Assembly (NCBI RefSeq): GCF_008365385.1 | Contig: NZ_QOVF01000001.1 | Coordinates: 1,302,001-1,366,000, forward strand | Reading direction: 5' to 3' | Source: Halopseudomonas laoshanensis | GTDB taxonomy: Bacteria; Pseudomonadota; Gammaproteobacteria; Pseudomonadales; Pseudomonadaceae | Length of the DNA stretch: 64,000 nt | Shown here: piece after piece, positions 1 through 64,000 of the stretch | Numbering within the stretch: position 1 is the stretch's first letter | Layout: every line of letters starts with the position of its first letter | Made by a program: the position numbers and the translations under genes | Notes under the pieces: generated by a model | Told to the model about the DNA's origin: nothing | Database searches by the model: none | Seen by the model: the letters and a program-made list of their open reading frames with translations, nothing else

Positions 1-2
1 AC

Positions 3-962
3 AACCCCTTGATCGATCTGGTACCACCGCAAGGCATCAAGCTCACGCCCCGCCACTACGCCTACCTGAAAATATCCGAAGGCTGTAACCACAGCTGCAG
101 CTTCTGCATCATCCCCAGCATGCGCGGCAAACTGGTCAGCCGCCCGATTGGCGATGTGCTGGGTGAAGCCGAGCGCCTGGCCAAGGCCGGCGTGAAGGAA
201 CTGCTGGTTATCTCCCAGGACACCAGCGCCTACGGCGTTGATATCAAATACCGCACCGGTTTCTGGAACGGCCGCCCGGTCAAATCACGCATGACCGAAA
301 TGTGCGAAGCGCTTAGCGAGCTGGGCATCTGGGTACGCCTGCACTACGTTTACCCCTACCCGCACGTAGATGAACTGATTCCGCTGATGGCCCAAGGCAA
401 GATCCTGCCGTACCTGGATATCCCCTTCCAGCACGCCAGCCCGAAAGTGCTCAAGGCCATGAAACGCCCTGCCTTTGAAGACAAGACCCTGGCGCGCATC
501 AAGAAATGGCGCGAGATCTGCCCGGAGCTGACCATCCGTTCGACCTTTATTGTCGGCTTCCCCGGTGAAACCGAAGAAGACTTCCAGTACCTGCTCGACT
601 GGCTGACCGAAGCCCAGCTCGACCGCGTCGGCTGCTTCAAATACTCCGCCGTCGAAGGCGCCCCCGCCAACCTGTTGGCCGACTCAGTACCTGAAGAGGT
701 CAAGGAAGAACGCTGGGAACGCTTTATGGCTCACCAGCAAGTGATCAGCAGCGCGCGCCTGCAGCAGAAGATCGGCAACGTGATTCAGGTAGTGATCGAC
801 GAAGTGGACGAAGACGGTCCTATCGGCCGCTCCATGGCCGACGCCCCGGAGATCGACGGCAACGTCTATATCGACACCGAACAAGACCTGCAGCCAGGCG
901 ATATGATCACCGTCAGAGTCACCGACGCTGATGAATATGATCTTTGGGCTGAGCAGATCTAA
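3..962 (+). CDS. rimO: Ribosomal protein uS12 methylthiotransferase RimO (5' end missing)
   Basis: Radical-SAM methylthiotransferase that modifies the conserved aspartate of ribosomal protein uS12 in the cytoplasm. The visible part starts just before the radical-SAM cluster motif CxxxCxxC (within [16 protein letters not shown]), runs through the SAM fold ([10 protein letters not shown] segment) and ends with a TRAM domain (about the last 65 residues, containing [19 protein letters not shown]). The N-terminal UPF0004 domain lies left of the window. The reading frame stays open to the window edge, and the TTG at position 9 is an internal leucine codon, so the gene is cut by the edge and is not short. 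A hairpin follows 33 bases after the stop. Confidence 0.96.
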
Positions 963-994
963 CCAACACCGCCCCGCGTCAACGGCTCCCTGCA

Positions 995-1017
995 AATGGC
1001 CGAGCCCCTCGGCCATT
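995..1017 (+). terminator. Hairpin after rimO
   Basis: Perfect 10-bp inverted repeat AATGGCCGAG / CTCGGCCATT with a 3-base CCC loop, 33 bases downstream of the rimO stop. The stem is strong but no T-run follows, so termination here is likely but not certain. Confidence 0.6.
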
Positions 1018-1439
1018 AATCAGTTCCACGACGCCCGACATTTTCCCCGACACAAACCTTGGCACCACCAAAAAACTCCGGCACTATCCAGTGACTGCAA
1101 GCCCGCTTGTCAGCACCCTTCCCCTCTCGGCACGGATGCCCGATAAACCCGCCTGCACACAGTTTTTGCATAACCCTGCCATTGCAGGTTCCTGAAGCTG
1201 TGCAGAACGGGCGGTAGCGTGCTTGAACAACGATTACAAGAGCAATTGGCTCGCAAACCGGGATAGAGAGCGAACTCGGTACGGCCATAATGGAGTTATA
1301 TCGAATGCAGTCTAAGGTGCTTAATATAGTAGAGAACGCGTGATGTACGTTGTGGTTTTTATTATAAATTCCTTAAAATAATAAGAACATTAAAACGCTT
1401 ATTAATGATGCGCTCGATCTAATCACCGTTAGGAGCAAC
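1018..1439. other. Intergenic stretch before the accessory island
   Basis: About 420 bases without a convincing gene. The first 270 bases have the GC-rich character of the neighbouring core genes. From about 1290 onward the sequence becomes clearly AT-rich, which marks the edge of the accessory island. The last bases before the next start read CCGTTAGGAGCAAC. This contains a GTTAGG core like the recombination point of integron cassettes and also a GGAG ribosome binding site. Short open frames here (931-1146 +, 1016-1288 -) have no recognisable features. Confidence 0.5.
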
Positions 1440-2672
1440 ATGCATATACCAAGTGAACGAGTCTACTCTGAGATGCGCTCCGAAGCCGCTTCACTTTGGA
1501 TAGTGCCTGCTAATGAAGGTGAAGAAATCGCGATTCTAATTAAAGCACCAAGCTCATCCATAAAAGCATTGATTGCTGGCTGTACCTTAGAGTTTTTATT
1601 TGGAAAGCATAATGAATATCTATGTAACGGTGTGAGAATTCACGATATGCCCGATGCGCCAATATTGATATCTGGTGCACAGCGAAATAATGAAGAGCAT
1701 CGAGCATTATTAAGGCTACTAAACGACCTTACAGGTCCAGTATTTCTTTTCAATGAAATGGATGTATGTCTTGCCTGGACAAATCTAACAATAACTGAAT
1801 CTGATGCAAGCAGGCTAAAGGAAAGTATTGGAGAGAGTTCTTCCATATATACAGGTAATTTTACAAGCGATTGCTCGCATGCACTTGATTGCTTCTGTTA
1901 CTCAGCTGATCAAACAAAAACATATCCAGGTGCTTCATTAATTCCCCTTGAGCTTGTAGGGCCTGGCCTAGAGCCGTGGAGGATTAATAATAATAGCTTT
2001 ATTGGTATTCGCGAGAACCACTCCCTAGTAATAGACGAGAAAAATGAAGGTGAAATTTTCGAGCGTGCTATATGGGCATCACTTGAATCAGTATTTCCAT
2101 TCAATATATATAAAAACCCGAAAGTTATAATTGGTAAAAAAACCAGAGAATTAACCGACATTCTAGCATTTCATCAATATGGCAGCATTTTAATAGAAGC
2201 AAAAGATCTGTCCGTATTTCAGGCGGGGTTTGTACGAGACCAAGAAAGAAGAACAAATGGGGTAAAAAAGCAGATATCGAAAGCAATTAAACAACTCATT
2301 GGCTCAATTAATGCTGTAAAAAGCGGAAGCGATATTTTTGATTCAAGAGGAGATTCAGTAGATATCGTTCGCGACCAACCATTTCACTGCATAATTCTTA
2401 TTACTGAAATGATGCACTGGGGTGAATGGAATGAAATAGAGAAAGAAATTGTGGAGGCAATGAGATCAACCGGCTCATTTTTTAATCTATTAGATTTGCG
2501 TGAATTTATTACCTTGTTAAAAGGCAGCTCTGGTCGCGCAGAGTTGCTCGATTATAATCTAATGGAGCGATGTAAAGCCTTTGTCGAATGCGGCTCTGTT
2601 CATTTGAGAAGCCAGATCGCTCCTAACAATACACTGCAGCCGACGCCAAAAAGCGGCGCGTCTGAGCTTTAA
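1440..2672 (+). CDS. PD-(D/E)XK nuclease-like accessory protein
   Basis: 410-residue protein of no family I can name. What is visible: a probable restriction-endonuclease-like core in the second half, with an acidic helix GEIFERA (about residues 204-210), then ELTD (Asp240) and LIEAK (Glu253, Lys255). Spacing and order fit the D-xn-ExK active site of the PD-(D/E)XK fold. The first 190 residues match nothing I know. Codon and base use is strikingly AT-rich compared with its neighbours, which suggests transfer. The last 15 residues (NNTLQPTPKSGASEL) are encoded by an attC-like site, a pattern expected when a cassette ORF runs into its recombination site. The start is supported by GGAG 6 bases upstream. 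A nuclease role in phage or plasmid defence is inference from fold and context. Confidence 0.75.
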   Translation: MHIPSERVYSEMRSEAASLWIVPANEGEEIAILIKAPSSSIKALIAGCTLEFLFGKHNEYLCNGVRIHDMPDAPILISGAQRNNEEHRALLRLLNDLTGPVFLFNEMDVCLAWTNLTITESDASRLKESIGESSSIYTGNFTSDCSHALDCFCYSADQTKTYPGASLIPLELVGPGLEPWRINNNSFIGIRENHSLVIDEKNEGEIFERAIWASLESVFPFNIYKNPKVIIGKKTRELTDILAFHQYGSILIEAKDLSVFQAGFVRDQERRTNGVKKQISKAIKQLIGSINAVKSGSDIFDSRGDSVDIVRDQPFHCIILITEMMHWGEWNEIEKEIVEAMRSTGSFFNLLDLREFITLLKGSSGRAELLDYNLMERCKAFVECGSVHLRSQIAPNNTLQPTPKSGASEL

Positions 2673-2680
2673 CGTTATGG
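2621..2680 (+). repeat. attC-like integron recombination site
   Basis: Imperfect inverted repeat spanning the end of the nuclease-like gene and the start of the next. The outer arms TCCTAAC (2621-2627) and GTTATGGA (2674-2681) pair as TCC-TAAC with TCCATAAC. The inner arms CAGCCGACGCC and GGCGCGTCTG pair with bulged bases around an AAAAAGC loop. This layout (R''/L''/L'/R' with extrahelical bases) is that of integron attC sites. The right core GTTATGG departs from the GTTRRRY consensus. No integrase gene is in the window, so this would be an orphan cassette site. Confidence 0.55.
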
Positions 2681-3483
2681 ATAAGAAAGTTGAGCAGGCA
2701 TACAAGGAAATGACACTTTTATACCTGAAAGACGAGATCTTCTCTTGGTACCCGCGTACAGAATCCGGAGATTACGCGAAGCAAGATGGCTGGAATAGAC
2801 CGTACGACTATCTTGATATCGCATACAAGATCATCGAGACGCACTCCTCATCGTTCGAGCTAATCGACTGCGTCTCCAACCTGAAAAGAGCAATCGATCA
2901 CCGCATAAAGAAAATATCGACTGACTATCAATTCAAAAGCATGAACCGGTTTGGTCTACCCAAAGAGAGCTTGCAAAAGCTTGAAGCATTGGGTTTGGCT
3001 AAACCCGCGATCATTAAGACCATTACCAGCATCAGAAACGTCGTCGAGCATCAATTTGAAGATCCTCCGGGAGTAGACAGATGTTCAGAATTGGCTGACT
3101 TCACTTGGTATTTCCTTAAATCCACCGATGGCGTGTCCAGAAACATTCCAAACACATTCTTGCTAAGCAATGACTTTGTGAGCGGATACGACGACGAATT
3201 TTGGCTTTGTTTTTCCATTGGCGACGACAAGCTATGGCAAGGTGTCAGTGTCTACGGGTGGGTAAAGGCTTCTCACCTTTCATTGCAGCAAACATCGGAG
3301 CTCAAGATCAATCTTGAGACTCTCCAGATACGAGGGGAAAGTGAAAGAACTGAAATCGATCACCAAGTGCTGGCGGGGCTTAACGGCGATGCACCGCTCT
3401 TTGTTCGGGGCCAATGCTGCTTTACAGATTCAGCCTATGTCAGGCTCATTCATTCCTACTTCTCGGCCGACCGGCATCTTTAA
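2677..3483 (+). CDS. HEPN-like accessory protein
   Basis: 268-residue protein with no exact family recognised. The N-terminal half is helical and contains SIRNVVEHQF, an R-x4-H motif (Arg120, His125) at the end of a helix. This is the catalytic signature of HEPN-fold RNases and HEPN-like nucleic-acid proteins. An earlier helix has LKRAIDHRI. The C-terminal part (about 140-268) is a separate beta-rich region of unknown role. The ATG lies inside the GTTATGG core of the attC-like site, so the gene begins at the cassette boundary with no clear ribosome binding site. Base composition is closer to the host than that of the gene before it. Together with the upstream nuclease-like gene it looks like cassette cargo. 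An RNase or defence role is inference. Confidence 0.7.
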   Translation: MDKKVEQAYKEMTLLYLKDEIFSWYPRTESGDYAKQDGWNRPYDYLDIAYKIIETHSSSFELIDCVSNLKRAIDHRIKKISTDYQFKSMNRFGLPKESLQKLEALGLAKPAIIKTITSIRNVVEHQFEDPPGVDRCSELADFTWYFLKSTDGVSRNIPNTFLLSNDFVSGYDDEFWLCFSIGDDKLWQGVSVYGWVKASHLSLQQTSELKINLETLQIRGESERTEIDHQVLAGLNGDAPLFVRGQCCFTDSAYVRLIHSYFSADRHL

Positions 3484-3569
3484 TTAACTTTGCAGGAGCA
3501 GGTCTTGTCTTTCGCTACCACTTCAACCGCTTATGCCCCTAACCAATCGTTAATCAATCAAGGAAGCGC

Positions 3570-3820
3570 ATGAGGTACTACGACGATATTCTCTCGGGCG
3601 AGGTTATAACGCTTGGACCGCGACAAATCACCAAGGAGGCCTCTTTGCGGTTCTGCAATGAATTCGATCGTCTTCCGGTTCACCTAGAAAAACCAGAAAG
3701 AGCTACGGTGTCGTCAGGTGCAAGCTTGAAACCTTAGGCCAGGATCGCGGCTTAGTCATGTCGGCAACGGTCGATTATCTCCTGGCGTCAAAGCCACCCA
3801 GCTCCGAAACGGCTGATTAG
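3570..3820 (+). pseudogene. MaoC-family dehydratase remnant
   Basis: An ATG at 3570 with AAGGA six bases upstream opens a frame reading MRYYDDILSGEVITLGPRQ, a typical start of single-domain MaoC-like hydratases (usually about 150 residues). It continues to an EFDRLPVH segment resembling the family's FDPQPFH motif and then stops at 3735. A second frame from about 3740 to the TAG at 3818 reads DRGLVMSATVDYLLASKPP, which resembles the usual C-terminus of the family. The middle third is missing and the two ends are in different frames, so this is a deleted, frameshifted gene. It sits directly after the cassette-like genes. Confidence 0.6.
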
Positions 3821-3850
3821 CGCGGCCGGCCGCACTGGGTAGTGCCTCTA

Positions 3851-4294
3851 TTATTCCTTGGCGGCGTATTTGTCTTTCATCAGATAGGCATAAGCCGTAT
3901 TAAACGCAACCTCCTGATAGACCTTCAGATCAGTTTCGGCATAATCAATCTGTATCGGATTGCGCTTCAGTGATTCCTTGATATCGGTCGTGGACATGAT
4001 GATCACGTCCAGGTCGCTGATCAGCTCGATGGCCGCTTCCAGCTTGAAACCCACTGCGCCGCCGGCAAACTTACCCTTCATCGGTCGCTGGCGAATAACC
4101 ACCCGGTCAACCTTGTAATCTTCCATCAATTTGGCAAAGGTCTGCTGAAAGTAGCGCAGCTCGCGGGTGCTGTTGATGTCTGTCAACGTCAGCCGCCGGG
4201 AGCGAAAATCAGGCAGCTCAAAAATTTCGTCTGTCAGCGATAACAAACATACGTTCACGTCATTACTGTTGATTTCAACACCACACACTTTCAT
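3851..4294 (-). CDS. DUF3010 family protein
   Basis: 147-residue cytoplasmic protein starting MKVCGVEINSNDVNVCLLSL, recognised as the DUF3010 family. Its beta-rich N-terminus resembles RNase H-like folds, but no catalytic role is established that I know of. The open frame extends 81 codons further upstream; the chosen ATG at 4294 matches the usual family start and length, and a GGGTG lies 5 bases before it. It reads away from the small DUF3297 gene, sharing a 180-base intergenic region with it. Composition is host-like, so it marks the end of the accessory island. Confidence 0.85.
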   Translation of the reverse strand: MKVCGVEINSNDVNVCLLSLTDEIFELPDFRSRRLTLTDINSTRELRYFQQTFAKLMEDYKVDRVVIRQRPMKGKFAGGAVGFKLEAAIELISDLDVIIMSTTDIKESLKRNPIQIDYAETDLKVYQEVAFNTAYAYLMKDKYAAKE

Positions 4295-4473
4295 AGAGCA
4301 CCCGATTTGGCTAGATGCGCGTATTGTAGCGCAAAATGCCTGGGCATTAGGCTGTCGCCAGCAAAACGCCGCCCAGCGTCGTTGGCGAGCGCTGAAAACC
4401 TTGCGTCCGTTCTTGAGTGCGGATTCTTTACTGTCTAAGATGGTCGCCTTTATTTCCGACTCAGGGCCACCGC

Positions 4474-4722
4474 ATGACCGATACCAAATCGCTACCACCT
4501 CTACCGGATCGACTCTCGAGCAATCCCCGTAGCCCACATTATGTAGAAGCGATTTTCGAGAATGATGTTGGCATCATGCTGAACGGCAAAGAGCGCACCA
4601 ACGTTGAGGAATACTGCATCAGCGAAGGTTGGATCAAGACCCCCTCCCCTAAAGCATTGGACCGCCGCGGCCAGCCGCTGCTGATCACGCTGAAGGGCAC
4701 GGTTGAAGCCTTTTACAGATAA
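4474..4722 (+). CDS. DUF3297 family protein
   Basis: 82-residue protein beginning MTDTKSLPPLPDRLSSNPRSP and containing NDVGIMLNGKERTNVEEYCISEGWIK, which matches the DUF3297 family of small conserved proteobacterial proteins of unknown function. The frame is open for 19 codons further upstream, but the ATG at 4474 gives the family's usual start. No membrane segment or signal peptide. Followed 64 bases later by the DUF1456 gene on the same strand. Confidence 0.82.
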   Translation: MTDTKSLPPLPDRLSSNPRSPHYVEAIFENDVGIMLNGKERTNVEEYCISEGWIKTPSPKALDRRGQPLLITLKGTVEAFYR

Positions 4723-4786
4723 CTAGAACCCGTACTGCAGTTAGCCTTTGAACACGTTTGGCTTATCTGAAACCAGGAATTGCAAC

Positions 4787-5269
4787 TTGACCAACAACGA
4801 TATTTTACGCCGCGTACGTTATACCTTTGACCTGAAAGACAGCACTGTGATCGACATACTCGCCTTGGCCGATACGGAGGTGACCGCAGAGCAGGTAGCT
4901 GGCTGGTTGAAGAGAGAGGACGACGATGGCTTTCTGAAGATGAAAGACGTTGAAATGGTCGCTTTTCTGAATGGTTTTATTAACTTCAAGCGTGGCAAGC
5001 GTGATGGCGCGCAGCCGCCGCTGGAAGAACGCCTTAACAATAATATGGTGCTGCAAAAACTCAAGATCGCTCTGAATTTGCAGGCCGAAGGCGTTTTGCA
5101 CCTGTTGGAGCTGGCCGACTTCCGGCTGAGCAAGCACGAACTAAGTGCTTTTTTCCGCAAGCCCGGCAACAAGAACTACCGGGAATGCAAAGATCAGATC
5201 CTGCGCAAGTTCTTGCTCGGTATGCAACTGCAAGCAAGACCCGGTGAGACTGACCCAGAGTTAGAGTAA
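4787..5269 (+). CDS. DUF1456 family protein (YehS-like)
   Basis: About 160 residues with two repeats of a DUF1456 unit: NNDILRRVRYTFDLKDSTVIDILALA near the start and NNMVLQKLKIALNLQAEGVLHLLELADF in the middle, each followed by a TAEQVAGWLK- or SKHELSAFFR-type helix. Same architecture and length as E. coli YehS; function unknown, cytoplasmic. I chose the TTG at 4787 because AGGA lies 9 bases before it and it gives the family's N-terminus; the more distant TTG at 4748 adds 13 unrelated residues. It ends 41 bases before the end of the convergent katG, with a shared hairpin between them. Confidence 0.86.
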   Translation: MTNNDILRRVRYTFDLKDSTVIDILALADTEVTAEQVAGWLKREDDDGFLKMKDVEMVAFLNGFINFKRGKRDGAQPPLEERLNNNMVLQKLKIALNLQAEGVLHLLELADFRLSKHELSAFFRKPGNKNYRECKDQILRKFLLGMQLQARPGETDPELE

Positions 5270-5279
5270 AGCTGATCGT

Positions 5280-5304
5280 CGGCGGCACCCAGAGGGCGCC
5301 GCCG
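5280..5304. terminator. Hairpin between convergent DUF1456 and katG genes
   Basis: CGGCGGC-A-CCC, loop AGA, GGG-C-GCCGCCG: 10 base pairs with one mismatch. It sits in the 41-base gap between two convergent genes and so could serve both. No T-run on either side. Confidence 0.5.
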
Positions 5305-5310
5305 CGAGCA

Positions 5311-7915
<2,605 letters not shown>

Positions 7916-8401
7916 GTGAAAATGGTCATACTTGGTAATGCAGGGTCGGGTAAGAGCACACTCTCGAAAAAACTCATTGCCATGGAACCAGCTGCGCGCC
8001 TGTCATTGGATGACGTGGCGTTTGACGCCGGCCCTGAAAGGCGTCAGCTGCAAGACAGCATCAACCAGGTTAAGCGCTTCATTGCTGATAACGATAGCTG
8101 GATAATCGAAGGTTGTTACGCGGATATTATCGAAGCCATTTTGGCGGATTGTGATGAGCTGATTTTCCTTAACCCCGGAGTTGATGTGTGCATTGCGCAC
8201 TGCCGCTCCCGACCTTGGGAGCCCGATAAGTTCAGCTCCAAACAGGAACAGGATGACTACCTGGCCAACCTTCTCGTCTGGGTGCGCACCTATGAGACCC
8301 GCGCAGACGAGTATGGGCTACACCAACACCGGGCGCTGTATGAGTCTTTCGATGGCAAGAAGCGGGAGCTCAACCACCCAAGCGAGTACTCAATGGTGTA
8401 G
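7916..8401 (+). CDS. P-loop small-molecule kinase-like ATPase
   Basis: 161-residue protein of the topology-modulation/shikimate-kinase-like P-loop group. The Walker A motif GNAGSGKST is at residues 7-15 (start at GTG 7916), followed by a LSLDDVAF segment that could carry the acidic base, a SWIIEGCYAD strand, and CDELIFLNPGVDVCIAHCRSRPWE near the lid. Proteins of this kind are annotated only as AAA family ATPases; the substrate is unknown. The GTG is chosen because GAGG lies 8 bases before it and the P-loop then begins at the normal distance from the N-terminus. Convergent with the ClpP-like gene, 21 bases apart. Confidence 0.75.
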   Translation: MKMVILGNAGSGKSTLSKKLIAMEPAARLSLDDVAFDAGPERRQLQDSINQVKRFIADNDSWIIEGCYADIIEAILADCDELIFLNPGVDVCIAHCRSRPWEPDKFSSKQEQDDYLANLLVWVRTYETRADEYGLHQHRALYESFDGKKRELNHPSEYSMV

Positions 8402-8422
8402 CCATCGCAACCGCAGCGCAGC

Positions 8423-8986
8423 TCAGATCACAGCGTGGACCAGCCCGAGCTCGAGCGCCTCGTTGCTATCGATATACCAATTTTCAGGAGCTCGGTCGCG
8501 GATCGTTTTGAAATTGACCTTCAAGCCCTTGATGATTGCCCGGAAGCCCTCCTCCTCGATGGATATCGAATGTTCGATCTCGTGCAGCGTGGCCTTGAGC
8601 GCCGCAACGCAGGTTCGCAGTGGCCCGTCGACAAGCAACTTCTTGTGCATCTGGCGCTCGTGGATCATCAGCCAGGTCGTTTCGGTCAGGAAGCGGCATT
8701 CGACCGGGAAGGACGACATGAAGGTCGCACCCGCCGAATAGACCGCAACTTTGCCGAGGAAGATCATCTCGCGCCCCTTCTGCTCACGCAGCAAACGCAC
8801 ATCGTCACCCATCGTGCGCGCCACCTCAGGATCGCCGCCAAGAGTTGTGATCGCAACAATGATCGGCCCGGTGGCCGAGCAACCGTCAAGCTGCTGCCGG
8901 AAGCTGTCATACATGTCCTGATCGACAGTGCCGGACAGTCGTATGTGCGGGCTGGCAAGTTGGGCGTGACGTTTGGAATCGGGCAT
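8423..8986 (-). CDS. Orphan ClpP-family serine peptidase-like protein
   Basis: 187 residues with the ClpP/crotonase fold. Candidate catalytic Ser84 is in VAVYSAGATFM, His109 in WLMIHERQ, and a ClpP-like end TIRDRAPENWYIDSNEALELGLV supplies an Asp (Asp164). The order and spacing match ClpP (Ser, about 25 residues, His, about 50, Asp). Unlike housekeeping clpP it has no clpX, lon or tig beside it, and the nucleophile context YSAGATF differs from the usual AASMA. Probably a specialised peptidase or a ClpP-class paralogue; partner chaperone unknown. No signal peptide. Ends 21 bases from the convergent P-loop gene. Confidence 0.8.
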   Translation of the reverse strand: MPDSKRHAQLASPHIRLSGTVDQDMYDSFRQQLDGCSATGPIIVAITTLGGDPEVARTMGDDVRLLREQKGREMIFLGKVAVYSAGATFMSSFPVECRFLTETTWLMIHERQMHKKLLVDGPLRTCVAALKATLHEIEHSISIEEEGFRAIIKGLKVNFKTIRDRAPENWYIDSNEALELGLVHAVI

Positions 8987-9172
8987 CAGAAAGCTCCGGA
9001 GTCTAGGGATAGGTTGGTCGGATAAGTTGATCAGGTCGTCTTGGAGTATAGAGAGAATAAACAGGTGTACCTGCCGTCGGGACTAATTGCCGCGACCGCA
9101 TCGTTCGTGATCTATGCTTGCCTGTATGCTCCGTCGGCCGCCCTACTCCCAAGCTTAGACCCATCGTGGTGA

Positions 9173-9226
9173 TGGTAATCGGGCCGATTGGAGGCTGCTC
9201 TGAGCAGCAAATGTTGGCCATTACCA
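9173..9226. repeat. Nested inverted repeat upstream of the VOC gene
   Basis: Outer arms TGGTAAT (9173-9179) and ATTACCA (9220-9226), then GGCC pairs at 9182-9185 and 9216-9219, with an inner perfect 7-bp hairpin GCTGCTC / GAGCAGC at 9194-9208. The flanking GGTGA and CACCC extend the stem imperfectly. It lies 25 bases before the next start codon and could be a leader structure or the terminator of a short transcript. Confidence 0.45.
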
Positions 9227-9250
9227 CCCACCATTCACAGGAGAAGTTTG

Positions 9251-9646
9251 ATGAAAAGCAATCCTGTTGTGCATTTTGAGATTTACGTACAAGACATGGC
9301 CCGCGCCAAGGCGTTCTATGAGGCTGTGCTGGAGACCAAGCTTGAGCAAATGCCCAATCCCACTCCCGAGGTGGAGATGGATATGTGGTTCTTCCCTATG
9401 GATAAAGAGCACGGCATGAGCAGCTACGGTGCAGGCGGCATGCTGGTGAAAATGGAAGGATTTACTCCGGGCGGCGGTGGCACCCTGGTGTATTTTGGCT
9501 GCGATGACTGCGGCGTGCAGGCTGCCCGAGCTGCAGCGTCAGGGGGAAGTGTATCCCAGGAAAAAACAGCCATCGGTGAACATGGCTTCTGCGCGCTGGC
9601 CAAGGATACCGAAGGCAATCTGATTGGATTTCATTCAATGGCGTAG
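9251..9646 (+). CDS. VOC (glyoxalase/bleomycin resistance) superfamily protein
   Basis: 131-residue single VOC module: HFEIYVQDMARAKAFYEAVL (first beta-alpha unit with the conserved FYE), GAGGMLVKMEGFTPGGGGTLVYFGCDD in the middle, and KDTEGNLIGFHSM at the end. This is the type often called YCII/PhnB-like or Glo-EDI-BRP-like; its metal site and substrate cannot be told from sequence. The ATG at 9251 has ACAGGAG 6-8 bases before it. The open frame reaches 21 codons further up, but those codons fall within the inverted repeat. The HIT gene follows 33 bases later on the same strand, possibly one operon. Confidence 0.85.
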   Translation: MKSNPVVHFEIYVQDMARAKAFYEAVLETKLEQMPNPTPEVEMDMWFFPMDKEHGMSSYGAGGMLVKMEGFTPGGGGTLVYFGCDDCGVQAARAAASGGSVSQEKTAIGEHGFCALAKDTEGNLIGFHSMA

Positions 9647-9679
9647 TGCCTGATCGTCATATTTTTCTGAGGTCTATTT

Positions 9680-10117
9680 ATGGCTGAGTGCCCTTTTTGC
9701 GACATTATCCAAGGCAATCTCGAAGCAAGTGTCATTTATGAGGATGATCTGGTTCTGGCCATCGTGCCTCTGCATGCGCCTTACCCAGAATCAGCGCTGG
9801 TTTTCCCCAAGGAGCATATCGATCACTTTACTGATCTGCCCAGGGATTTGGCCACGCATGTCATGAGCGTCGGCTTCGATCTGAGCAAAAAGATCATGAG
9901 TGAGTATCAGCCGGGGCGCATGGGTATGGGGGTACATGGGTATGGTGTTCCCCATGCCCACTTCAACGTCTTCCCACAGAACCATCCGATGGATGTTGTA
10001 TTCAGAAAAATGGCTTATATCAAGGACGGTGAAGTCAGATTCGGCTTCAAGAATTTGCCTGTTCCATCCCGTGAACAAATGGATGAAATAGCACGAACTT
10101 TAAGAGAGAAAACATAA
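9680..10117 (+). CDS. HIT family protein with altered triad
   Basis: 145-residue histidine-triad nucleotide-binding protein, a family that hydrolyses or transfers nucleoside phosphoramidates and related compounds. N-terminal CPFCDIIQG has the CxxC of Hint-like zinc sites, and PESALVFPKEHID is typical. The triad reads PHAHFNVFP: His92 and His94 (the nucleophile position) are kept, but the third histidine is Asn96. That is unusual for Hint proteins. Good start with TGAGG about 12 bases upstream. It is followed 9 bases later by a small transglutaminase-like gene, which suggests a shared transcript. Confidence 0.88.
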   Translation: MAECPFCDIIQGNLEASVIYEDDLVLAIVPLHAPYPESALVFPKEHIDHFTDLPRDLATHVMSVGFDLSKKIMSEYQPGRMGMGVHGYGVPHAHFNVFPQNHPMDVVFRKMAYIKDGEVRFGFKNLPVPSREQMDEIARTLREKT

Positions 10118-10126
10118 GGAGAGCGT

Positions 10127-10732
10127 GTGAGCTCTGGGCACGATTTTGAGATCTCTGGAAAAACCCCGGTTGCTGAAGAAGTAAAGCGGCTCGGATTTAA
10201 TCGTTTTATGGCACTCGCCGAGTATGTCCGCGACCTGCCGTACGGTAGACCCTTAGACAGCGAAGACATTTTGGCGCCGCTGAAAGAAAAGCGCGGCACA
10301 TGTAGCTTCAAACACCGCCTGCTCAGTACCGTGGCCGATGACTGTGACCATAGCGAGGTCAAACTGATTGTGGGTCTTTATGAGATGTCTGAGCGTAATA
10401 CACCCGGCGTTGCAGCCGTTCTGGATCGTGCAGGCATTGCCTGGATTCCCGAGGCACACTGCTATCTTCAGATTGATGGCCAGAGATACGACTTTACGGG
10501 TTTGAGCAGCGGAGGCAGCTCCCCTTTTGAGTCATTGCTGCAAGAGCATATCGTCGCCCCGGCCCAGCTTCACGATGAAAAAGCCCAGCTGCATCAGGAC
10601 GTAATAAGCAGGTGGGCCAAGAGCTATGATTGGTCTTTTGAGGAAGCATGGGCACTGCGAGAGGACTGTATTAAAGCGTTAGGATCTAACAAAGCACACC
10701 AGCCACCCGCGGACTTCCGCCACTCCAGTTGA
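10127..10732 (+). CDS. Small transglutaminase-like (Cys-His-Asp) protein
   Basis: 201 residues. KRGTCSFKH (Cys59), PEAHCYLQIDG (His111) and QRYDFTG (Asp122) form a Cys-His-Asp order typical of the transglutaminase/protease-like fold. No signal peptide or membrane segment, so cytoplasmic. Starts at GTG 10127 with AAGGAGAG close upstream, 9 bases after the HIT gene, so the two are probably cotranscribed. I do not recognise a named family; an amidase, peptidase or transferase role would be a guess. The C-terminus is Lys/His-rich and looks disordered. Confidence 0.7.
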   Translation: MSSGHDFEISGKTPVAEEVKRLGFNRFMALAEYVRDLPYGRPLDSEDILAPLKEKRGTCSFKHRLLSTVADDCDHSEVKLIVGLYEMSERNTPGVAAVLDRAGIAWIPEAHCYLQIDGQRYDFTGLSSGGSSPFESLLQEHIVAPAQLHDEKAQLHQDVISRWAKSYDWSFEEAWALREDCIKALGSNKAHQPPADFRHSS

Positions 10733-10753
10733 CCCGCAGACCGAGTAACGAGC

Positions 10754-11119
10754 ATGGAATTTCAAACAATACCTATTTTGCGAATTTTCGATGAGCAAAA
10801 AGCCAGGGAGTTCTACGTTGAATTTCTTGGTATGAAGGTGGATTGGGAGCACCGTTTTGAAGCGGATTTTCCTATTTACATGCAAGTATCGATGGGTAAC
10901 CTTGTATTCCATCTTAGTGAGCACTCCGGAGACTGTACTCCGGGCGGCAAGGTATTCGTTAATGTCAGCGATCTTGACTCGCTCTACCAGGACATCGCCT
11001 CCAGACCTTACAAGTACAGCAAGCCGTCTATTGAGCAGGCACCCTGGGGTGACCGATGCTTTACCGTGACTGATCCATTTTCGAACCGGGTGCTCTTCAA
11101 TGAGCCACAAAAGGTCTAA
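10754..11119 (+). CDS. VOC superfamily (glyoxalase-like) protein
   Basis: 121-residue VOC protein of the bleomycin-resistance-like type: IPILRIFDEQKAREFYVEFLGMKVDWEHRF at the start, a GNLVFHLSEHSGD middle and WGDRCFTVTDPFSNRVLFNE at the end, the last carrying the usual metal-ligand Glu of the fold. It starts 21 bases after the transglutaminase-like gene and may end the same transcript. Antibiotic resistance is not implied by the family name. Confidence 0.85.
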   Translation: MEFQTIPILRIFDEQKAREFYVEFLGMKVDWEHRFEADFPIYMQVSMGNLVFHLSEHSGDCTPGGKVFVNVSDLDSLYQDIASRPYKYSKPSIEQAPWGDRCFTVTDPFSNRVLFNEPQKV

Positions 11120-11280
11120 GCGATCCATCGTTGATCGTCAGGTGCCAAGCGTGAACGGTCTGTTCGAGAAGCAGATCTGTCTTACGAACTTTGCTCACAG
11201 CTATACCGTTATAACAAGACTGCACCACACCCGGCTCCTCCCGTAAAATGCGGCTTACGGTTTTATTGGAGGGCTTGGTA

Positions 11281-11613
11281 ATGAAAAACTGGCTGTTTCT
11301 TGGCGTTGCCATTTTCGCTGAAGTGATTGCAACTTCGAGCTTGAAAGCCAGCGCCGGCTTCACAAAATTCTGGCCGAGCCTTCTCGTTGTTCTAGGGTAC
11401 GCGATCGCTTTCTATTGCCTGTCGCTGACCATAAGGACCATCCCGATTGGTATTGCCTATGCCATCTGGGCGGGCTTGGGAATCGTCTTGATCTCGCTGG
11501 CCGGCTGGCTAATATTTAACCAGAAGCTGGATTTGCCCAGCATCATCGGCATGGCGTTGATTATCGCTGGCGTGGTTGTGATCAATGTCTACTCCAAGGT
11601 GAGTGCCCATTAG
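11281..11613 (+). CDS. Small multidrug resistance (SMR) efflux protein
   Basis: 110-residue, four-helix inner-membrane transporter of the EmrE/QacE/SugE family. The essential membrane glutamate is at residue 14 (VAIFAEVIATSSLKAS), followed by GYAIAFYCLSLTIRTIPIGIAYAIWAG, the hallmark stretch of the Qac-type branch. Works as a dual-topology dimer exchanging protons for cationic drugs or quaternary ammonium compounds. The ATG at 11281 has GGAGG 11 bases upstream; 11 further upstream codons are not used. A small membrane protein follows 23 bases later. Confidence 0.93.
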   Translation: MKNWLFLGVAIFAEVIATSSLKASAGFTKFWPSLLVVLGYAIAFYCLSLTIRTIPIGIAYAIWAGLGIVLISLAGWLIFNQKLDLPSIIGMALIIAGVVVINVYSKVSAH

Positions 11614-11636
11614 TGCTCGTTAAAGAGGCTGCAGCT

Positions 11637-12035
11637 ATGACTGTTGTCGACCGTCTTAGATATTTGCGCATCGTTTTAGTCTTGACCGGCATCGCTTGCC
11701 TGGCTCTCTACCCACTTATGCTGTTCTGGCCATCCGGATGGGCCTGGCACACCGGCCATTCAAACTACCCGATGATGATCGTTGGCATCTATGCCACGCT
11801 GGGCGTGTTCTTGCTCCTGGCCGCGCGAGACCCAATGGCCCATCTAAGCCTGATCTGGTTCACTGTTTGGTCTAGCGCCGTGCACGGGGGAATCATGACT
11901 GTTCAGGCAGTTACTCAACCCGAGCATATGGGGCACTTAGCCGGTGACGTGCCGGCGCTCTTTATCGTGGCGATTGCCTTGGCATTCCTTACACCGCGCT
12001 CGGAATCCAGCAATTTGACGCAGGTGCCGCACTGA
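11637..12035 (+). CDS. Small integral membrane protein, function unknown
   Basis: 132-residue protein with four predicted membrane helices: ILVLTGIACLALYPLMLF, YPMMIVGIYATLGVFLLLAA, LSLIWFTVWSSAVHGGIMTV and PALFIVAIALAFL. Resembles DUF6632-like proteins, but I am not sure of the family. The ATG at 11637 is preferred over the GTG at 11613 because AGAGG lies 9 bases upstream and the GTG overlaps the SMR stop. Probably cotranscribed with the SMR gene. Confidence 0.72.
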   Translation: MTVVDRLRYLRIVLVLTGIACLALYPLMLFWPSGWAWHTGHSNYPMMIVGIYATLGVFLLLAARDPMAHLSLIWFTVWSSAVHGGIMTVQAVTQPEHMGHLAGDVPALFIVAIALAFLTPRSESSNLTQVPH

Positions 12036-12201
12036 AACCAGGTATCAGACGGTTGAGCTTTATATCAACGAAGCAATAACGGAGAATTTGGAGATGTACC
12101 CAAACCTCGCTAAGCGGTAGAAGAGCAGCAAGATTTAACTAGGTACTGTTCCGCAAACCGCTCCTTGGTGAGGGGCCTTCAAAACCAGTGGCGCCTGACA
12201 A

Positions 12202-13050
12202 ATGCATCCAGCAGACATGACTAATCCAAGCAAACCTATCTTCTGGCGGGACCCGCGCATGCCGCACCTGGAGCTACGCAAGGTAGAGGACGGGCGCAAA
12301 GTTTGTTATGCGCTTCACAGCCATACCCAATGGTCCCTGGGTGCGATTACTGAGGGTGAGAGTACGTTCATCTATCGTGATGATCAGTATCAGATCAACG
12401 CCGGGACTCTGGTACTGATGAACCCAGGCTGGGTGCACGCTTGCAATCCCATCGCTGACCAGCCTTGGGCTTACCTGATGCTGTATGTGGATGTCGATTG
12501 GCTTAGCCGACTGCGGTATGAGGCGGGATTGCTGGATGAGGTCCAATGGCAAGATATCTCGACCGCCGTGATTTCAGATACAGGTTGGTATAGCGGGTAC
12601 CTCCGAATGGTTTCCTGTTTGCTGGACCCACTAAGCACCCTGCTCGAAAAGCAATCCGAAGCGGTCGAATACCTCTCCGCCTTGATGCTCGATCTAGCTG
12701 GACAGCAAGCCCGGTCATTTACCAAGGCACCTGGCATTCTGCGGGAGTTGGCTGCCTATCTGGATGACAACGCCGCCGAGGAGATTTCCTTGGACGCATT
12801 ATGTGAGCGCTCTGGTTACAGCCCCGGACACCTCATTCGTGCTTTCAAGCAGTATTTCGGGCTCACCCCGCATGCTTACCTGATCAACCGCCGAATCCAG
12901 CTTGGTCAGCTTGAACTCAAAGTTGGCAGGCCAATCGCCGAGGCCGCATTGAATGCCGGTTTTACCGATCAACCGCACTTCCAGCGCACCTTTAAACGCT
13001 TGGTCGCGGCCACACCAAGGCAGTATCAACAAGCTTCACTCAAGCACTAG
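12202..13050 (+). CDS. AraC family transcriptional regulator
   Basis: 282-residue regulator. N-terminal cupin-type sensor domain (HSHTQWSLGAITEGESTFIYRD, INAGTLVLMNPGWVHACNP), then a C-terminal pair of helix-turn-helix motifs: ISLDALCERSGYSPGHLIRAFKQYFGLTPHAYLINRRIQLG and PIAEAALNAGFTDQPHFQRTFKRLVAATPRQY. This class often controls a neighbouring exporter of the LysE/RhtB type, and one lies immediately downstream on the opposite strand. An alternative ATG at 12220 is possible. The stop overlaps the end of the convergent exporter gene by 15 bases. Confidence 0.92.
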   Translation: MHPADMTNPSKPIFWRDPRMPHLELRKVEDGRKVCYALHSHTQWSLGAITEGESTFIYRDDQYQINAGTLVLMNPGWVHACNPIADQPWAYLMLYVDVDWLSRLRYEAGLLDEVQWQDISTAVISDTGWYSGYLRMVSCLLDPLSTLLEKQSEAVEYLSALMLDLAGQQARSFTKAPGILRELAAYLDDNAAEEISLDALCERSGYSPGHLIRAFKQYFGLTPHAYLINRRIQLGQLELKVGRPIAEAALNAGFTDQPHFQRTFKRLVAATPRQYQQASLKH

Positions 13051-13635
13051 GTACACACAACTGGCCAATAATAACGCCGCCAGTATCCGGTTGATTGCCT
13101 TGAGAACCTGTGGACGCTGTACATACCGGCGAAGAAAAGCGCCGGCATACACCCAACTGGCCAATGACAACCAACAGATAGGCATATAAAGCGATGCGAA
13201 GATCAGGACCTGCTGCAGGTCGTTCCCGCTGGTGTAAGCGCCTATGCCTGACGCCGACGCAAGCCAAGCCTTTGGGTTGAGCCACTGCATCACCGCACCG
13301 GTCATAAAGCCAGGTGCTTTGTGGGTATCCCCTTCTGTCAGCCGGCCATCATCTACTGCCAGTCGATAGCTTAAGTAGACTAGAAAAGCGACACCTGCCC
13401 ATCGCAATAGTGCCTGCAAGCCTGGCATAACATTCATTGCCGAATATAGGCCCAGGCCGATAGCGATAAACAGCGCGATAAAGCCCAGGGTAGCGCCGGT
13501 GACAAAGATCAAACCCTGGGACAGGCGATAGCGGGTACCACTGCTCAGGCATACCAGATTCACCGGGCCTGGTGAAATGGATGCGGCTAGGGCGAATGCC
13601 GACATCGGCAGAATCATCGAAAGGCTCATGGTCAT
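13036..13635 (-). CDS. LysE/RhtB family amino-acid exporter
   Basis: About 199-residue inner-membrane protein with six hydrophobic segments. FALAASISPGPVNLVCLSSG is the family signature near the N-terminus and AVMQWLNPKAWLASASGIGAY is the second conserved loop. Exports amino acids or small metabolites. The frame extends 20 codons upstream, but the ATG at 13635 begins the first membrane helix directly. It is convergent with, and overlaps by 15 bases, the AraC regulator gene, an arrangement often kept for regulator-exporter pairs. Confidence 0.93.
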   Translation of the reverse strand: MTMSLSMILPMSAFALAASISPGPVNLVCLSSGTRYRLSQGLIFVTGATLGFIALFIAIGLGLYSAMNVMPGLQALLRWAGVAFLVYLSYRLAVDDGRLTEGDTHKAPGFMTGAVMQWLNPKAWLASASGIGAYTSGNDLQQVLIFASLYMPICWLSLASWVYAGAFLRRYVQRPQVLKAINRILAALLLASCVYLVLE

Positions 13636-13750
13636 TCTCTTGAGGCTGGGCAATGGCCAAAGTCTGCGGTAATAATCAACATGGTTATTGAACAAAATTG
13701 CGCTGTCCGACGTCCCCTCGTGGCGGATGAATACGACCGTTCAGCGGTGC

Positions 13751-14425
13751 TCACTCATCATCAAGCAAAGACACACCCAGCTTGAGCGCAGTATCCGTGA
13801 CCACATCCACCGGCGTGCTGTATCCATTGGCCATCCAGTGCAAAGCGATGTGGATGACACCACCGAGGATGCCGGCCTGAAGTAACTCATCAAAGTGTTT
13901 ACCGGGGCGCGCGAGTACGCGGGCGATATCGTCACTGGTGGCCTTGAGTGCTTTTTCGATTGCCTGGTCAACCGCTGGGCTGATGCCGCGAATTTCGATT
14001 AGTAGCAATCGGCCGATGGTGGGGTTTTCTTTGAGCTGTTGAAAGTACGACTGCAGCATCGCCCTGCTGCGCAAAACCGGATCCTTCCCCGCGGCCTTGG
14101 CCGCCGCCATGTTGTCTTCACGCATCCAGCGCGCCGCCTGCTCGTAACAGGCAATGAGCAGCTCGTCGCTGTGGCCAAAGGATTCGTAGAAGTAGCGTTG
14201 GGTCAGGCCCGCTGCATCACACACCTGCTTGACGCCAGAGTGGCGGTAGCCGTTCTCGCCGTAGACTTGAATCGCCGCATCAATCAGCTGTTGGCGGCGT
14301 TGCGCCCGGCGCTCTTCAACCGCCGAGCCGCGATAGCGCCTTTTGCTTACGGGCGTGGCCGCTGCTGCAGTCGGGGTTTTAGCCGCTTTGCTGCTGGGAG
14401 CTTTGTCCGACTTGGTGGTTGTCAT
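13751..14425 (-). CDS. TetR family repressor of the AlmA-type operon
   Basis: About 224 residues. A basic, Ala/Lys-rich N-terminal arm is followed by the TetR helix-turn-helix: QLIDAAIQVYGENGYRHSGVKQVCDAAGLTQRYFYESFGHSDELL. The rest is the helical ligand-binding domain. Divergent from the flavin monooxygenase gene across 82 bases that hold two copies of a TGACAAT-N4-ATTGTCA palindrome, so this protein very likely represses both itself and the monooxygenase operon. ATG at 14425 chosen; 14431 is equally possible. Starting at 14461 would place codons inside the operator. Ligand unknown, probably a fatty or alkyl intermediate. Confidence 0.92.
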   Translation of the reverse strand: MTTTKSDKAPSSKAAKTPTAAAATPVSKRRYRGSAVEERRAQRRQQLIDAAIQVYGENGYRHSGVKQVCDAAGLTQRYFYESFGHSDELLIACYEQAARWMREDNMAAAKAAGKDPVLRSRAMLQSYFQQLKENPTIGRLLLIEIRGISPAVDQAIEKALKATSDDIARVLARPGKHFDELLQAGILGGVIHIALHWMANGYSTPVDVVTDTALKLGVSLLDDE

Positions 14426-14442
14426 ATTCATCAATTTAATTC

Positions 14443-14460
14443 TGACAATAGGGATTGCCA
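14443..14460. promoter_or_regulatory. TetR operator copy 1
   Basis: TGACAATAGGGATTGCCA: inverted repeat TGACAAT / ATTGTCA with a 4-base spacer and one mismatch in the right arm (ATTGCCA). It lies directly upstream of the tetR start. Confidence 0.7.
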
Positions 14461-14469
14461 AATCTTATA

Positions 14470-14487
14470 TGACAATTTAGATTGTCA
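14470..14487. promoter_or_regulatory. TetR operator copy 2
   Basis: TGACAATTTAGATTGTCA: perfect inverted repeat, 7-base arms with a 4-base spacer. Its centre is 27 bases from the centre of copy 1, between the divergent tetR and monooxygenase genes. Confidence 0.75.
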
Positions 14488-14507
14488 CCACCACCCATCG
14501 TCGGGAT

Positions 14508-15989
14508 ATGAGCATGAGCACAGCACAACAACAATTCGAACCCACGCCCCTGAACGTTCTCATCATCGGCGCCGGGCTCTCCGGCATTGGCGCTGCCCGC
14601 GCGCTAACCGATCAATGCCCGGACAAACGCTACCTGATTCTTGAGCGCCGCGCGGCCATGGGTGGCACCTGGGATCTGTTCCAGTATCCCGGCATTCGCT
14701 CCGATTCGGACATGTACACCCTGAGCTACAGCTACAAGCCCTGGACTCATCGCAAGGCGATTGCCGATGGCGCAGACATCAAGCGCTATATTGAAGACAT
14801 CGCCGAAGAATCGGGCATCACCAGCCATATTCGCTTCCAGCGCAAAGTGGTTTCCGCCAGTTGGTCGAGCGAACAGGCACTCTGGACAGTTACTTCGCTG
14901 GCGACAGACAGCCAGGGTCAGGAGCATGAAGAAGTCACCCAGGCGCGCCTGCTGTCTGTCTGCGCCGGCTATTACAGTTACGACGAAGGCTACCGGCCGG
15001 ACTTCCCCAATGAGGCCGACTTCAAAGGTCAGATTGTTCACCCGCAGTTCTGGCCAACGGATCTGGATTACAGCGGTAAGCGCATTGTGGTTATCGGCAG
15101 CGGCGCGACCGCGGTAACGCTGGTACCGGCGCTGGCGCAGACTGCCGCGCATGTCACCATGCTGCAGCGCTCGCCCAGTTATGTGGTGTCACGGCCGCTG
15201 GAAGATGGCTTTGCTCAAAAACTGCAGAAGTGGCTGCCAATGTCGGCGGCGCATTCCCTCACCCGCTGGAAGAATGTGCTACTGGGGTCGTTCTTTTATC
15301 GCATCGCCCGAAACAAGCCGGAAATGTTCGCCCAGCGGCTGTTGCATATGGTTAAAACACAGGTCGGCCCCGAGCTGGATATGAAGCACTTCACCCCGGC
15401 GTACAAGCCCTGGGATCAGCGTGTGTGTGCGGTGCCGGACGGCGACCTGTTCCACGATCTGCGTGCCGGGCGCGCCTCGGTAGTGACCGATACCATTGAA
15501 AGATTCACCGCCGACGGCATTCGCCTGGCGTCCGGCGAGGAACTGCCGGCAGATATCATCATCACCGCCACTGGATTGAAGTTGAACGCCCTGGGCGACG
15601 TGCAAGTGAGTGTCGACGGTCAGCCCATCGCCTTTGGTGAACAAACCGCTTACAAGGGCATGATGCTCAGCGACATCCCCAACCTGATCCTCACCTTTGG
15701 TTATACCAACGCATCCTGGACGTTAAAGGCCGAGTTGACCTCCAACTATACCTGCCGCCTGCTGCGTTATATGGACACCAAGGGCTACAAGGTGGCAGTG
15801 CCCCGCCGTGGTGCTGAGGTGCAGGATGAGCCCTTCCTCAACTTTACCTCTGGCTACGTGCAACGCGCCGAAGGCATGCTGCCCAAACAGGGCGACCGTA
15901 AACCCTGGCAGGTGCACCAGAACTACCTGCAGGACAAGCTGACCATTCAATACGGCCGGCTAGATGACGGCGTAATGCAGTTCCAATAA
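14508..15989 (+). CDS. AlmA-like flavin monooxygenase (Baeyer-Villiger type)
   Basis: 493-residue NADPH- and FAD-dependent monooxygenase. FAD motif GAGLSG at 21-26, the conserved ERRAAMGGTWDLFQYPGIRSDSDM region (47-69), the Baeyer-Villiger signature F-K-G-Q-I-V-H-P-Q-F-W-P at 172-183, and the second dinucleotide motif GSGATA at 197-202. The GGTWDLF.YPGIRSDSDM stretch and the length are those of AlmA, the protein linked to growth on long-chain alkanes. Head of an operon with an SDR (14 bases on) and an alpha/beta hydrolase, under two TetR palindromes. Expected reaction: alkyl ketone plus oxygen to ester. ATG at 14508 or 14514. Confidence 0.92.
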   Translation: MSMSTAQQQFEPTPLNVLIIGAGLSGIGAARALTDQCPDKRYLILERRAAMGGTWDLFQYPGIRSDSDMYTLSYSYKPWTHRKAIADGADIKRYIEDIAEESGITSHIRFQRKVVSASWSSEQALWTVTSLATDSQGQEHEEVTQARLLSVCAGYYSYDEGYRPDFPNEADFKGQIVHPQFWPTDLDYSGKRIVVIGSGATAVTLVPALAQTAAHVTMLQRSPSYVVSRPLEDGFAQKLQKWLPMSAAHSLTRWKNVLLGSFFYRIARNKPEMFAQRLLHMVKTQVGPELDMKHFTPAYKPWDQRVCAVPDGDLFHDLRAGRASVVTDTIERFTADGIRLASGEELPADIIITATGLKLNALGDVQVSVDGQPIAFGEQTAYKGMMLSDIPNLILTFGYTNASWTLKAELTSNYTCRLLRYMDTKGYKVAVPRRGAEVQDEPFLNFTSGYVQRAEGMLPKQGDRKPWQVHQNYLQDKLTIQYGRLDDGVMQFQ

Positions 15990-16003
15990 CAAGGATAAAA
16001 ACC

Positions 16004-16822
16004 ATGCAAGTAAACGATTGCGTTGCGGTATTGACCGGCGCCGGCAGTGGCATAGGCCGGGCCCTAGCCGTGGCTCTGGCGCAGCGCGGCTGCCACTTGG
16101 CATTGGCTGATGTGAATGCCGCGGCGCTAGCGCAAACCGCTGAGCAGGTCCGCGCAGAGGGCGTGCGCGTGAGCGAGCACCCGCTGGACGTCGCCAACCG
16201 CGCCTCTGTCGCCGCCCTGCCCCAGGCCGTTATGGCTCAGCACGGTCAGGTAGATCTGCTGATCAACAATGCTGGCGTCGCGCTGGGTGGCAACTTCGAT
16301 CAGGTCAAGACAGAAGATTTTGACTGGTTGATGGCGATCAACTTCGACGCTGTGGTGTGCATGACCCGCGCCTTCCTGCCGCTGCTCAAGCAGCGTCAGG
16401 CGGCGAGAATCGTCAATGTATCGAGCCTGTTTGGGTTGATCACGCCAGCCGGGCAAACTGCCTATTGCGCGAGCAAATTTGCCGTGCGCGGATTCTCCAA
16501 TGCGCTGCGTCTGGAACTGCAAGGCGGCCCGGTCGGCGTCACCGTGGTACATCCGGGCGGCGTTGCCACGGCTATCGCCACTAGCGCGCGGCCGCCGGCA
16601 GGCGTTGACGAGGCAGAGCATGCGCGCAAACTGAAACAGGCTGAGAAGCTGCTGCGCATGCCGCCGCCCAGGGCCGCCGAGATTATTCTCAACGGCATCG
16701 AGCGTGACAAGCCGCGAGTGGTTGTTGGTAATGATGCACGCATATTATCTTGGCTGGAGCGTTTGATGCCGGTCAACTACTGGCGCCTGTTGCCCGGCAT
16801 AGCTACGCAGAAAACCAATTGA
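16004..16822 (+). CDS. Short-chain dehydrogenase/reductase
   Basis: 272-residue classical SDR. Cofactor motif TGAGSGIG at 11-18, NNAG at 88-91, active site Ser140/141, Tyr154 and Lys158 (AYCASK). Acidic ADVN at the end of beta-2 suggests NAD(H) preference. Second gene of the monooxygenase operon, so a likely role is oxidation of a secondary alcohol to the ketone used by the Baeyer-Villiger enzyme, or further oxidation of a product alcohol. AAGG lies 8-12 bases upstream of the ATG. It carries the C-terminal KPRVVVGNDARILSWLERLMP segment typical of SDRs found beside AlmA-like enzymes. Confidence 0.92.
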   Translation: MQVNDCVAVLTGAGSGIGRALAVALAQRGCHLALADVNAAALAQTAEQVRAEGVRVSEHPLDVANRASVAALPQAVMAQHGQVDLLINNAGVALGGNFDQVKTEDFDWLMAINFDAVVCMTRAFLPLLKQRQAARIVNVSSLFGLITPAGQTAYCASKFAVRGFSNALRLELQGGPVGVTVVHPGGVATAIATSARPPAGVDEAEHARKLKQAEKLLRMPPPRAAEIILNGIERDKPRVVVGNDARILSWLERLMPVNYWRLLPGIATQKTN

Positions 16823-16853
16823 TCACCCTTCCAGCCCTAAAAGGAATTTCACG

Positions 16854-17804
16854 GTGAATTATTTCTTTAGCGTAATCATGATTGGCCTGTTCATGTTCCT
16901 TGGCGGGCTGTTTCTGTTCACCCTGTTTATCACCATGCGCGTGCAGATGGGTCTGCCTGCCGAAGGCCGGTTTGTGACCGTGATGGGTAACCGCATTCAT
17001 TACCTTGAACAGGGGAAAAAGCAGAATAGCGAATCGACCATTCTGATGATTCACAGCCTGGGTGGTGTATCGCAGAACTTCAGCTATAGCGTGCTCGGTC
17101 AGCTGGCCAAAGACCACCGGGTGGTCGCAATTGATCGCCCTGGTAGCGGCTATTCCGAGCGCCACCCGCGCTCCTCCGCATCGCTTGCGGTGCAGGCCGA
17201 TGTCGTCGCCGGCGTGATAGATACACTCGGCTTGGGCAAGCCACTGATCGTCGGTCATTCTCTCGGCGGCGCCGTCGCGCTGGCTACTGCACTACGCCAC
17301 CCGGACAAAGTCGCCGGCCTGGCGCTGGTAGCCCCGCTCACGCATATGCCGAAAGATACACCCAAGGCTTTTGCTGCTCTGGGCATTACCTGGCCGTGGC
17401 TGCGCAAGTTGGTGGCCTGGACGCTGGCAACACCCATGTCGATTCTGCAGAAAGACAAGGTGATGGATATCGTCTTTGGCCCCGAAAGCGTACCCAAGGA
17501 CTTTCCCATACGCGGCGGCGGCCTGCTGGGCCTGCGCCCCAGCCAGTTCATCAGCGCCTCGGCCGACATGAACGCCCTGCCGGATACCTTGCCGATGATG
17601 CAGCAGCAATACCCGACACTGACGCTACCGGTTGCTGTGCTCTATGGCCGTCAGGACCGCATTCTGAACCACATTGAGCAGGGCCAGGGCCTGGCTGATG
17701 TAGCACCCACCGCCGAGCTGGAGCTGATCGATGGCGGGCATATGTTGCCGATTACCCAGCCCGACGTTACCGCTGAGTTTATCCGGCGCCGCGCGGCGCT
17801 CTAA
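16854..17804 (+). CDS. Membrane-anchored alpha/beta hydrolase
   Basis: 316 residues. N-terminal membrane helix (about residues 5-28: FSVIMIGLFMFLGGLFLFTLFI), then an alpha/beta hydrolase domain with the oxyanion region MIHSLGG, nucleophile elbow GHSLGG (Ser136), an Asp in LYGRQDRIL and a His in DGGHMLP. Third gene of the monooxygenase operon; the natural job is hydrolysis of the ester made by the Baeyer-Villiger step, at the inner membrane. GTG start at 16854 preceded by AAAGGAA. Its TAA stop overlaps the TAG stop of the convergent ferredoxin-molybdopterin gene within the four bases CTAA. Confidence 0.9.
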   Translation: MNYFFSVIMIGLFMFLGGLFLFTLFITMRVQMGLPAEGRFVTVMGNRIHYLEQGKKQNSESTILMIHSLGGVSQNFSYSVLGQLAKDHRVVAIDRPGSGYSERHPRSSASLAVQADVVAGVIDTLGLGKPLIVGHSLGGAVALATALRHPDKVAGLALVAPLTHMPKDTPKAFAALGITWPWLRKLVAWTLATPMSILQKDKVMDIVFGPESVPKDFPIRGGGLLGLRPSQFISASADMNALPDTLPMMQQQYPTLTLPVAVLYGRQDRILNHIEQGQGLADVAPTAELELIDGGHMLPITQPDVTAEFIRRRAAL

Positions 17805-20800
17805 AGCCGCTGCAAGGTTACCGGCACGCCGTTCAGCACCGCGTTACCAGACAGTTCATCGACAAACTGCTCATCGGTAATATCGTTGATGCTGACGCCT
17901 GGATTGGCCTCGGCGGTGCTGATACGCATGCCGGGGCGGTGGTGGCCCCAGCCATGGGGCAAACTGACCACGCCGCGCATGATGTCTTCGGTGATCTTCA
18001 CCGTCACCAGCAACTCGCCCTTGTTGGATGCCAGGCGTGCCTGGTCGCGATTGTTCAGACCATAGGCTGCCGCATCGTCGGGGTGCAGAAATAGCGCGCA
18101 GCGGTCTTTGCCTTTCACCAGCCGGTAACTGTTATGCATCCAGGAATTGTTGGTGCGCAGGTCGCGACGGCCAATCAGCAAAAGACCGGATTCAGCCACT
18201 TCACCGCCAAAGCGCCGACACAGCCGGTCCAGGTCGCCAACCAGCACTGCTGGTGCCAGATCGATTTTCTTGTCATCGGTGAACAGGCGGCTCGGCAGCG
18301 ACGGCTTTAGCGACCCCAGATCCAGGCCGTGTGGATGCTCCTTGAGCTTGGCCAGGGTCAGCCCTTTGCGACCAAAGGGATTGAGCCTGGTCAGCAGCTT
18401 GCCGCCGTCGCCATAAGCACTCTTGCGCAGGGCCTGGTCGAGGATACGCTGGGGCGTCATCAGCTCACCCAGGCGCGCGTTAAGTTGATACTGCAACCGC
18501 TGCTTCAACGGTCTGTTGGCGATTTTACGAGTCTCGATGCGCTTACACAGATCGGAGAAGATATCCCAATCTGAGCGCGTACCCTGCGGGTGCGGAAACA
18601 ATGGCTCGGCAAACTTGGCGGTGTTGTGCACCGCGAACAGGTTGAAAATCAGGTCGTACTGTTCATGCTCCATCGGCCCGGTGGGCGGCAGAATGATATG
18701 CGCATGGCGGGTGGTCTCGTTGAGGTAGAAGTCCACCGACACCATAAAGTCCAGTTGCTCCAAAGCCTGGTCAAGCTGCCGGCCGTTAGGCGATGTCAGT
18801 ACCGGATTACCCGCCACCGTCACAAAGGCTTTTATCTGGCCCTTGCCTGGCGTGAGCATTTCCTCCGCCATTACCGGCGCGGGAAACTCGCGACTGAACT
18901 CCGGCAGCCCACGCACGCGGCTACGGTAACGGTCGAAGCCGCCACGCCCGGAGATTTGCAACAGATCCACCGCTGGGGTGGTAAACATCATGCCGCCTGC
19001 GCTGTCGAAGTTGCCGGTGAGAATGTTAAGCAGATTGGTCAACCAATGGTTCAGAGCGCCAAACTCCTGCGTTGAGATACCCATGCGCCCGTAGCACACG
19101 GCCCTCTCGGCGCTGGCGTATTCCACCGCGATGCGCTCAATGTCCGCCTCAGCGATGCCGGTCTGCTCGGCAATCCGGGTCAATGGAATACGGTTGAGCA
19201 ACACTGCCAGTTGTTCCCAGCCCTTGGCCAGCTCCAGTAGCCGGCCCGGTTTGGTTAACCGGCGATCAATGATCACCTGCAGCAGGCCGAGCAGAAAGAG
19301 CGCGTCGGTGCCCGGTTTGATGAACTGATGCTCACTGACGTAAAGCGCAGTTTCCGTACGCCGCGGGTCGATCAGTACGATCTTGCCGCCGCGCTCGGTG
19401 ATAGCTTCCAACCGGCCGAGTACATCACCGGCGGACATCAGGCTGCCGTTCGAGGCAGCCGGGTTGGCGCCCAGGATCAGCATGTAGTCGGTGCGGTCGA
19501 TGTCCGGGATGGTGAACAGCTGACTGTGGCCGTACATCAGGTAGGACACCAATTGGTGTGGCATCTGATCCAGGGTCGACGCGGAAAACAGGTTGCGAGT
19601 GGATAGCGCCTTACGGAATCGGCCCATAGTCAGCATGATGCCCATATTGTGCGACGTTGGATTGCCCCAGTAAGCGCCCACAGTGTCATTGCCGTGCTCG
19701 GACTGGATAGCCACCAGGCGGCTGGCCACTTCCTCCAAAGCATCGTCCCAGGAGATTGGCAGCCATTGATCGCCGACCCGCTTCATCGGTGTTTTCAGGC
19801 GCTCCGGATCATTATGCAAATCCTGCAGGGCATACCCCTTGGGACAAATATGGCCACGGCTGTGATGGTCGTCCAGGTCACCGGCAATCGAGAGAATCTT
19901 GTCGCCCTGGTACTCGATCTTGATGCCGCACATGGCTTCGCACAGAGTGCAGGTGCGGAAATGGGTTTTAACCTCCGCCGCCGCACGGCTTGCTTCGCTA
20001 GCGATCTGCTCCAGCTTGGGCGCTACGCTGGCAGCGGTTTTTTGCCTGCTCTCCACCTCAGCACGCCGGCTGCGGATAATCTCCAGCATGCGCTCGACTT
20101 CCACTTCCTTGCGCCGCGGCCGACCATGCGGTTCACCCTGCTCACGCTCGTGCTGATCGAGCAGCAACCAGTCGTCGAAGGTAACGTAGTGGCAGGCGCG
20201 TTCCGTCAGTAGAAGCCCGACATCCTGACTCACCTTTATGGCAGACGCTTGCTCGGACGCATCCAGGTCGGCCAACAACTGCGCCACGGTATCCACCGCA
20301 CATTGTTTGTTGCTGCCAATCACTCCGCTGGCGCCGCGTTTGATCCAGCCCGCCGCATATTCCCGGCCGGCTATCTCGTTGGGCTCAACATGGGCATGCA
20401 CCCGACCGCTCTGATTCGCGATCACGCCCCGGTCCTGGTCAAACGCCACGCCCGGAATCGCCACACCACGGTAACCGGTGGCGTTGATGACCAGGCCCAC
20501 CTTGATTGCACGTTGCTCGTCGGTCGCCAGTGCCGAGACCGAGCCCTTGCCGTCGCCGCTCAGGCTATTGCGCACACCGGTCATAACGGCGACCTGATCG
20601 TTTTCGCTTGTAAAGCCGGTGGGCGACAGCTTGAACATAAACCGAATGGTCTTGCCACCCTGGTGCTTGCGGGTCTGGGCTTCCTGCAACAGGGTCATGT
20701 TATGCCGCGCTTCGGTATTCAGCGGCTCGGCAAGCTCCGCTTCACTGGCGGCGTCAAGCAGCATGTCATCGGCATCCACCTGAATATCCACGCCACGGGT

Positions 20801-21745
20801 GTCGAGCAGCTGCTGCAGTTCTTTGGGCGTAAAGGCGGCTTGAACTGGGCCGCGACGAGCCACCATGCAAACCTCACGAATCTTGCTGTGGCGCAATGCT
20901 TCCAGTGCGTAGTCGGCTATGTCGGTACGCTCGAGCTCCTCAATCGGCATGGTCAAAATACGCGCAATATCCAGCGCGACGTTGCCCATACCGACGACCA
21001 CAGCGGTTTCACCGGAGAGATCGACTGACAGGTTTCTGAAATCCGGGTGGCCGTTGTACCAGCCGACAAAAGCCGAGGCGCCATGGATGCTGGCCAAGTC
21101 TGCACCGGGCAGCCCCAAATGGCGGCTGACCGCGCCGCCGGTGGCATAGAGCACCGCATCGTATTGGTCCAGCAGCTCGGTACGGGTCAGATCTTTGCCA
21201 ATCTCGACATTGCCGAAAAAGCGCACCCTGGGTGAGCGCGCGGTCTTCTCGAAACTGCTGACCACCGATTTGATCTTCGGATGATCCGGGGCGACACCGT
21301 AACGCACCAGCCCGAACGGCGTGGGCAGGCGCTCGAAGATATCCACCTTGGCATTCGGTAACTTCTTGAGCATCTCTTCGGCAGCGTAGAAGCCCGAGGG
21401 CCCTGCCCCGATCACCGCCAGACGGCGAGCGAGACTACGGCTAGCGGCGGCGCCCTGTTTGCCGGCCGCCGCAATATCGTCGGGGTCACGGCTTTCGGTG
21501 ATGGGCGGATATTCCCTGGCCTTAAGTGCATTCAGCTCAATGAATTCCTGCATGGACTCCGGCACGGCGGACTCCGGGTAGATCGCGCGCACCGGGCACT
21601 CGGTCAGGCAGGCGTTGCAGTCAATGCACACCTCGGGATCGATATAGAGCATCTCCGGGCCTTCGCGAAAAGCATCCACCGGGCACACGTCTACACACTG
21701 GGTGTATTTGTCACCAATACAGCTTTGCGTTACGACGTATGCCAT
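17801..21745 (-). CDS. Fused 7Fe ferredoxin / NADPH-ferredoxin reductase / molybdopterin oxidoreductase
   Basis: Single uninterrupted frame of 1314 residues with three enzyme modules. Module 1 (1-60): 7Fe ferredoxin, Cys at 9, 17, 21 and 40, 43, 46, 50, the exact spacing of [3Fe-4S][4Fe-4S] ferredoxins. Module 2 (about 105-530): FprA/adrenodoxin-reductase type flavoprotein with FAD motif GAGPSG (113-118), NADP motif GMGNVALDIA (252-261), VARRGPVQAAFTPKEL and the late GWIKRGASGVIG. Then a charged helical linker (about 540-590). Module 3 (about 595-1314): molybdopterin oxidoreductase with a [4Fe-4S] set Cys599, 602, 606, 634, and a C-terminal molydopterin-dinucleotide-binding domain (NNSWMHNS, SLPHGWGHHRPG). 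No clear Cys or SeCys as metal ligand in the NLFSASTLDQMPHQ region. Start chosen from GAGGAGA 5 bases upstream. No Tat signal: cytoplasmic. Substrate unknown. Confidence 0.93.
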   Translation of the reverse strand: MAYVVTQSCIGDKYTQCVDVCPVDAFREGPEMLYIDPEVCIDCNACLTECPVRAIYPESAVPESMQEFIELNALKAREYPPITESRDPDDIAAAGKQGAAASRSLARRLAVIGAGPSGFYAAEEMLKKLPNAKVDIFERLPTPFGLVRYGVAPDHPKIKSVVSSFEKTARSPRVRFFGNVEIGKDLTRTELLDQYDAVLYATGGAVSRHLGLPGADLASIHGASAFVGWYNGHPDFRNLSVDLSGETAVVVGMGNVALDIARILTMPIEELERTDIADYALEALRHSKIREVCMVARRGPVQAAFTPKELQQLLDTRGVDIQVDADDMLLDAASEAELAEPLNTEARHNMTLLQEAQTRKHQGGKTIRFMFKLSPTGFTSENDQVAVMTGVRNSLSGDGKGSVSALATDEQRAIKVGLVINATGYRGVAIPGVAFDQDRGVIANQSGRVHAHVEPNEIAGREYAAGWIKRGASGVIGSNKQCAVDTVAQLLADLDASEQASAIKVSQDVGLLLTERACHYVTFDDWLLLDQHEREQGEPHGRPRRKEVEVERMLEIIRSRRAEVESRQKTAASVAPKLEQIASEASRAAAEVKTHFRTCTLCEAMCGIKIEYQGDKILSIAGDLDDHHSRGHICPKGYALQDLHNDPERLKTPMKRVGDQWLPISWDDALEEVASRLVAIQSEHGNDTVGAYWGNPTSHNMGIMLTMGRFRKALSTRNLFSASTLDQMPHQLVSYLMYGHSQLFTIPDIDRTDYMLILGANPAASNGSLMSAGDVLGRLEAITERGGKIVLIDPRRTETALYVSEHQFIKPGTDALFLLGLLQVIIDRRLTKPGRLLELAKGWEQLAVLLNRIPLTRIAEQTGIAEADIERIAVEYASAERAVCYGRMGISTQEFGALNHWLTNLLNILTGNFDSAGGMMFTTPAVDLLQISGRGGFDRYRSRVRGLPEFSREFPAPVMAEEMLTPGKGQIKAFVTVAGNPVLTSPNGRQLDQALEQLDFMVSVDFYLNETTRHAHIILPPTGPMEHEQYDLIFNLFAVHNTAKFAEPLFPHPQGTRSDWDIFSDLCKRIETRKIANRPLKQRLQYQLNARLGELMTPQRILDQALRKSAYGDGGKLLTRLNPFGRKGLTLAKLKEHPHGLDLGSLKPSLPSRLFTDDKKIDLAPAVLVGDLDRLCRRFGGEVAESGLLLIGRRDLRTNNSWMHNSYRLVKGKDRCALFLHPDDAAAYGLNNRDQARLASNKGELLVTVKITEDIMRGVVSLPHGWGHHRPGMRISTAEANPGVSINDITDEQFVDELSGNAVLNGVPVTLQRL

Positions 21746-21750
21746 TTGAC

Positions 21751-21757
21751 TCTCCTC
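21751..21757 (-). promoter_or_regulatory. Ribosome binding site of the fused oxidoreductase
   Basis: GAGGAGA on the minus strand, 5 bases before the ATG at 21745. It decides the start: the same frame is open for 129 further codons (to 22132), but those would run into the divergent AraC gene. Confidence 0.8.
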
Positions 21758-21907
21758 ATCGCCAGCAATCGCCAGCTCCCGTCGTGGAAGGCCCTGGATG
21801 CTGGACCTTGACTGACTGGGAAAGGTAATGGCTTGGCGTACACCCGTCTTGACACCACCGCACGCTTTTGACATTTTGTGCCAGGATTTTCGCCATTCGG
21901 ATTGCCC

Positions 21908-22900
21908 ATGTCCAAGGACGTCTATATCTCCTGCGCTTTGACTGAGACGCTGCGGGACTACGTGGAAAAGAATGATATGGACGCACCCGACGTCCTTGAC
22001 GCGCTGGCGCCCTACTCCAGCAGCCAGCGGATGCCGATATTGTTGTTCTGGAAGCAGCTGAAGCGGCTGCAAGCTTTGCATCCGGTACCGGCACTGGGTC
22101 TGCGCATCGGCCGCTGTGCCAAACCCCAGCATTTTGGTGTGGTGGGATATTTAGCTGCCTCTTGCAGCAATTTGGGCCAGGCGCTGATGCGCTACCGCCG
22201 TTTTCAGACCCTGCTGGTGAGCAATCTGGATGTGCAGGTCACTCGGCAAGGCGATGTGATCCGTTACAGCTGGGGGTTGGGTGAGCACCATACGACGCCG
22301 CTGGCCAGCGAGTTCGGCGTCGCCGCATTCGTCAATCTGTACCAGGCATTGATTGGCCAGGCCATCCCACCCACCGCCATCGAGATTCCCTACGCGCGGC
22401 CGGCGCAGCCGTCGATTTATGAGGCACTGATGGGCTGCCCGGTCCGTTTTGAAGCCGCCTGCCACGCTCTGGAGATGCCGGTCAGTCTGCTGGCCATGCG
22501 CATTACCACCAGCGACTCCTACATGCGCGGGTTGTTCGACCAGCAGGCGCTGGCGATGCTAAGCCAGCAGCCCCGGCCCGACCGTTTTTTGCAGCAGCTG
22601 CAACAGCAGATGATGGAGGCACTACAGGAAGGAGAACCCTCTGCGACAAATATTGCTGAGCGCATGGGTTATTCGCTGCGGTCGTTTTACCGAAATCTGG
22701 CCGAGCATGACCTGCGCTACCGCGCCGTATTGGGCGATGTGCGCTTCAAGCTGGCGCGCATTTATCTCGCCGATCCCCGACTTTCTCTGGCGGAAATTGC
22801 GCTGTTGCTGGGTTATTCGGAACAGAGCGCCTTTACCCGAGCTTTCCGCAGCTGGACCGCGAGTACACCTCAGGATTACCGCCGGCAGCTGGATAAATAA
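21908..22900 (+). CDS. AraC family regulator, OruR/arabinose-binding-like type
   Basis: About 330 residues. The N-terminal two thirds are the conserved sensor domain of OruR/ArgR-like AraC proteins (ALGLRIGRCAKPQHFGVVGYLAASCSNLGQALMRYRRFQTLL is typical), followed by two HTH units: ATNIAERMGYSLRSFYRNLAE and LSLAEIALLLGYSEQSAFTRAFRSWTASTPQDYRRQL. It is divergent from the fused ferredoxin-molybdopterin gene across 162 bases and most likely activates it. A TTGACA at about 21849 lies within that gap. ATG at 21908 gives the family start; the upstream 10 codons are dispensable. Ends 6 bases from the end of convergent rarD. Confidence 0.92.
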   Translation: MSKDVYISCALTETLRDYVEKNDMDAPDVLDALAPYSSSQRMPILLFWKQLKRLQALHPVPALGLRIGRCAKPQHFGVVGYLAASCSNLGQALMRYRRFQTLLVSNLDVQVTRQGDVIRYSWGLGEHHTTPLASEFGVAAFVNLYQALIGQAIPPTAIEIPYARPAQPSIYEALMGCPVRFEAACHALEMPVSLLAMRITTSDSYMRGLFDQQALAMLSQQPRPDRFLQQLQQQMMEALQEGEPSATNIAERMGYSLRSFYRNLAEHDLRYRAVLGDVRFKLARIYLADPRLSLAEIALLLGYSEQSAFTRAFRSWTASTPQDYRRQLDK

Positions 22901-22906
22901 ACGGCG

Positions 22907-23815
22907 TTAGGTCGCCACCTTATTGGCTCTGCTCGTCTGCAGCGTACGCCAGGCCGACCAGGAGTAGAGCGCCAGGGCAAGCCAGATCAACGCAAAACTG
23001 GCGAGCTGTACCGCGCTGATTGCTTCCTTGAAAACAAAGATCGCAATCAGAAACTGCATGCTCGGATTGATATACATAAGAAAGCCCACGGTGGCCAGGC
23101 GCAAACGCCGGGCCGCCCCGGCAAAGGCAAGCAGCGGGATCGCAGTCACCACGCCACTGGCGACAAGCAGCATTACCGTACGCGAATCCTGCGTGAAGTT
23201 TGATAGCTCCAGCTGGGTCATCGCCGCCAGTGCGAGCAAGGCCAGCGGCAACAGCAGCAAGGTCTCGACAAACAAACCTGACAAGCCATCAAGCAGTATC
23301 TGTTTGCGCAGCAAGCCATAAGTGCCAAAGCTCAGCGCCAGAATCAGAGCAATCCAGGGCATGGTCCCGAGCAGCACGAGCTGCACCATAATGCCCGCCG
23401 CAGCCAAGGCCACGGCCACACCCTGCAGGCGCGCCATGCGTTCACGCAGAATCAGCATACCCAGCGCGACGTTGATCAGCGGCGTCAGGAAGTAGCCCAG
23501 GCTGGCCTGAAGTACGTGATGGGTCTCAACCGAATAGATGTAGACGCCCCAGTTAAGCGCAATCAACACCGCACACCCGAGCACCCTGCCCAACCGCCGC
23601 GGATGCGCTAAAGCGTCCCTGACCGGCGCCCAACGACGCATCAGGGTAATCACCAGCGCCAGAAATACACAGGACCAGATAATGCGGTGGACCAGCACTT
23701 CATAGGCCGGCACGCCCTGGAACAACGCAAAGAACAGCGGAAAGCAGCCCCACATCATGTAGGCACTGACGCCGTAAGCAATGCCCTGACTGTTTTCGGT
23801 AAGTTTTGCGGGCAT
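22907..23815 (-). CDS. rarD: EamA-family transporter RarD
   Basis: 302-residue inner-membrane protein with ten predicted helices in two EamA halves. The opening GIAYGVSAYMMWGCFPLFFALFQGVPAYEVLVHRIIWS is characteristic of RarD, as are LNWGVYIYSVETHHVLQASLGYFLTPLINV and FLMYINPSMQFLIAIFVFKE. RarD is named for a chloramphenicol-sensitivity phenotype; the true substrate is not settled. Monocistronic, with a 160-base divergent gap to the GST gene. Confidence 0.95.
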   Translation of the reverse strand: MPAKLTENSQGIAYGVSAYMMWGCFPLFFALFQGVPAYEVLVHRIIWSCVFLALVITLMRRWAPVRDALAHPRRLGRVLGCAVLIALNWGVYIYSVETHHVLQASLGYFLTPLINVALGMLILRERMARLQGVAVALAAAGIMVQLVLLGTMPWIALILALSFGTYGLLRKQILLDGLSGLFVETLLLLPLALLALAAMTQLELSNFTQDSRTVMLLVASGVVTAIPLLAFAGAARRLRLATVGFLMYINPSMQFLIAIFVFKEAISAVQLASFALIWLALALYSWSAWRTLQTSRANKVAT

Positions 23816-23977
23816 GAGGTGCTCGGTTCAGGACGGTTCTGTTTAAAGGGTGCAAAGCCCGGTCAATTCTACAGCCCCCCAAGCCGAGGCCGCCAGGTAT
23901 CTGAGGAACGCACCCGCAGCAGACCTTTGCTATATTTTTAATCGACTGCTCTGCGAAGGGCGAACTGGAGTCTGCCA

Positions 23978-24637
23978 ATGATTCCCACCATCAGTGTCTT
24001 TGAACACTCACCCGATAGAGGGCAAGGGCTGGCGCGGGACATGAGCGTGCGCTGGGCCTTTGAAGAAGTGGGTCAGGCGTATGAGGTCAGGCAGGTTTCT
24101 CTCAGTGCGATCAAGCAGCCGGCGCATCAGGCCCTTCACCCCTTTGGGCAGATTCCCACCTATGAAGAAGGCGATCTCGCCTTGTTCGAATCCGGGGCAA
24201 TCGTGCTGCATATTGCCGAGCACCATGTGGGCCTCCTGCCAGCCGACCCCAATGGCCGGGCGCGCGCCATCATGTGGATGTTTGCCGCGCTCAGCACCGT
24301 GGAGCCACCGATCGTTCAGCGCGAAATCGCCATGTACATGGAGCACGACAAGACCTGGTATGAGAAGCGCCTGCCTTTGCTCGAAGATGGCATTCGCGTG
24401 CGACTACACCAACTATCAAGCCGGCTTGGAAAAGCCGACTGGCTGGAAGAAGCCTTCAGCGCCGGAGACCTGATGATGGTGCAGGTGCTGCGTAGGCTGA
24501 AAACCTCGAGCGTGCTGGGAGAGTTTCCGAACCTGTGCGCCTACATCACCCGCGGCGAAGCGCGGCCGGCCTTCAAACGTGCTTATGATGCACAGCTGGC
24601 AGCGTTCATCGGCAAGCCGCCTAAACAGGCCAATTAA
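23978..24637 (+). CDS. Glutathione S-transferase family protein
   Basis: 219 residues. The thioredoxin-fold N-terminal domain (about 1-85) contains VRWAFEEVGQAYEVRQVSL, the cis-Pro segment PFGQIPTYEEGDLALFESGAIVLHIAEH with the ESGAI glutathione-binding motif, and a helical C-terminal domain with AFSAGDLMMVQVLRRL (the N-capping box). Cytoplasmic. Substrate not deducible. Divergent from rarD. Confidence 0.92.
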   Translation: MIPTISVFEHSPDRGQGLARDMSVRWAFEEVGQAYEVRQVSLSAIKQPAHQALHPFGQIPTYEEGDLALFESGAIVLHIAEHHVGLLPADPNGRARAIMWMFAALSTVEPPIVQREIAMYMEHDKTWYEKRLPLLEDGIRVRLHQLSSRLGKADWLEEAFSAGDLMMVQVLRRLKTSSVLGEFPNLCAYITRGEARPAFKRAYDAQLAAFIGKPPKQAN

Positions 24638-24785
24638 CAGAGCATTGCCTTAAACTCTGCCGCTCAAGAACGTTATACTGAACGGAAGTAAGCAAATATT
24701 TCCGATTACTGTCAGGTATAACAATGAGAATCAGAACTTTAGCGACCATTTTTGGCCATAGGGCCTATTCTACCTTGTCTGTATT

Positions 24786-25934
24786 ATGTCGATAAAACCC
24801 ATTAGTAAGACGCATCTTCTCTGTCGCATCGCTGTCGGCCTTTTCTCGTTTGCGCTGATATGCGCTACCGCCATCCCACTACTGCGCACCGACGAATGGT
24901 GGATTCGCATCTTTGACTTTCCGCGCATACAGATTTCTGTACTGATAGGACTCACGTTCGTAGGCTATTTGGCCCTGCGTATATATTGGCGATTGCGAAG
25001 CTGGGAATACGGGCTTGCTACGCTGCTTGGGCTTGCGCTGGTTTGGCAGATTATTTCGATCGCGCCCTACACGGCTTATTACCCCGAAGAGATGGCGGCC
25101 AGCAACACGGAGGATGATTCCAATCGCATCACGCTCTTGGTGTACAACGTGCTGGCTGACAATCGTGAGGTGGATGCGCTACGCGTACTCATCCGCGAAA
25201 CCAACCCAGATGTCATCCTGCTAAGTGAACCTAACCAGTGGTGGTTTGAACAGCTTGACGGCTTGGAGGACGACTACCCCTACACCTTGCAACAGCCGCA
25301 GGAGAACAATTACGGGCTGCTGCTATATTCCCGGCTGGAGCTGGTGAATCCAGAGATACGTTTTTTGATTGAGTCAGAGGTGCCTTCCATTCGCTCCCAG
25401 GTGCGCTTACGTTCGGGGGAGCTGGTGACCCTTTACGGTGTGCATCCACGCCCGCCAGGCCTCAAACCTCCAGGAGATGACGACGCAAAGCAACAGGATG
25501 ACGAAGACGACGACCGCGAAGACTCGGGCAAGCGTGACGCAGAATTAATGCTGGTTGCCAAAGAAGTGAAGGAGCTCGGCAACGTTCCGGTGATCGTCGC
25601 TGGCGACTTCAACGATGTGGCCTGGTCGCATACCACACATCTATTCCAACGGACCGGCGGTTTGCTTGACCCGCGGGTTGGCCGAGGTCTGCTCAATACC
25701 TACGACACCAGAAACCGCCTGCTGCGCTATCCACTGGATCACACCTTCGCCTCCGAGCATTTTCTTTTAGCCGACCTACAGCGTCTTCCTGACATCGGAT
25801 CCGATCACTTCCCCCTGCTCGTCGTCTTTGATTTCGATCCAGAAGCTTCCGTGGCAAACGACGAGCCGCAGCCAGATGCGGGCGATGCGGAAGAAGCTGA
25901 AGAGGCTATTGAAGAAGGCAAGTCCGACGCCTGA
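24786..25934 (+). CDS. Membrane endonuclease/exonuclease/phosphatase (EEP) family protein
   Basis: 382 residues. Three hydrophobic helices at the N-terminus (about 15-32, 50-66, 77-92) anchor a periplasmic-facing EEP domain: LVYNVLADNREVDALRVLIRETNPDVILLSEP (metal-binding Asn and Glu), VIVAGDFNDVAWSHTT (catalytic Asp, Asn) and the closing LDHTFAS...IGSDHFPLLVVF (Asp, His). This layout occurs in uncharacterised proteobacterial proteins; phosphodiesterase or nuclease activity is likely but the substrate is unknown. A highly acidic insert (DDDAKQQDDEDDDREDS, about 227-245) and an acidic C-terminal tail are unusual. A terminator-like hairpin follows. Confidence 0.88.
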   Translation: MSIKPISKTHLLCRIAVGLFSFALICATAIPLLRTDEWWIRIFDFPRIQISVLIGLTFVGYLALRIYWRLRSWEYGLATLLGLALVWQIISIAPYTAYYPEEMAASNTEDDSNRITLLVYNVLADNREVDALRVLIRETNPDVILLSEPNQWWFEQLDGLEDDYPYTLQQPQENNYGLLLYSRLELVNPEIRFLIESEVPSIRSQVRLRSGELVTLYGVHPRPPGLKPPGDDDAKQQDDEDDDREDSGKRDAELMLVAKEVKELGNVPVIVAGDFNDVAWSHTTHLFQRTGGLLDPRVGRGLLNTYDTRNRLLRYPLDHTFASEHFLLADLQRLPDIGSDHFPLLVVFDFDPEASVANDEPQPDAGDAEEAEEAIEEGKSDA

Positions 25935-25954
25935 ACCAGCGGGCATCCGGGAGG

Positions 25955-25975
25955 CCGGATTTCCCGTCCGGTTTT
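25955..25975 (+). terminator. Terminator after the EEP gene
   Basis: Stem CCGGA / TCCGG with a 7-base loop followed by TTTT, 21 bases after the EEP stop. A longer competing pairing (CGGGA with TCCCG) overlaps it. Confidence 0.5.
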
Positions 25976-26107
25976 GAACACCCGCCGCCTGCTGTAGTCC
26001 TACCTGTATACCTTATCCACTTAAGGGCGCCATCCGGGCCGCGGATGGCTATTTGCTGCACGGCGTTCAACGCCGCCTCCCTTCTGTACTACAGAGACTA
26101 CGCCATC

Positions 26108-27028
26108 ATGGTTCGATTAAAGTTTTCGATAGAGCTGGGCTACACCATCCTGGATGAGTCTTGTGATTTCCTGTTCAACATCCACCCTGCTCTAACGGAA
26201 AGCCAGCATGTCGTGAGTGAGACGGTAACCATCAGCCAACCGGTGGAACAGCACTTGTTTGTGCAAAAGGATGACGGCACACGGTGGCTGAAGATCCGTG
26301 GCAACAATGGGCCACTGGTGGTTCGTTATGACGGTGTCGTCGAGATACGCCATACCGTAGCTCAGCCGGCAGCCCTCGAAGAGACGCCCATGGTCGACCT
26401 GCCGATGGATCTGTTCTGCTATATCTACCCGAGCCGGTACTGTGAGTCAGACCGTTTTCAAGCACTAGCGAACCACGAGTTCGGTGAAATGCCCCCAGGG
26501 TATAACCGTGTGGTCGCGATCCGCGACTGGGTCAACAAGCGAACCAAATTTACCTCGGGCAGCTCTGGTGCCAGTACCTCGGCACTTGACACACTCACCG
26601 ACCATGTCGGGGTGTGCCGCGATTTTGCCCATTTGATGATTGCCACTTGCCGGGCGCTAAATATGCCTGCGCGCTTTGTTTCAGGCATTGATTACGGCGC
26701 GGACCCTGCGATGGGACCGTCGGACTTCCATGCCTACGTTGAGGTATTTTTAAGTGGCCGCTGGTATCTGTTCGACCCCAGCGGTGTATCGCCAACCATG
26801 GGGCTGCTGCGCCTTGGTACCGGCAGAGACGCGGCAGATGTGTCCTTCGCCAACATATTTGGCGCTGCAACTTCAGCGATACCGGTAATTACCATTGAGG
26901 CTATCGAAGACCCGCAGCACGGACTTGTGCTGCCAGTGCATCAGGCCAACGCGTTATCAACCGCGGGGGCGCCCGAGTCACTTTTTACTGCCGCTGATGA
27001 GGCCGTAGATATGCCCTCCCACACTTAA
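26108..27028 (+). CDS. Transglutaminase-like cysteine protease family protein
   Basis: 306 residues. N-terminal beta-rich domain of the bacterial transglutaminase-associated type (MVRLKFSIELGYTILDESCDFLFNIHP), then the transglutaminase core: catalytic Cys in DHVGVCRDFAHLMIATCRALNMPARFVSG, His in DFHAYVEVFLSGRWYLFDPSG with the Asp of the same segment. No signal peptide. Proteins like this are common in Pseudomonas and presumed to be peptidases or cross-linking enzymes, with no defined substrate. The ATG at 26108 gives the family N-terminus; the frame is open 21 codons further up. Confidence 0.9.
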   Translation: MVRLKFSIELGYTILDESCDFLFNIHPALTESQHVVSETVTISQPVEQHLFVQKDDGTRWLKIRGNNGPLVVRYDGVVEIRHTVAQPAALEETPMVDLPMDLFCYIYPSRYCESDRFQALANHEFGEMPPGYNRVVAIRDWVNKRTKFTSGSSGASTSALDTLTDHVGVCRDFAHLMIATCRALNMPARFVSGIDYGADPAMGPSDFHAYVEVFLSGRWYLFDPSGVSPTMGLLRLGTGRDAADVSFANIFGAATSAIPVITIEAIEDPQHGLVLPVHQANALSTAGAPESLFTAADEAVDMPSHT

Positions 27029-27097
27029 AACATCTACCTTCAACCTCTCTTGGCGGTGCTCGTTGTCACCACCAGGAGCTGCCGATCGGCGCGGTCC

Positions 27098-29779
27098 TTA
27101 GAAGCGCTGTTGCCACTGGGCCATGACGACCTGCATCGCCTCAGCTTGCGCCTGGTGTCCGGGCTCGCGAATACCCAGCCAAGATAGTTTCACCGTGCTG
27201 TCTTGCCATAATGGCCTTTGCCAGAACGCCTCCAGATTGAGCTGGCGACCATCAGGCGTCAGGTCTAGCGTCAAAGCCTGCATATCAAACAGATTACCGG
27301 CATAGCCCGTCGCCACATTGACCCTGGTCTCGGCAGACTCCACTCGCAGGGGTTGCTGCAGCACCAAACCTAGCGTAGCGCGGTCCAAGGCATAGCGACC
27401 GGCGAACGTCCAACTGCTGGTGGTAACCTTGCCCAGGTCGCTGAATAATCCATCGGCATCAGCTTGGCTTTGTCCGACGTAAGCAGAATGTCCGAGTGTC
27501 AGAGCTCCCCGCTGGGCTTCGCCGCGAACGCCGGCATACAGCGTCTGGCTGACATCGTCCAGCGCAAAGGCTCCACGACCATGGCTATCGAACAGGCCGT
27601 CATCACTACGGATGTAGCCGAGCTCGATCGTCGAGGCGTAACTACCCATTGCTGGCATGTTCAGGCCCACCGCTACGCCTTGACGGAAAGCGTTCGCGGT
27701 GCTGATCAGATCCAGGCTGAACCCACCCAGTGGCAGCCGTTGGCGGATGCCCATGGTCTGCTCGCCGGGACTTTGCAACCACAGAGCCGACGCCATACTG
27801 GTATGCAGTTGGCTATACCCTGCCCAACTTGGGCGGGCGTAGAGCATATCCAGATCATCTACTTGGCCGAAGCTCAGTGAACGCCCTGCACCCTGGTCAA
27901 AATGCATCACCTGGCTGGTTGAGCCGTTTCCAGTCGAGACGGTCCAGCTCATGGTCCCGCTGCCCTCGCTCTGGCTCTTCCAGATACGTCCAAGCCTCTG
28001 CCACGCGGCCCGGGTGTCGTAACGGAAGCGGCGGTTGCTGACCTGAGCGCCCAGGTTCACAGCAAAGCCTGCATCCAGGGAGTCTGTCGCCATAACCTGC
28101 AGATTTGCCAAGGGGTTGGCATAACCGAAGGCCCCGCCGAGCACCAACGCCGCGTCGTCGACAGACAATGTCTGGCCACTGTCACTGACCACAGCCAAGG
28201 GGCCGACCGGACGAGTGGCCCGCTCCAGATCCATCAGACCTTGCCCATACAGGCTCTGATTGGCATAGATGCCGTCTTTATTCGCAGTAACAAGCAACCG
28301 CTGGACTACCTGCTCCGGCGCCAGAGTGGGAAAGGCCTGACGGATCACGGCGAGACCGCCGGTTACGGCTGGCGTTGCCATTGAGGTTCCCGAGGCGATG
28401 GCAAAGGTGTTGTTGGCACCAATATAACTGGAAACGATGTTGGTGCCGGGAGCAGCGACACACCACTCGGCAGCGGCACCACAGGCATTGGCAAAACTGC
28501 TGAGCGTACCGGTATCTGAATCGACGCTGGTTACCGCTACCCAGTTATACTGCAACTCCGGATAGAGTTGCGGCAGTGCTGCAAAGACCAAGGGTTGGTC
28601 CCTCCCCTCGTTCCCGGTTGCCCAAACGTAAATGCGTCCGTCCTCGGCGCCAGCTTGCCATTCGGCCTGGAGCGTTGGGAAATTCGTTTCCACCGCGCCT
28701 CTACCGAACTCGGCGACCGTCGCATCTATTCCCCAACTGTTGTTGAACCAGGTGGCACCACCGGCCCTGGCCCAAGCGAAGCCATTTGCCAGTTGCTGGT
28801 CAGTCGCGGTGATGTTGTCGCTGGCATCGGTGAACCGGACGTTAAGAAGTTGTGCTCCATGTGCGTAACCAACAACACCAAAGTCATTCCTGCGAGCCAC
28901 GAGAGTGCCTGCGACATGTGTTCCATGGCCGCCAGTATCCTGGGCGTCGGCCTCGGTCGTGCTGCCCGTCAAGACATTGTAGTGCCCGGCTGTCTGGCCT
29001 TGTAACTCGATATGGCTGGTGTTGATGCCACTGTCGATAATGGCAATGCGTTGTCCCTGGCCGGTATAACCACGATCATGCGCGACATGCCCAAAGGTGA
29101 GATCGTAGCCATTGGTGTTGACATGCTCGTTCGACAGAACAAGCGATTTGGCTGAATCATCGCCGCCGGGAAGTGGACCCGGATCAGGCGCAGTGCCCGG
29201 ATCACCGGTTACCGGCTGTTCGACTACAGGCCCGGTGGCCGGAGGATTCAATATTGGTAGCGATCCCGCGCCGGGATCTCCATCGACCGGGTCTTCAACC
29301 CCGTCACCCGGTGCCGGAGCGCCTGCGCCATCGTCACCGCCGCCTCCACCTCCACCGCCGCCCGCCGCAGCGGCAACGCCTACAACCAACGCTCCCCCAG
29401 CAATCCAACCAAGGGTGCTTTTGCTTGTCCGTACACTGGTCGAGTCTGCGGTCTCGCGAAGACGCTGCGTGAGCATATCCTCGAGCATTGCCGATTGCTC
29501 GGCGGTAATGAGGCCGAGGGTTTCCGTGTAAACCGACTGAGCGACAGCGTTGCTTTGGTTCATCAGCTCGCCAGCACGACGACGTAATGCTGAGTCTGAC
29601 CGGATAGCAGCATCGAGAAGGCTTTGGACCTGCTGCTGACTGAGAGCATTGGTATAAGCGGCCGATGCTGAAGCCACTGTACTCTGCGCATGGACGACGG
29701 TGGGAAGCAGCGCCAGCGGCGAACTGGCGATGAGAGCGACGAGGCAAACAGGACGGGCGTGATAGCTGAATAGTGGCAT
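27098..29779 (-). CDS. Subtilisin-like serine protease autotransporter
   Basis: 893 residues, type V secretion. Signal peptide about 1-31 (ends VVHA). Residues 32-120 are helical. A second hydrophobic segment (STLGWIAGGALVVGVAAAA, about 121-139) runs into a poly-glycine tract and a Pro/Gly/Asp-rich linker (140-206). Peptidase S8 domain follows, with Asp249 (IIDSGIN), His285 (GGHGTHVAG) and the catalytic Ser in IASGTSMATPAVTGG. The last about 270 residues form the beta-barrel translocator, ending in Phe. Expected to be exposed or released at the cell surface. The internal hydrophobic and glycine segment before the protease is unusual. Monocistronic. Confidence 0.93.
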   Translation of the reverse strand: MPLFSYHARPVCLVALIASSPLALLPTVVHAQSTVASASAAYTNALSQQQVQSLLDAAIRSDSALRRRAGELMNQSNAVAQSVYTETLGLITAEQSAMLEDMLTQRLRETADSTSVRTSKSTLGWIAGGALVVGVAAAAGGGGGGGGGDDGAGAPAPGDGVEDPVDGDPGAGSLPILNPPATGPVVEQPVTGDPGTAPDPGPLPGGDDSAKSLVLSNEHVNTNGYDLTFGHVAHDRGYTGQGQRIAIIDSGINTSHIELQGQTAGHYNVLTGSTTEADAQDTGGHGTHVAGTLVARRNDFGVVGYAHGAQLLNVRFTDASDNITATDQQLANGFAWARAGGATWFNNSWGIDATVAEFGRGAVETNFPTLQAEWQAGAEDGRIYVWATGNEGRDQPLVFAALPQLYPELQYNWVAVTSVDSDTGTLSSFANACGAAAEWCVAAPGTNIVSSYIGANNTFAIASGTSMATPAVTGGLAVIRQAFPTLAPEQVVQRLLVTANKDGIYANQSLYGQGLMDLERATRPVGPLAVVSDSGQTLSVDDAALVLGGAFGYANPLANLQVMATDSLDAGFAVNLGAQVSNRRFRYDTRAAWQRLGRIWKSQSEGSGTMSWTVSTGNGSTSQVMHFDQGAGRSLSFGQVDDLDMLYARPSWAGYSQLHTSMASALWLQSPGEQTMGIRQRLPLGGFSLDLISTANAFRQGVAVGLNMPAMGSYASTIELGYIRSDDGLFDSHGRGAFALDDVSQTLYAGVRGEAQRGALTLGHSAYVGQSQADADGLFSDLGKVTTSSWTFAGRYALDRATLGLVLQQPLRVESAETRVNVATGYAGNLFDMQALTLDLTPDGRQLNLEAFWQRPLWQDSTVKLSWLGIREPGHQAQAEAMQVVMAQWQQRF

Positions 29780-30008
29780 GGCGATCTGTTCTCGATTCGA
29801 GGTGGACTGTAAGCACCGTAGCCGACCTGTTCTGCTCGGTTGTCAGCTATCGAAAATTAATTATCGGCAGATCCGAGCACAAATTGAGTGTTTTATATAC
29901 AACAAGATGTAAGCAGATCAGCCAAAAATCGCGATGGTTTAACACAGGTATAAATTGCCGTAAGCCGGCCAATCGGCTCATTCAGGGCGTGTACGGGTAA
30001 GATGCAGA

Positions 30009-30767
30009 TCACCCGAGAAACTTCACCAATGCCGACTTAAATCGCAAACTCATCAAGGCGGTAGTGTGGTTGCCTGGAGTAATACAAAGCTGTGCATCAG
30101 GTAACGCGGCCTGTAATTTCTCCGGATGAATCGCCAGCGGGTCGTTGCGCCCCGCGATGATCAATGTTGGGTTAGTAATGCGCTCAAACGGAATTTTCTT
30201 GGAGTGAAAGGCTAACGCCTGGGCGGCCATCGCGTTGCGATCGGCGCGCATAAAGTCGGCAAATAAGCGAAAGGCAAGTAACGCCGGATGCTTTATTGAC
30301 CGGCGGTTGGTAGCCAGCAGGGCTGCAGCCAATTTTTTCTTGACCTGGCCGTGGTGGGAGCCCCCCAGACTGAGCGTATGAGCACCGATGCCGCCGATGA
30401 TCAGCCTGCGGATGCGCTTATCCTCAGCGGCAGCAAGCAGCGCAACCGTTGCACCCATGGAGTAGCCGACCAGATCCACTTCTTCCAACCCCAGCTCATC
30501 TATCAGGCAGGAAATATCCTGGGCCATGCGGCTTTCTCCATAAGAGGCGGTATCATGTGGTCTATCTGAGCGCCCATGACCGCGCGCATCCAAAGCTATT
30601 ACCCGATGGCCCGTGATAGTGAGTCTGAAGACAATGCCTGGCAGGATCCAGTTCACCCGCGCATTGGCGATATACCCGTGCTGCAATATGACGGGAACGC
30701 CTTTAGCTCTGCTGTTCCATTGTCGATAGCGTATTTCGACCCCGTCGAATGATGTGAAGCTTTTCAT
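30009..30767 (-). CDS. Alpha/beta hydrolase
   Basis: 252 residues, a complete alpha/beta hydrolase: VPVILQHGYIANARVNW (oxyanion HGY), ALDARGHGRSDRP, nucleophile elbow GYSMGA, Asp in IAGRNDPLAIH and His in ITPGNHTTAL. No signal peptide, cytoplasmic. Closest to esterases, peroxidases or C-C hydrolases of this fold; substrate unknown. GGAGA 5-9 bases before the ATG. Stands alone between the autotransporter and a lipoprotein esterase on the same strand; a T-tract hairpin upstream separates it from the latter. Confidence 0.9.
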   Translation of the reverse strand: MKSFTSFDGVEIRYRQWNSRAKGVPVILQHGYIANARVNWILPGIVFRLTITGHRVIALDARGHGRSDRPHDTASYGESRMAQDISCLIDELGLEEVDLVGYSMGATVALLAAAEDKRIRRLIIGGIGAHTLSLGGSHHGQVKKKLAAALLATNRRSIKHPALLAFRLFADFMRADRNAMAAQALAFHSKKIPFERITNPTLIIAGRNDPLAIHPEKLQAALPDAQLCITPGNHTTALMSLRFKSALVKFLG

Positions 30768-30876
30768 GGAAGTCTCCTGCAGAAGTGAGAACTACTGGCG
30801 TACAACGATAGGTCCTGTTGGTGAGAAAGGCGCATGAGACAAAGGTTCATTATGTATCGATCAGAACAGGTGCTGC

Positions 30877-30906
30877 ATAAAAAAGGCCGCCCTCTGCGGC
30901 GGCCTT
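30877..30906 (-). terminator. Rho-independent terminator of the lipoprotein hydrolase gene
   Basis: On the minus strand, AAGGCCGCC / GGCGGCCTT with a 6-base loop, followed by a run of six T. It lies 24 bases after the stop of the lipoprotein gene. A textbook terminator. Confidence 0.88.
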
Positions 30907-30929
30907 CTACTACGCGATAAATCGGACGG

Positions 30930-32858
30930 TCAGTCCACATAGTCCTTGAAATGGACCGAGATAGTGCGGATCTGGTTAGAGGGCCAGTTGGGTACGTTGA
31001 CTATCTGCGTGGTGTCACTGCCCTCTTCCCCGCGCGGAGTGAGTTCAAGGCTGATGACCCCATTGGGTCCGCCCGCCGCTGGCAAATACATATCCAGCCC
31101 GGAGATAAACGGAATCCGGTTGAGCACCGGGTCTGGCGTGCCCAAATTGCTTACGCCGTCCGCACCCCGATCATGCAGGAACAGCGAGCTGAGACGCTTG
31201 AGCAGCGGCGCCGTCTGCTCGATGATGACGTTGGTACCCTTCACTTCCAGGATATCACTACCCTCTTCCAGATAACCCCAGAACTCCTTGTCACGGCTGA
31301 TACCGATGTTGCTGTGATTTGCGCTGCGCGTCAGCAATGCGCCTACGCCGCTACCGGGCAGCGAGGTGTTCAAGCGCACATTGTAGCTATCAGTGGTGAA
31401 CGGCTCGCGGTAGAAGTAATGATCGTTACCCGCACCTTCACGAACCAGCGCAAATTCATAACTGCCACCCTTGTTCAGGCGCGCAGGACCCCACTGGCCA
31501 GAGCTGTCGAGGACCATCTGGTAGCTCGGGGTATCACTCAGACGCGCGCCGGTGTCCGGACTGATTTCACTGATGCGCAGCTCGGCACCTTCTGCCCCAA
31601 TATTGCGCGGAAAGATACTCGCTCGCCCGGCAACCCAAACCTCTGCGCCCTCTGCCTGGGGCACTTGAACGACGGCGGGAGATTGCGCATTGAAGAATGC
31701 GTACATGCGCTCAAAGGAACTGGCCGAGGTAGCGACTTCGATATGCCCGACCGGAGCTTCAACCGGCGGATAAACGTTCTCGGCACCCACCACTTCCCGA
31801 TCAATATACTGCCCCCAGAGCGCCAAAGTGCGTACACCGCCTGGTGGGCTGGCTGCGGGTGTGCCGTCGATGCTGATGTAGTTGGCAACCTTGGCGGCTC
31901 GTTGCGGATCACTCAGATAGGTAAGACTAACGCGGGTACCGTTGGAGTGCCCCATCAGATCGACCTTGTCCGCGCCGGAAATAGCCAACAGCTGATCGAC
32001 GATGGCGTCGATACCGGCATTGCGCGCGTCGGTCATGGCCAGATACTCATCGCTGTCGATGGCGGAGGTGTCGTACTCAAAGGTCGCCAGATAGTCTCGC
32101 GGGTAGCCATTGGTAATAAACCGCTGAGCCTGTGACTCGAATTGGGAAGCAGATCCTGCACCGCCGTGGATAAACACCACTGGTCGCACATCGTAGTCGA
32201 TGTCCCGACCATCCAGAGCATCGAGCGAGTCTTGCAGGTGTTGCCAGGCCTGCAATGTGCTGCGGGCGACGCGCGATTTGCCATCGGCGTTCTCAGCAAA
32301 AACCGCTGTTTCATTCAACGCCGCCAGCAGCGCCGCCAGGGCCGAATCAAACGCGGCGGTGTCAGCAAAATCAATGCTGGTACCGGGATTGTCGGCGAGG
32401 TACTGGTCGATCTGGTTAACGATCGCATCAGTCAGCTCAATGCCATTGTTCAAATTGCCATCGGCGTCGAGCGTCTGTAGCAGACGGGAAATATTCAGCA
32501 CCGCTGGGTCGCTGGAATCGGCCGCATCCGTCACCAGACTGGTCGGCGTCATGATGCTCTCACCCATCCCCTCGCCCAGTTTCAACTCACCCAGGTGAAA
32601 ACTGACGATCTCGCCTTCGCGGTATTGAAAGCGCCCGGTTTCATTGGTCTCGCCCTCCTGGCTGGGGGTTTCGTAGCGCAGCCCAGCCACAGGGCTATCG
32701 ACGAAAGTGCCTTGCTGTACATCGGAGGATTCATCGGAGCTAGAGCTGGAGCCGGATCCGGAAAAACAGCCGGCACTCATCGCCGCGACCAGACTCAGCA
32801 AAGGAAGTCCAGCCAGACGCCAGGCGCTGCTGATACGTGGGAGGATTTTGTTCATCAT
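30930..32858 (-). CDS. Secreted lipoprotein esterase/lipase-like alpha/beta hydrolase
   Basis: About 642 residues. Signal peptide with lipobox (LSLVAAMSAGC), then a Ser/Gly-rich tether. A beta-rich N-terminal part (VAGLRYETPSQEGETNETGRFQYREGEIVSFHLG) resembles repeats seen in other surface lipoproteins. The hydrolase domain follows with PVVFIHGGAGSASQF (oxyanion), KVDLMGHSNGTRVSLTYL (nucleophile Ser in GHSNG), and a Gly-rich SIDGTPAASPPGG region. The last 250 residues are beta-rich and unlike the cytoplasmic hydrolases. Likely an outer-membrane or cell-surface esterase or lipase. Start uncertain by a few codons (ATG 32858, 32861 or 32867). Followed by a strong terminator. Confidence 0.85.
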   Translation of the reverse strand: MMNKILPRISSAWRLAGLPLLSLVAAMSAGCFSGSGSSSSSDESSDVQQGTFVDSPVAGLRYETPSQEGETNETGRFQYREGEIVSFHLGELKLGEGMGESIMTPTSLVTDAADSSDPAVLNISRLLQTLDADGNLNNGIELTDAIVNQIDQYLADNPGTSIDFADTAAFDSALAALLAALNETAVFAENADGKSRVARSTLQAWQHLQDSLDALDGRDIDYDVRPVVFIHGGAGSASQFESQAQRFITNGYPRDYLATFEYDTSAIDSDEYLAMTDARNAGIDAIVDQLLAISGADKVDLMGHSNGTRVSLTYLSDPQRAAKVANYISIDGTPAASPPGGVRTLALWGQYIDREVVGAENVYPPVEAPVGHIEVATSASSFERMYAFFNAQSPAVVQVPQAEGAEVWVAGRASIFPRNIGAEGAELRISEISPDTGARLSDTPSYQMVLDSSGQWGPARLNKGGSYEFALVREGAGNDHYFYREPFTTDSYNVRLNTSLPGSGVGALLTRSANHSNIGISRDKEFWGYLEEGSDILEVKGTNVIIEQTAPLLKRLSSLFLHDRGADGVSNLGTPDPVLNRIPFISGLDMYLPAAGGPNGVISLELTPRGEEGSDTTQIVNVPNWPSNQIRTISVHFKDYVD

Positions 32859-33162
32859 ATGCCTCATTATTGGATTTATTCTAAGGAGCAAACCCTTATT
32901 CCGGCTTGCACTGGAGACATAGTACGGAAGTGATCATCCAATGAAATAGCACGATGCCAAATATGAATGATCGTTCGTTCATTTTTGTGATGACTCCCCG
33001 GTCGCGGCGCGTCTTGACAGAAAACCACTGTCGCTCCAATCTAAGCCTCAACGCCGCCAGGCGTCCCGTCCGCGGAAAGGGCTGCGCCCACAGCAATACC
33101 CAATTCATGTTCCATACGAATCCCAGCCTGCTGGGCGGACACAGGCCTGTGAGGGAGTTCGT
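32859..33162. other. Divergent intergenic region
   Basis: About 300 bases between the lipoprotein esterase and the DUF1835 gene. It should hold both promoters. An imperfect palindrome lies at 32963-32982. No further gene or RNA recognised. Confidence 0.4.
32963..32982. promoter_or_regulatory. Imperfect palindrome, possible operator
   Basis: ATGAATGATC / GTTCGTTCAT, 8 of 10 positions paired. It sits about 105 bases upstream of the lipoprotein esterase start and could be a regulator site. No regulator gene is adjacent, so this is weak. Confidence 0.25.
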
Positions 33163-34422
33163 ATGTCTGCAGATAACAGCCCGATCGGCCACGGCCGACT
33201 TAATCTTGAGCAACAACGCAAGCGTGCGAAGGAACTGCTCAAAGGGGCAATTCACCAACAACCCGACGCTATCACCCGCCTGCTCGCACATCTGCCTGCT
33301 CGAGAAACACCCCCCAGACTCAGCGACGCGCAATGGGTGATCGCCCGGGAGAACGGCTTTGGTAGTTGGCCAAAGCTGAAGGCGCATATCGACGCGCTGG
33401 ATTTTGCCAGCCGCCATGCTGGGTTGCATGGCGATCAGGACGCACGCACCCTGCATATCCGCTGCGGCTCTGATATCCAACACAGCCTCAAGGTGGCGGG
33501 GTTCACCGGCGACTTTTTAGAGTTCTCTGATCCCCTGTGTATTGGTCCGGTGACCACTACCGACTATTCCGCGCTGCTGCCAGTGCGGGCGGCGTTTCTT
33601 GCTGGCGCCTTCAACATCACGGCCGATGATTCCCTCGCACGCTTACAGCAGAGTTGGTCTGTGTTGGCGCAGCTGGATACGTATGAGCGCCTGGTATTGT
33701 GGTTCGAGCATGACAGTTACGACCAGTTGATTCTCGCCTGTCTGCTGCATCACCTGAACCAGCAGAAATCCAGCGCACGGATCGAACTGCTAGCCGTAGA
33801 TGCCGTTCCCGGAGTTGAACGCTTTATTGGCATCGGTCAGCTAGCGCCTGACGTGCTGGCCTGGCTGTGGCCACAGCGCAAGCCGGTCACGCCAGCTCTG
33901 CTGCAACTGGGCGCGGATGCTTGGGAGGCGCTCTGTGCAGAAACCCCAGAGCCGCTTATGGCGCTCACCAGGAGCGGTACTCCCGCGCTTCCGATGCTGG
34001 GCAGAGCACTGAAACGTCACCTGCTGGAACTGCCTGCGAGTAACAATGGCTTGGGCTTGAGTGAACGACTGGCATTGGAAGCATTGCGCGATCATGGACC
34101 CATGTCGGCCGGCAAGGTGTTCGCTGAGCTAATGCGCGAACGTGAACCACTGCCCTACCTGGGTGACATGATGTTCTGGTGGTTAATCCAGCCTTTGTTG
34201 AACGCGGCTGAGCCCGCGATAGCCATCATTGCCAACGCCGAAGCGCAATGGACCGAGCGCGTACTGCAGCTGACAGCAACCGGAGTGGCGCTGCTGCGCG
34301 ATGAACGTGACTGGCTTGATTGTGGTCCGGGTGAGCGCTGGGTAGGAGGAATAAACGTCTGCCCAGAGCAGCCACAATGGCGTTATGACCACGCGGCTGA
34401 CCGACTCCACTGCTCGCGATAA
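33163..34422 (+). CDS. DUF1835 domain-containing protein
   Basis: 419 residues. The first about 75 residues form a helical segment (QQRKRAKELLKGA, WVIARENGFGSWPKLKAHID) like the ankyrin-associated N-terminus seen in some Pseudomonas proteins. This is followed by DUF1835 (LHIRCGSDIQHSLKVAGFTGDFLEFSDPLCIGPV) and further conserved parts (LWFEHDSYDQLILACLLHHL, LGRALKRHLLELP). The fold family is uncharacterised. Cytoplasmic, no membrane segment. GAGGGAG 5 bases or so before the ATG. A hairpin follows the stop. Confidence 0.88.
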   Translation: MSADNSPIGHGRLNLEQQRKRAKELLKGAIHQQPDAITRLLAHLPARETPPRLSDAQWVIARENGFGSWPKLKAHIDALDFASRHAGLHGDQDARTLHIRCGSDIQHSLKVAGFTGDFLEFSDPLCIGPVTTTDYSALLPVRAAFLAGAFNITADDSLARLQQSWSVLAQLDTYERLVLWFEHDSYDQLILACLLHHLNQQKSSARIELLAVDAVPGVERFIGIGQLAPDVLAWLWPQRKPVTPALLQLGADAWEALCAETPEPLMALTRSGTPALPMLGRALKRHLLELPASNNGLGLSERLALEALRDHGPMSAGKVFAELMREREPLPYLGDMMFWWLIQPLLNAAEPAIAIIANAEAQWTERVLQLTATGVALLRDERDWLDCGPGERWVGGINVCPEQPQWRYDHAADRLHCSR

Positions 34423-34476
34423 ATATGTTATTTGTCAAATGCTTAGCAGACTATATTACAGCTCGACATCAAGCCT

Positions 34477-34497
34477 AAGCCCGGGAAATCCGGGCTT
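34477..34497 (+). terminator. Hairpin after the DUF1835 gene
   Basis: AAGCCCGG / CCGGGCTT with a 5-base loop, 55 bases after the stop. No T-run follows. Confidence 0.5.
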
Positions 34498-34664
34498 GGC
34501 GTCTTATCAGCGGATAGGAAAACCTGTAAAGTGATGTTGAATGTAGAGGCGCAAACGATAGCTGAACCCCCTATATGCGACTCATCCAGATGGAGAGCGC
34601 GAGGAGGCGTCGCAGAGTCAGCTAACGCGTTGGCATCATGATAATCAGATCATGACGTGGCGCC

Positions 34665-35900
34665 ATGAAAAGGACAGTGATGCCTGACGTCTCAGACTTC
34701 TCCGATGATATCGACACCGTCAGCCGGATCGAGGCGGTGCCGAGCATTCTCAGTATGGTCAAACAGGCCACCGGCATGCGTTTTGCCGCCATCGCCCGAG
34801 TCACGGAAAGCCGCTGGGTCGCCTGCGCGGTAGATGACGACATCGAGTTCGGTCTGGCACCCGGCGGCGAGCTGCCGGTGGAAACCACCCTCTGCCATGA
34901 GATCCGTCAGCATCTGACGCCGGTCGTCTTCACGCACGCCAGTGAACACCCGGTTTACTCGCGACACCACACGCCCTTGACCTACCAGCTGGAAAGTTAC
35001 GTGTCGCTACCGATCATCACTGCCAAGGGTGATTTTTTCGGCACGCTCTGCGCGATAGATACGGTGCCAGCGCACTTTGATGAAGCCGTGGTGCTCGAAA
35101 CGCTGAAGCTCTATGCACAGCTGATCGCGATGAACCTGGATTTGCAGAATGACCTGCGAGTGTCCAATCAGGCCCTGGCTGATGCGAATGAGATTGCGCA
35201 TTTTCGTGACCAGTTTGTCGCGGTGCTGGGGCATGACCTGCGCTCGCCACTGACCGCCGTGCGCCTGAGCGCTGATCTACTGGCCAGCAGAATGACCAAT
35301 GAACGTGATTTGCTGCTGACCCAGGCCATTCAACAAAGCTCCGTACGGATGGGCACCCTGATCGAGAACGTGCTTGATTTTGCCCGGGGCAAATTGGGTG
35401 GCGGCATTACCGTCGAACCACGATGGGTTGAGGACCTGATGAGCCCACTACGGGGGGTGATCGATGAGGTCTGCTCGGCACACCCGCAAGCATCGGTCGT
35501 GGAAACGCTGAGTCTCCCTGGGGATCATGAGTGCAGCAGGGCTTATTGCGATCCTGTCCGGGTCTGCCAGTTGTTATCAAACCTGCTCGAGAATGCCATT
35601 ACCCACGGTCGTGAGGGGGCTCCAGTAGAGCTGCAGATTCTAGTCGCCCGAGATGAATTGGCGATCAGTGTCATCAACCAGGGTTCGCCTATCCCACCAG
35701 AGCTTATCCCCATGCTGTTCCAACCGTTCAGCCGCTCGCAGGGCAAGCAGCGCGGAGAAGGCCTGGGACTGGGTCTCTATATCGCCAGCGAGATCTGTTC
35801 CGGTCACGGTGGCACACTCGAGGTTGTCTCCACCGAACTATCAGGTACCCGCTTTACTGCTTTAATCCCCTGCGGCGGCACGGCCCAACCAGGCAATTAA
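34665..35900 (+). CDS. GAF-domain sensor histidine kinase
   Basis: 411 residues, no membrane segment. GAF domain (about 22-160: MRFAAIARVTESRWVACAV, SYVSLPIITAKGDFFGTLCAIDT), short coiled linker, HisKA with phospho-acceptor His190 (VLGHDLRSPLTAVRLSADLL), and HATPase with N-box LLSNLLENAITHG and G-boxes GEGLGLGLYIASEICSGHGG. A cytoplasmic sensor. No response regulator gene lies next to it, so its partner is elsewhere. ATG at 34665; 34680 is an alternative. Convergent with the oxaloacetate decarboxylase gene. Confidence 0.93.
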   Translation: MKRTVMPDVSDFSDDIDTVSRIEAVPSILSMVKQATGMRFAAIARVTESRWVACAVDDDIEFGLAPGGELPVETTLCHEIRQHLTPVVFTHASEHPVYSRHHTPLTYQLESYVSLPIITAKGDFFGTLCAIDTVPAHFDEAVVLETLKLYAQLIAMNLDLQNDLRVSNQALADANEIAHFRDQFVAVLGHDLRSPLTAVRLSADLLASRMTNERDLLLTQAIQQSSVRMGTLIENVLDFARGKLGGGITVEPRWVEDLMSPLRGVIDEVCSAHPQASVVETLSLPGDHECSRAYCDPVRVCQLLSNLLENAITHGREGAPVELQILVARDELAISVINQGSPIPPELIPMLFQPFSRSQGKQRGEGLGLGLYIASEICSGHGGTLEVVSTELSGTRFTALIPCGGTAQPGN

Positions 35901-35925
35901 CTCGAACTGATTGCCTGCTCCCACC

Positions 35926-36789
35926 TCAATCATGCACATCCATAAACCGGACTGCCCATTCGCGGTTTTCTTCCAATGTGGAGTAACGGGTAGATAGCTC
36001 CGATGCGCTCAGTGTACCTTCAGCAATGCCGCGCTGCGCGCGCAGGCAGTCGTAGGTTGCCTTGATCGCGGCGAAGTAGGCAGCGTGGCCATTTACCACA
36101 ATACGCACGCCATTGGCTGCCAGGCGCTCGCGATCGCGCAGCTCCGGGTTGTCGTAGGCGACCAACATCAGCGGAATCGACAGATGCTGGCTGATTTGCT
36201 CAAGATGCTCGAAGTCGCGAATACCCACCACACAGATGCCGTCGGCGCCAGCCGCCTGATAGGCCTTGACCCGCGCTATGGTGTCCTCAATGCTGAGTTG
36301 ACCGGCATTGGTGCGAGCGAAGATCGACATGACCGGATCGATGCGCGCGTCCAGCGCAGCTTCTATCTTGCCAACGGCCTCTTCCAGGGAAATCAGATCG
36401 GTGGATTTGTGCCCGTATTTGGCTGGCAGCAGCGTGTCTTCAATAGTCAGCGCCGCCACCCCTGCCCGCTCCAGCTCGGTCACCGTGCGCATCACGTTCA
36501 AGGCATTGCCGTAGCCGTGGTCGGCATCGGCGATGATCGGCAGCCGCGCGACCCGACCGATACGCGTGGCCTGCTCGGTGAACTCACTCAAGGTGATCAA
36601 AGCGAAATCCGGCGCCGCCAGCACCTGCAGTGACGCTACCGAGCCGCCGAGAATACCTACCTCGAAACCGATATCCGCAGCGATGCGTGCGGACATTGGG
36701 TCGAAGGTCGAAGCCGTGTAATAACAGCGGTTGCTGGCCATTAAAGCGCGAAGATCCTTGCGAAGATCATGTTGTGACGGCGTTGCCAT
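35926..36789 (-). CDS. Oxaloacetate decarboxylase (PEP mutase/isocitrate lyase superfamily)
   Basis: 287 residues, colinear with Pseudomonas PA4872. This enzyme decarboxylates oxaloacetate to pyruvate using Mg2+. Visible: the N-terminal [25 protein letters not shown], the metal-binding [10 protein letters not shown] (Asp88, Asp90) and His235 in [13 protein letters not shown], the residue that distinguishes this decarboxylase from other superfamily members. Cytoplasmic. Monocistronic, 26 bases from the convergent histidine kinase gene. The specific substrate is an inference from the His235 match. Confidence 0.9.
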
Positions 36790-36914
36790 ACCTTTACTCC
36801 TGGGAACAGGCGGTTAGCTGACGGGAAGTTTGAGTTTGAGATTACACCAACTGGCTTGCTAGCAGCTGTCAACCAGGCTGATCAATTAGTAGCAGATGTT
36901 GTAATACCGGCAAT

Positions 36915-36946
36915 AAAAAACCCCGCCAGCTTGCACTGGCGGGGTT
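36915..36946 (-). terminator. Rho-independent terminator of the EF-G gene
   Basis: On the minus strand AACCCCGCCAG / CTGGCGGGGTT with a 6-base loop, followed by six T. It lies 20 bases after the EF-G stop. Confidence 0.9.
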
Positions 36947-36965
36947 GTGTCACTGCAAGGACAAC

Positions 36966-39053
36966 TTAGGCCTTGGCAGCTTTCTTCTCTTTCTCTTTTG
37001 CGATCACTGTTTCAGCAACGTTGGCAGGACATGGAGCGTAGTGAGCAAACTCCATGGAGAACTGACCACGGCCTGAAGTCATGGTACGCAGGGTGCTGAT
37101 GTAGCCGAACATTTCTGCCAGCGGAACATCGGCCTTGACGCGTACGCCAGTGGCGCTGATTTCCTGACCCAGGATAATGCCGCGACGACGGTTCAGGTCA
37201 CCAATCACGTCACCTACGTGATCTTCCGGCGCATAAACGTCAACCTTCATCATCGGCTCCAACAGCTGTGGGCCAGCCTTCGGCATGGTCTGACGGAAGG
37301 CGCCCTTGGCCGCGATTTCGAACGCGATGGCCGAGGAGTCAACGGCGTGGAAGCCACCGTCTTTCAGCTCGACGACGACGTCCAGCACCGGGAAACCAGC
37401 CAGAGGACCGATGCCCATCATCGACGCAAAGCCCTTCTCGATGGCCGGGAAGAATTCCTTGGGAACGTTGCCGCCAGTAACAGTCGATTTGAAGGTGAAG
37501 CCAGTGTTCGGCTCGCCGGGCTTAATGACGTAGTCGATCTTACCGTACTGACCGGAACCACCAGACTGCTTCTTGTGCGTGTAGCTGTCTTCCACATCCT
37601 TGGTGATAGTTTCGCGGTAGGCAACCTGTGGCTGACCAACCAGCAGATCAACACCGTAGGTGCGACGCAGGATGTCGACCTTGATGTCCAGGTGCAGTTC
37701 GCCCATGCCGCGCAGGATGGTTTCGCCGGAATCGATATCGGTTTCAACGCGGAAGGTAGGATCTTCAGCAACCATCTTGCCGATAGCAACGCCCATCTTC
37801 TCAGTGGAACCCTTGTCTTTCGGGGTAACCGAGATGGAGATAACGGGCTCAGGGAACACCATCGCTTCCAGAGTACAAGGATGCTTGGGATCACACAGGG
37901 TGTGACCGGTCTGCACGTTCTTCATGCCGACGATGGCGATAATGTCGCCAGCGGTAGCGAAACTCAGTTCGTTACGCTCGTTGGCCTGCATCTCAACCAT
38001 ACGGCCAACGCGCTCGGATTTGCCAGTGAACGAGTTGAGGATGGTGTCACCCTTGCTCAGAGTACCGGAGTAGATACGAACGAAGGTCAGGGCGCCGAAA
38101 CGGTCATCCATGATCTTGAACGCCAGCGCGCGGAAGGGCTCTTCAGCGGAGACGATAGCGTATTCGCCATTGGCGTTGCCTTCTTCGTCGGTCAGCGGCT
38201 GAGGGTTAACTTCGTGTGGCGCAGGCAAGTAATCAACGACGGCGTCCAGCAACAGCTGCATGCCTTTGTTCTTGAACGCAGAACCACAGTAAGTCGGGAA
38301 GAATGCCAGTTCCAGAGTACCTTTACGGATGCAACGCTGAATGTCTTCGATGGAAGCTTCTTCGCCTTCCATGTAGGCCATCAACAGCTCGTCGTCCATC
38401 TCCAGAGCGCCTTCGACCAGACGGTCGCGGTAGGTCTCTACGTCGTCAACCATATCGGCTGGTACGTCAGTGACGGTGTAGTTCTCTGGCTGCCCGGTTT
38501 CATCCCAGATGTAGGCTTTACGGGTCAGCAGATCCACAACGCCGGAGAAGGTGTCTTCACGGCCGATGGGCAGAGTCATGATCAGCGGCTTGGCGCCCAG
38601 TACTTTCTCGACCTGAGCGGTTACACGCAGGAAGTCGGCACCGATACGGTCCAGCTTGTTGACGAAGATCAGACGGGATACTTTCGAGTCGTTCGCGTAG
38701 CGCCAGTTGGTTTCTGACTGGGGCTCAACACCGCCAGAACCACAGAATACGCCGATGCCGCCGTCGAGTACTTTCAGCGAACGATAAACTTCTACGGTGA
38801 AGTCTACGTGGCCGGGGGTGTCGATGACGTTGAAGCGGTGGCCTTTCCAGAAGCAGCTAACGGCCGCTGACTGAATGGTAATACCGCGCTCGGCTTCCTG
38901 TTCCATGAAGTCGGTAGTGGATTCGCCTTCGTGAACTTCGCCGAGCTTGTGAATACGGCCGGTCAGCTTGAGGATACGCTCGGTTGTGGTGGTCTTGCCA
39001 GCATCAACGTGGGCGAAGATACCGATGTTTCTGTAAAGATTAAGGTCAGTCAT
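36966..39053 (-). CDS. fusA: Elongation factor G, second copy type
   Basis: 695-residue translational GTPase. G1 [13 protein letters not shown]2/switch [20 protein letters not shown]3 DTPGHVDF, G4 NKLDR, then domains II-V including the [11 protein letters not shown] and [16 protein letters not shown] segments of domain IV. Catalyses ribosome translocation and, with RRF, recycling. It stands alone with its own terminator and is not beside rpsL, rpsG or tuf, so it is not the str-operon fusA but the additional EF-G that Pseudomonas species carry. In P. aeruginosa the two copies are reported to divide translocation and recycling between them; which role this one has cannot be read here. Confidence 0.95.
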
Positions 39054-39264
39054 AGCGCTCTCTGCATAAGCCGGGTTGGAAATAGGCCGCTACTATACAG
39101 GATTGTGGCTGGATTTGGCCAAAGAATAAGCAGCAAAAATGGCCAGCATCGCCGGATAATGTTGTGCCTACAGCAGTTACTGGTACTGCGGTGCCTTCGC
39201 TAACTGGTATAAAGCCCGTCTGGCCGCATAAATACGGCAAACAGCAGCCTTCTCAGGAGCTCCA

Positions 39265-40056
39265 GTGTCCGATACAGATCTGCCCGCACCCTGCCCTGCT
39301 CATGCTGTCAATCCGCTGACCGAGGTCTACCGCGACCAATGGTTGCTGGCGGTTCACAAGCCCGCAGGCCTGCTGGTGCACCGCAGTCCGATTGACCGGC
39401 ATGAAACCGAGTTTGCGCTGCAATACGCGCGGGCATTGAATGGCGGCGAGCATGTCTACCCTGTGCATCGGCTGGACCGACCCACCTCAGGCCTACTGGT
39501 CTTCGCCCGCGACCCAGGCACGGCGAGCATCCTCGGCAAGGCGCTGATGGCCGGTGAAGTGCGCAAGACCTACCTGGCCATGGTGCGCGGCTGGCCGCAG
39601 GAAGAAGGTGTGATTGACCATCCGCTGCGCGAACACCCAACGGACAGGCGTTGCAAGGATGAGCCGCAGCCGATACGCGAGGCACTCACCCATTACCACC
39701 GGCTGGCGACCACCGAAATACCGGTAGAGATCGAAGGTTACCCGGTCAGCCGCTACAGCCTGGTCGCCTTGCACCCGGCAACCGGCCGCAAGCACCAATT
39801 GCGTCGCCATATGCAGCACATTAGCCACCCTATTATTGGCGACACCAATTATGGGCGTACCAAACACAATCATTACTTTGCTCAGCGGTTTGGCCAAGGC
39901 CGGTTGATGCTGACAGCAACTGCCATGGCCTTTACCCACCCGGTCACAGGCAAGGCTCTGGAACTGCGGACAAAACCGGAGGTCAGTTTTATGCGCGTCC
40001 TGTCAGCTTTTGACGATGCCGACCTGGCAAGCGCAAAACTGGATTTTGTACTCTAG
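39265..40056 (+). CDS. truC: tRNA pseudouridine(65) synthase TruC
   Basis: 263 residues, RluA family without an S4 domain. Opening VYRDQWLLAVHKPAGLLVHRSPIDRHE, catalytic Asp in VHRLDRPTSGLLVFARD, and TGRKHQLRRHMQHISHPIIGDTNYG, all matching TruC, which isomerises uridine 65 in certain tRNAs. The GCTCCAG context before the start is a weak ribosome binding site (CAGGAG at 39254-39259). Downstream, two small genes of unrelated kind. Confidence 0.93.
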   Translation: MSDTDLPAPCPAHAVNPLTEVYRDQWLLAVHKPAGLLVHRSPIDRHETEFALQYARALNGGEHVYPVHRLDRPTSGLLVFARDPGTASILGKALMAGEVRKTYLAMVRGWPQEEGVIDHPLREHPTDRRCKDEPQPIREALTHYHRLATTEIPVEIEGYPVSRYSLVALHPATGRKHQLRRHMQHISHPIIGDTNYGRTKHNHYFAQRFGQGRLMLTATAMAFTHPVTGKALELRTKPEVSFMRVLSAFDDADLASAKLDFVL

Positions 40057-40107
40057 AGGGGATTACTCTGGCAGTGCGGAACAATAAGAAGATAACAAGG
40101 AGATGCT

Positions 40108-40302
40108 ATGAAACCACTCGGGATCGTTTTACTGGTAGTAGGTGTGTTGCTGTTGGTGTTTGGCTTTCAGTCGTCCCAGTCACTGGGTGACCAGGTAACT
40201 GAAACCTTCACAGGTCGCTTTACAGACGGAACCATGTTCATGATCATCGGCGGCGCTGCTGCCCTTGCCGCTGGCGCGTTCATGACCTTTGTCCGCAAGT
40301 GA
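40108..40302 (+). CDS. DUF3185 small membrane protein
   Basis: 64-residue protein with two hydrophobic helices (IVLLVVGVLLLVFGF and MFMIIGGAAALAAGAFMTFV) separated by QSSQSLGDQVTETFTGRFTDGT. This pattern is the DUF3185 family. Inner membrane, function unknown. AAGGAGA lies 5 bases upstream. Shares a hairpin with the convergent gene after it. Confidence 0.88.
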   Translation: MKPLGIVLLVVGVLLLVFGFQSSQSLGDQVTETFTGRFTDGTMFMIIGGAAALAAGAFMTFVRK

Positions 40303-40322
40303 ACTGTAATCGCTGATTGATG

Positions 40323-40352
40323 CAGCGCCGGATAACCTACTGCCCGGCGCTG
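40323..40352. terminator. Hairpin between convergent small genes
   Basis: CAGCGCCGG / CCGGCGCTG with a 12-base loop, in the 58-base gap between the DUF3185 gene and the convergent secreted-protein gene. It could serve both. No T-run. Confidence 0.5.
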
Positions 40353-40360
40353 AATTCAAA

Positions 40361-40696
40361 TCAGTCTCCTGGATAAGTAGTGTTATCCGGTCCGTCATCC
40401 TGCCCCGTCTCGAAATCACTCCCGTCGGCATTAGTACGTTTCTCTTGCCCCGTGCGGTGCACGGTGGAGTCATTGCTATAACCACCATCATTATTGCTAC
40501 TCGGGCTGGTACGAGGAGTGCTACGCATTGAGCTGCCGGTATTGGGCGCTGTGCCCTGCTGCCCATTTGGCTGCCCTGCTGAGGGTCGCGGGCTGTTGGC
40601 ACCTGCTGCGGGATTGTCGGCGGCCAGCACCAGCGGTGTGGCGACAGCCAGCGTGGCGAACATGAGAAGTGAAGGTAATAATCGAATGCGCTTCAT
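40361..40696 (-). CDS. Small secreted low-complexity protein
   Basis: 111 residues. Clear signal peptide (MKRIRLLPSLLMFATLAVATPLVLA), after which the chain is rich in Asn, Ser, Gly, Pro and Asp and appears disordered. No domain recognised. Exported to the periplasm or beyond. GGGAG lies a few bases upstream of the ATG. Expressed from the gap it shares with the divergent DJ-1/PfpI gene. Function unknown. Confidence 0.7.
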   Translation of the reverse strand: MKRIRLLPSLLMFATLAVATPLVLAADNPAAGANSPRPSAGQPNGQQGTAPNTGSSMRSTPRTSPSSNNDGGYSNDSTVHRTGQEKRTNADGSDFETGQDDGPDNTTYPGD

Positions 40697-40797
40697 TAAG
40701 TGCTCCCTGGAGTAATATCAGCTTGTAGCTTGTCTTATATCTGCCTTGTAACAGTTCTGATAAACAGCCCGCCACAAAGTTCATACAGGAAGACCTC

Positions 40798-41403
40798 ATG
40801 ACCATCAGCATTGGCATCTATGTGTTCGATCAAGTGGAAGTACTCGATTTTGCCGGTCCCTATAAGGTATTCACTACCGCTACCCGCGTAGCCAAGGCGA
40901 GCCAGGGCGAAAATTCTCGGGTGTTCGAAGTATTTACCATCAGCCGCGACGGCAACCCAATCAAGGCGCGGGCCGGACTGGTAGTGCAACCGGATTACAG
41001 CTTTGACGATCAGCCACTGATAGATGTGCTGCTGATTCCCGGCGGCGTGGTCTCAGCCGAACTGGCGCGCCCGAAGGTGATCAAATGGATTCAGCGCACC
41101 AATGCCGGTACGCAATTGACGGCGTCGGTGTGTACCGGTTCAATGCTGCTGGGCAAGGCCGGCTTGCTGGACGGGCTTAGTGCTACCACCCACTGGGAAG
41201 ATACCGCGGAACTGCAGAGCATGTTCACCAACGTCAAGGTGGTCACGGGTGTGCGCTGGGTGGACCAGGATGCAATCGTAACCTCTGCCGGCATCTCTGC
41301 CGGCATCGACATGAGTTTGCACCTGGTAGAACGGCTGGCGAGTCGCGAACTGGCCGAACTGACCGCACGACAGATGGAGTTTGATTGGACAGAGAATCAC
41401 TGA
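40798..41403 (+). CDS. DJ-1/PfpI family protein
   Basis: 201 residues of the class I glutamine amidotransferase-like fold. MTISIGIYVFDQVEVLDFAGPYKVF at the start, the nucleophile elbow with Cys112 in TASVCTGSMLLGKAGLLDG, and His132 in ATTHW. This is the branch related to isonitrile hydratases and the sensor domains of GlxA/FtrA regulators, without an attached HTH. Cytoplasmic, substrate unknown. AGGAAG upstream of the ATG. Confidence 0.9.
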   Translation: MTISIGIYVFDQVEVLDFAGPYKVFTTATRVAKASQGENSRVFEVFTISRDGNPIKARAGLVVQPDYSFDDQPLIDVLLIPGGVVSAELARPKVIKWIQRTNAGTQLTASVCTGSMLLGKAGLLDGLSATTHWEDTAELQSMFTNVKVVTGVRWVDQDAIVTSAGISAGIDMSLHLVERLASRELAELTARQMEFDWTENH

Positions 41404-41478
41404 GGCGGCATCATTCCGCGCCTTGCTGATTAACCAAGTGATATCGACATTCAACTGTAATTGAAACAAGGCCTCGTT

Positions 41479-41817
41479 ATGACATTGCCCCACTGCCCCG
41501 AATGCAATTCCGAATTTACCTATGAGGATGGCGAGATGTTCGTCTGCCCGGAATGCGCCAACGAGTGGGCAAAATCTGGCGAGGCTGAAACCACCGGTGA
41601 CGCCAAGGTGGTAACGGACGCCAATGGCAATCCGTTGCAGGACGGCGACAGCGTCACCGTGATCAAGGATCTGAAAGTCAAAGGCTCGTCACTGGTAGTC
41701 AAGGTGGGCACCAGGGTCAAAAGCATCCGCCTGGTGGATGGCGACCATGACATTGACTGCAAGATAGATGGCATCGGGGCAATGAAGCTCAAGTCGGAAT
41801 TCGTCAAGAAATCCTGA
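41479..41817 (+). CDS. yjdM: YjdM/PhnA family zinc-ribbon protein
   Basis: 112 residues. N-terminal zinc ribbon [25 protein letters not shown] (two CxxC pairs), then a small beta-barrel domain ([68 protein letters not shown]). Matches E. coli YjdM, formerly PhnA, named for its place near phosphonate genes although no phosphonate role is proven. ATG at 41479 chosen; the frame is open 6 codons further up. Convergent with the DUF3429 gene. Confidence 0.94.
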
Positions 41818-41823
41818 ACCCGC

Positions 41824-42288
41824 TCAGTGCTCGATCCATGTGGCCACCCAGGCCACCGCCAGCGAGAGCACTACGACAATACTGAGCGGCTTGCGCAACG
41901 CCGGATACCAGACCGGCGCCAGACCGTGGTTTACCGCCCACAGATCAGCGAAATACAGACAGGCAAAGGCCAGAAAAAATACTGGCAAGCCCAGATTGAT
42001 CGGCAGACTGAGTGCAAACCAACCCAGCAATGGCGGAATAACCGACAAGCCCAGCTGTATCGGCGCCTTGTCACTCGATTCATCGGCGCGCATGGCCAGC
42101 CCCCAGTGGATGGCGCCCATGAATGCCAGAATCACCGCGGCGTAGCTCAGCAGTTCTTCCATCACGCGTCCACGCCAGGCATCGGGTATGACCCACAAGC
42201 CCAGAGCGCCGCCTACAAAGGGCACCAATCCTGCCATGCCAAGACCAACAGCCAGAGGGGGTGGTCGAATTGCGCTGAAAGGATGCAT
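41824..42288 (-). CDS. DUF3429 membrane protein
   Basis: 154 residues with about five membrane helices. LGMAGLVPFVGGALG and YAAVILAFMGAIHWGLAMR are the recognisable DUF3429 blocks. Inner membrane, function unknown. Six bases separate its end from the convergent yjdM gene. Confidence 0.9.
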   Translation of the reverse strand: MHPFSAIRPPPLAVGLGMAGLVPFVGGALGLWVIPDAWRGRVMEELLSYAAVILAFMGAIHWGLAMRADESSDKAPIQLGLSVIPPLLGWFALSLPINLGLPVFFLAFACLYFADLWAVNHGLAPVWYPALRKPLSIVVVLSLAVAWVATWIEH

Positions 42289-42421
42289 GGAAACTCCGTG
42301 ACTGTCAGGGTAAAAAAGCGTTAATCAGGGCTACCGGCGATGTCAGTATAGCCACGGCCAGTCTGGCACGGTCAGTTAAGACACAGTCATTATAGGCGTA
42401 CTGGTGCGCCCGACAAACCAG

Positions 42422-44446
42422 CTATTCCAGCAATACCCCCGCTCTGGCTGGGCGTTTGCGCGGCAGTTGCCGGATCAGGGTCTGCAGATGACCGCGTAAT
42501 CGGCCCTGCTGTTGACGATCGGGCAATTCAGCGCCCAGCACATACATCTGCTCGACATACTCGTCAAAGAATGCGGCCAAGGCTGTACGCTGGTTGGGCA
42601 AGGCGATTTCCAGACGCGCCTGCCAGGCACGCGGGCCTTCGCCACGGTGGGCATTCAGCCCCAGACGTAACAACCTGCGATCCAGTAACTGCCAGGCACG
42701 CTGACGCGGATCGCGGTGCAGCCGGCCCGGCCGCAAGGTCCACAGCGCCAAAGGAATCATCACCAGCGCCGCCGCAAGCAGAAGTATAACGCCAACACGC
42801 TGCCAGTCAGTGGTACCCAGCCAGCGCTGGAAAAGTGCCATCTGCCGCTCGCTTTCAAAGCCGAGCACGCGCAGCTGCCACTGGTAGTTCACATCATCCC
42901 ATCCCAGACGCAGTGCATTGATCCAGCTGATGTTGCGATAGCGCGCCGAAGACATCAACGAGTCTTCAAGAAAGCTGCCCTCCTCCTGCATGGCAGCCTG
43001 CAAGCCGCGTTCGATGCGCTCCGGTGCGACCTGAAAGGTCGGATCCACCGAGACCCAACCCTGCCCCGGCAACCAGGCTTCGACCCAGGCATGGGCATCG
43101 AACTGATGCACCAGCACATAGTTGCCGCGCGGATTCTGTTCGCCACCCTGATACCCCGCCACAACGCGAGCGGGAATACCGGCGGCGCGCAGCACAAAGG
43201 TCATGGCGCCGGCAAAGTGCGCGCAGAAGCCCCGCTGACTATCGAACAGAAACTCATCATTGCTGTGCTCACCCAGGGTCGGCGGACGCAGGGTGTAATG
43301 GAAAGGCTCACGGTTGAAATGCCGCAGCAGCGCCTGAACCAGATCGCTATCTTTCGGGTATTCCGCGCGCAGTTCAGCAGCCCAGGCACGGCTACGCGGG
43401 TCAAAGCCTTCGGGTAGCCCGGTATATAGCCTGAGCTGCAGCGGATCCAGTTCGGTGGGTTGCATCAGGCTGTCAGGATAGGAAACCGCCGTATAACTGG
43501 TGGTCTGGCTCACTGGGCGCTTGGACTGCAGCATGAAATCGCGCGTGAGCCACAAGTCTTCATCTTCGGTAGTCGCACCGCGCAAGCTGAAAACCCAGGG
43601 CTGCTGGGTGGCGCGGATCATGACCTGGTACTCGACCGCCTCACCCTGCTGCTTCCACTCGCCAGCGCCGCCATTGGACGCCAGGCTGGAATGACTCCAG
43701 CGCCGGCCATCGAAGTTGCTCAGCGTCAGCGCGCGCCAGTAAAGATCGCTGTGAGCTGGGATCTCCCCGCTGAAACTGGCGCGGAAGGCCAGCTCGCCGG
43801 AGCGTGCCAGGTTGGCGATATCCGCCGGGGCCATGCTCTCTGCCAACCCGGTCGCAGCATTCTGGCCGGGCGCGTTGACCGACCACAGCGGCCCGATGCG
43901 CGGAAATAGCAGGAACAGCACCAACATCAACGGCACCGCTTGCATAAGCAGAACGCTACCGGTTTTGAATGCGCGGGCCGGATCATTGCGCCCCGGCGTC
44001 TGATGCAACCCCACCAGGGCCGCAACCAGCACCAGCAGGGAAAAACACTGATAGAGCGCGAGCACGATGCTCTGGTCGAACAGAAAGGCAGTCGCGACGA
44101 TAAAAAAGCCCAGGTAGATCACTACCATGGCGTCACGCGGGTTACGCATTTCCAATAGCTTGAGCATGAACAGCAGTAGCAGCAGCATCACCGCCGCATC
44201 AAGGCCAATCAGCGTACCCTGGGAGGTGAATACGCCCAATACCGTCAGGCCAATGGCCGCGGCTTTGAATAGCGTGCCCGGGTAGCGCCAGCGCATGCGC
44301 TGAATCTGTACGCGCCATAGCGCGCAACCAAGCCACAGGACCGCGACCCAGATCGGCAAGCGCGGCAATTGCGGCAGCAACACCACAATCTGCGCAATCA
44401 GCAGCCAGGCCAGGCTGTTACGCGGAATCAGCGCGTGCGCGCTCAT
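42422..44446 (-). CDS. TgpA-type membrane transglutaminase (DUF3488/DUF4129)
   Basis: About 674 residues. Five or six N-terminal membrane helices (DUF3488), then a periplasmic transglutaminase core with catalytic Cys in LFDSQRGFCAHFAGAMTFVLRAAGIPARVVAGYQGGEQN, His in QFDAHAWVEAWLPGQGWVSVDPTFQV (with the Asp). One more membrane helix and a DUF4129 C-terminal tail follow. Same design as P. aeruginosa TgpA (PA2873), an essential inner-membrane protein. It is the third gene of a moxR-DUF58-TgpA operon: its ATG overlaps the preceding stop as ATGA. Confidence 0.94.
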   Translation of the reverse strand: MSAHALIPRNSLAWLLIAQIVVLLPQLPRLPIWVAVLWLGCALWRVQIQRMRWRYPGTLFKAAAIGLTVLGVFTSQGTLIGLDAAVMLLLLLFMLKLLEMRNPRDAMVVIYLGFFIVATAFLFDQSIVLALYQCFSLLVLVAALVGLHQTPGRNDPARAFKTGSVLLMQAVPLMLVLFLLFPRIGPLWSVNAPGQNAATGLAESMAPADIANLARSGELAFRASFSGEIPAHSDLYWRALTLSNFDGRRWSHSSLASNGGAGEWKQQGEAVEYQVMIRATQQPWVFSLRGATTEDEDLWLTRDFMLQSKRPVSQTTSYTAVSYPDSLMQPTELDPLQLRLYTGLPEGFDPRSRAWAAELRAEYPKDSDLVQALLRHFNREPFHYTLRPPTLGEHSNDEFLFDSQRGFCAHFAGAMTFVLRAAGIPARVVAGYQGGEQNPRGNYVLVHQFDAHAWVEAWLPGQGWVSVDPTFQVAPERIERGLQAAMQEEGSFLEDSLMSSARYRNISWINALRLGWDDVNYQWQLRVLGFESERQMALFQRWLGTTDWQRVGVILLLAAALVMIPLALWTLRPGRLHRDPRQRAWQLLDRRLLRLGLNAHRGEGPRAWQARLEIALPNQRTALAAFFDEYVEQMYVLGAELPDRQQQGRLRGHLQTLIRQLPRKRPARAGVLLE

Positions 44447-45444
44447 GCTGGCCTGCCGTACAGCGCCAGTGCGCGCAGGCATTGATCCCGCTGCTGCTCA
44501 CCGACTGCCGGGCCGAAGCTGGTGCCGCCAATCAGCAAGCCATAGGGCCGCGATTGCTGCTCAAGCTGCATTACCCATCCACAAAGGTAGCTCAGGCGCT
44601 GCTCCAGATCAGCTCCTGGGGTCTGGTCCAAATCCAGCCAGAGGGTGTCCTGCACCGGCTCGGCGAAGACTTTGCTGTGCAGGCCCTGACCACGGGAATA
44701 GGCCCGCCAGTCCAGCCGCCTGCGTGAGTCGCCCGGCTGGTAATTGCGCAAACCTTGAAAGTCATCCACACCCTCACCCAACGGCTGATCGCCCTCCTCT
44801 GCGCCAGCTCGGCGTCTCGGCGGCAACGGCACACTTAATGGCTTGGGGTAGACCAGCACTTTCCAATCCAGATCCACCAGACTCCAGGCAACAAACCAGC
44901 CGAGTGGATAGCGGGTTTCTATCCTCAGGCGCCCAGGGCTGAACCAGCCCCGCTGCTGCGTGGGGTGATAGAGATCCACGCGGGTGTCGCTGTCCTTGCC
45001 CACATCCAGCCTTTGCGGCTGGGTCTGCGGCCAACTAAGAGTCAGCGCCTGGTGTTCATGGCGTGGGGCCAACAGGCGAATATGCAGAGGCGCAGCTTCG
45101 CCGGCGAATACCGCGTGGCTGCCGGACGCATGCAGTTCCAGACTGGCGAGGTTGCGATAGGTGTGATGCAGGGATACCCAGAACAGGCTGCCTAGCAGGA
45201 AGGTCACTGCGTACACCAGGCTGTTCTGATAGTTGATCGCGCCAATCAACATCACGCCGAGTAAAAGCAGCAGCGCCAGCCCAGCGCGGGTAGGAATGAT
45301 GAAGATCTGCCGGTGATTCAGGCGTACCTGGCTCGCCGCCGGAATGCGGCGTTTGAGCCAGCGCTGAAAAAGGCCGGAAAAACGTCCGCGCGTCGCCACG
45401 CCGGACGTATCCACGCGGGCCGCATCCACGCCTGACGGCCGCAT
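44443..45444 (-). CDS. DUF58 domain protein
   Basis: 333 residues. Two N-terminal membrane helices (AGLALLLLLGVMLIGAINY and LVYAVTFLLGSLFWVSL), then a vWA-like DUF58 domain: EEGDQPLGEGVDDFQGLRNYQPGDSRRRLDWRAYSRGQGLHSKVF. Middle gene of moxR-DUF58-TgpA, a conserved trio thought to assemble or mature envelope proteins. Its start overlaps the moxR stop as TGATG, and its stop overlaps the TgpA start, so translation is coupled throughout. Confidence 0.94.
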   Translation of the reverse strand: MRPSGVDAARVDTSGVATRGRFSGLFQRWLKRRIPAASQVRLNHRQIFIIPTRAGLALLLLLGVMLIGAINYQNSLVYAVTFLLGSLFWVSLHHTYRNLASLELHASGSHAVFAGEAAPLHIRLLAPRHEHQALTLSWPQTQPQRLDVGKDSDTRVDLYHPTQQRGWFSPGRLRIETRYPLGWFVAWSLVDLDWKVLVYPKPLSVPLPPRRRAGAEEGDQPLGEGVDDFQGLRNYQPGDSRRRLDWRAYSRGQGLHSKVFAEPVQDTLWLDLDQTPGADLEQRLSYLCGWVMQLEQQSRPYGLLIGGTSFGPAVGEQQRDQCLRALALYGRPA

Positions 45445-46361
45445 CAGACCGCCTCCACCTCATTGAGCAGCCACTGCGCCAGACCGCCACCACCGTGGCC
45501 GGCAGGATCTTCGCTGGCGCGCAGGCGATGGCTGACCACTGCGGGCAAGACCGCCTGCACATCTTCGGGTATCACATAATGCCGGTGTTCCAGCATCGCC
45601 CAAGCCCGCGCAGCGGCCAGCAAGCCCAAACTGGCACGCGGCGACAAACCCCAGGCGCAGACCTGGCTTTCCCGTGTGCGATTTACCAGGCGCAAGATGT
45701 AATCGATGATCGCTGGACTCGCGGTGATCTCCGGCACGGCCTTCTGCAACGCTTGCAAGTTGTTGCGATTGAGCACGGCTTCGATGCCATCCAGCCGGGT
45801 ATTGCGGTCTTCGCCCATCAGCAGTGATTTCTCGGCGGCGGGTGACGGATAACCCAGCGACAGGCGCATCAGGAAACGGTCCAGTTGCGACTCGGGCAAC
45901 GCAAAAGTACCCGCCTGGGACACCGGGTTCTGCGTGGCAATGACAAAGAATGGATTAGGTAGCGGCCGGGTGGAACCGTCCACGGTGACCTGGCCCTCCT
46001 CCATCGCTTCCAGCAGCGCACTCTGGCTTTTCGGCGTGGCGCGGTTGATCTCGTCCGCGAGGATCAATTCGGCAAAGATAGGACCGGGGTGAAACACGAA
46101 CTGTGCCGTGTTGCGATCAAATACCGAGGTACCCAGAATGTCACCGGGCAGCAGGTCACTGGTAAATTGGATACGCTGGTAGCTCATGCCCATGACCCGC
46201 GCCAGCGCTTGCGAGAGAGTGGTCTTGCCCATACCCGGCAAGTCCTCAATCAACAAATGCCCCCGTGCCAGAATGCAGGCTACTGCGAGCTTGACCGCGT
46301 GATGTTTGCCCAGCAGAACCTGATCCACTGCGTCCAATGCACGATTGAGCACATCCTTCAT
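45444..46361 (-). CDS. MoxR family AAA+ ATPase
   Basis: 305 residues. Walker A DLPGMGKTTLSQALA, Walker B ELILADEINRATPKSQSALLEAMEEGQVTVDG, sensor 1 FFVIATQNPVSQAGTFALPESQLDRFLMRLSLGYP, and the C-terminal lid with the SPRASLGLLAAARAWAMLEHRHYVIPEDVQAVLPAVVSHRL segment typical of MoxR. A cytoplasmic chaperone-like ATPase working with the vWA/DUF58 partner encoded next to it. Start supported by AGGGGA upstream. Confidence 0.95.
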   Translation of the reverse strand: MKDVLNRALDAVDQVLLGKHHAVKLAVACILARGHLLIEDLPGMGKTTLSQALARVMGMSYQRIQFTSDLLPGDILGTSVFDRNTAQFVFHPGPIFAELILADEINRATPKSQSALLEAMEEGQVTVDGSTRPLPNPFFVIATQNPVSQAGTFALPESQLDRFLMRLSLGYPSPAAEKSLLMGEDRNTRLDGIEAVLNRNNLQALQKAVPEITASPAIIDYILRLVNRTRESQVCAWGLSPRASLGLLAAARAWAMLEHRHYVIPEDVQAVLPAVVSHRLRASEDPAGHGGGGLAQWLLNEVEAV

Positions 46362-46517
46362 GTTTTCCCCTTGTCTGCTCTTAACTGCTTATGCAGGCAT
46401 GTTAGGTTCTACGGCGCGCGCACGAAAGCGAAATGCAACGACTTGTAACAGCTTGTGGTGTTTACTCGCCGGCGCTTGCGGCATCATCGATACTTACTTT
46501 TTTGTGGGATCCAGCCT

Positions 46518-47408
46518 ATGCCTTTCATCGTGCCGTCTGTAAAACAGAGTCTGATTCTTGCCGCAATGGCGCTGGCTCTGGTCGGTTGTTCGCCGCTGGC
46601 ACCCTTGAATTTCGTTATCTCCGACAAGCATTACACTCTGCTGGCGGATCAGGCCTATGGTGACAACCAGCGTCAGAAGCTGGATGTGTATTTTCCGAAG
46701 GAGAATATCCAGAGCGCACCGGTGGTAGTGTTTTACTACGGCGGCAGCTGGCGTGGTGGTGAGCGGGGCAATTATGCCTTTGTCGGCGAGGCCCTGGCTG
46801 CGCATGGCATGATCGCAGTGGTGGTGGATTATCGCGTTTATCCGGAAGTGACCTACCCGGCCTTCCTACAGGACAGCGCCTCTGCGGTTGCCTGGGTTGA
46901 GAAGGAGCGCCAGCAGTGGCAGGACCAACCGCAACCGCTCTTTGTCATGGGCCACAGCGCCGGAGCTTACAATGCTGCCATGCTCGCGCTGGATGACCGC
47001 TGGTTGGCGGAGCAGAACCTGTCGCGCGATATTCTCAGCGGCTGGATCGGCCTGTCGGGTCCTTATGATTTCATCCCCATCGTCAATCCCCAGGTAAAAC
47101 CGGTATTTCACCACCCGGATACGCCCGAGGACTCGCAGCCGCTATTTCATGCCAGCGCCAGCAGCCCGCCCGCCTTACTGCTCGCGGCAACGCCGGACAA
47201 GTTGGTTGACCCGAAGCGCAACACGCTGCAACTGGCAGAAAAGCTGCGCGATGATGGCGTCAGTGTAGAAACAGACACATTCGAGTCGCTCAACCATTAC
47301 ACCATACTGCTGGCGATGGCCCGGCCGTTCCAGGGCTGGGAGCCCATCATCCAGCAAGTACAGGCCTTCACCTTCGATCAGGCCGGCACCACAGTGCCGT
47401 CTGACTGA
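46518..47408 (+). CDS. Lipoprotein alpha/beta hydrolase (carboxylesterase-like)
   Basis: 296 residues. Lipoprotein signal peptide with lipobox ALVGC, then DVYFPKENIQSAPVVVFYYGGSWRGG (oxyanion Y-G-G-S-W, a variant of HGGxW), nucleophile Ser in GHSAGAYNA, an Asp in LAATPDKLVDP and His in LNHYTIL. Resembles arylformamidase/carboxylesterase-type hydrolases anchored to the envelope. ATG at 46518 begins the signal peptide; the longer frame adds 21 codons. The last 31 bases overlap the end of the convergent TAXI gene. Confidence 0.9.
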   Translation: MPFIVPSVKQSLILAAMALALVGCSPLAPLNFVISDKHYTLLADQAYGDNQRQKLDVYFPKENIQSAPVVVFYYGGSWRGGERGNYAFVGEALAAHGMIAVVVDYRVYPEVTYPAFLQDSASAVAWVEKERQQWQDQPQPLFVMGHSAGAYNAAMLALDDRWLAEQNLSRDILSGWIGLSGPYDFIPIVNPQVKPVFHHPDTPEDSQPLFHASASSPPALLLAATPDKLVDPKRNTLQLAEKLRDDGVSVETDTFESLNHYTILLAMARPFQGWEPIIQQVQAFTFDQAGTTVPSD

Positions 47409-48889
47409 TTATCCTGCCCCTCGGGACGCATCGCCTCGAGGCGGTTGATCATGTAGCGGATATGCAGGTGCAGCTCATACAGCTCGTGGGCGTATGATAA
47501 GGGCACCTCGACACGGGTCAGCTCGTCTTCAAGCTCATGCAGGCCCTGAATCTCCTGATCAAGGCGGTCCTTGATCTCGCCCTTGACGATCAAGTGGTCG
47601 ATACGCCGCAGCTGCTCGTACCAGCGATACACCCGCGAGCGGATACGCCAGATATAGATCGGGCCCATGCTGCGTATCAGCGGCATCATGATCACGATCA
47701 GCGGGATCACCAGCACGATGTAGCGGTCGACGATGGAAGCAATCCAGAACGGCAGATAACGTTGCAGAAACGGCGTGCCACTCTCGTGGTAATACTCGGC
47801 TTCGGCGCTCATATCCAGATCCATCGGCAAGGCCGCAGGATACTGGCCAGGCGCGTCCAGCAGATTGCCGTCACGCAGCACTTCCTTGGCCGCGCTGAGC
47901 ACCAGCGCGGTCAGAGCCGGATGGAAATGTTCGTTACCCACCAGGGTCGCGACGGGCGACAACAGGCTGATGTCCTGATCGGGCACGTTGCGGCGGATAT
48001 TCAGCAAACCTTCGGGGATGGTAAGGTCTTCGAGATAAGGCAAGCGTGCAGCGAACGCGCGCGCCTGGCTCAAATGCACCAGCTCCACATTCGGCGCGTT
48101 GATCAGCTCGCGAATCAGCGCATTGTCCGCTGGCAATACGAAAAAGGCAGCGTCCAGCTCACCAGCGTAAAGTGCGTCGGCAGCAGCGCGACCGGCCAGC
48201 GACTGCCATTGGCCGTCACCTTGTGAATCCCAACTGGCCATATCGCCCTGGACCTGGAACAGGCTTCTGACAACAGCCCAGGTGCCGCTGCCCTCACTAC
48301 CCAGCGACACGCGTCGGCCGACCAGATCGGTCAGGCGACGGATTTCAGTAACGTTGCTAGCAGTACTGTTACTAGCAGTACTGTTACTAGCAGTACTATC
48401 GGCGGTGTCGGTGTCGCCGTCAGTCGTTTCCTCGCCGCTATTCTCGTCTTCTCCAGCATCGGCCTGAGCATCGGTCTGCGAGCTGGGAGCCGGTTCTGAG
48501 TCCGTGCGCTGAAACAGCCACAGCGGTTCATGGTAAAGCGTTGCCAGGCCTTCCAGTTGATCGCGCTCACGGCGGTCGACCAGTTTCTCGATGCCGCTCT
48601 GAATAATACCCAGCTGCACATCACCGGAACCGTCAGTCAGCCGCTCGATGTTATCCAGCGAACCGCGGCTGGTCACCAGCTTTACCTCCAGCCCCTCTTC
48701 AGCCAGGCGTTCCTTTAGCGCCAAGCCGAATTGGTGATAGCCACCGTTCTCGGTGCCGGTAGTCATGACTATCGAGCGTGGCGGTGCGGGATCAAGGAAG
48801 CGAAACAATACCCAGACAATCAGGGCGACCAGGGGGACTATCCATAGATTGGCGCGAACAAACAGACCGGCCTGTTTCAGAACATGCAT
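47378..48889 (-). CDS. TAXI family TRAP transporter solute-binding protein, membrane-anchored
   Basis: 503 residues. N-terminal membrane helix (LWIVPLVALIVWVLFRFL), a TAXI-type binding domain (SIVMTTGTENGGYHQFGLALKERLAEEGLEVKLVTSRGSLDNIERL, RLTDLVGRRVSLGSEGSGTWAVV), and a C-terminal membrane helix (YIVLVIPLIVIMMPLIRSMG) followed by a coiled-coil tail. Solute-binding proteins are usually soluble; this double-anchored form is a Pseudomonas type, and no TRAP permease genes are adjacent. Between the two lobes is an acidic, low-complexity insert (about residues 130-175) that ends in tandem repeats TASNS. The gene overlaps the convergent hydrolase by 31 bases. Confidence 0.88.
   Translation of the reverse strand: MHVLKQAGLFVRANLWIVPLVALIVWVLFRFLDPAPPRSIVMTTGTENGGYHQFGLALKERLAEEGLEVKLVTSRGSLDNIERLTDGSGDVQLGIIQSGIEKLVDRRERDQLEGLATLYHEPLWLFQRTDSEPAPSSQTDAQADAGEDENSGEETTDGDTDTADSTASNSTASNSTASNVTEIRRLTDLVGRRVSLGSEGSGTWAVVRSLFQVQGDMASWDSQGDGQWQSLAGRAAADALYAGELDAAFFVLPADNALIRELINAPNVELVHLSQARAFAARLPYLEDLTIPEGLLNIRRNVPDQDISLLSPVATLVGNEHFHPALTALVLSAAKEVLRDGNLLDAPGQYPAALPMDLDMSAEAEYYHESGTPFLQRYLPFWIASIVDRYIVLVIPLIVIMMPLIRSMGPIYIWRIRSRVYRWYEQLRRIDHLIVKGEIKDRLDQEIQGLHELEDELTRVEVPLSYAHELYELHLHIRYMINRLEAMRPEGQDNQSDGTVVPA
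48352..48396 (-). repeat. 15-bp tandem repeat inside the TAXI gene
   Basis: Three in-phase 15-base units (plus-strand TGTTACTAGCAGTAC; the first unit differs at its left end) encode the TASNS repeats of the low-complexity insert. Because the unit is a multiple of three, copy-number change keeps the frame. Confidence 0.85.
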
Positions 48890-49021
48890 GCGGATCCTCC
48901 GACGTTGTAATACTACTTTGAGTCTAAACGGCGAAAGAGTTCATAGCTATGTAAAGGCTGGGACGGAATTTTCCGCAAAGTTTGCCGTTAGAGAGGACTG
49001 GTCAGGAAGACCAAGAGCTTT

Positions 49022-49050
49022 TGTGGGAGCGCCGGCCCGGCGCTCCCACA
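49022..49050. repeat. REP-like palindrome downstream of the urease cluster
   Basis: Perfect 14-bp inverted repeat TGTGGGAGCGCCGG / CCGGCGCTCCCACA with one central base. The GTGGGAGC arms are those of the repeated extragenic palindromes common in Pseudomonas. It sits 16 bases after the end of hupE and can also act as its terminator. Confidence 0.8.
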
Positions 49051-49065
49051 TTGCTGAAACAACGC

Positions 49066-49653
49066 TTACATACCTGCAACCATGCTCAGGCCAATAGCGC
49101 CGATGGCCGCACCCATGATCCGGGAGACCACCGGCAAGGAACGCTGCTGCAGCCAGCCGCCCGCCAGCAGGCCAGCCAGATGCAACCCGGCGGTCGCCAC
49201 GGCAAAGCCCAGCGCATAGGTCAAGGCGCTGGCGGCAAGGGGCATTTCCGCACCGTGCGCTACACCATGGAAGAGTGCAAAGATTGATACCACAGCTGCA
49301 CTGATCAGCAGCGGTACCTGGCGCGCCCAGAGCAGGAACAAACCCAGCACTACAACAGAGGCGACAATACCCGGCTCTACCGCGGGCACGGACAAGCCAA
49401 CCATGGCCAGACCACCACCTATCAGCATGACGCCAACAAACAGCGCCGGCAGCAACCAGCGAGCCTTGCCGCCCAGCTGAGCGCCCCACAGGCCGACGGC
49501 AACCATTGCCAACAAGTGGTCAAGACCAAACAGCGGATGACCCAGGCCACTGAGCAGCCCGCTCACGTTCTCATGCCCCGGATGCGCGTGAGCCAGCCCA
49601 GGAATGGCGAACACGCCGACCAGTAACATCAAACGACTTGAAAACCCGTGCAT
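49066..49653 (-). CDS. hupE: HupE/UreJ family nickel-related membrane protein
   Basis: About 195 residues. Signal-like first helix, then the family motif HPGHENVSGLLSGLGHPLFGLDHLLAMVAVGLWGAQLGG with histidines for metal, five more helices, and SIFALFHGVAHGAEMP in the middle. Inner-membrane protein thought to bring nickel for urease or hydrogenase. Last gene of the urease operon: the ATG lies 2 bases after the ureG stop and its ribosome binding site AAAGGAG is within the end of ureG. I prefer this ATG over the TTG at 49659. Confidence 0.93.
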   Translation of the reverse strand: MHGFSSRLMLLVGVFAIPGLAHAHPGHENVSGLLSGLGHPLFGLDHLLAMVAVGLWGAQLGGKARWLLPALFVGVMLIGGGLAMVGLSVPAVEPGIVASVVVLGLFLLWARQVPLLISAAVVSIFALFHGVAHGAEMPLAASALTYALGFAVATAGLHLAGLLAGGWLQQRSLPVVSRIMGAAIGAIGLSMVAGM

Positions 49654-49655
49654 GC

Positions 49656-50303
49656 TCAAACTCCTTTCGCCTGTTGAGTGTTCTCGGGCAGCGGTTTGAG
49701 CATGCCCTGACGAACGATAAAGGCAATGATGTCCTCGACACCCTTGCCACTTTTCAGATTGGAAAACACAAAGGGCCGCTCGCCGCGCATCTTCGCTGCG
49801 TCGCGGTCCATCACGCCCAGATCGGCTCCCACCAGTGGCGCCAGATCGGTCTTGTTGATGATCAGCAGATCCGAGCGGGTAATGCCCGGCCCGCCCTTGC
49901 GCGGAATCTTGTCGCCAGCGGACACGTCGATCACGTAGAGGGTCAGGTCCGAGAGTTCAGGACTGAAGGTCGCTGCCAGGTTGTCGCCACCGCTTTCGAC
50001 AAAGATCAATTCCACCGCTGGAAAGCGTTCCTGCAGTTCGGCAATCGCTGCCAAATTCATCGACGCGTCTTCGCGGATCGCGGTGTGCGGGCAGCCGCCG
50101 GTTTCCACACCGAGAATACGGTCTGCCGGCAATGCCTCATGGCGCAGCAGAAAGTCAGCATCTTCACGGGTGTAGATGTCGTTGGTGATTACCGCCAGAT
50201 CGTAGTGCGGGTACAGGCGCTCGCAGAGTATGCGCACCAATGCGGTCTTGCCGGAGCCGACCGGGCCGCCGATGCCGACGCGCAGGGCTGGTTTGGAACT
50301 CAT
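49656..50303 (-). CDS. ureG: Urease accessory GTPase UreG
   Basis: 215 residues. P-loop [11 protein letters not shown], switch and metal region [18 protein letters not shown] (the Cys-Pro-His nickel-binding motif), [29 protein letters not shown] and NKTDL. GTP hydrolysis drives transfer of nickel into apo-urease with UreD-UreF. AAGGAGT just before the ATG. Between ureF and hupE in the operon. Confidence 0.98.
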
Positions 50304-50342
50304 TGTGGTACTCCTTATTAAAAATCGAGTAAGAAAAACGGA

Positions 50343-51023
50343 TCAGGATCGAAACAATCGTGTGTATTGGTGTTCATGCCGGGCGCTGGCAAAGGCCAGC
50401 CCCGGCAGGCCCGCGCCCAGCTCGTCATCAGCCAGGCCGGCCGCCAGTTCGACGATCGGCGGCAGCGCTGGCAGCAAGCGGTCAAGCAAACGCTGGGCGT
50501 CGGTCTGCCCCAGCGGAATCAGTTTTGTCGCAGCGCCAGTCTGATTCTCCAGCCAACTCCAGAGCACACCGAGTGCCAGCGCACTGGGCCCGGTACGCCA
50601 GTGTTGCCCGGCCATGGCGAAGGCGCTGATCAGCGCCAGCGGTTCACCTGTTGGCCAGTCCTGCGCCGCCGGAATCAGCAGCGATTTCATCAGTCGCAGC
50701 AGCGCCCCGCCCTGCTGGCTGTCTTCCAGATACAGCTCGGCGGTTTCGCGGCTGGCCAGTAACCAGTCATTCCAGGCGGCAAAGCCGGTTTCATCCTGCT
50801 GCTCGAGCGCCGCGTATTGCCGCAGCAGCAGCGGAATATCCAGCCGTCCGAGCGAGCGCGAGGCCAGTGCCGTCAGCCAGCCAGCGGCGGAGTCCAGGTC
50901 GGTCACCCAGTCCTGCTCGATGGCATACTCCAGTCCCTGGGAATAGGCATAGCCGCCAATCGGCAACGCCGGGCTGGCCAGTTGCAGCACTCTCAGCAGC
51001 GCTGCATCGGCAATATCAGCCAT
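50343..51023 (-). CDS. ureF: Urease accessory protein UreF
   Basis: About 226 residues, all helical. Opening LLRVLQLASPALPIGGYAYSQGLEYAIEQDWV is the UreF signature; AMAGQHWRTGPSALALGVLWSWLENQTGAATKLIPLGQTDAQRLL is the second block. Bridges UreD and UreG in the urease maturation complex. I take the ATG at 51023, which overlaps the ureE stop by 8 bases; an in-frame GTG at 51035 is possible. Confidence 0.96.
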   Translation of the reverse strand: MADIADAALLRVLQLASPALPIGGYAYSQGLEYAIEQDWVTDLDSAAGWLTALASRSLGRLDIPLLLRQYAALEQQDETGFAAWNDWLLASRETAELYLEDSQQGGALLRLMKSLLIPAAQDWPTGEPLALISAFAMAGQHWRTGPSALALGVLWSWLENQTGAATKLIPLGQTDAQRLLDRLLPALPPIVELAAGLADDELGAGLPGLAFASARHEHQYTRLFRS

Positions 51024-51519
51024 GTTCGTGGCCACTCAAGCGTAAAAAGGGTGCGTTCTGAATCGGCCCTGCCGGCGTGGCAACGCTGTGGCCGTGGCTG
51101 TGGTAGGCGCCGGGCTCGGGGTTGAACGGCGCGAAGATCTCCTCCACCTCCAGACCGAAGCCGCGCAGCATGCTGTCTAGTACGTGGTCACGCAGATAGC
51201 GCAACTGACCCGGCTGGATCTCCAGCGGCACATGCCGGTTGCCCATGTGGTAGGCCGCACGGGAAAGCAGCAACGCGTCATCACAGAACACCCGCGACAG
51301 GGACTCGGATTCGGCATGGATCACCACCACGCTGCCATCGTCACCCTGCAGCCGATCACCCTCGGCAAGCATCCGTCCGCGCGGCAGAAACAGGCCCACC
51401 TCGACGCCGCCCTGGCTCTGCGCGCGCAAGCGACTGCGGGTACGCAATTCATAGGTCAGCTCCAGCACATGGTCGGCTGGGCCGGGCTCTTCCAGCCATT
51501 GATGGCATTCGATCATCAA
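51016..51519 (-). CDS. ureE: Urease accessory nickel metallochaperone UreE
   Basis: 167 residues. N-terminal peptide-binding domain (ELTYELRTRSRLRAQSQGGVEVGLFLPRGRMLAEGD), C-terminal metal domain with the key MGNRHVPLEI histidine, and a short His-rich tail (YHSHGHS and GHEHG) for nickel. Delivers nickel to UreG. Starts 6 bases after the ureC stop and overlaps ureF at its end. Confidence 0.97.
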   Translation of the reverse strand: MMIECHQWLEEPGPADHVLELTYELRTRSRLRAQSQGGVEVGLFLPRGRMLAEGDRLQGDDGSVVVIHAESESLSRVFCDDALLLSRAAYHMGNRHVPLEIQPGQLRYLRDHVLDSMLRGFGLEVEEIFAPFNPEPGAYHSHGHSVATPAGPIQNAPFLRLSGHEHG

Positions 51520-51525
51520 ATACTC

Positions 51526-53226
51526 CTAAAACAGGTAATAACGCTGGGCCAGCGGCAGGGATTCGGCCGGCTCGCACAACAGCTCGACGCCATCGGCCTT
51601 GACCACATAGGTTTGCGAATCAACGCTGATCACTGGCTGGTAATCGTTGAGTTTCATGTCCGCCTTGCTGATGGTGCGCGTTTTGCTCACAGCTTCCAGC
51701 CTGCGCTTCAGCCCGAGCTTGCTGCCAATGTCGGCATCCAGCGCGGCCTGACTGACAAAGGTCAGGCAGGTGCTGTTCATGGCACTGCCAAAGGCGCCGA
51801 ACATCGGCCGGTAATGCACTGGCTGCGGCGTGGGTATGGACGCATTCGGGTCGCCCATGGGCGCTGCAGCAATGGAACCACCCTTGAGGATCAGACTGGG
51901 CTTGGTGGCAAAGAAGGCAGGCTTCCACAACACCAGATCAGCCAGCTTGCCGACCTCGACCGAGCCGACCACATGGGAAATGCCCATGGTGATTGCCGGA
52001 TTGATGGTGTACTTGGCGATATAGCGCTTGGCGCGGAAGTTGTCCGACCAGTCATCGTCCTCGGGTAACGGCCCACGCTGTACTTTCATCTTGTGCGCGG
52101 TTTGCCAGGTACGGGTGACCACTTCGCCGACCCGGCCCATGGCCTGGGAGTCGGAGGAGATCATGCTGAAGGCGCCCAGATCATGCAGGATATCTTCGGC
52201 GGCAATGGTTTCGCGGCGGATACGCGAGTCAGCAAAGGCCACGTCTTCGGCAATCGCCGGGTCCAGGTGGTGGCAGACCATCAACATGTCCAGATGCTCG
52301 TCCACGGTATTGATGGTGTAGGGCCGTGTCGGGTTGGTCGACGAGGGCAGTACATTCGGCTCGCCACAGGCCTTGATGATGTCCGGCGCGTGACCGCCGC
52401 CTGCACCTTCGGTGTGGTAGGTGTGAATCACCCGGCCCTTGATCGCCGCCAGGGTATCTTCAACGAAGCCGGACTCGTTCAAGGTGTCGGTATGGATAGC
52501 CACTTGCACGTCATAGGCTTCGGCCACGCTCAGGCAGCAATCGATGGCCGCCGGTGTGGTACCCCAGTCCTCGTGCAACTTCAGGCCCATCGCTCCCGCT
52601 TCCAACTGCTCCTCGAGCGCATCCGGCAGGCTGGCATTACCCTTGCCGAGAAAGCCCAGATTCATCGGGAAGGATTCGGCCGACTGCAGCATTCGCGCGA
52701 TATGCCAGGCACCCGGTGTGCAGGTAGTGGCATTGGTGCCGGTTGCCGGGCCAGTGCCGCCGCCAAGCATGGTGGTAACGCCGGAGGTGAGCGCCTCTTC
52801 GATCTGCTGCGGACAGATAAAGTGGATATGCGCATCAATGCCGCCGGCAGTGAGGATCATGCCCTCCCCGGCAATAACTTCGGTACCGGGCCCGACGATG
52901 ATGTCCACGCCTGGCTGAATATCCGGGTTGCCGGCCTTGCCGATCTGGCTGATCATGCCGTTCTTGATCGCCACATCGGCCTTGATCACGCCCCACCAGT
53001 CCAGAATCAGGGCGTTGGTTATCAGGGTGTCCGGGGTCTCCGCGCGTACCCGCTGGCTTTGCCCCATCCCGTCGCGAATCACTTTGCCGCCGCCAAACTT
53101 GACCTCTTCACCGTAGCGGGTCAGGTCCTTCTCGACGCTGATCCACAGCTCGGTATCACCCAGGCGTACGCGGTCGCCCTTGGTCGGGCCATACATCTCG
53201 GCATAGGCTTCTCTGCTGATTTCCAT
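51526..53226 (-). CDS. ureC: Urease subunit alpha UreC
   Basis: 566 residues, full length. Nickel ligands HIHF (two His), carbamylated Lys in [20 protein letters not shown] and [15 protein letters not shown], and catalytic flap cysteine/histidine region MVCHHLD. Hydrolyses urea to ammonia and carbamate in the cytoplasm with UreA and UreB. AGGAG upstream of the start. Central gene of the operon. Confidence 0.99.
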
Positions 53227-53254
53227 CTAGTGCTCCTTATTCACTGTTCGCACT

Positions 53255-53560
53255 TCACAGGCTGCCCATAACCAGGCCGCGAAAACCGTAGACCTTGCGC
53301 TCGCCGGCCAAGGCCACCAGTTCGATCTCGCGGCTTTGGCCGGGCTCGAAGCGTACGGCGGTGCCAGCGGCAATATTCAGGCGAAAGCCGCGCGCAGCGT
53401 CGCGATCGAAGTGCAAGGCGGCGTTGGTTTCAGCAAAGTGGTAATGCGAGCCGACCTGGATCGGCCGGTCACCACTGTTGGCCACACTGATGGTGATGGT
53501 CTCGCGCTTTTCGTTGAGCGTCAGGCTACCGGGGCGGGTCTGGATTTCTCCGGGAATCAT
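53255..53560 (-). CDS. ureB: Urease subunit beta UreB
   Basis: 101 residues: [93 protein letters not shown] matches UreB throughout. Separate from ureA and ureC as in most Pseudomonas. AGGAG upstream. Confidence 0.99.
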
Positions 53561-53572
53561 GGTCAGCTCCTG

Positions 53573-53875
53573 TCAGGGAATCGGGTTGTGAACGGTGACC
53601 AGCTTGGTGCCGTCCGGGAAAGTCGCTTCCACCTGCACTTCGGCGACCATTTCCGGTACGCCGGGCATCACCTGTTCACGGGTCAGCAGCGTGCGGCCAT
53701 AGCTCATCATCTCTGCCACGCTGCGACCGTCACGGGCGCCCTCCATGATCGCGGCACTGATATAGGCCACCGCCTCCGGGTAGTTGAGGATCACGCCTCG
53801 AGCCAGCCGCCGCTCGGCCACCAGTGCTGCGGTGAACAGCAGCAGCTTGTCTTTTTCGCGGGGAGTCAACTCCAT
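53573..53875 (-). CDS. ureA: Urease subunit gamma UreA
   Basis: 100 residues: [50 protein letters not shown] and the later [29 protein letters not shown] are UreA throughout. Twelve bases before ureB and 13 after ureD; all one operon. Confidence 0.99.
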
Positions 53876-53888
53876 GCAAACACTCCTG

Positions 53889-54746
53889 TCAGGTAGTCCA
53901 GATACGCGGCAAACAGGTTTCCCGGCCGTTGATCAACGGTCGCAGCTGCTGCCACAGACGAATAAAACTGTTGCGCGCATGTTCGGCGTGCTGCCCGAGA
54001 TAACGGGCGATCAACAAACCATGGCGTTGGGTAAAAGCCAGTTGCGGGTAATCGGCAAAATCCTCGCGCAGCCTGTCGAGCTGATCGCGATCCAGCGTCA
54101 GGGTGGCCAACCAGGTGCCGCTGACACCGGCGTTACCCAGGCCCCAGCGAGCAGACAACAGCTCGTCACCGCCCTCAAAACGATTGCGCTCGATATACAG
54201 CGGCCGACCGTCACGCCACACATCCAGGTGCTGATCTACCCGGCCCCGCTGAAAGCCTTCGCCGGATGCCGGACGGCCCAGACACAGCAGATCCCAGGCG
54301 CAGAAGCGTGCGTCCTTGGCCATGTCGATGCGGGTAATCATCCGCGCGTTGCAGCCTTCGAAAGCGATCGTATCCTGCGGCAGATACTCCAGGCTGGCAC
54401 CAGAGCTGACGCTGAAACGGTTGTGCTGCACCTGCAGAGTGCCGTTGTCGCGCGCTCGATAGAATTTGCCGGAAGACGGTGTGGTCAGTAGCACGCAGCT
54501 GCCCTCGCCGGCTGACACCTGCAGGCGTAATGAATCGCCGCTGACCATGCCGCCGGGGGGATGCAGAATGTACAAATGCGGGCAGTCTGCCCCTTCAGGG
54601 AGCAGCGGCCGCTGAATGCGTAAAGGTCCACGGTGACTGACATGCTCGAGCACCGAGCGGCCACCCTGACGGACCACGCCAAGGTTCAGACCTGCCTGCC
54701 AGTTGATGGCGCTGTCGTGCTGTTCAAGATGCCAAGCGGCAGTCAT
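53889..54746 (-). CDS. ureD: Urease accessory protein UreD
   Basis: About 285 residues. Conserved blocks: [64 protein letters not shown] and [45 protein letters not shown]. Scaffold of the activation complex and first gene of the operon. The ATG at 54746 gives the standard length; the open frame runs 40 codons further up, across the sigma-54 promoter, and is not used. Confidence 0.96.
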
Positions 54747-54785
54747 GCTCTGCCTATCCTTTACCGGTTTATCTGGTAAAGCCTG

Positions 54786-54801
54786 AGCAAATGACGTGCC
54801 A
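54786..54801 (-). promoter_or_regulatory. Sigma-54 (RpoN) promoter of the urease operon
   Basis: Minus-strand TGGCACGTCATTTGCT agrees with the consensus TGGCACG-N4-TTGCW, with GG and GC elements spaced correctly. The expected transcription start is about 54775, giving a leader of about 30 bases before ureD. Confidence 0.85.
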
Positions 54802-54840
54802 GCATGGGCGAACGAAGTTAGGGGGATGCACCGCAATCGA

Positions 54841-54859
54841 GCGCCCTGTTTTAGGGCGC
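54841..54859 (-). terminator. Hairpin after rmuC
   Basis: Perfect 7-bp stem GCGCCCT / AGGGCGC with a 5-base loop, 69 bases after the rmuC stop on the minus strand. No T-run follows. It also separates rmuC from the urease promoter. Confidence 0.45.
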
Positions 54860-54881
54860 CGATCAAGATCGATCAAATACG

Positions 54882-54898
54882 TGCGCTTTTATGGTGCA
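54882..54898. promoter_or_regulatory. NtrC-like enhancer site
   Basis: TGCGCTTTTATGGTGCA differs by one base from the NtrC pattern TGCACY-N4-TGGTGCA. It lies about 97 bases upstream of the sigma-54 promoter, a normal enhancer distance. Confidence 0.75.
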
Positions 54899-54927
54899 CC
54901 AACGGTGAGCGCAATTCGTGACAGGCT

Positions 54928-56520
54928 CTAGCGATCTTCGTTTGGCAGGTCGGCCGTATCGCTGCGCTGATGCCCTAACTCCAGCGCCGCACGATCGGTC
55001 CAGTCTTCATTCAACTCTGCTTTAACAGATACGCCTAATTCCTTGAAATCAGTAATCTGTTTAACCAGATTGCCCCGCCCGTTGACCAGTTGATCGCGCG
55101 CTTTTTGATAAGCATCGGTGGCCTTCTCCAGACTCTTCTCGATGCCATCCATGCTGCCCAGAAAGGTGCGCAACTTGTCATAGACCTTGCCAGCACGCTC
55201 TGCCAGTTCAGCGGTGTGCTTGTTCTGATCTTCAAAGCGCCAGAGCTGGCGGACAATGTTCAGGCTGGTCAGCAAGGTGGTGGGTGTGGCCACCAGCACG
55301 TTCTGCTCGATGGCCTTCTGGAACAGGCCCTCATCAGCCTTCAAGGCTTCGACAAAGGCAGATTCGATCGGGATGAACATAAAGACCATTTCCGGTGCAT
55401 TCAGCCCCGGCAACTCGAAGTAGTTGCGATCCGACAGCTCCCGAATCCGCTGACTGATGGCCTGCACATGCTCGGCCAGCGCAACCCGACGTTCGGTCTC
55501 GTCTTCGCTGTTGATATAGCGTGTATAGGCATTCAGCGAGACCTTGGCATCGATGATCAGATGCTTCTCCTGCGGCAGGTACACCAGTACGTCTGGCCGC
55601 TGACGCTGGCCGTCGGCGGTGGTCATGCTGACCTCGCGCTTGAAGTCCTTGCCGGCGATCAGGCCGGAGCGCTCCAGTACGTTCTCCAGAATCAGCTCGC
55701 CCCAGTTGCCCTGAGTTTTCTTCTGCCCGCGCAGCGCGGTGCTCAGGTCGTGAGCTTCCTGGGTAATCTGCCGATTCAGCTCCTTCAAGTGGTTCAGCTC
55801 GCTGGCCAGTGTCGCCTGCTGTTGCGTGTCCTTGTGGTGAATGTCCTCGACCTTGAGGCGGAACTGATCAATCTGCTCCCGGAAAGGTTTCAGCAGGCTA
55901 TCCAGCGACTGCTGACTCTGCTGCGAGAACGCCTGGCCCTTGGCCTCAAAAATCTTGCTGGCGAGTTGCTCGAATTCCATTTTCAACTGGTCACGGCTGT
56001 CTTTCAGCAACTGTTGCTGCTCGGTGAAATGCTGCTGACGGTGCTCCAGCGTGTTTTTCAGCGTGCTGTGCTCCAGCCCGAGCTGTTCATGGGTGCCTTG
56101 CAGGCTTAGCAGGCGTTCGTTCAGCCCCTGCCGCTCCTGACGCAGTTCATCGATCTGCCGTGCCTGTTCCTGGCTCAGCGTCTGCGCCCGCTCGGCTTTC
56201 AGCTGCCAATCATGGCTCTGCTGTTCGAACTGGGTCAGTTGGGTGCTGCGTTGTTCAAGCTGCTGGCGCAGAGTATCCAGGCTCTCCTGTTGATGCTCGA
56301 TGCGCACTTCCAAACCGGCATGACGTGCCTGCTGCTGATGTATTTCCTGTTGCAGCTGCTGAGTTTCATGTCGCTGTGACTCAAGCAGTTGACGGCTCAA
56401 AGCCAGCTCCTGCTGCAATTGGCTGGCGCGGCGCACCGCCAACCAGGCGGTGACGGCCCAGCCCAGCAACAGCACCAACGAAATACCGGCCAACAAGGTC
56501 TGCACGTCAGATACGGGCAT
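54928..56520 (-). CDS. rmuC: DNA recombination protein RmuC
   Basis: 530 residues. N-terminal membrane helix (LLAGISLVLLLGWAVTAWLAV), a long Gln-rich coiled coil (about 30-260), then the RmuC nuclease-like domain: LRGQKKTQGNWGELILENVLERSGLIAGKDFKREVS, RPDVLVYLPQEKHLIIDAKVSLNAY (PD-(D/E)XK-like D...DAK) and PEMVFMFIPIESAFVEAL. Limits recombination at inverted repeats in E. coli. Its end is 126 bases from the predicted urease promoter. Confidence 0.96.
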   Translation of the reverse strand: MPVSDVQTLLAGISLVLLLGWAVTAWLAVRRASQLQQELALSRQLLESQRHETQQLQQEIHQQQARHAGLEVRIEHQQESLDTLRQQLEQRSTQLTQFEQQSHDWQLKAERAQTLSQEQARQIDELRQERQGLNERLLSLQGTHEQLGLEHSTLKNTLEHRQQHFTEQQQLLKDSRDQLKMEFEQLASKIFEAKGQAFSQQSQQSLDSLLKPFREQIDQFRLKVEDIHHKDTQQQATLASELNHLKELNRQITQEAHDLSTALRGQKKTQGNWGELILENVLERSGLIAGKDFKREVSMTTADGQRQRPDVLVYLPQEKHLIIDAKVSLNAYTRYINSEDETERRVALAEHVQAISQRIRELSDRNYFELPGLNAPEMVFMFIPIESAFVEALKADEGLFQKAIEQNVLVATPTTLLTSLNIVRQLWRFEDQNKHTAELAERAGKVYDKLRTFLGSMDGIEKSLEKATDAYQKARDQLVNGRGNLVKQITDFKELGVSVKAELNEDWTDRAALELGHQRSDTADLPNEDR

Positions 56521-56711
56521 TGAATCTCTCCTTTCTGTGAAGCGGCATTATCGCTTTGTTGGCGATGCTTTGTAACCCGCAGCGGGCTCTCCCCCATTAG
56601 GGGGGTGCATCATTTGGTTGCAGGGGAATAGTGTCGGTCGGGTGCAATGCTGGCCATCTGCATAAGCCAAGGATTCCCAATAACAACAAGCGCAGGCGCG
56701 CGAGGAATACC

Positions 56712-58526
56712 ATGACCAGAATAATAACAAACCCTCCATTGAATACGCTGCTCAAACCGCTGGCTGTGGCCGTTGCGGTCTTGGCCAGTTTTCCCGCGAA
56801 TGCCGCCCGCTTCGATATAGGCGAAATCCAGGGCCAGTTCGACTCGCAGATCTCGGTCGGCACCAGTATCGGCACCAGCGAGATCGACGATGATCTGGTC
56901 TGGGTGAATAACGGCGGGAACGCCAACGCCGCCAATTCGGACGATGGCCGACTTAATTTTGAGAAAGGTGAAGCCTTCTCCACCATCTTCAAGGGCACCC
57001 ATGACCTGTCCCTGCAGTATGAGGACACCGGAGTGTTCGTCCGCGGCAAGTACTGGTACGACTTCGAGACCAAGGACGGCAGCCGTGAGCTCTACGACAT
57101 CAATGACAGTGGCCGGCGGCAGGCCGCCAAATCCTCAGGTGGCCAGATACTCGACGCTTTCATTTATCACAACTACAACATCGGCAACCTCCCCGGCTCG
57201 GTCCGGGTGGGCAAGCAGGTAGTCAGTTGGGGTGAGAGTACCTTCATCCAGAACAGCATCAATAGCATCAACCCGATCGACGTCGCGGCATTCCGCCGTC
57301 CAGGTGCTGAAATCAAGGAAGGCCTGATACCGGTAAATATGCTCTTCGTCTCCCAGAGCCTGACCGACAACCTGGGTATGGAAGCCTTCTATCAGCTGGA
57401 GTGGGATCCGACCGTACTGGATAACTGCGGCACCTTCTTTTCCTTTACCGATTCGGTCGCCAAGGGTTGCGGCCAGGTCGGCATCGGCGGCTCACAAACG
57501 GATGCCAACTCAGCAGCCAATCCCTTTGTTTACGTACCCCGCACGGACAATCGTGAAGCCCGCGACAGCGGCCAGTTCGGCGTTGCCTTCCGGCTCTACG
57601 TGGACAGCCTGAACCAGACAGAATTCGGCCTGTTCGCAATGAACTTTCACAGCCGCAATCCTATTTTCAGCACCACTGCGGGCACCGGGGCGCCGAATTT
57701 CGCCGGCTTCGGCTTCAACAACGACACCAACGTATTCGACCTGCCAGTGGACGCCGGCTACTACGTCGAATATCCCGAGGATATTCGCCTGTATGGGGTC
57801 AGCTTCCAGACCAACCTGGGCGGTATGTCAGTCTCGGGTGAAGTCAGCTACCGCCCGAACCAGCCGCTGCAGATCAGCACCAATGATCTGGTTGGCGCAG
57901 CACTTGGCGCAGCCGGCAATCCCGTTTCGCCAGTCAACGCCCAGGGCGTGGGCGGAACGATATTTGGTATCCCGGCCGCCCCCGGCACTGACCTGTCTGG
58001 CTACAAGCGCATGCCGGTCACCCAGGCTCAACTGACCGTGATCAACTTTGTTGATAACGTCTGGGGTGCTGACCGCCTGACCATGGTTGGCGAGGTGGGC
58101 TACAACCATATCGGCGGGCTCAAGAGTAGCCCCACAGACCTGCGCTTTGGACGAGATTCACTATACGGCTCCGGCGAACTGCCGATTCCCGGGCTTTGCG
58201 AGACCGCACTTAACGCCGCGCAACCCGAGTACTGCAACGACGAGGGCTTCTATACCCAGCATTCCTGGGGCTTGCGTACCGTGGCGTCGCTTGAATACCG
58301 CGGCTTTGCCGGCGTACAGCTGACCCCCAATGTCGCCTTTGCCTGGGATGTGGAAGGTTATGGTCCGAACTTCAACGAAGGGTCCAAGGCCGCCAGCCTC
58401 GGCGTGAATGCCCTATACAACAACAAATACAACGCCAGCATCAATTACACGAACTTCTTCGACGGTGATTACAACGCCATGGTTGATCGTGACTTTGTAG
58501 CCCTGAGCGTTGGCGTGAACTTCTGA
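56712..58526 (+). CDS. DUF1302 outer-membrane porin-like protein
   Basis: 604 residues. Signal peptide (LKPLAVAVAVLASFPANA), then a long beta-rich chain: GEIQGQFDSQISVGTSIG, VRVGKQVVSWGESTFIQNSINSINPIDVAAFRRPGAEIKEGLIPVNMLF, the hallmark of DUF1302. Ends in Phe, as outer-membrane barrels do. DUF1302 proteins pair with DUF1329 proteins and are tied to uptake or export of lipids, sterols or hydrocarbons. Here the DUF1329 gene follows 17 bases on. ATG at 56712 begins the signal peptide. Confidence 0.93.
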   Translation: MTRIITNPPLNTLLKPLAVAVAVLASFPANAARFDIGEIQGQFDSQISVGTSIGTSEIDDDLVWVNNGGNANAANSDDGRLNFEKGEAFSTIFKGTHDLSLQYEDTGVFVRGKYWYDFETKDGSRELYDINDSGRRQAAKSSGGQILDAFIYHNYNIGNLPGSVRVGKQVVSWGESTFIQNSINSINPIDVAAFRRPGAEIKEGLIPVNMLFVSQSLTDNLGMEAFYQLEWDPTVLDNCGTFFSFTDSVAKGCGQVGIGGSQTDANSAANPFVYVPRTDNREARDSGQFGVAFRLYVDSLNQTEFGLFAMNFHSRNPIFSTTAGTGAPNFAGFGFNNDTNVFDLPVDAGYYVEYPEDIRLYGVSFQTNLGGMSVSGEVSYRPNQPLQISTNDLVGAALGAAGNPVSPVNAQGVGGTIFGIPAAPGTDLSGYKRMPVTQAQLTVINFVDNVWGADRLTMVGEVGYNHIGGLKSSPTDLRFGRDSLYGSGELPIPGLCETALNAAQPEYCNDEGFYTQHSWGLRTVASLEYRGFAGVQLTPNVAFAWDVEGYGPNFNEGSKAASLGVNALYNNKYNASINYTNFFDGDYNAMVDRDFVALSVGVNF

Positions 58527-58543
58527 CCTGGATGGAGAACAAT

Positions 58544-59917
58544 ATGAAATCAATCAAAACCCTGGGTCGCCAAACCTTTGCCGTGCTGGCTTTGAGCAGC
58601 CTGGCGATGGCGGTGTCGGCGGCGGTTTCACCTGAGGAAGCAGCAACCCTGCAAACCACACTGACGCCGATGGGCGCTGAGCGCGCCGGCAACGCCGAGG
58701 GCACCATTCCCGAATGGACCGGCGGCCTGCCAACCGATGCAGCCCCGGTGTCGGACAACGGATTTTTCTCGGATCCCTTTGCCGACGACCAGATGCTATT
58801 CACAGTAACCGCCGATAACATGGAGCAATACGCCGACCAGATCAGCCCGGGTCAGAAAGCGATGTTTGCGCGCTATCCTGAAACCTACCGCATGCATGTG
58901 TATCCCTCACGGCGCAGCAACACCGTACCCGATGAGGTCTTCGCGGCAGTCGCACGCAACGCGGTGAACACCGTTACCGTTGAGGGTGGCAACGGTCTGC
59001 AGAATTTTGATACCGCGTATCCCTTCCCGATTCCGAAATCCGGGGTCGAGGCCGTGTGGAACCACATCACCCGATACCGTGGCGGCAGCTTCAGCCGTAC
59101 CATCGCCCAGGCCACCCCCCAGGCCAATGGCTCCAACACCATGGTTGTGTTCAAGGACGAATTTACCTTCGCTACTGCGCTGACCGATTTCGGCCCGGCG
59201 ACCAGTGACAACCTGATGTTCTATTTCACCCAGCGTGTGCTGTCGCCATCGCGTCTGGCCGGTGACGTGCTGCTGGTACACGAATTTATCAACCAGGTAA
59301 AAGAACCGCGCCTGGCGTGGATCTACAATGCCGGCCAGCGCCGCGTTCGTCGTGCACCTCAGGTGGCCTATGATGGCCCGGCATTCGGCTCAGACGGTAC
59401 CCGCACTTCTGACAACTATGACTTTTATAACGGCTCTCCCGACCGCTATAACTGGAAGCTCATAGGTAAGCGCGAGATGTTGATCCCTTACAACAACTAC
59501 AAGATCGCCTCTCCGGATATCAAGTACGACGAGATCATCCAGGCCGGCCACATCAACCAGGATCTGGTGCGCTACGAGAAACATCGGGTGTGGGAGGTCG
59601 AGGCGACCCTGATGGAAGGTCAGCGCCACGTCTACGCCAAGCGGCACTTCTTCATTAACGAAGACAACTGGCAGGTGGCGGTATTGGATCACTACGATGG
59701 CCGCGGCGGTCTCTGGCGCGTAGCCGAGGCCATCGCGCTGCAGCGTTACGACGAGAAGATCCCCAGCTATGCGATCGAAACCTTGTATGACGTACAGAAT
59801 GGCCGCTACGTAGCTTTGGGGATGACCAACGAAGAGCGTGAGAACTACGACACTGACTTCCAGGCATCTTCTGCCGACTACACACCCAACGCATTGCGTG
59901 CTTCGGGTATCCGCTAA
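58544..59917 (+). CDS. DUF1329 periplasmic protein
   Basis: 457 residues. Signal peptide (FAVLALSSLAMAVSAAV), then the DUF1329 fold, related to the lipid-carrying LolA/LolB/outer-membrane sorting fold: MGAERAGNAEGTIPEWTGG, YPSRRSNTVPDEVFAA, AYPFPIPKSGVEAVWNHITRYRG and YNWKLIGKREMLIPYNNYKI. Companion of the DUF1302 gene before it. I chose the ATG at 58544 because GGAG is about 7 bases upstream; 58532 is less likely. Strong terminator follows. Confidence 0.93.
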   Translation: MKSIKTLGRQTFAVLALSSLAMAVSAAVSPEEAATLQTTLTPMGAERAGNAEGTIPEWTGGLPTDAAPVSDNGFFSDPFADDQMLFTVTADNMEQYADQISPGQKAMFARYPETYRMHVYPSRRSNTVPDEVFAAVARNAVNTVTVEGGNGLQNFDTAYPFPIPKSGVEAVWNHITRYRGGSFSRTIAQATPQANGSNTMVVFKDEFTFATALTDFGPATSDNLMFYFTQRVLSPSRLAGDVLLVHEFINQVKEPRLAWIYNAGQRRVRRAPQVAYDGPAFGSDGTRTSDNYDFYNGSPDRYNWKLIGKREMLIPYNNYKIASPDIKYDEIIQAGHINQDLVRYEKHRVWEVEATLMEGQRHVYAKRHFFINEDNWQVAVLDHYDGRGGLWRVAEAIALQRYDEKIPSYAIETLYDVQNGRYVALGMTNEERENYDTDFQASSADYTPNALRASGIR

Positions 59918-59953
59918 CCACCACCGCCTCTGACCGAGGCGGACTCACGCACC

Positions 59954-59989
59954 ACCACCGCATCGGCCGAAGCCGGCGGTGGTTTTTTT
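59954..59989 (+). terminator. Terminator after the DUF1329 gene
   Basis: ACCACCG / CGGTGGT with an inner CGGC / GCCG stem, followed by seven T. The T-run overlaps the stop codon of the convergent LuxR gene. Confidence 0.88.
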
Positions 59990-62744
59990 ATGCCCGCGCG
60001 ACCTGCAATGGCGGAGCGTTCTGCAGCATCACCGCAGCCTGGGCGCGGCTTTCGACTTTCAGCTTGGCGAATATGCTCTTCATATGCGACTTGATAGTTT
60101 CCGGCGTGACATTCAGGTCGCGGGCAATCTGCTTGTTCGACTTGCCCTCTGCCACCAGTTGCACCACCTGCCGCTCTTTGACTGTAAGCCCTAACAAGGC
60201 GGCATTGCAGCTGTGCGCAGACGGCCCAAGCCGCTGGCCTGCCGAGAACAGCGCATCCACACCCGCCTTCCATTGCGCAGAGACGTAGTCCGCCAGTCGC
60301 TCGCAGGCTTGACCGAGCGGCAGGTCCTGCAACAGGCTGATCGCGCCGCTGCCTTGTATACGCAGCAGCACCTCATCCAACAACGGCTGTCCCTGCTCCG
60401 GCAGCCCGCGCAGACAATGATAGGCACCCAACGCCAGGGCGATGTCGCAATACATCAGTTCCAGTTGTCGCTCTTGCAACAACGCCAACAACGCCTCGAT
60501 GTTCTCGACCAGTATAGGGGTCTCTTCAATGCCACAGAGCGCCAGCCAGAGCAGGCTTAACTGGGCGTAAACTCGCTTATCCAGAGTCGCCTCGGTATCA
60601 GCCTGCGACGCCAGCTCAACCAACGCATGGCTGCAGGACACGGCTTCACGGATCTTGTTGTCCTGCAGATTCAGCCACACCCGCTCAAGCAGTACCCGCG
60701 CCCGCAGCCGTTGCCAGGCGTGGCGCGTCGCCAGCACATCCAATTGTTCCAGAGTACGCCGAGCTCGGGTCGCGGCACCCTGGTGCCATTGCAATCGCGC
60801 CTGGGTGCAATAGCCTGCAGCTAAGCAATCGAGAAAGCCGCCCATGGCGATAAAGTCCATGCATTTGGCCAGATGGGTTTCACTCGTCGCATGATCGCCC
60901 CGCCAATAATGCAACTGCGCCAGCAGCGCATTTGGCAATGCCAGCAACGCCGGGTTGGGACTTTCCATCCGCGCGTGAAAGCTGTGCTCGATCCGCTCCA
61001 GCACATGTTCCAGGCCGCTTTGCGCATCCTGCAGACGCCCCTGCGCGCATTCGCCCAGCGCATTGATCGACTGCCGATAGCAGTCATGGAACAGCAGACC
61101 TGGACCTTGTCTTCCGTCGACAAAGGTTGGCGGCACGGTATAGAAGGCATCCCAGCGGCCGGCGTGATAATGGCTACAACTGATCAGGTTGAGCAGCACG
61201 TTGGTAATCCACGGGCGGTGCTGCATCGCCTGATAACAGCGGGCCGCCAAAGCCCCGGATGTTTCATTATGATCTGCGAGGCCGAGCAACATCGCACGCA
61301 AGGACTGCATCTCCCAATAATCGCGTGATGCCGGCCCGTTCTGTTGTCGGCCCGCAAGGTCAGATTCCAGCTCGTTGAGCAGGGTTTCCGCGACATTCAC
61401 CTCCAACGCCAGCCCCATGGCCCAGGCGCGCGCCATCCGCAAGGGCAGTGACACGTCTCCCGCTTCCAGCTTCCAGCGCTTTTCCAGCATCACCAGCGTG
61501 CTGAAGTCACCCCGCTCAAGCAATTCCATTGCGCATCGATTGATCCACTCACGCACCTGCTCCACCTGCTCTGCCTCCAGGCCAAGCTTGATCGCGTCCA
61601 GCCAGTGGCCGCGCTTGGCAAACCACTGGGCGGCGCGAAAACGGAAGTCTGCGACAACATCTGGCTGCTGATCCAGGCAGGACCTCTTCAGGTGCCGGCG
61701 GAACAGGGGGTGCAGCTTGAACCAGTGCTCATGCTCACCCAGGCTGCTGATGAACAGTTGCCGGCGCTGTAGCTCTCCCATCAGCTGTCTGGCGGGCTGG
61801 GCACCGATAAGCTCGCAGATTAAAGCGGTACTGAACTTGTCGAGCAAACCCAGTTGGCACAGATAGTCGCGACTCGGCCCATCCAGGCTATTAAGCAGAT
61901 CATCAAACAGCAGACAGATACCCCGGCTGGTGGCCCGCGGCTCGCCGCGGACATCGAACTGCGGGGCCAGCAAGAAGGCTCTCAATGCGGCGATCCAGCC
62001 ATCGGTTTCCTGGTGGATCGCACTCAGGTCTCCGGCCTGCTCCAGTTCCAGGCCAGCCTTTCTGAGCAGGTCTCGGGTCTCTTCCAGGCTGAAACGCAGC
62101 TGGCAGGAGTCCAACTCAAGCAGATCATCCACGTAGCGCTTTTCCAATAGCGCCACTGGCAGCTCCCGCCGGCTGATCAGCACCATGTGCAAATGCTGCG
62201 GCGCACGCTCGATAAAAAAGCGCAGCGCATTGACCAGTACGGGATCATCGATGCGATGGCAATCATCCACAAAAAGCACCAGGGGACGATCAAAGCCGAT
62301 CAGCTCATTGATCAGCAAGCTGGCCAGCGTTTCCATGCTGAAAAACGTCAGTTCGGTCTGCAAGCCAAGGCAGCTACGACCCAGACACGGATCTGCATGA
62401 TTCAGGGCCGCAGCCAGATAGAACAGCAGCCGTTGTACCGACTCATCCTGTTCATCCAAAGATAGCCAGGCCACCGCAACCCCCTGGGCCGCAAGGCTAT
62501 CTGCCCAGATACTCGCCAGCGTGGTCTTGCCGAACCCGGGCGGCGCCTTGAGCACGGTAATACTGCGCTCGGTTACCTGCTCGGCAAGTCGCTCCAGTCT
62601 CGGGCGCGGAAGAATGCCGCGCGCCAGGCGCGGAGGGCTGAGTTTGGTGGCTAGTAGGAGAGGAACATCATTACCGGACGAAGAAACAATATTGGGCACA
62701 GGCGGAGTAAGAGCACGGCTTTTCATGATCATGGCGTCAATCAT
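59988..62744 (-). CDS. MalT-like LuxR-family ATP-dependent regulator
   Basis: 918 residues. N-terminal STAND-type NTPase with Walker A PPGFGKTT (68-75) and a Walker B-like RPLVLFVDDCHRID, long TPR-like helical repeats, and a C-terminal LuxR HTH LLGLTVKERQVVQLVAEGKSNKQIARDLNVTPETIKSHMKSIFAKLKVESRAQAAVML. This class activates catabolic operons when an inducer binds. It is a good candidate to control the PQQ alcohol dehydrogenase upstream or the DUF1302-DUF1329 pair. Start uncertain: ATG 62744, 62732 or 62726. Confidence 0.94.
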   Translation of the reverse strand: MIDAMIMKSRALTPPVPNIVSSSGNDVPLLLATKLSPPRLARGILPRPRLERLAEQVTERSITVLKAPPGFGKTTLASIWADSLAAQGVAVAWLSLDEQDESVQRLLFYLAAALNHADPCLGRSCLGLQTELTFFSMETLASLLINELIGFDRPLVLFVDDCHRIDDPVLVNALRFFIERAPQHLHMVLISRRELPVALLEKRYVDDLLELDSCQLRFSLEETRDLLRKAGLELEQAGDLSAIHQETDGWIAALRAFLLAPQFDVRGEPRATSRGICLLFDDLLNSLDGPSRDYLCQLGLLDKFSTALICELIGAQPARQLMGELQRRQLFISSLGEHEHWFKLHPLFRRHLKRSCLDQQPDVVADFRFRAAQWFAKRGHWLDAIKLGLEAEQVEQVREWINRCAMELLERGDFSTLVMLEKRWKLEAGDVSLPLRMARAWAMGLALEVNVAETLLNELESDLAGRQQNGPASRDYWEMQSLRAMLLGLADHNETSGALAARCYQAMQHRPWITNVLLNLISCSHYHAGRWDAFYTVPPTFVDGRQGPGLLFHDCYRQSINALGECAQGRLQDAQSGLEHVLERIEHSFHARMESPNPALLALPNALLAQLHYWRGDHATSETHLAKCMDFIAMGGFLDCLAAGYCTQARLQWHQGAATRARRTLEQLDVLATRHAWQRLRARVLLERVWLNLQDNKIREAVSCSHALVELASQADTEATLDKRVYAQLSLLWLALCGIEETPILVENIEALLALLQERQLELMYCDIALALGAYHCLRGLPEQGQPLLDEVLLRIQGSGAISLLQDLPLGQACERLADYVSAQWKAGVDALFSAGQRLGPSAHSCNAALLGLTVKERQVVQLVAEGKSNKQIARDLNVTPETIKSHMKSIFAKLKVESRAQAAVMLQNAPPLQVARA

Positions 62745-62822
62745 CCTGATACGCGCGAGCCAGCTTTCTGCTGACCTCTTGTTATTTGCCGGAAACCGCT
62801 ACCTGCCGACAAATGCGCAGAC

Positions 62823-62855
62823 AGGCTCGAAAAGGTATCCGACCTTTTCGAGCCT
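62823..62855 (-). terminator. Strong hairpin after the alcohol dehydrogenase gene
   Basis: Perfect 14-bp inverted repeat AGGCTCGAAAAGGT / ACCTTTTCGAGCCT with a 5-base loop, 81 bases after the stop of the PQQ dehydrogenase gene and 79 bases before the regulator start. No T-run, so it may also be a regulatory site. Confidence 0.6.
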
Positions 62856-62935
62856 AACATAGGAATTCAGGAATTAGAGTAATTGCTCTTTAATAATTTT
62901 GTAACCTTGGGCGCGGCCTGGGCTCCACCCAGGGA

Positions 62936-64000
62936 TTACTCCTGTGCGGGCTGCATTGCCTGCATGTGCGTGTCGTACTCGCGCTTCATGACGTACAACA
63001 GCAGATTGTTGACCTGCGTCTCATCCAGGCTATGGGCGAAATTCGGCATACCCAGGGGCTCAAGTGCCCCGCCGCGCAGAATCGCCTGATAGGAGTCACG
63101 TATGGCCGAGGACGAGTAGCGCAGGTCCGGCAGCACGCCACCACCGACCACTCCGGTACCGTGGCAGACCGCGCAGTACTGGCTGTATAGCTGCAACCCC
63201 TGCGCAATGTCCTGCTCCGCAGCCAGCACCGGCTGGGGAACCCGGCCGGCATTGGCTTTGACCGGCTCACTCAAGGTCGGCAGGCTGGCGCTTGCGCCCA
63301 ACTTGAATACCAGCATGCGGCTGACGTTACGCACACCCGTTGCCACAGCTGCATCGCCGCCAAATAGAGCTGCAGAGCCACCCCAGCCTGCCATCAGCGC
63401 GACGTACTGTTCCCCCTGGTGCTGATAAGTCATGGGCGCAGCGATCACCCCGGTCTGCGCATCAAAGCTCCAGAGTTTGGCGCCCGCATCTGCGCTGTAA
63501 GCGGCGAACTCCCCTGCCGCTGTGCCCTGAAATACCAGATTCCCGGCTGTGCTCAGTGTGCCGCCGTTCCAGTGGTTCGGGTATTCCACCCGCCAGGCTG
63601 CGGACTGTTTCACCGGGTCCCAGGCCACCAACGCGCCAGCGGTGTACTCACGGGGCAGTTCCAGAATCTCCGAGGAGCCAGAGCCGGTATTGAAAGCCTC
63701 ACGGCGCACAAAGCTCTTGCCCTCGTTACTGTAGGTGCCCGGCACTTCCTGATACGGGATATACACCAGACCGGTTTGCGGGTTGAACGACATCGGATGC
63801 CAGTTGTGCGCGCCAAAGGGGCTCGGCCATATCACCACGGGCTCCTTTTCATAACGTGCACCGGGCACTTCCACCGGCCGCCCTGTAGCCAGGTCAATGC
63901 GCTCGGCCCAGGTCACCTTGCCAAATTTTTCCGCAGACAGCAGCTCGCCGGTTGCTCTATCCAGCACATAGAAAAAGCCATTCTTTGGCGCCTGCATCAA
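62936..64000 (-). CDS. PQQ-dependent alcohol dehydrogenase with cytochrome c domain (5' end beyond window)
   Basis: The C-terminal 354 residues of a quinohemoprotein alcohol dehydrogenase. Beta-propeller blades with the repeated W motifs (WERIDLATGRPVE, VAWDPVKQSAAWRVEYPNHWNGGTLSTAGNLVFQGTAAGEFAAYSADAGAKLWSF), then a cytochrome c domain with CAVCHGTG (heme-binding CxxCH) and a distal Met region LEPLGMPNFAHSLDETQVNNLL. Periplasmic; oxidises alcohols with electrons passed to the bound heme. Starts right of the window. It is followed by a strong hairpin and then a MalT-like regulator on the same strand. Confidence 0.94.
   Translation of the reverse strand: MMQAPKNGFFYVLDRATGELLSAEKFGKVTWAERIDLATGRPVEVPGARYEKEPVVIWPSPFGAHNWHPMSFNPQTGLVYIPYQEVPGTYSNEGKSFVRREAFNTGSGSSEILELPREYTAGALVAWDPVKQSAAWRVEYPNHWNGGTLSTAGNLVFQGTAAGEFAAYSADAGAKLWSFDAQTGVIAAPMTYQHQGEQYVALMAGWGGSAALFGGDAAVATGVRNVSRMLVFKLGASASLPTLSEPVKANAGRVPQPVLAAEQDIAQGLQLYSQYCAVCHGTGVVGGGVLPDLRYSSSAIRDSYQAILRGGALEPLGMPNFAHSLDETQVNNLLLYVMKREYDTHMQAMQPAQE

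Follow-up and report, generated by a model that had tools for sequence, protein, structure and literature searches.

The window analysed here is a stretch of 64,000 nucleotides from Halopseudomonas laoshanensis (contig NZ_QOVF01000001.1, positions 1,302,001 to 1,366,000), a genome close to that of H. pelagia CL-AP6 (G011). It opens with the 3' part of rimO (1–962, plus strand), an open reading frame with Radical_SAM and TRAM_2 domains that is conserved in relatives, and the locus of interest is closed on its far side by a DUF3010 gene on the minus strand (3851–4291). Between these flanks, all on the plus strand, lie a leader, an attI core, one gene cassette with its attC site, a second presumed cassette, and a pseudogene. 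The GC content is about 0.59 in rimO, 0.36–0.40 in the first gene and 0.45–0.47 in the second, which bears out the sharp change in composition that an earlier, sequence-only reading of this DNA had reported between the two genes. That reading described a small array of the CALIN type inserted next to rimO, with no integrase, and with three consecutive open reading frames starting at GTTA-containing boundaries; it missed the leader with its promoter-like and ops sequences (1059–1221) as well as the attI. The sequence does contain all three boundaries (GTTAGGA at 1428, GTTATGG at 2674, GTTAATC at 3549), and two of them are supported, the one at 1428 as an attI junction, but the third comes without an attC. 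A search of window positions 1000–4300 against Rfam gave no match.

The junction at 2621–2680, claimed to fold like an attC, was scored with a covariance model, the check that had been proposed for it. The model was trained on 22 sites, taken from arrays of relatives and from a different contig of this genome, with the window site left out, and both it and the attI patterns used below were built in this analysis from the same genus. It returned 20.4 bits for 2621–2680 (E 0.013 over 141 kb and, once the filters were switched off, E 0.00033 over 3.5 kb), the sole match in the 64-kb window. The site is not listed at E ≤ 1 in the genome-wide scan and scores below most attC sites of the same genome; taken alone, this score is modest. 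The bottom strand of 2618–2682 is predicted to fold into an attC-like hairpin, as claimed, with an unremarkable fold energy (z −1.35) that is by itself weak evidence for an attC. A stronger test than the model score is provided by the cassette itself, as the R'' box of an attC should pair with the first bases of the cassette to which it belongs. The R'' box here, GCTCCTAAC (2619–2627), is the exact 9-bp complement of the start of cassette 1, GTTAGGAGC (1428), and among the 778 GTT sites on the plus strand of the window no other reaches 8 bp. The same complementarity, in runs of 8–13 bp, is seen in most cassettes of an array on another contig of this genome (C13). Because R'' complements the GTTAGGA-side start at 1428, cassette 1 is assigned to 1429–2674, and by the criteria of sequence 2621–2680 qualifies as an attC, its R' box completed by the start of the next cassette. 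The first open reading frame (1440–2672) terminates in ...NNTLQPTPKSGASEL within the attC, so the placement of the first gene's tail inside the junction was correct. It has been worth asking whether an integron is needed at all, or whether AT-rich foreign genes were gained by another route and happen to end in a chance attC-like hairpin. The fold energy, the modest score and the missing genome-wide listing would all suit such an origin, but the 9-bp complementarity coincides with an independent model match, an attI core is present, and sister genomes carry intI at the same place, so that we find this explanation scarcely credible.

The protein of cassette 1 (410 aa) matches PF08378 (NERD) with an E value of 0.0017, which is under the family's cut-off, and shows a D-x11-E-x-K motif by eye; our guess is that the product may be a nuclease, possibly a defensive one. 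Searches with this NERD-like candidate against relatives, viral contigs, plasmids and phages recovered no related protein, and its gene was not found in any of the 37 relatives searched. The sequence-only reading had named, as grounds for giving it up, the lack of an attC hit and a gene order conserved as a vertical block; instead, the attC match is there, and none of the 37 relatives carries the cassette gene. What follows is presumably cassette 2 (2675–3483), whose own attC is not recognisable and whose open reading frame (2677–3483, 268 aa, function unassigned) had no family match and no match among the genome contigs, with two weak matches (36%) on Vibrio plasmids. PADLOC matched neither cassette gene, and AlphaFold models of the two proteins, made without an alignment, have mean pLDDT values of 34 and 38, too low for use.

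The third boundary was rejected as an attC: the stretch CCCTAACCAATCGTTAATC (3537–3555) has R''- and R'-like boxes with nothing attC-like in between, scores 4.5 bits, and may be the scar of an attC deletion. Behind it, gene 3 (3570–3819, MaoC-like by eye) consists of pieces that match an intact 162-aa open reading frame on another contig of the genome (C10) as well as open reading frames in relatives, which identifies it, by these matches, as an internally deleted pseudogene.

The rimO site is an integron position in two sister genomes. In H. pelagia CL-AP6, an integron integrase lies directly behind rimO (TIGR02249, 412 bits with a cut-off of 265), and the order is rimO, intI pointing to rimO, attI, cassettes, and DUF3010 at the far end. 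In a sister genome, G041, the interval from rimO to DUF3010 holds an N-terminal fragment of intI, the same attI type and an attC; a rho-like open reading frame, so called by eye, lies there between the attI and the attC-bearing gene (L206, 4598–5617). No intI fragment was found in window positions 1–6000 and no IntI in the whole assembly, whose 16 contigs may hide one, the only matches being two Xer-like recombinases. With an intact or truncated intI at rimO in the sisters and none here, the locus is a known integron position now without an integrase, and it is best described, from its sequence, as a docking site with a captured gene, the remnant of an integron that lacks its integrase. The claim of an integron-derived locus with no integrase thus holds, on the attC model, the complementarity and the lack of IntI in the genome. 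As a separate observation, G041 lacks window positions 10118–11242 although it is otherwise collinear. Part of this segment is 67% similar to a gene of the cassette region between rimO and DUF3010 in G041, and behind this part come the sequence GATCTAACAAAGC, which resembles the 5' half of an attC, and a small open reading frame that looks glyoxalase-like by eye; the segment is probably a second former cassette pair in the window.

The genus has two IntI lineages, one found at rimO and the other at purL, which are about 47% identical. Most purL integrons have the attI core TCTAATCACTG^TTA in common, and ATATAAATG^TTA is the core common to those with an IntI of the rimO lineage. In the window, the core TCTAATCACCG^TTA (1418–1431, cut between 1428 and 1429), of the kind common to intI-bearing purL-type integrons, stands exactly at the start of cassette 1; it has a single substitution in the core, and its 5' part has diverged. 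The sequence upstream of it, from ops to attI (1222–1417), occupies the place of intI in the intI-bearing relatives and aligns with other platforms that have no integrase; this alignment and the shared core together make the GTTA boundary at 1428 an attI junction. A single cassette could also have been put beside rimO at a chance secondary site of the attG kind, by an integrase encoded elsewhere, with 1418–1431 being merely attI-like. Such insertions by integron integrases are an established phenomenon (mentioned in PMC12444791), and the locus has just one clear attC. We hold this to be very unlikely, given that the core TCTAATCACCGTT at the junction is accompanied by ops at the platform spacing, that the intervening segment aligns with other platforms, and that the sisters carry intI at this very place.

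The leader itself contains, at 1209–1220, an exact copy of the 12-mer GGGCGGTAGCGT, which we identify, by the E. coli ops sequence, as the ops element. It is untranslated, lies upstream of the cassettes on the cassette strand, and has the position that ops takes behind intI in relatives. When placed in an untranslated leader, ops recruits the antiterminator RfaH (PMC2871177). Further upstream is a promoter-like pair, TTGGCA-17-CACTAT (1059–1087), whose −10 end lies 121 bp before ops. This is a consensus match only, as is the pair that forms the best match 95–125 bp before ops in each of the 38 integron-linked leaders examined, where the mean score is 5.96 versus 5.13 in shuffles. We had first taken the leader for a structured RNA or for the end of a module; what pointed to ops was that the same 12-mer also fronts native loci, some of them beside rfaH, together with Rfam JUMPstart matches at these native loci, under the gathering score.

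The association of ops with integrons extends over the genus. In 21 of its 22 IntI loci the sequence extends past intI and could be tested, and ops was found in 16 of these (14 with an exact 11-bp core, two with one mismatch), always on the cassette strand, opposite to intI, and 29–36 bp past the point where the intI match ends. The loci without ops include two with class 1-type integrases. Outside the genus, none of about 49 loci with at least 300 bp behind intI has ops within one mismatch, in a set that takes in neither Stutzerimonas nor further integrons of close Pseudomonas. The 12-mer was counted 130 times in 37 genomes, as against 36 for a reversed control. Of 115 distinct sites examined, 20 lie beside intI, whole or fragmentary, and another 18 have an attI core at 186–318 bp and no intI; the remaining 77 have no match to the attI patterns, although six show diverged attI cores by eye. 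In all, at least 24 more ops–attI modules have no intact intI nearby. A few of the 77 have an attC in their vicinity, and many of the rest fall inside long open frames and are probably there by chance. Other ops sites have a different upstream motif that is common to native loci, including those beside rfaH and polysaccharide-type genes. The genome of the window encodes two RfaH proteins above the TIGR01955 cut-off, and control of the cassettes by RfaH is predicted. A link between RfaH and integrons was not found among the open-access titles and abstracts listed, a search outside which most subscription journals fall, and its novelty is therefore provisional.

In the platforms that have no intI, the distance between ops and attI hardly varies among platforms of one attI type, whatever the locus or species, and most of these platforms are followed by an attC on the same strand. 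Two of them are in the genome of the window. The first, on contig C13 behind purL (L013, 8925–18285), has an exact ops, a rimO-type attI and several attC sites running toward the contig end, with no intI; the second, on contig C9 (L203, 9600–12921), has ops, a diverged attI and an attC, also with no intI, and G041 has a platform (L257) at the apparently orthologous place. Counted with the window, the genome thus has at least three arrays led by an attI and no visible integrase. Two details of the C13 array may be recorded here: one of its cassette proteins (L013, 14928–15737) matches the PADLOC candidate family PDC-S31, and at about L013 13315–13330 a cassette end, GCATAAATAAATG^TTAGGG, stands in place of a full attC and resembles the rimO-type attI core, so that it is possibly an attI-derived cassette end. 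H. pelagia has a second platform behind YehS (L096, 6600–8750), about 10 kb from its rimO integron, with a broken remnant of intI, an attI and an attC, and the nearest match found to the leader in the window is that of this platform (84% over 178 bp).

The purL platform occurs without intI in three species, whose sequences align up to the attI cut and show no match past it. This pattern would be expected if differing cassettes had been inserted at an attI that was already without intI, by an integrase acting in trans; the IntI at the rimO locus of H. pelagia has an attI type that matches the purL platform without intI. Alternatively, intI may have been lost independently after the cassettes had diverged, which would need matching breakpoints.

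On another account, the window holds an ordinary decayed chromosomal integron that has lost intI and most of its cassettes, and ops is a leftover or incidental feature with no role in cassette expression. The truncated intI at the rimO site of G041, the pseudogene, the diverged attI and attC of the window and a genome without IntI all speak for decay, but ops is exact here, holds its position in the two IntI lineages as well as in many platforms that have no intI, and is separated from attI by a near-constant distance across loci, which makes this account unlikely to us.

With regard to known systems, the locus resembles CALINs and single attC sites without an integrase in having an attC-bearing cassette and no integrase nearby. 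A CALIN usually requires at least two attC sites in IntegronFinder (PMC12444791), and the window has one clear attC; it differs further in keeping the attI core and the leader, at a place where the sisters have intI. Of the CALIN-type array proposed next to rimO, the missing integrase was right, but the intI that H. pelagia has intact and G041 in truncated form at this place makes the rimO side a true integron position. Seen as a chromosomal integron, the locus has an attI at the start of its array, recognised by sequence, and lacks intI in cis. In Xanthomonas, sedentary chromosomal integrons lie beside ilvD, and further CALINs are found at other conserved loci (PMC12444791). The fixed site by a housekeeping gene, the loss of the integrase and the extra arrays without integrase elsewhere are alike; the difference is that the arrays described here carry an attI and a common ops leader at several places, purL and rimO among them. 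In operons under RfaH and ops (PMC2871177), as here, a 12-nt ops lies in an untranslated leader after a promoter-like pair and before foreign genes, in a genome that encodes RfaH, whereas the genes downstream in our case are integron cassettes. Finally, the core layout CTAA-spacer-GTTA with a cut before TTA is similar to that of attI1 and IntI1 of class 1, whereas the attI sequence differs, and the class 1-type loci of G021 (L091) and G049 (L098), where the integron integrase is preceded by a class 1-type attI1 sequence, have no ops behind intI.

From the sequence evidence, that is the attC, the attI junction, ops, the RfaH genes, their association across the genus and the lack of intI where the sisters have it, we consider it probable that the window holds a worn chromosomal integron platform without integrase, which belongs to a dispersed family led by ops and would be transcribed from its leader with RfaH as antiterminator. 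The cassettes would have entered attI at the G^TTA point through recombination by IntI. Transcription would start in the leader, RfaH would join the RNA polymerase at ops, and termination would be suppressed through attI and into the cassettes; in the relatives that bear intI, this transcript would cross that gene in the antisense direction. As no IntI is visible in the genome, its set of rimO cassettes is probably frozen.

The distribution of these leaders points to docking sites of this kind being spread over the chromosomes of the genus behind an RfaH/ops signal. Copies of the unit of leader, ops and attI occupy several places in the chromosome, some accompanied by intI and some not, so a single IntI could act in trans on several of them. 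We give about even chances to the wider proposition of a multi-platform system, in which each genome would have promoter–ops–attI modules behind several housekeeping genes, one integrase acting in trans, and arrays antiterminated by RfaH, with a transcript antisense through intI. How the long and largely promoterless cassette arrays of chromosomal integrons are transcribed is poorly understood, and the genus-wide presence of ops before arrays offers a concrete and testable answer, antitermination by RfaH, that would tie integrons to the control of other horizontally acquired operons. If attI platforms without an integrase of their own are truly dispersed in this way, then integrase-less arrays could be read as satellite docking sites, and not just as ruins.
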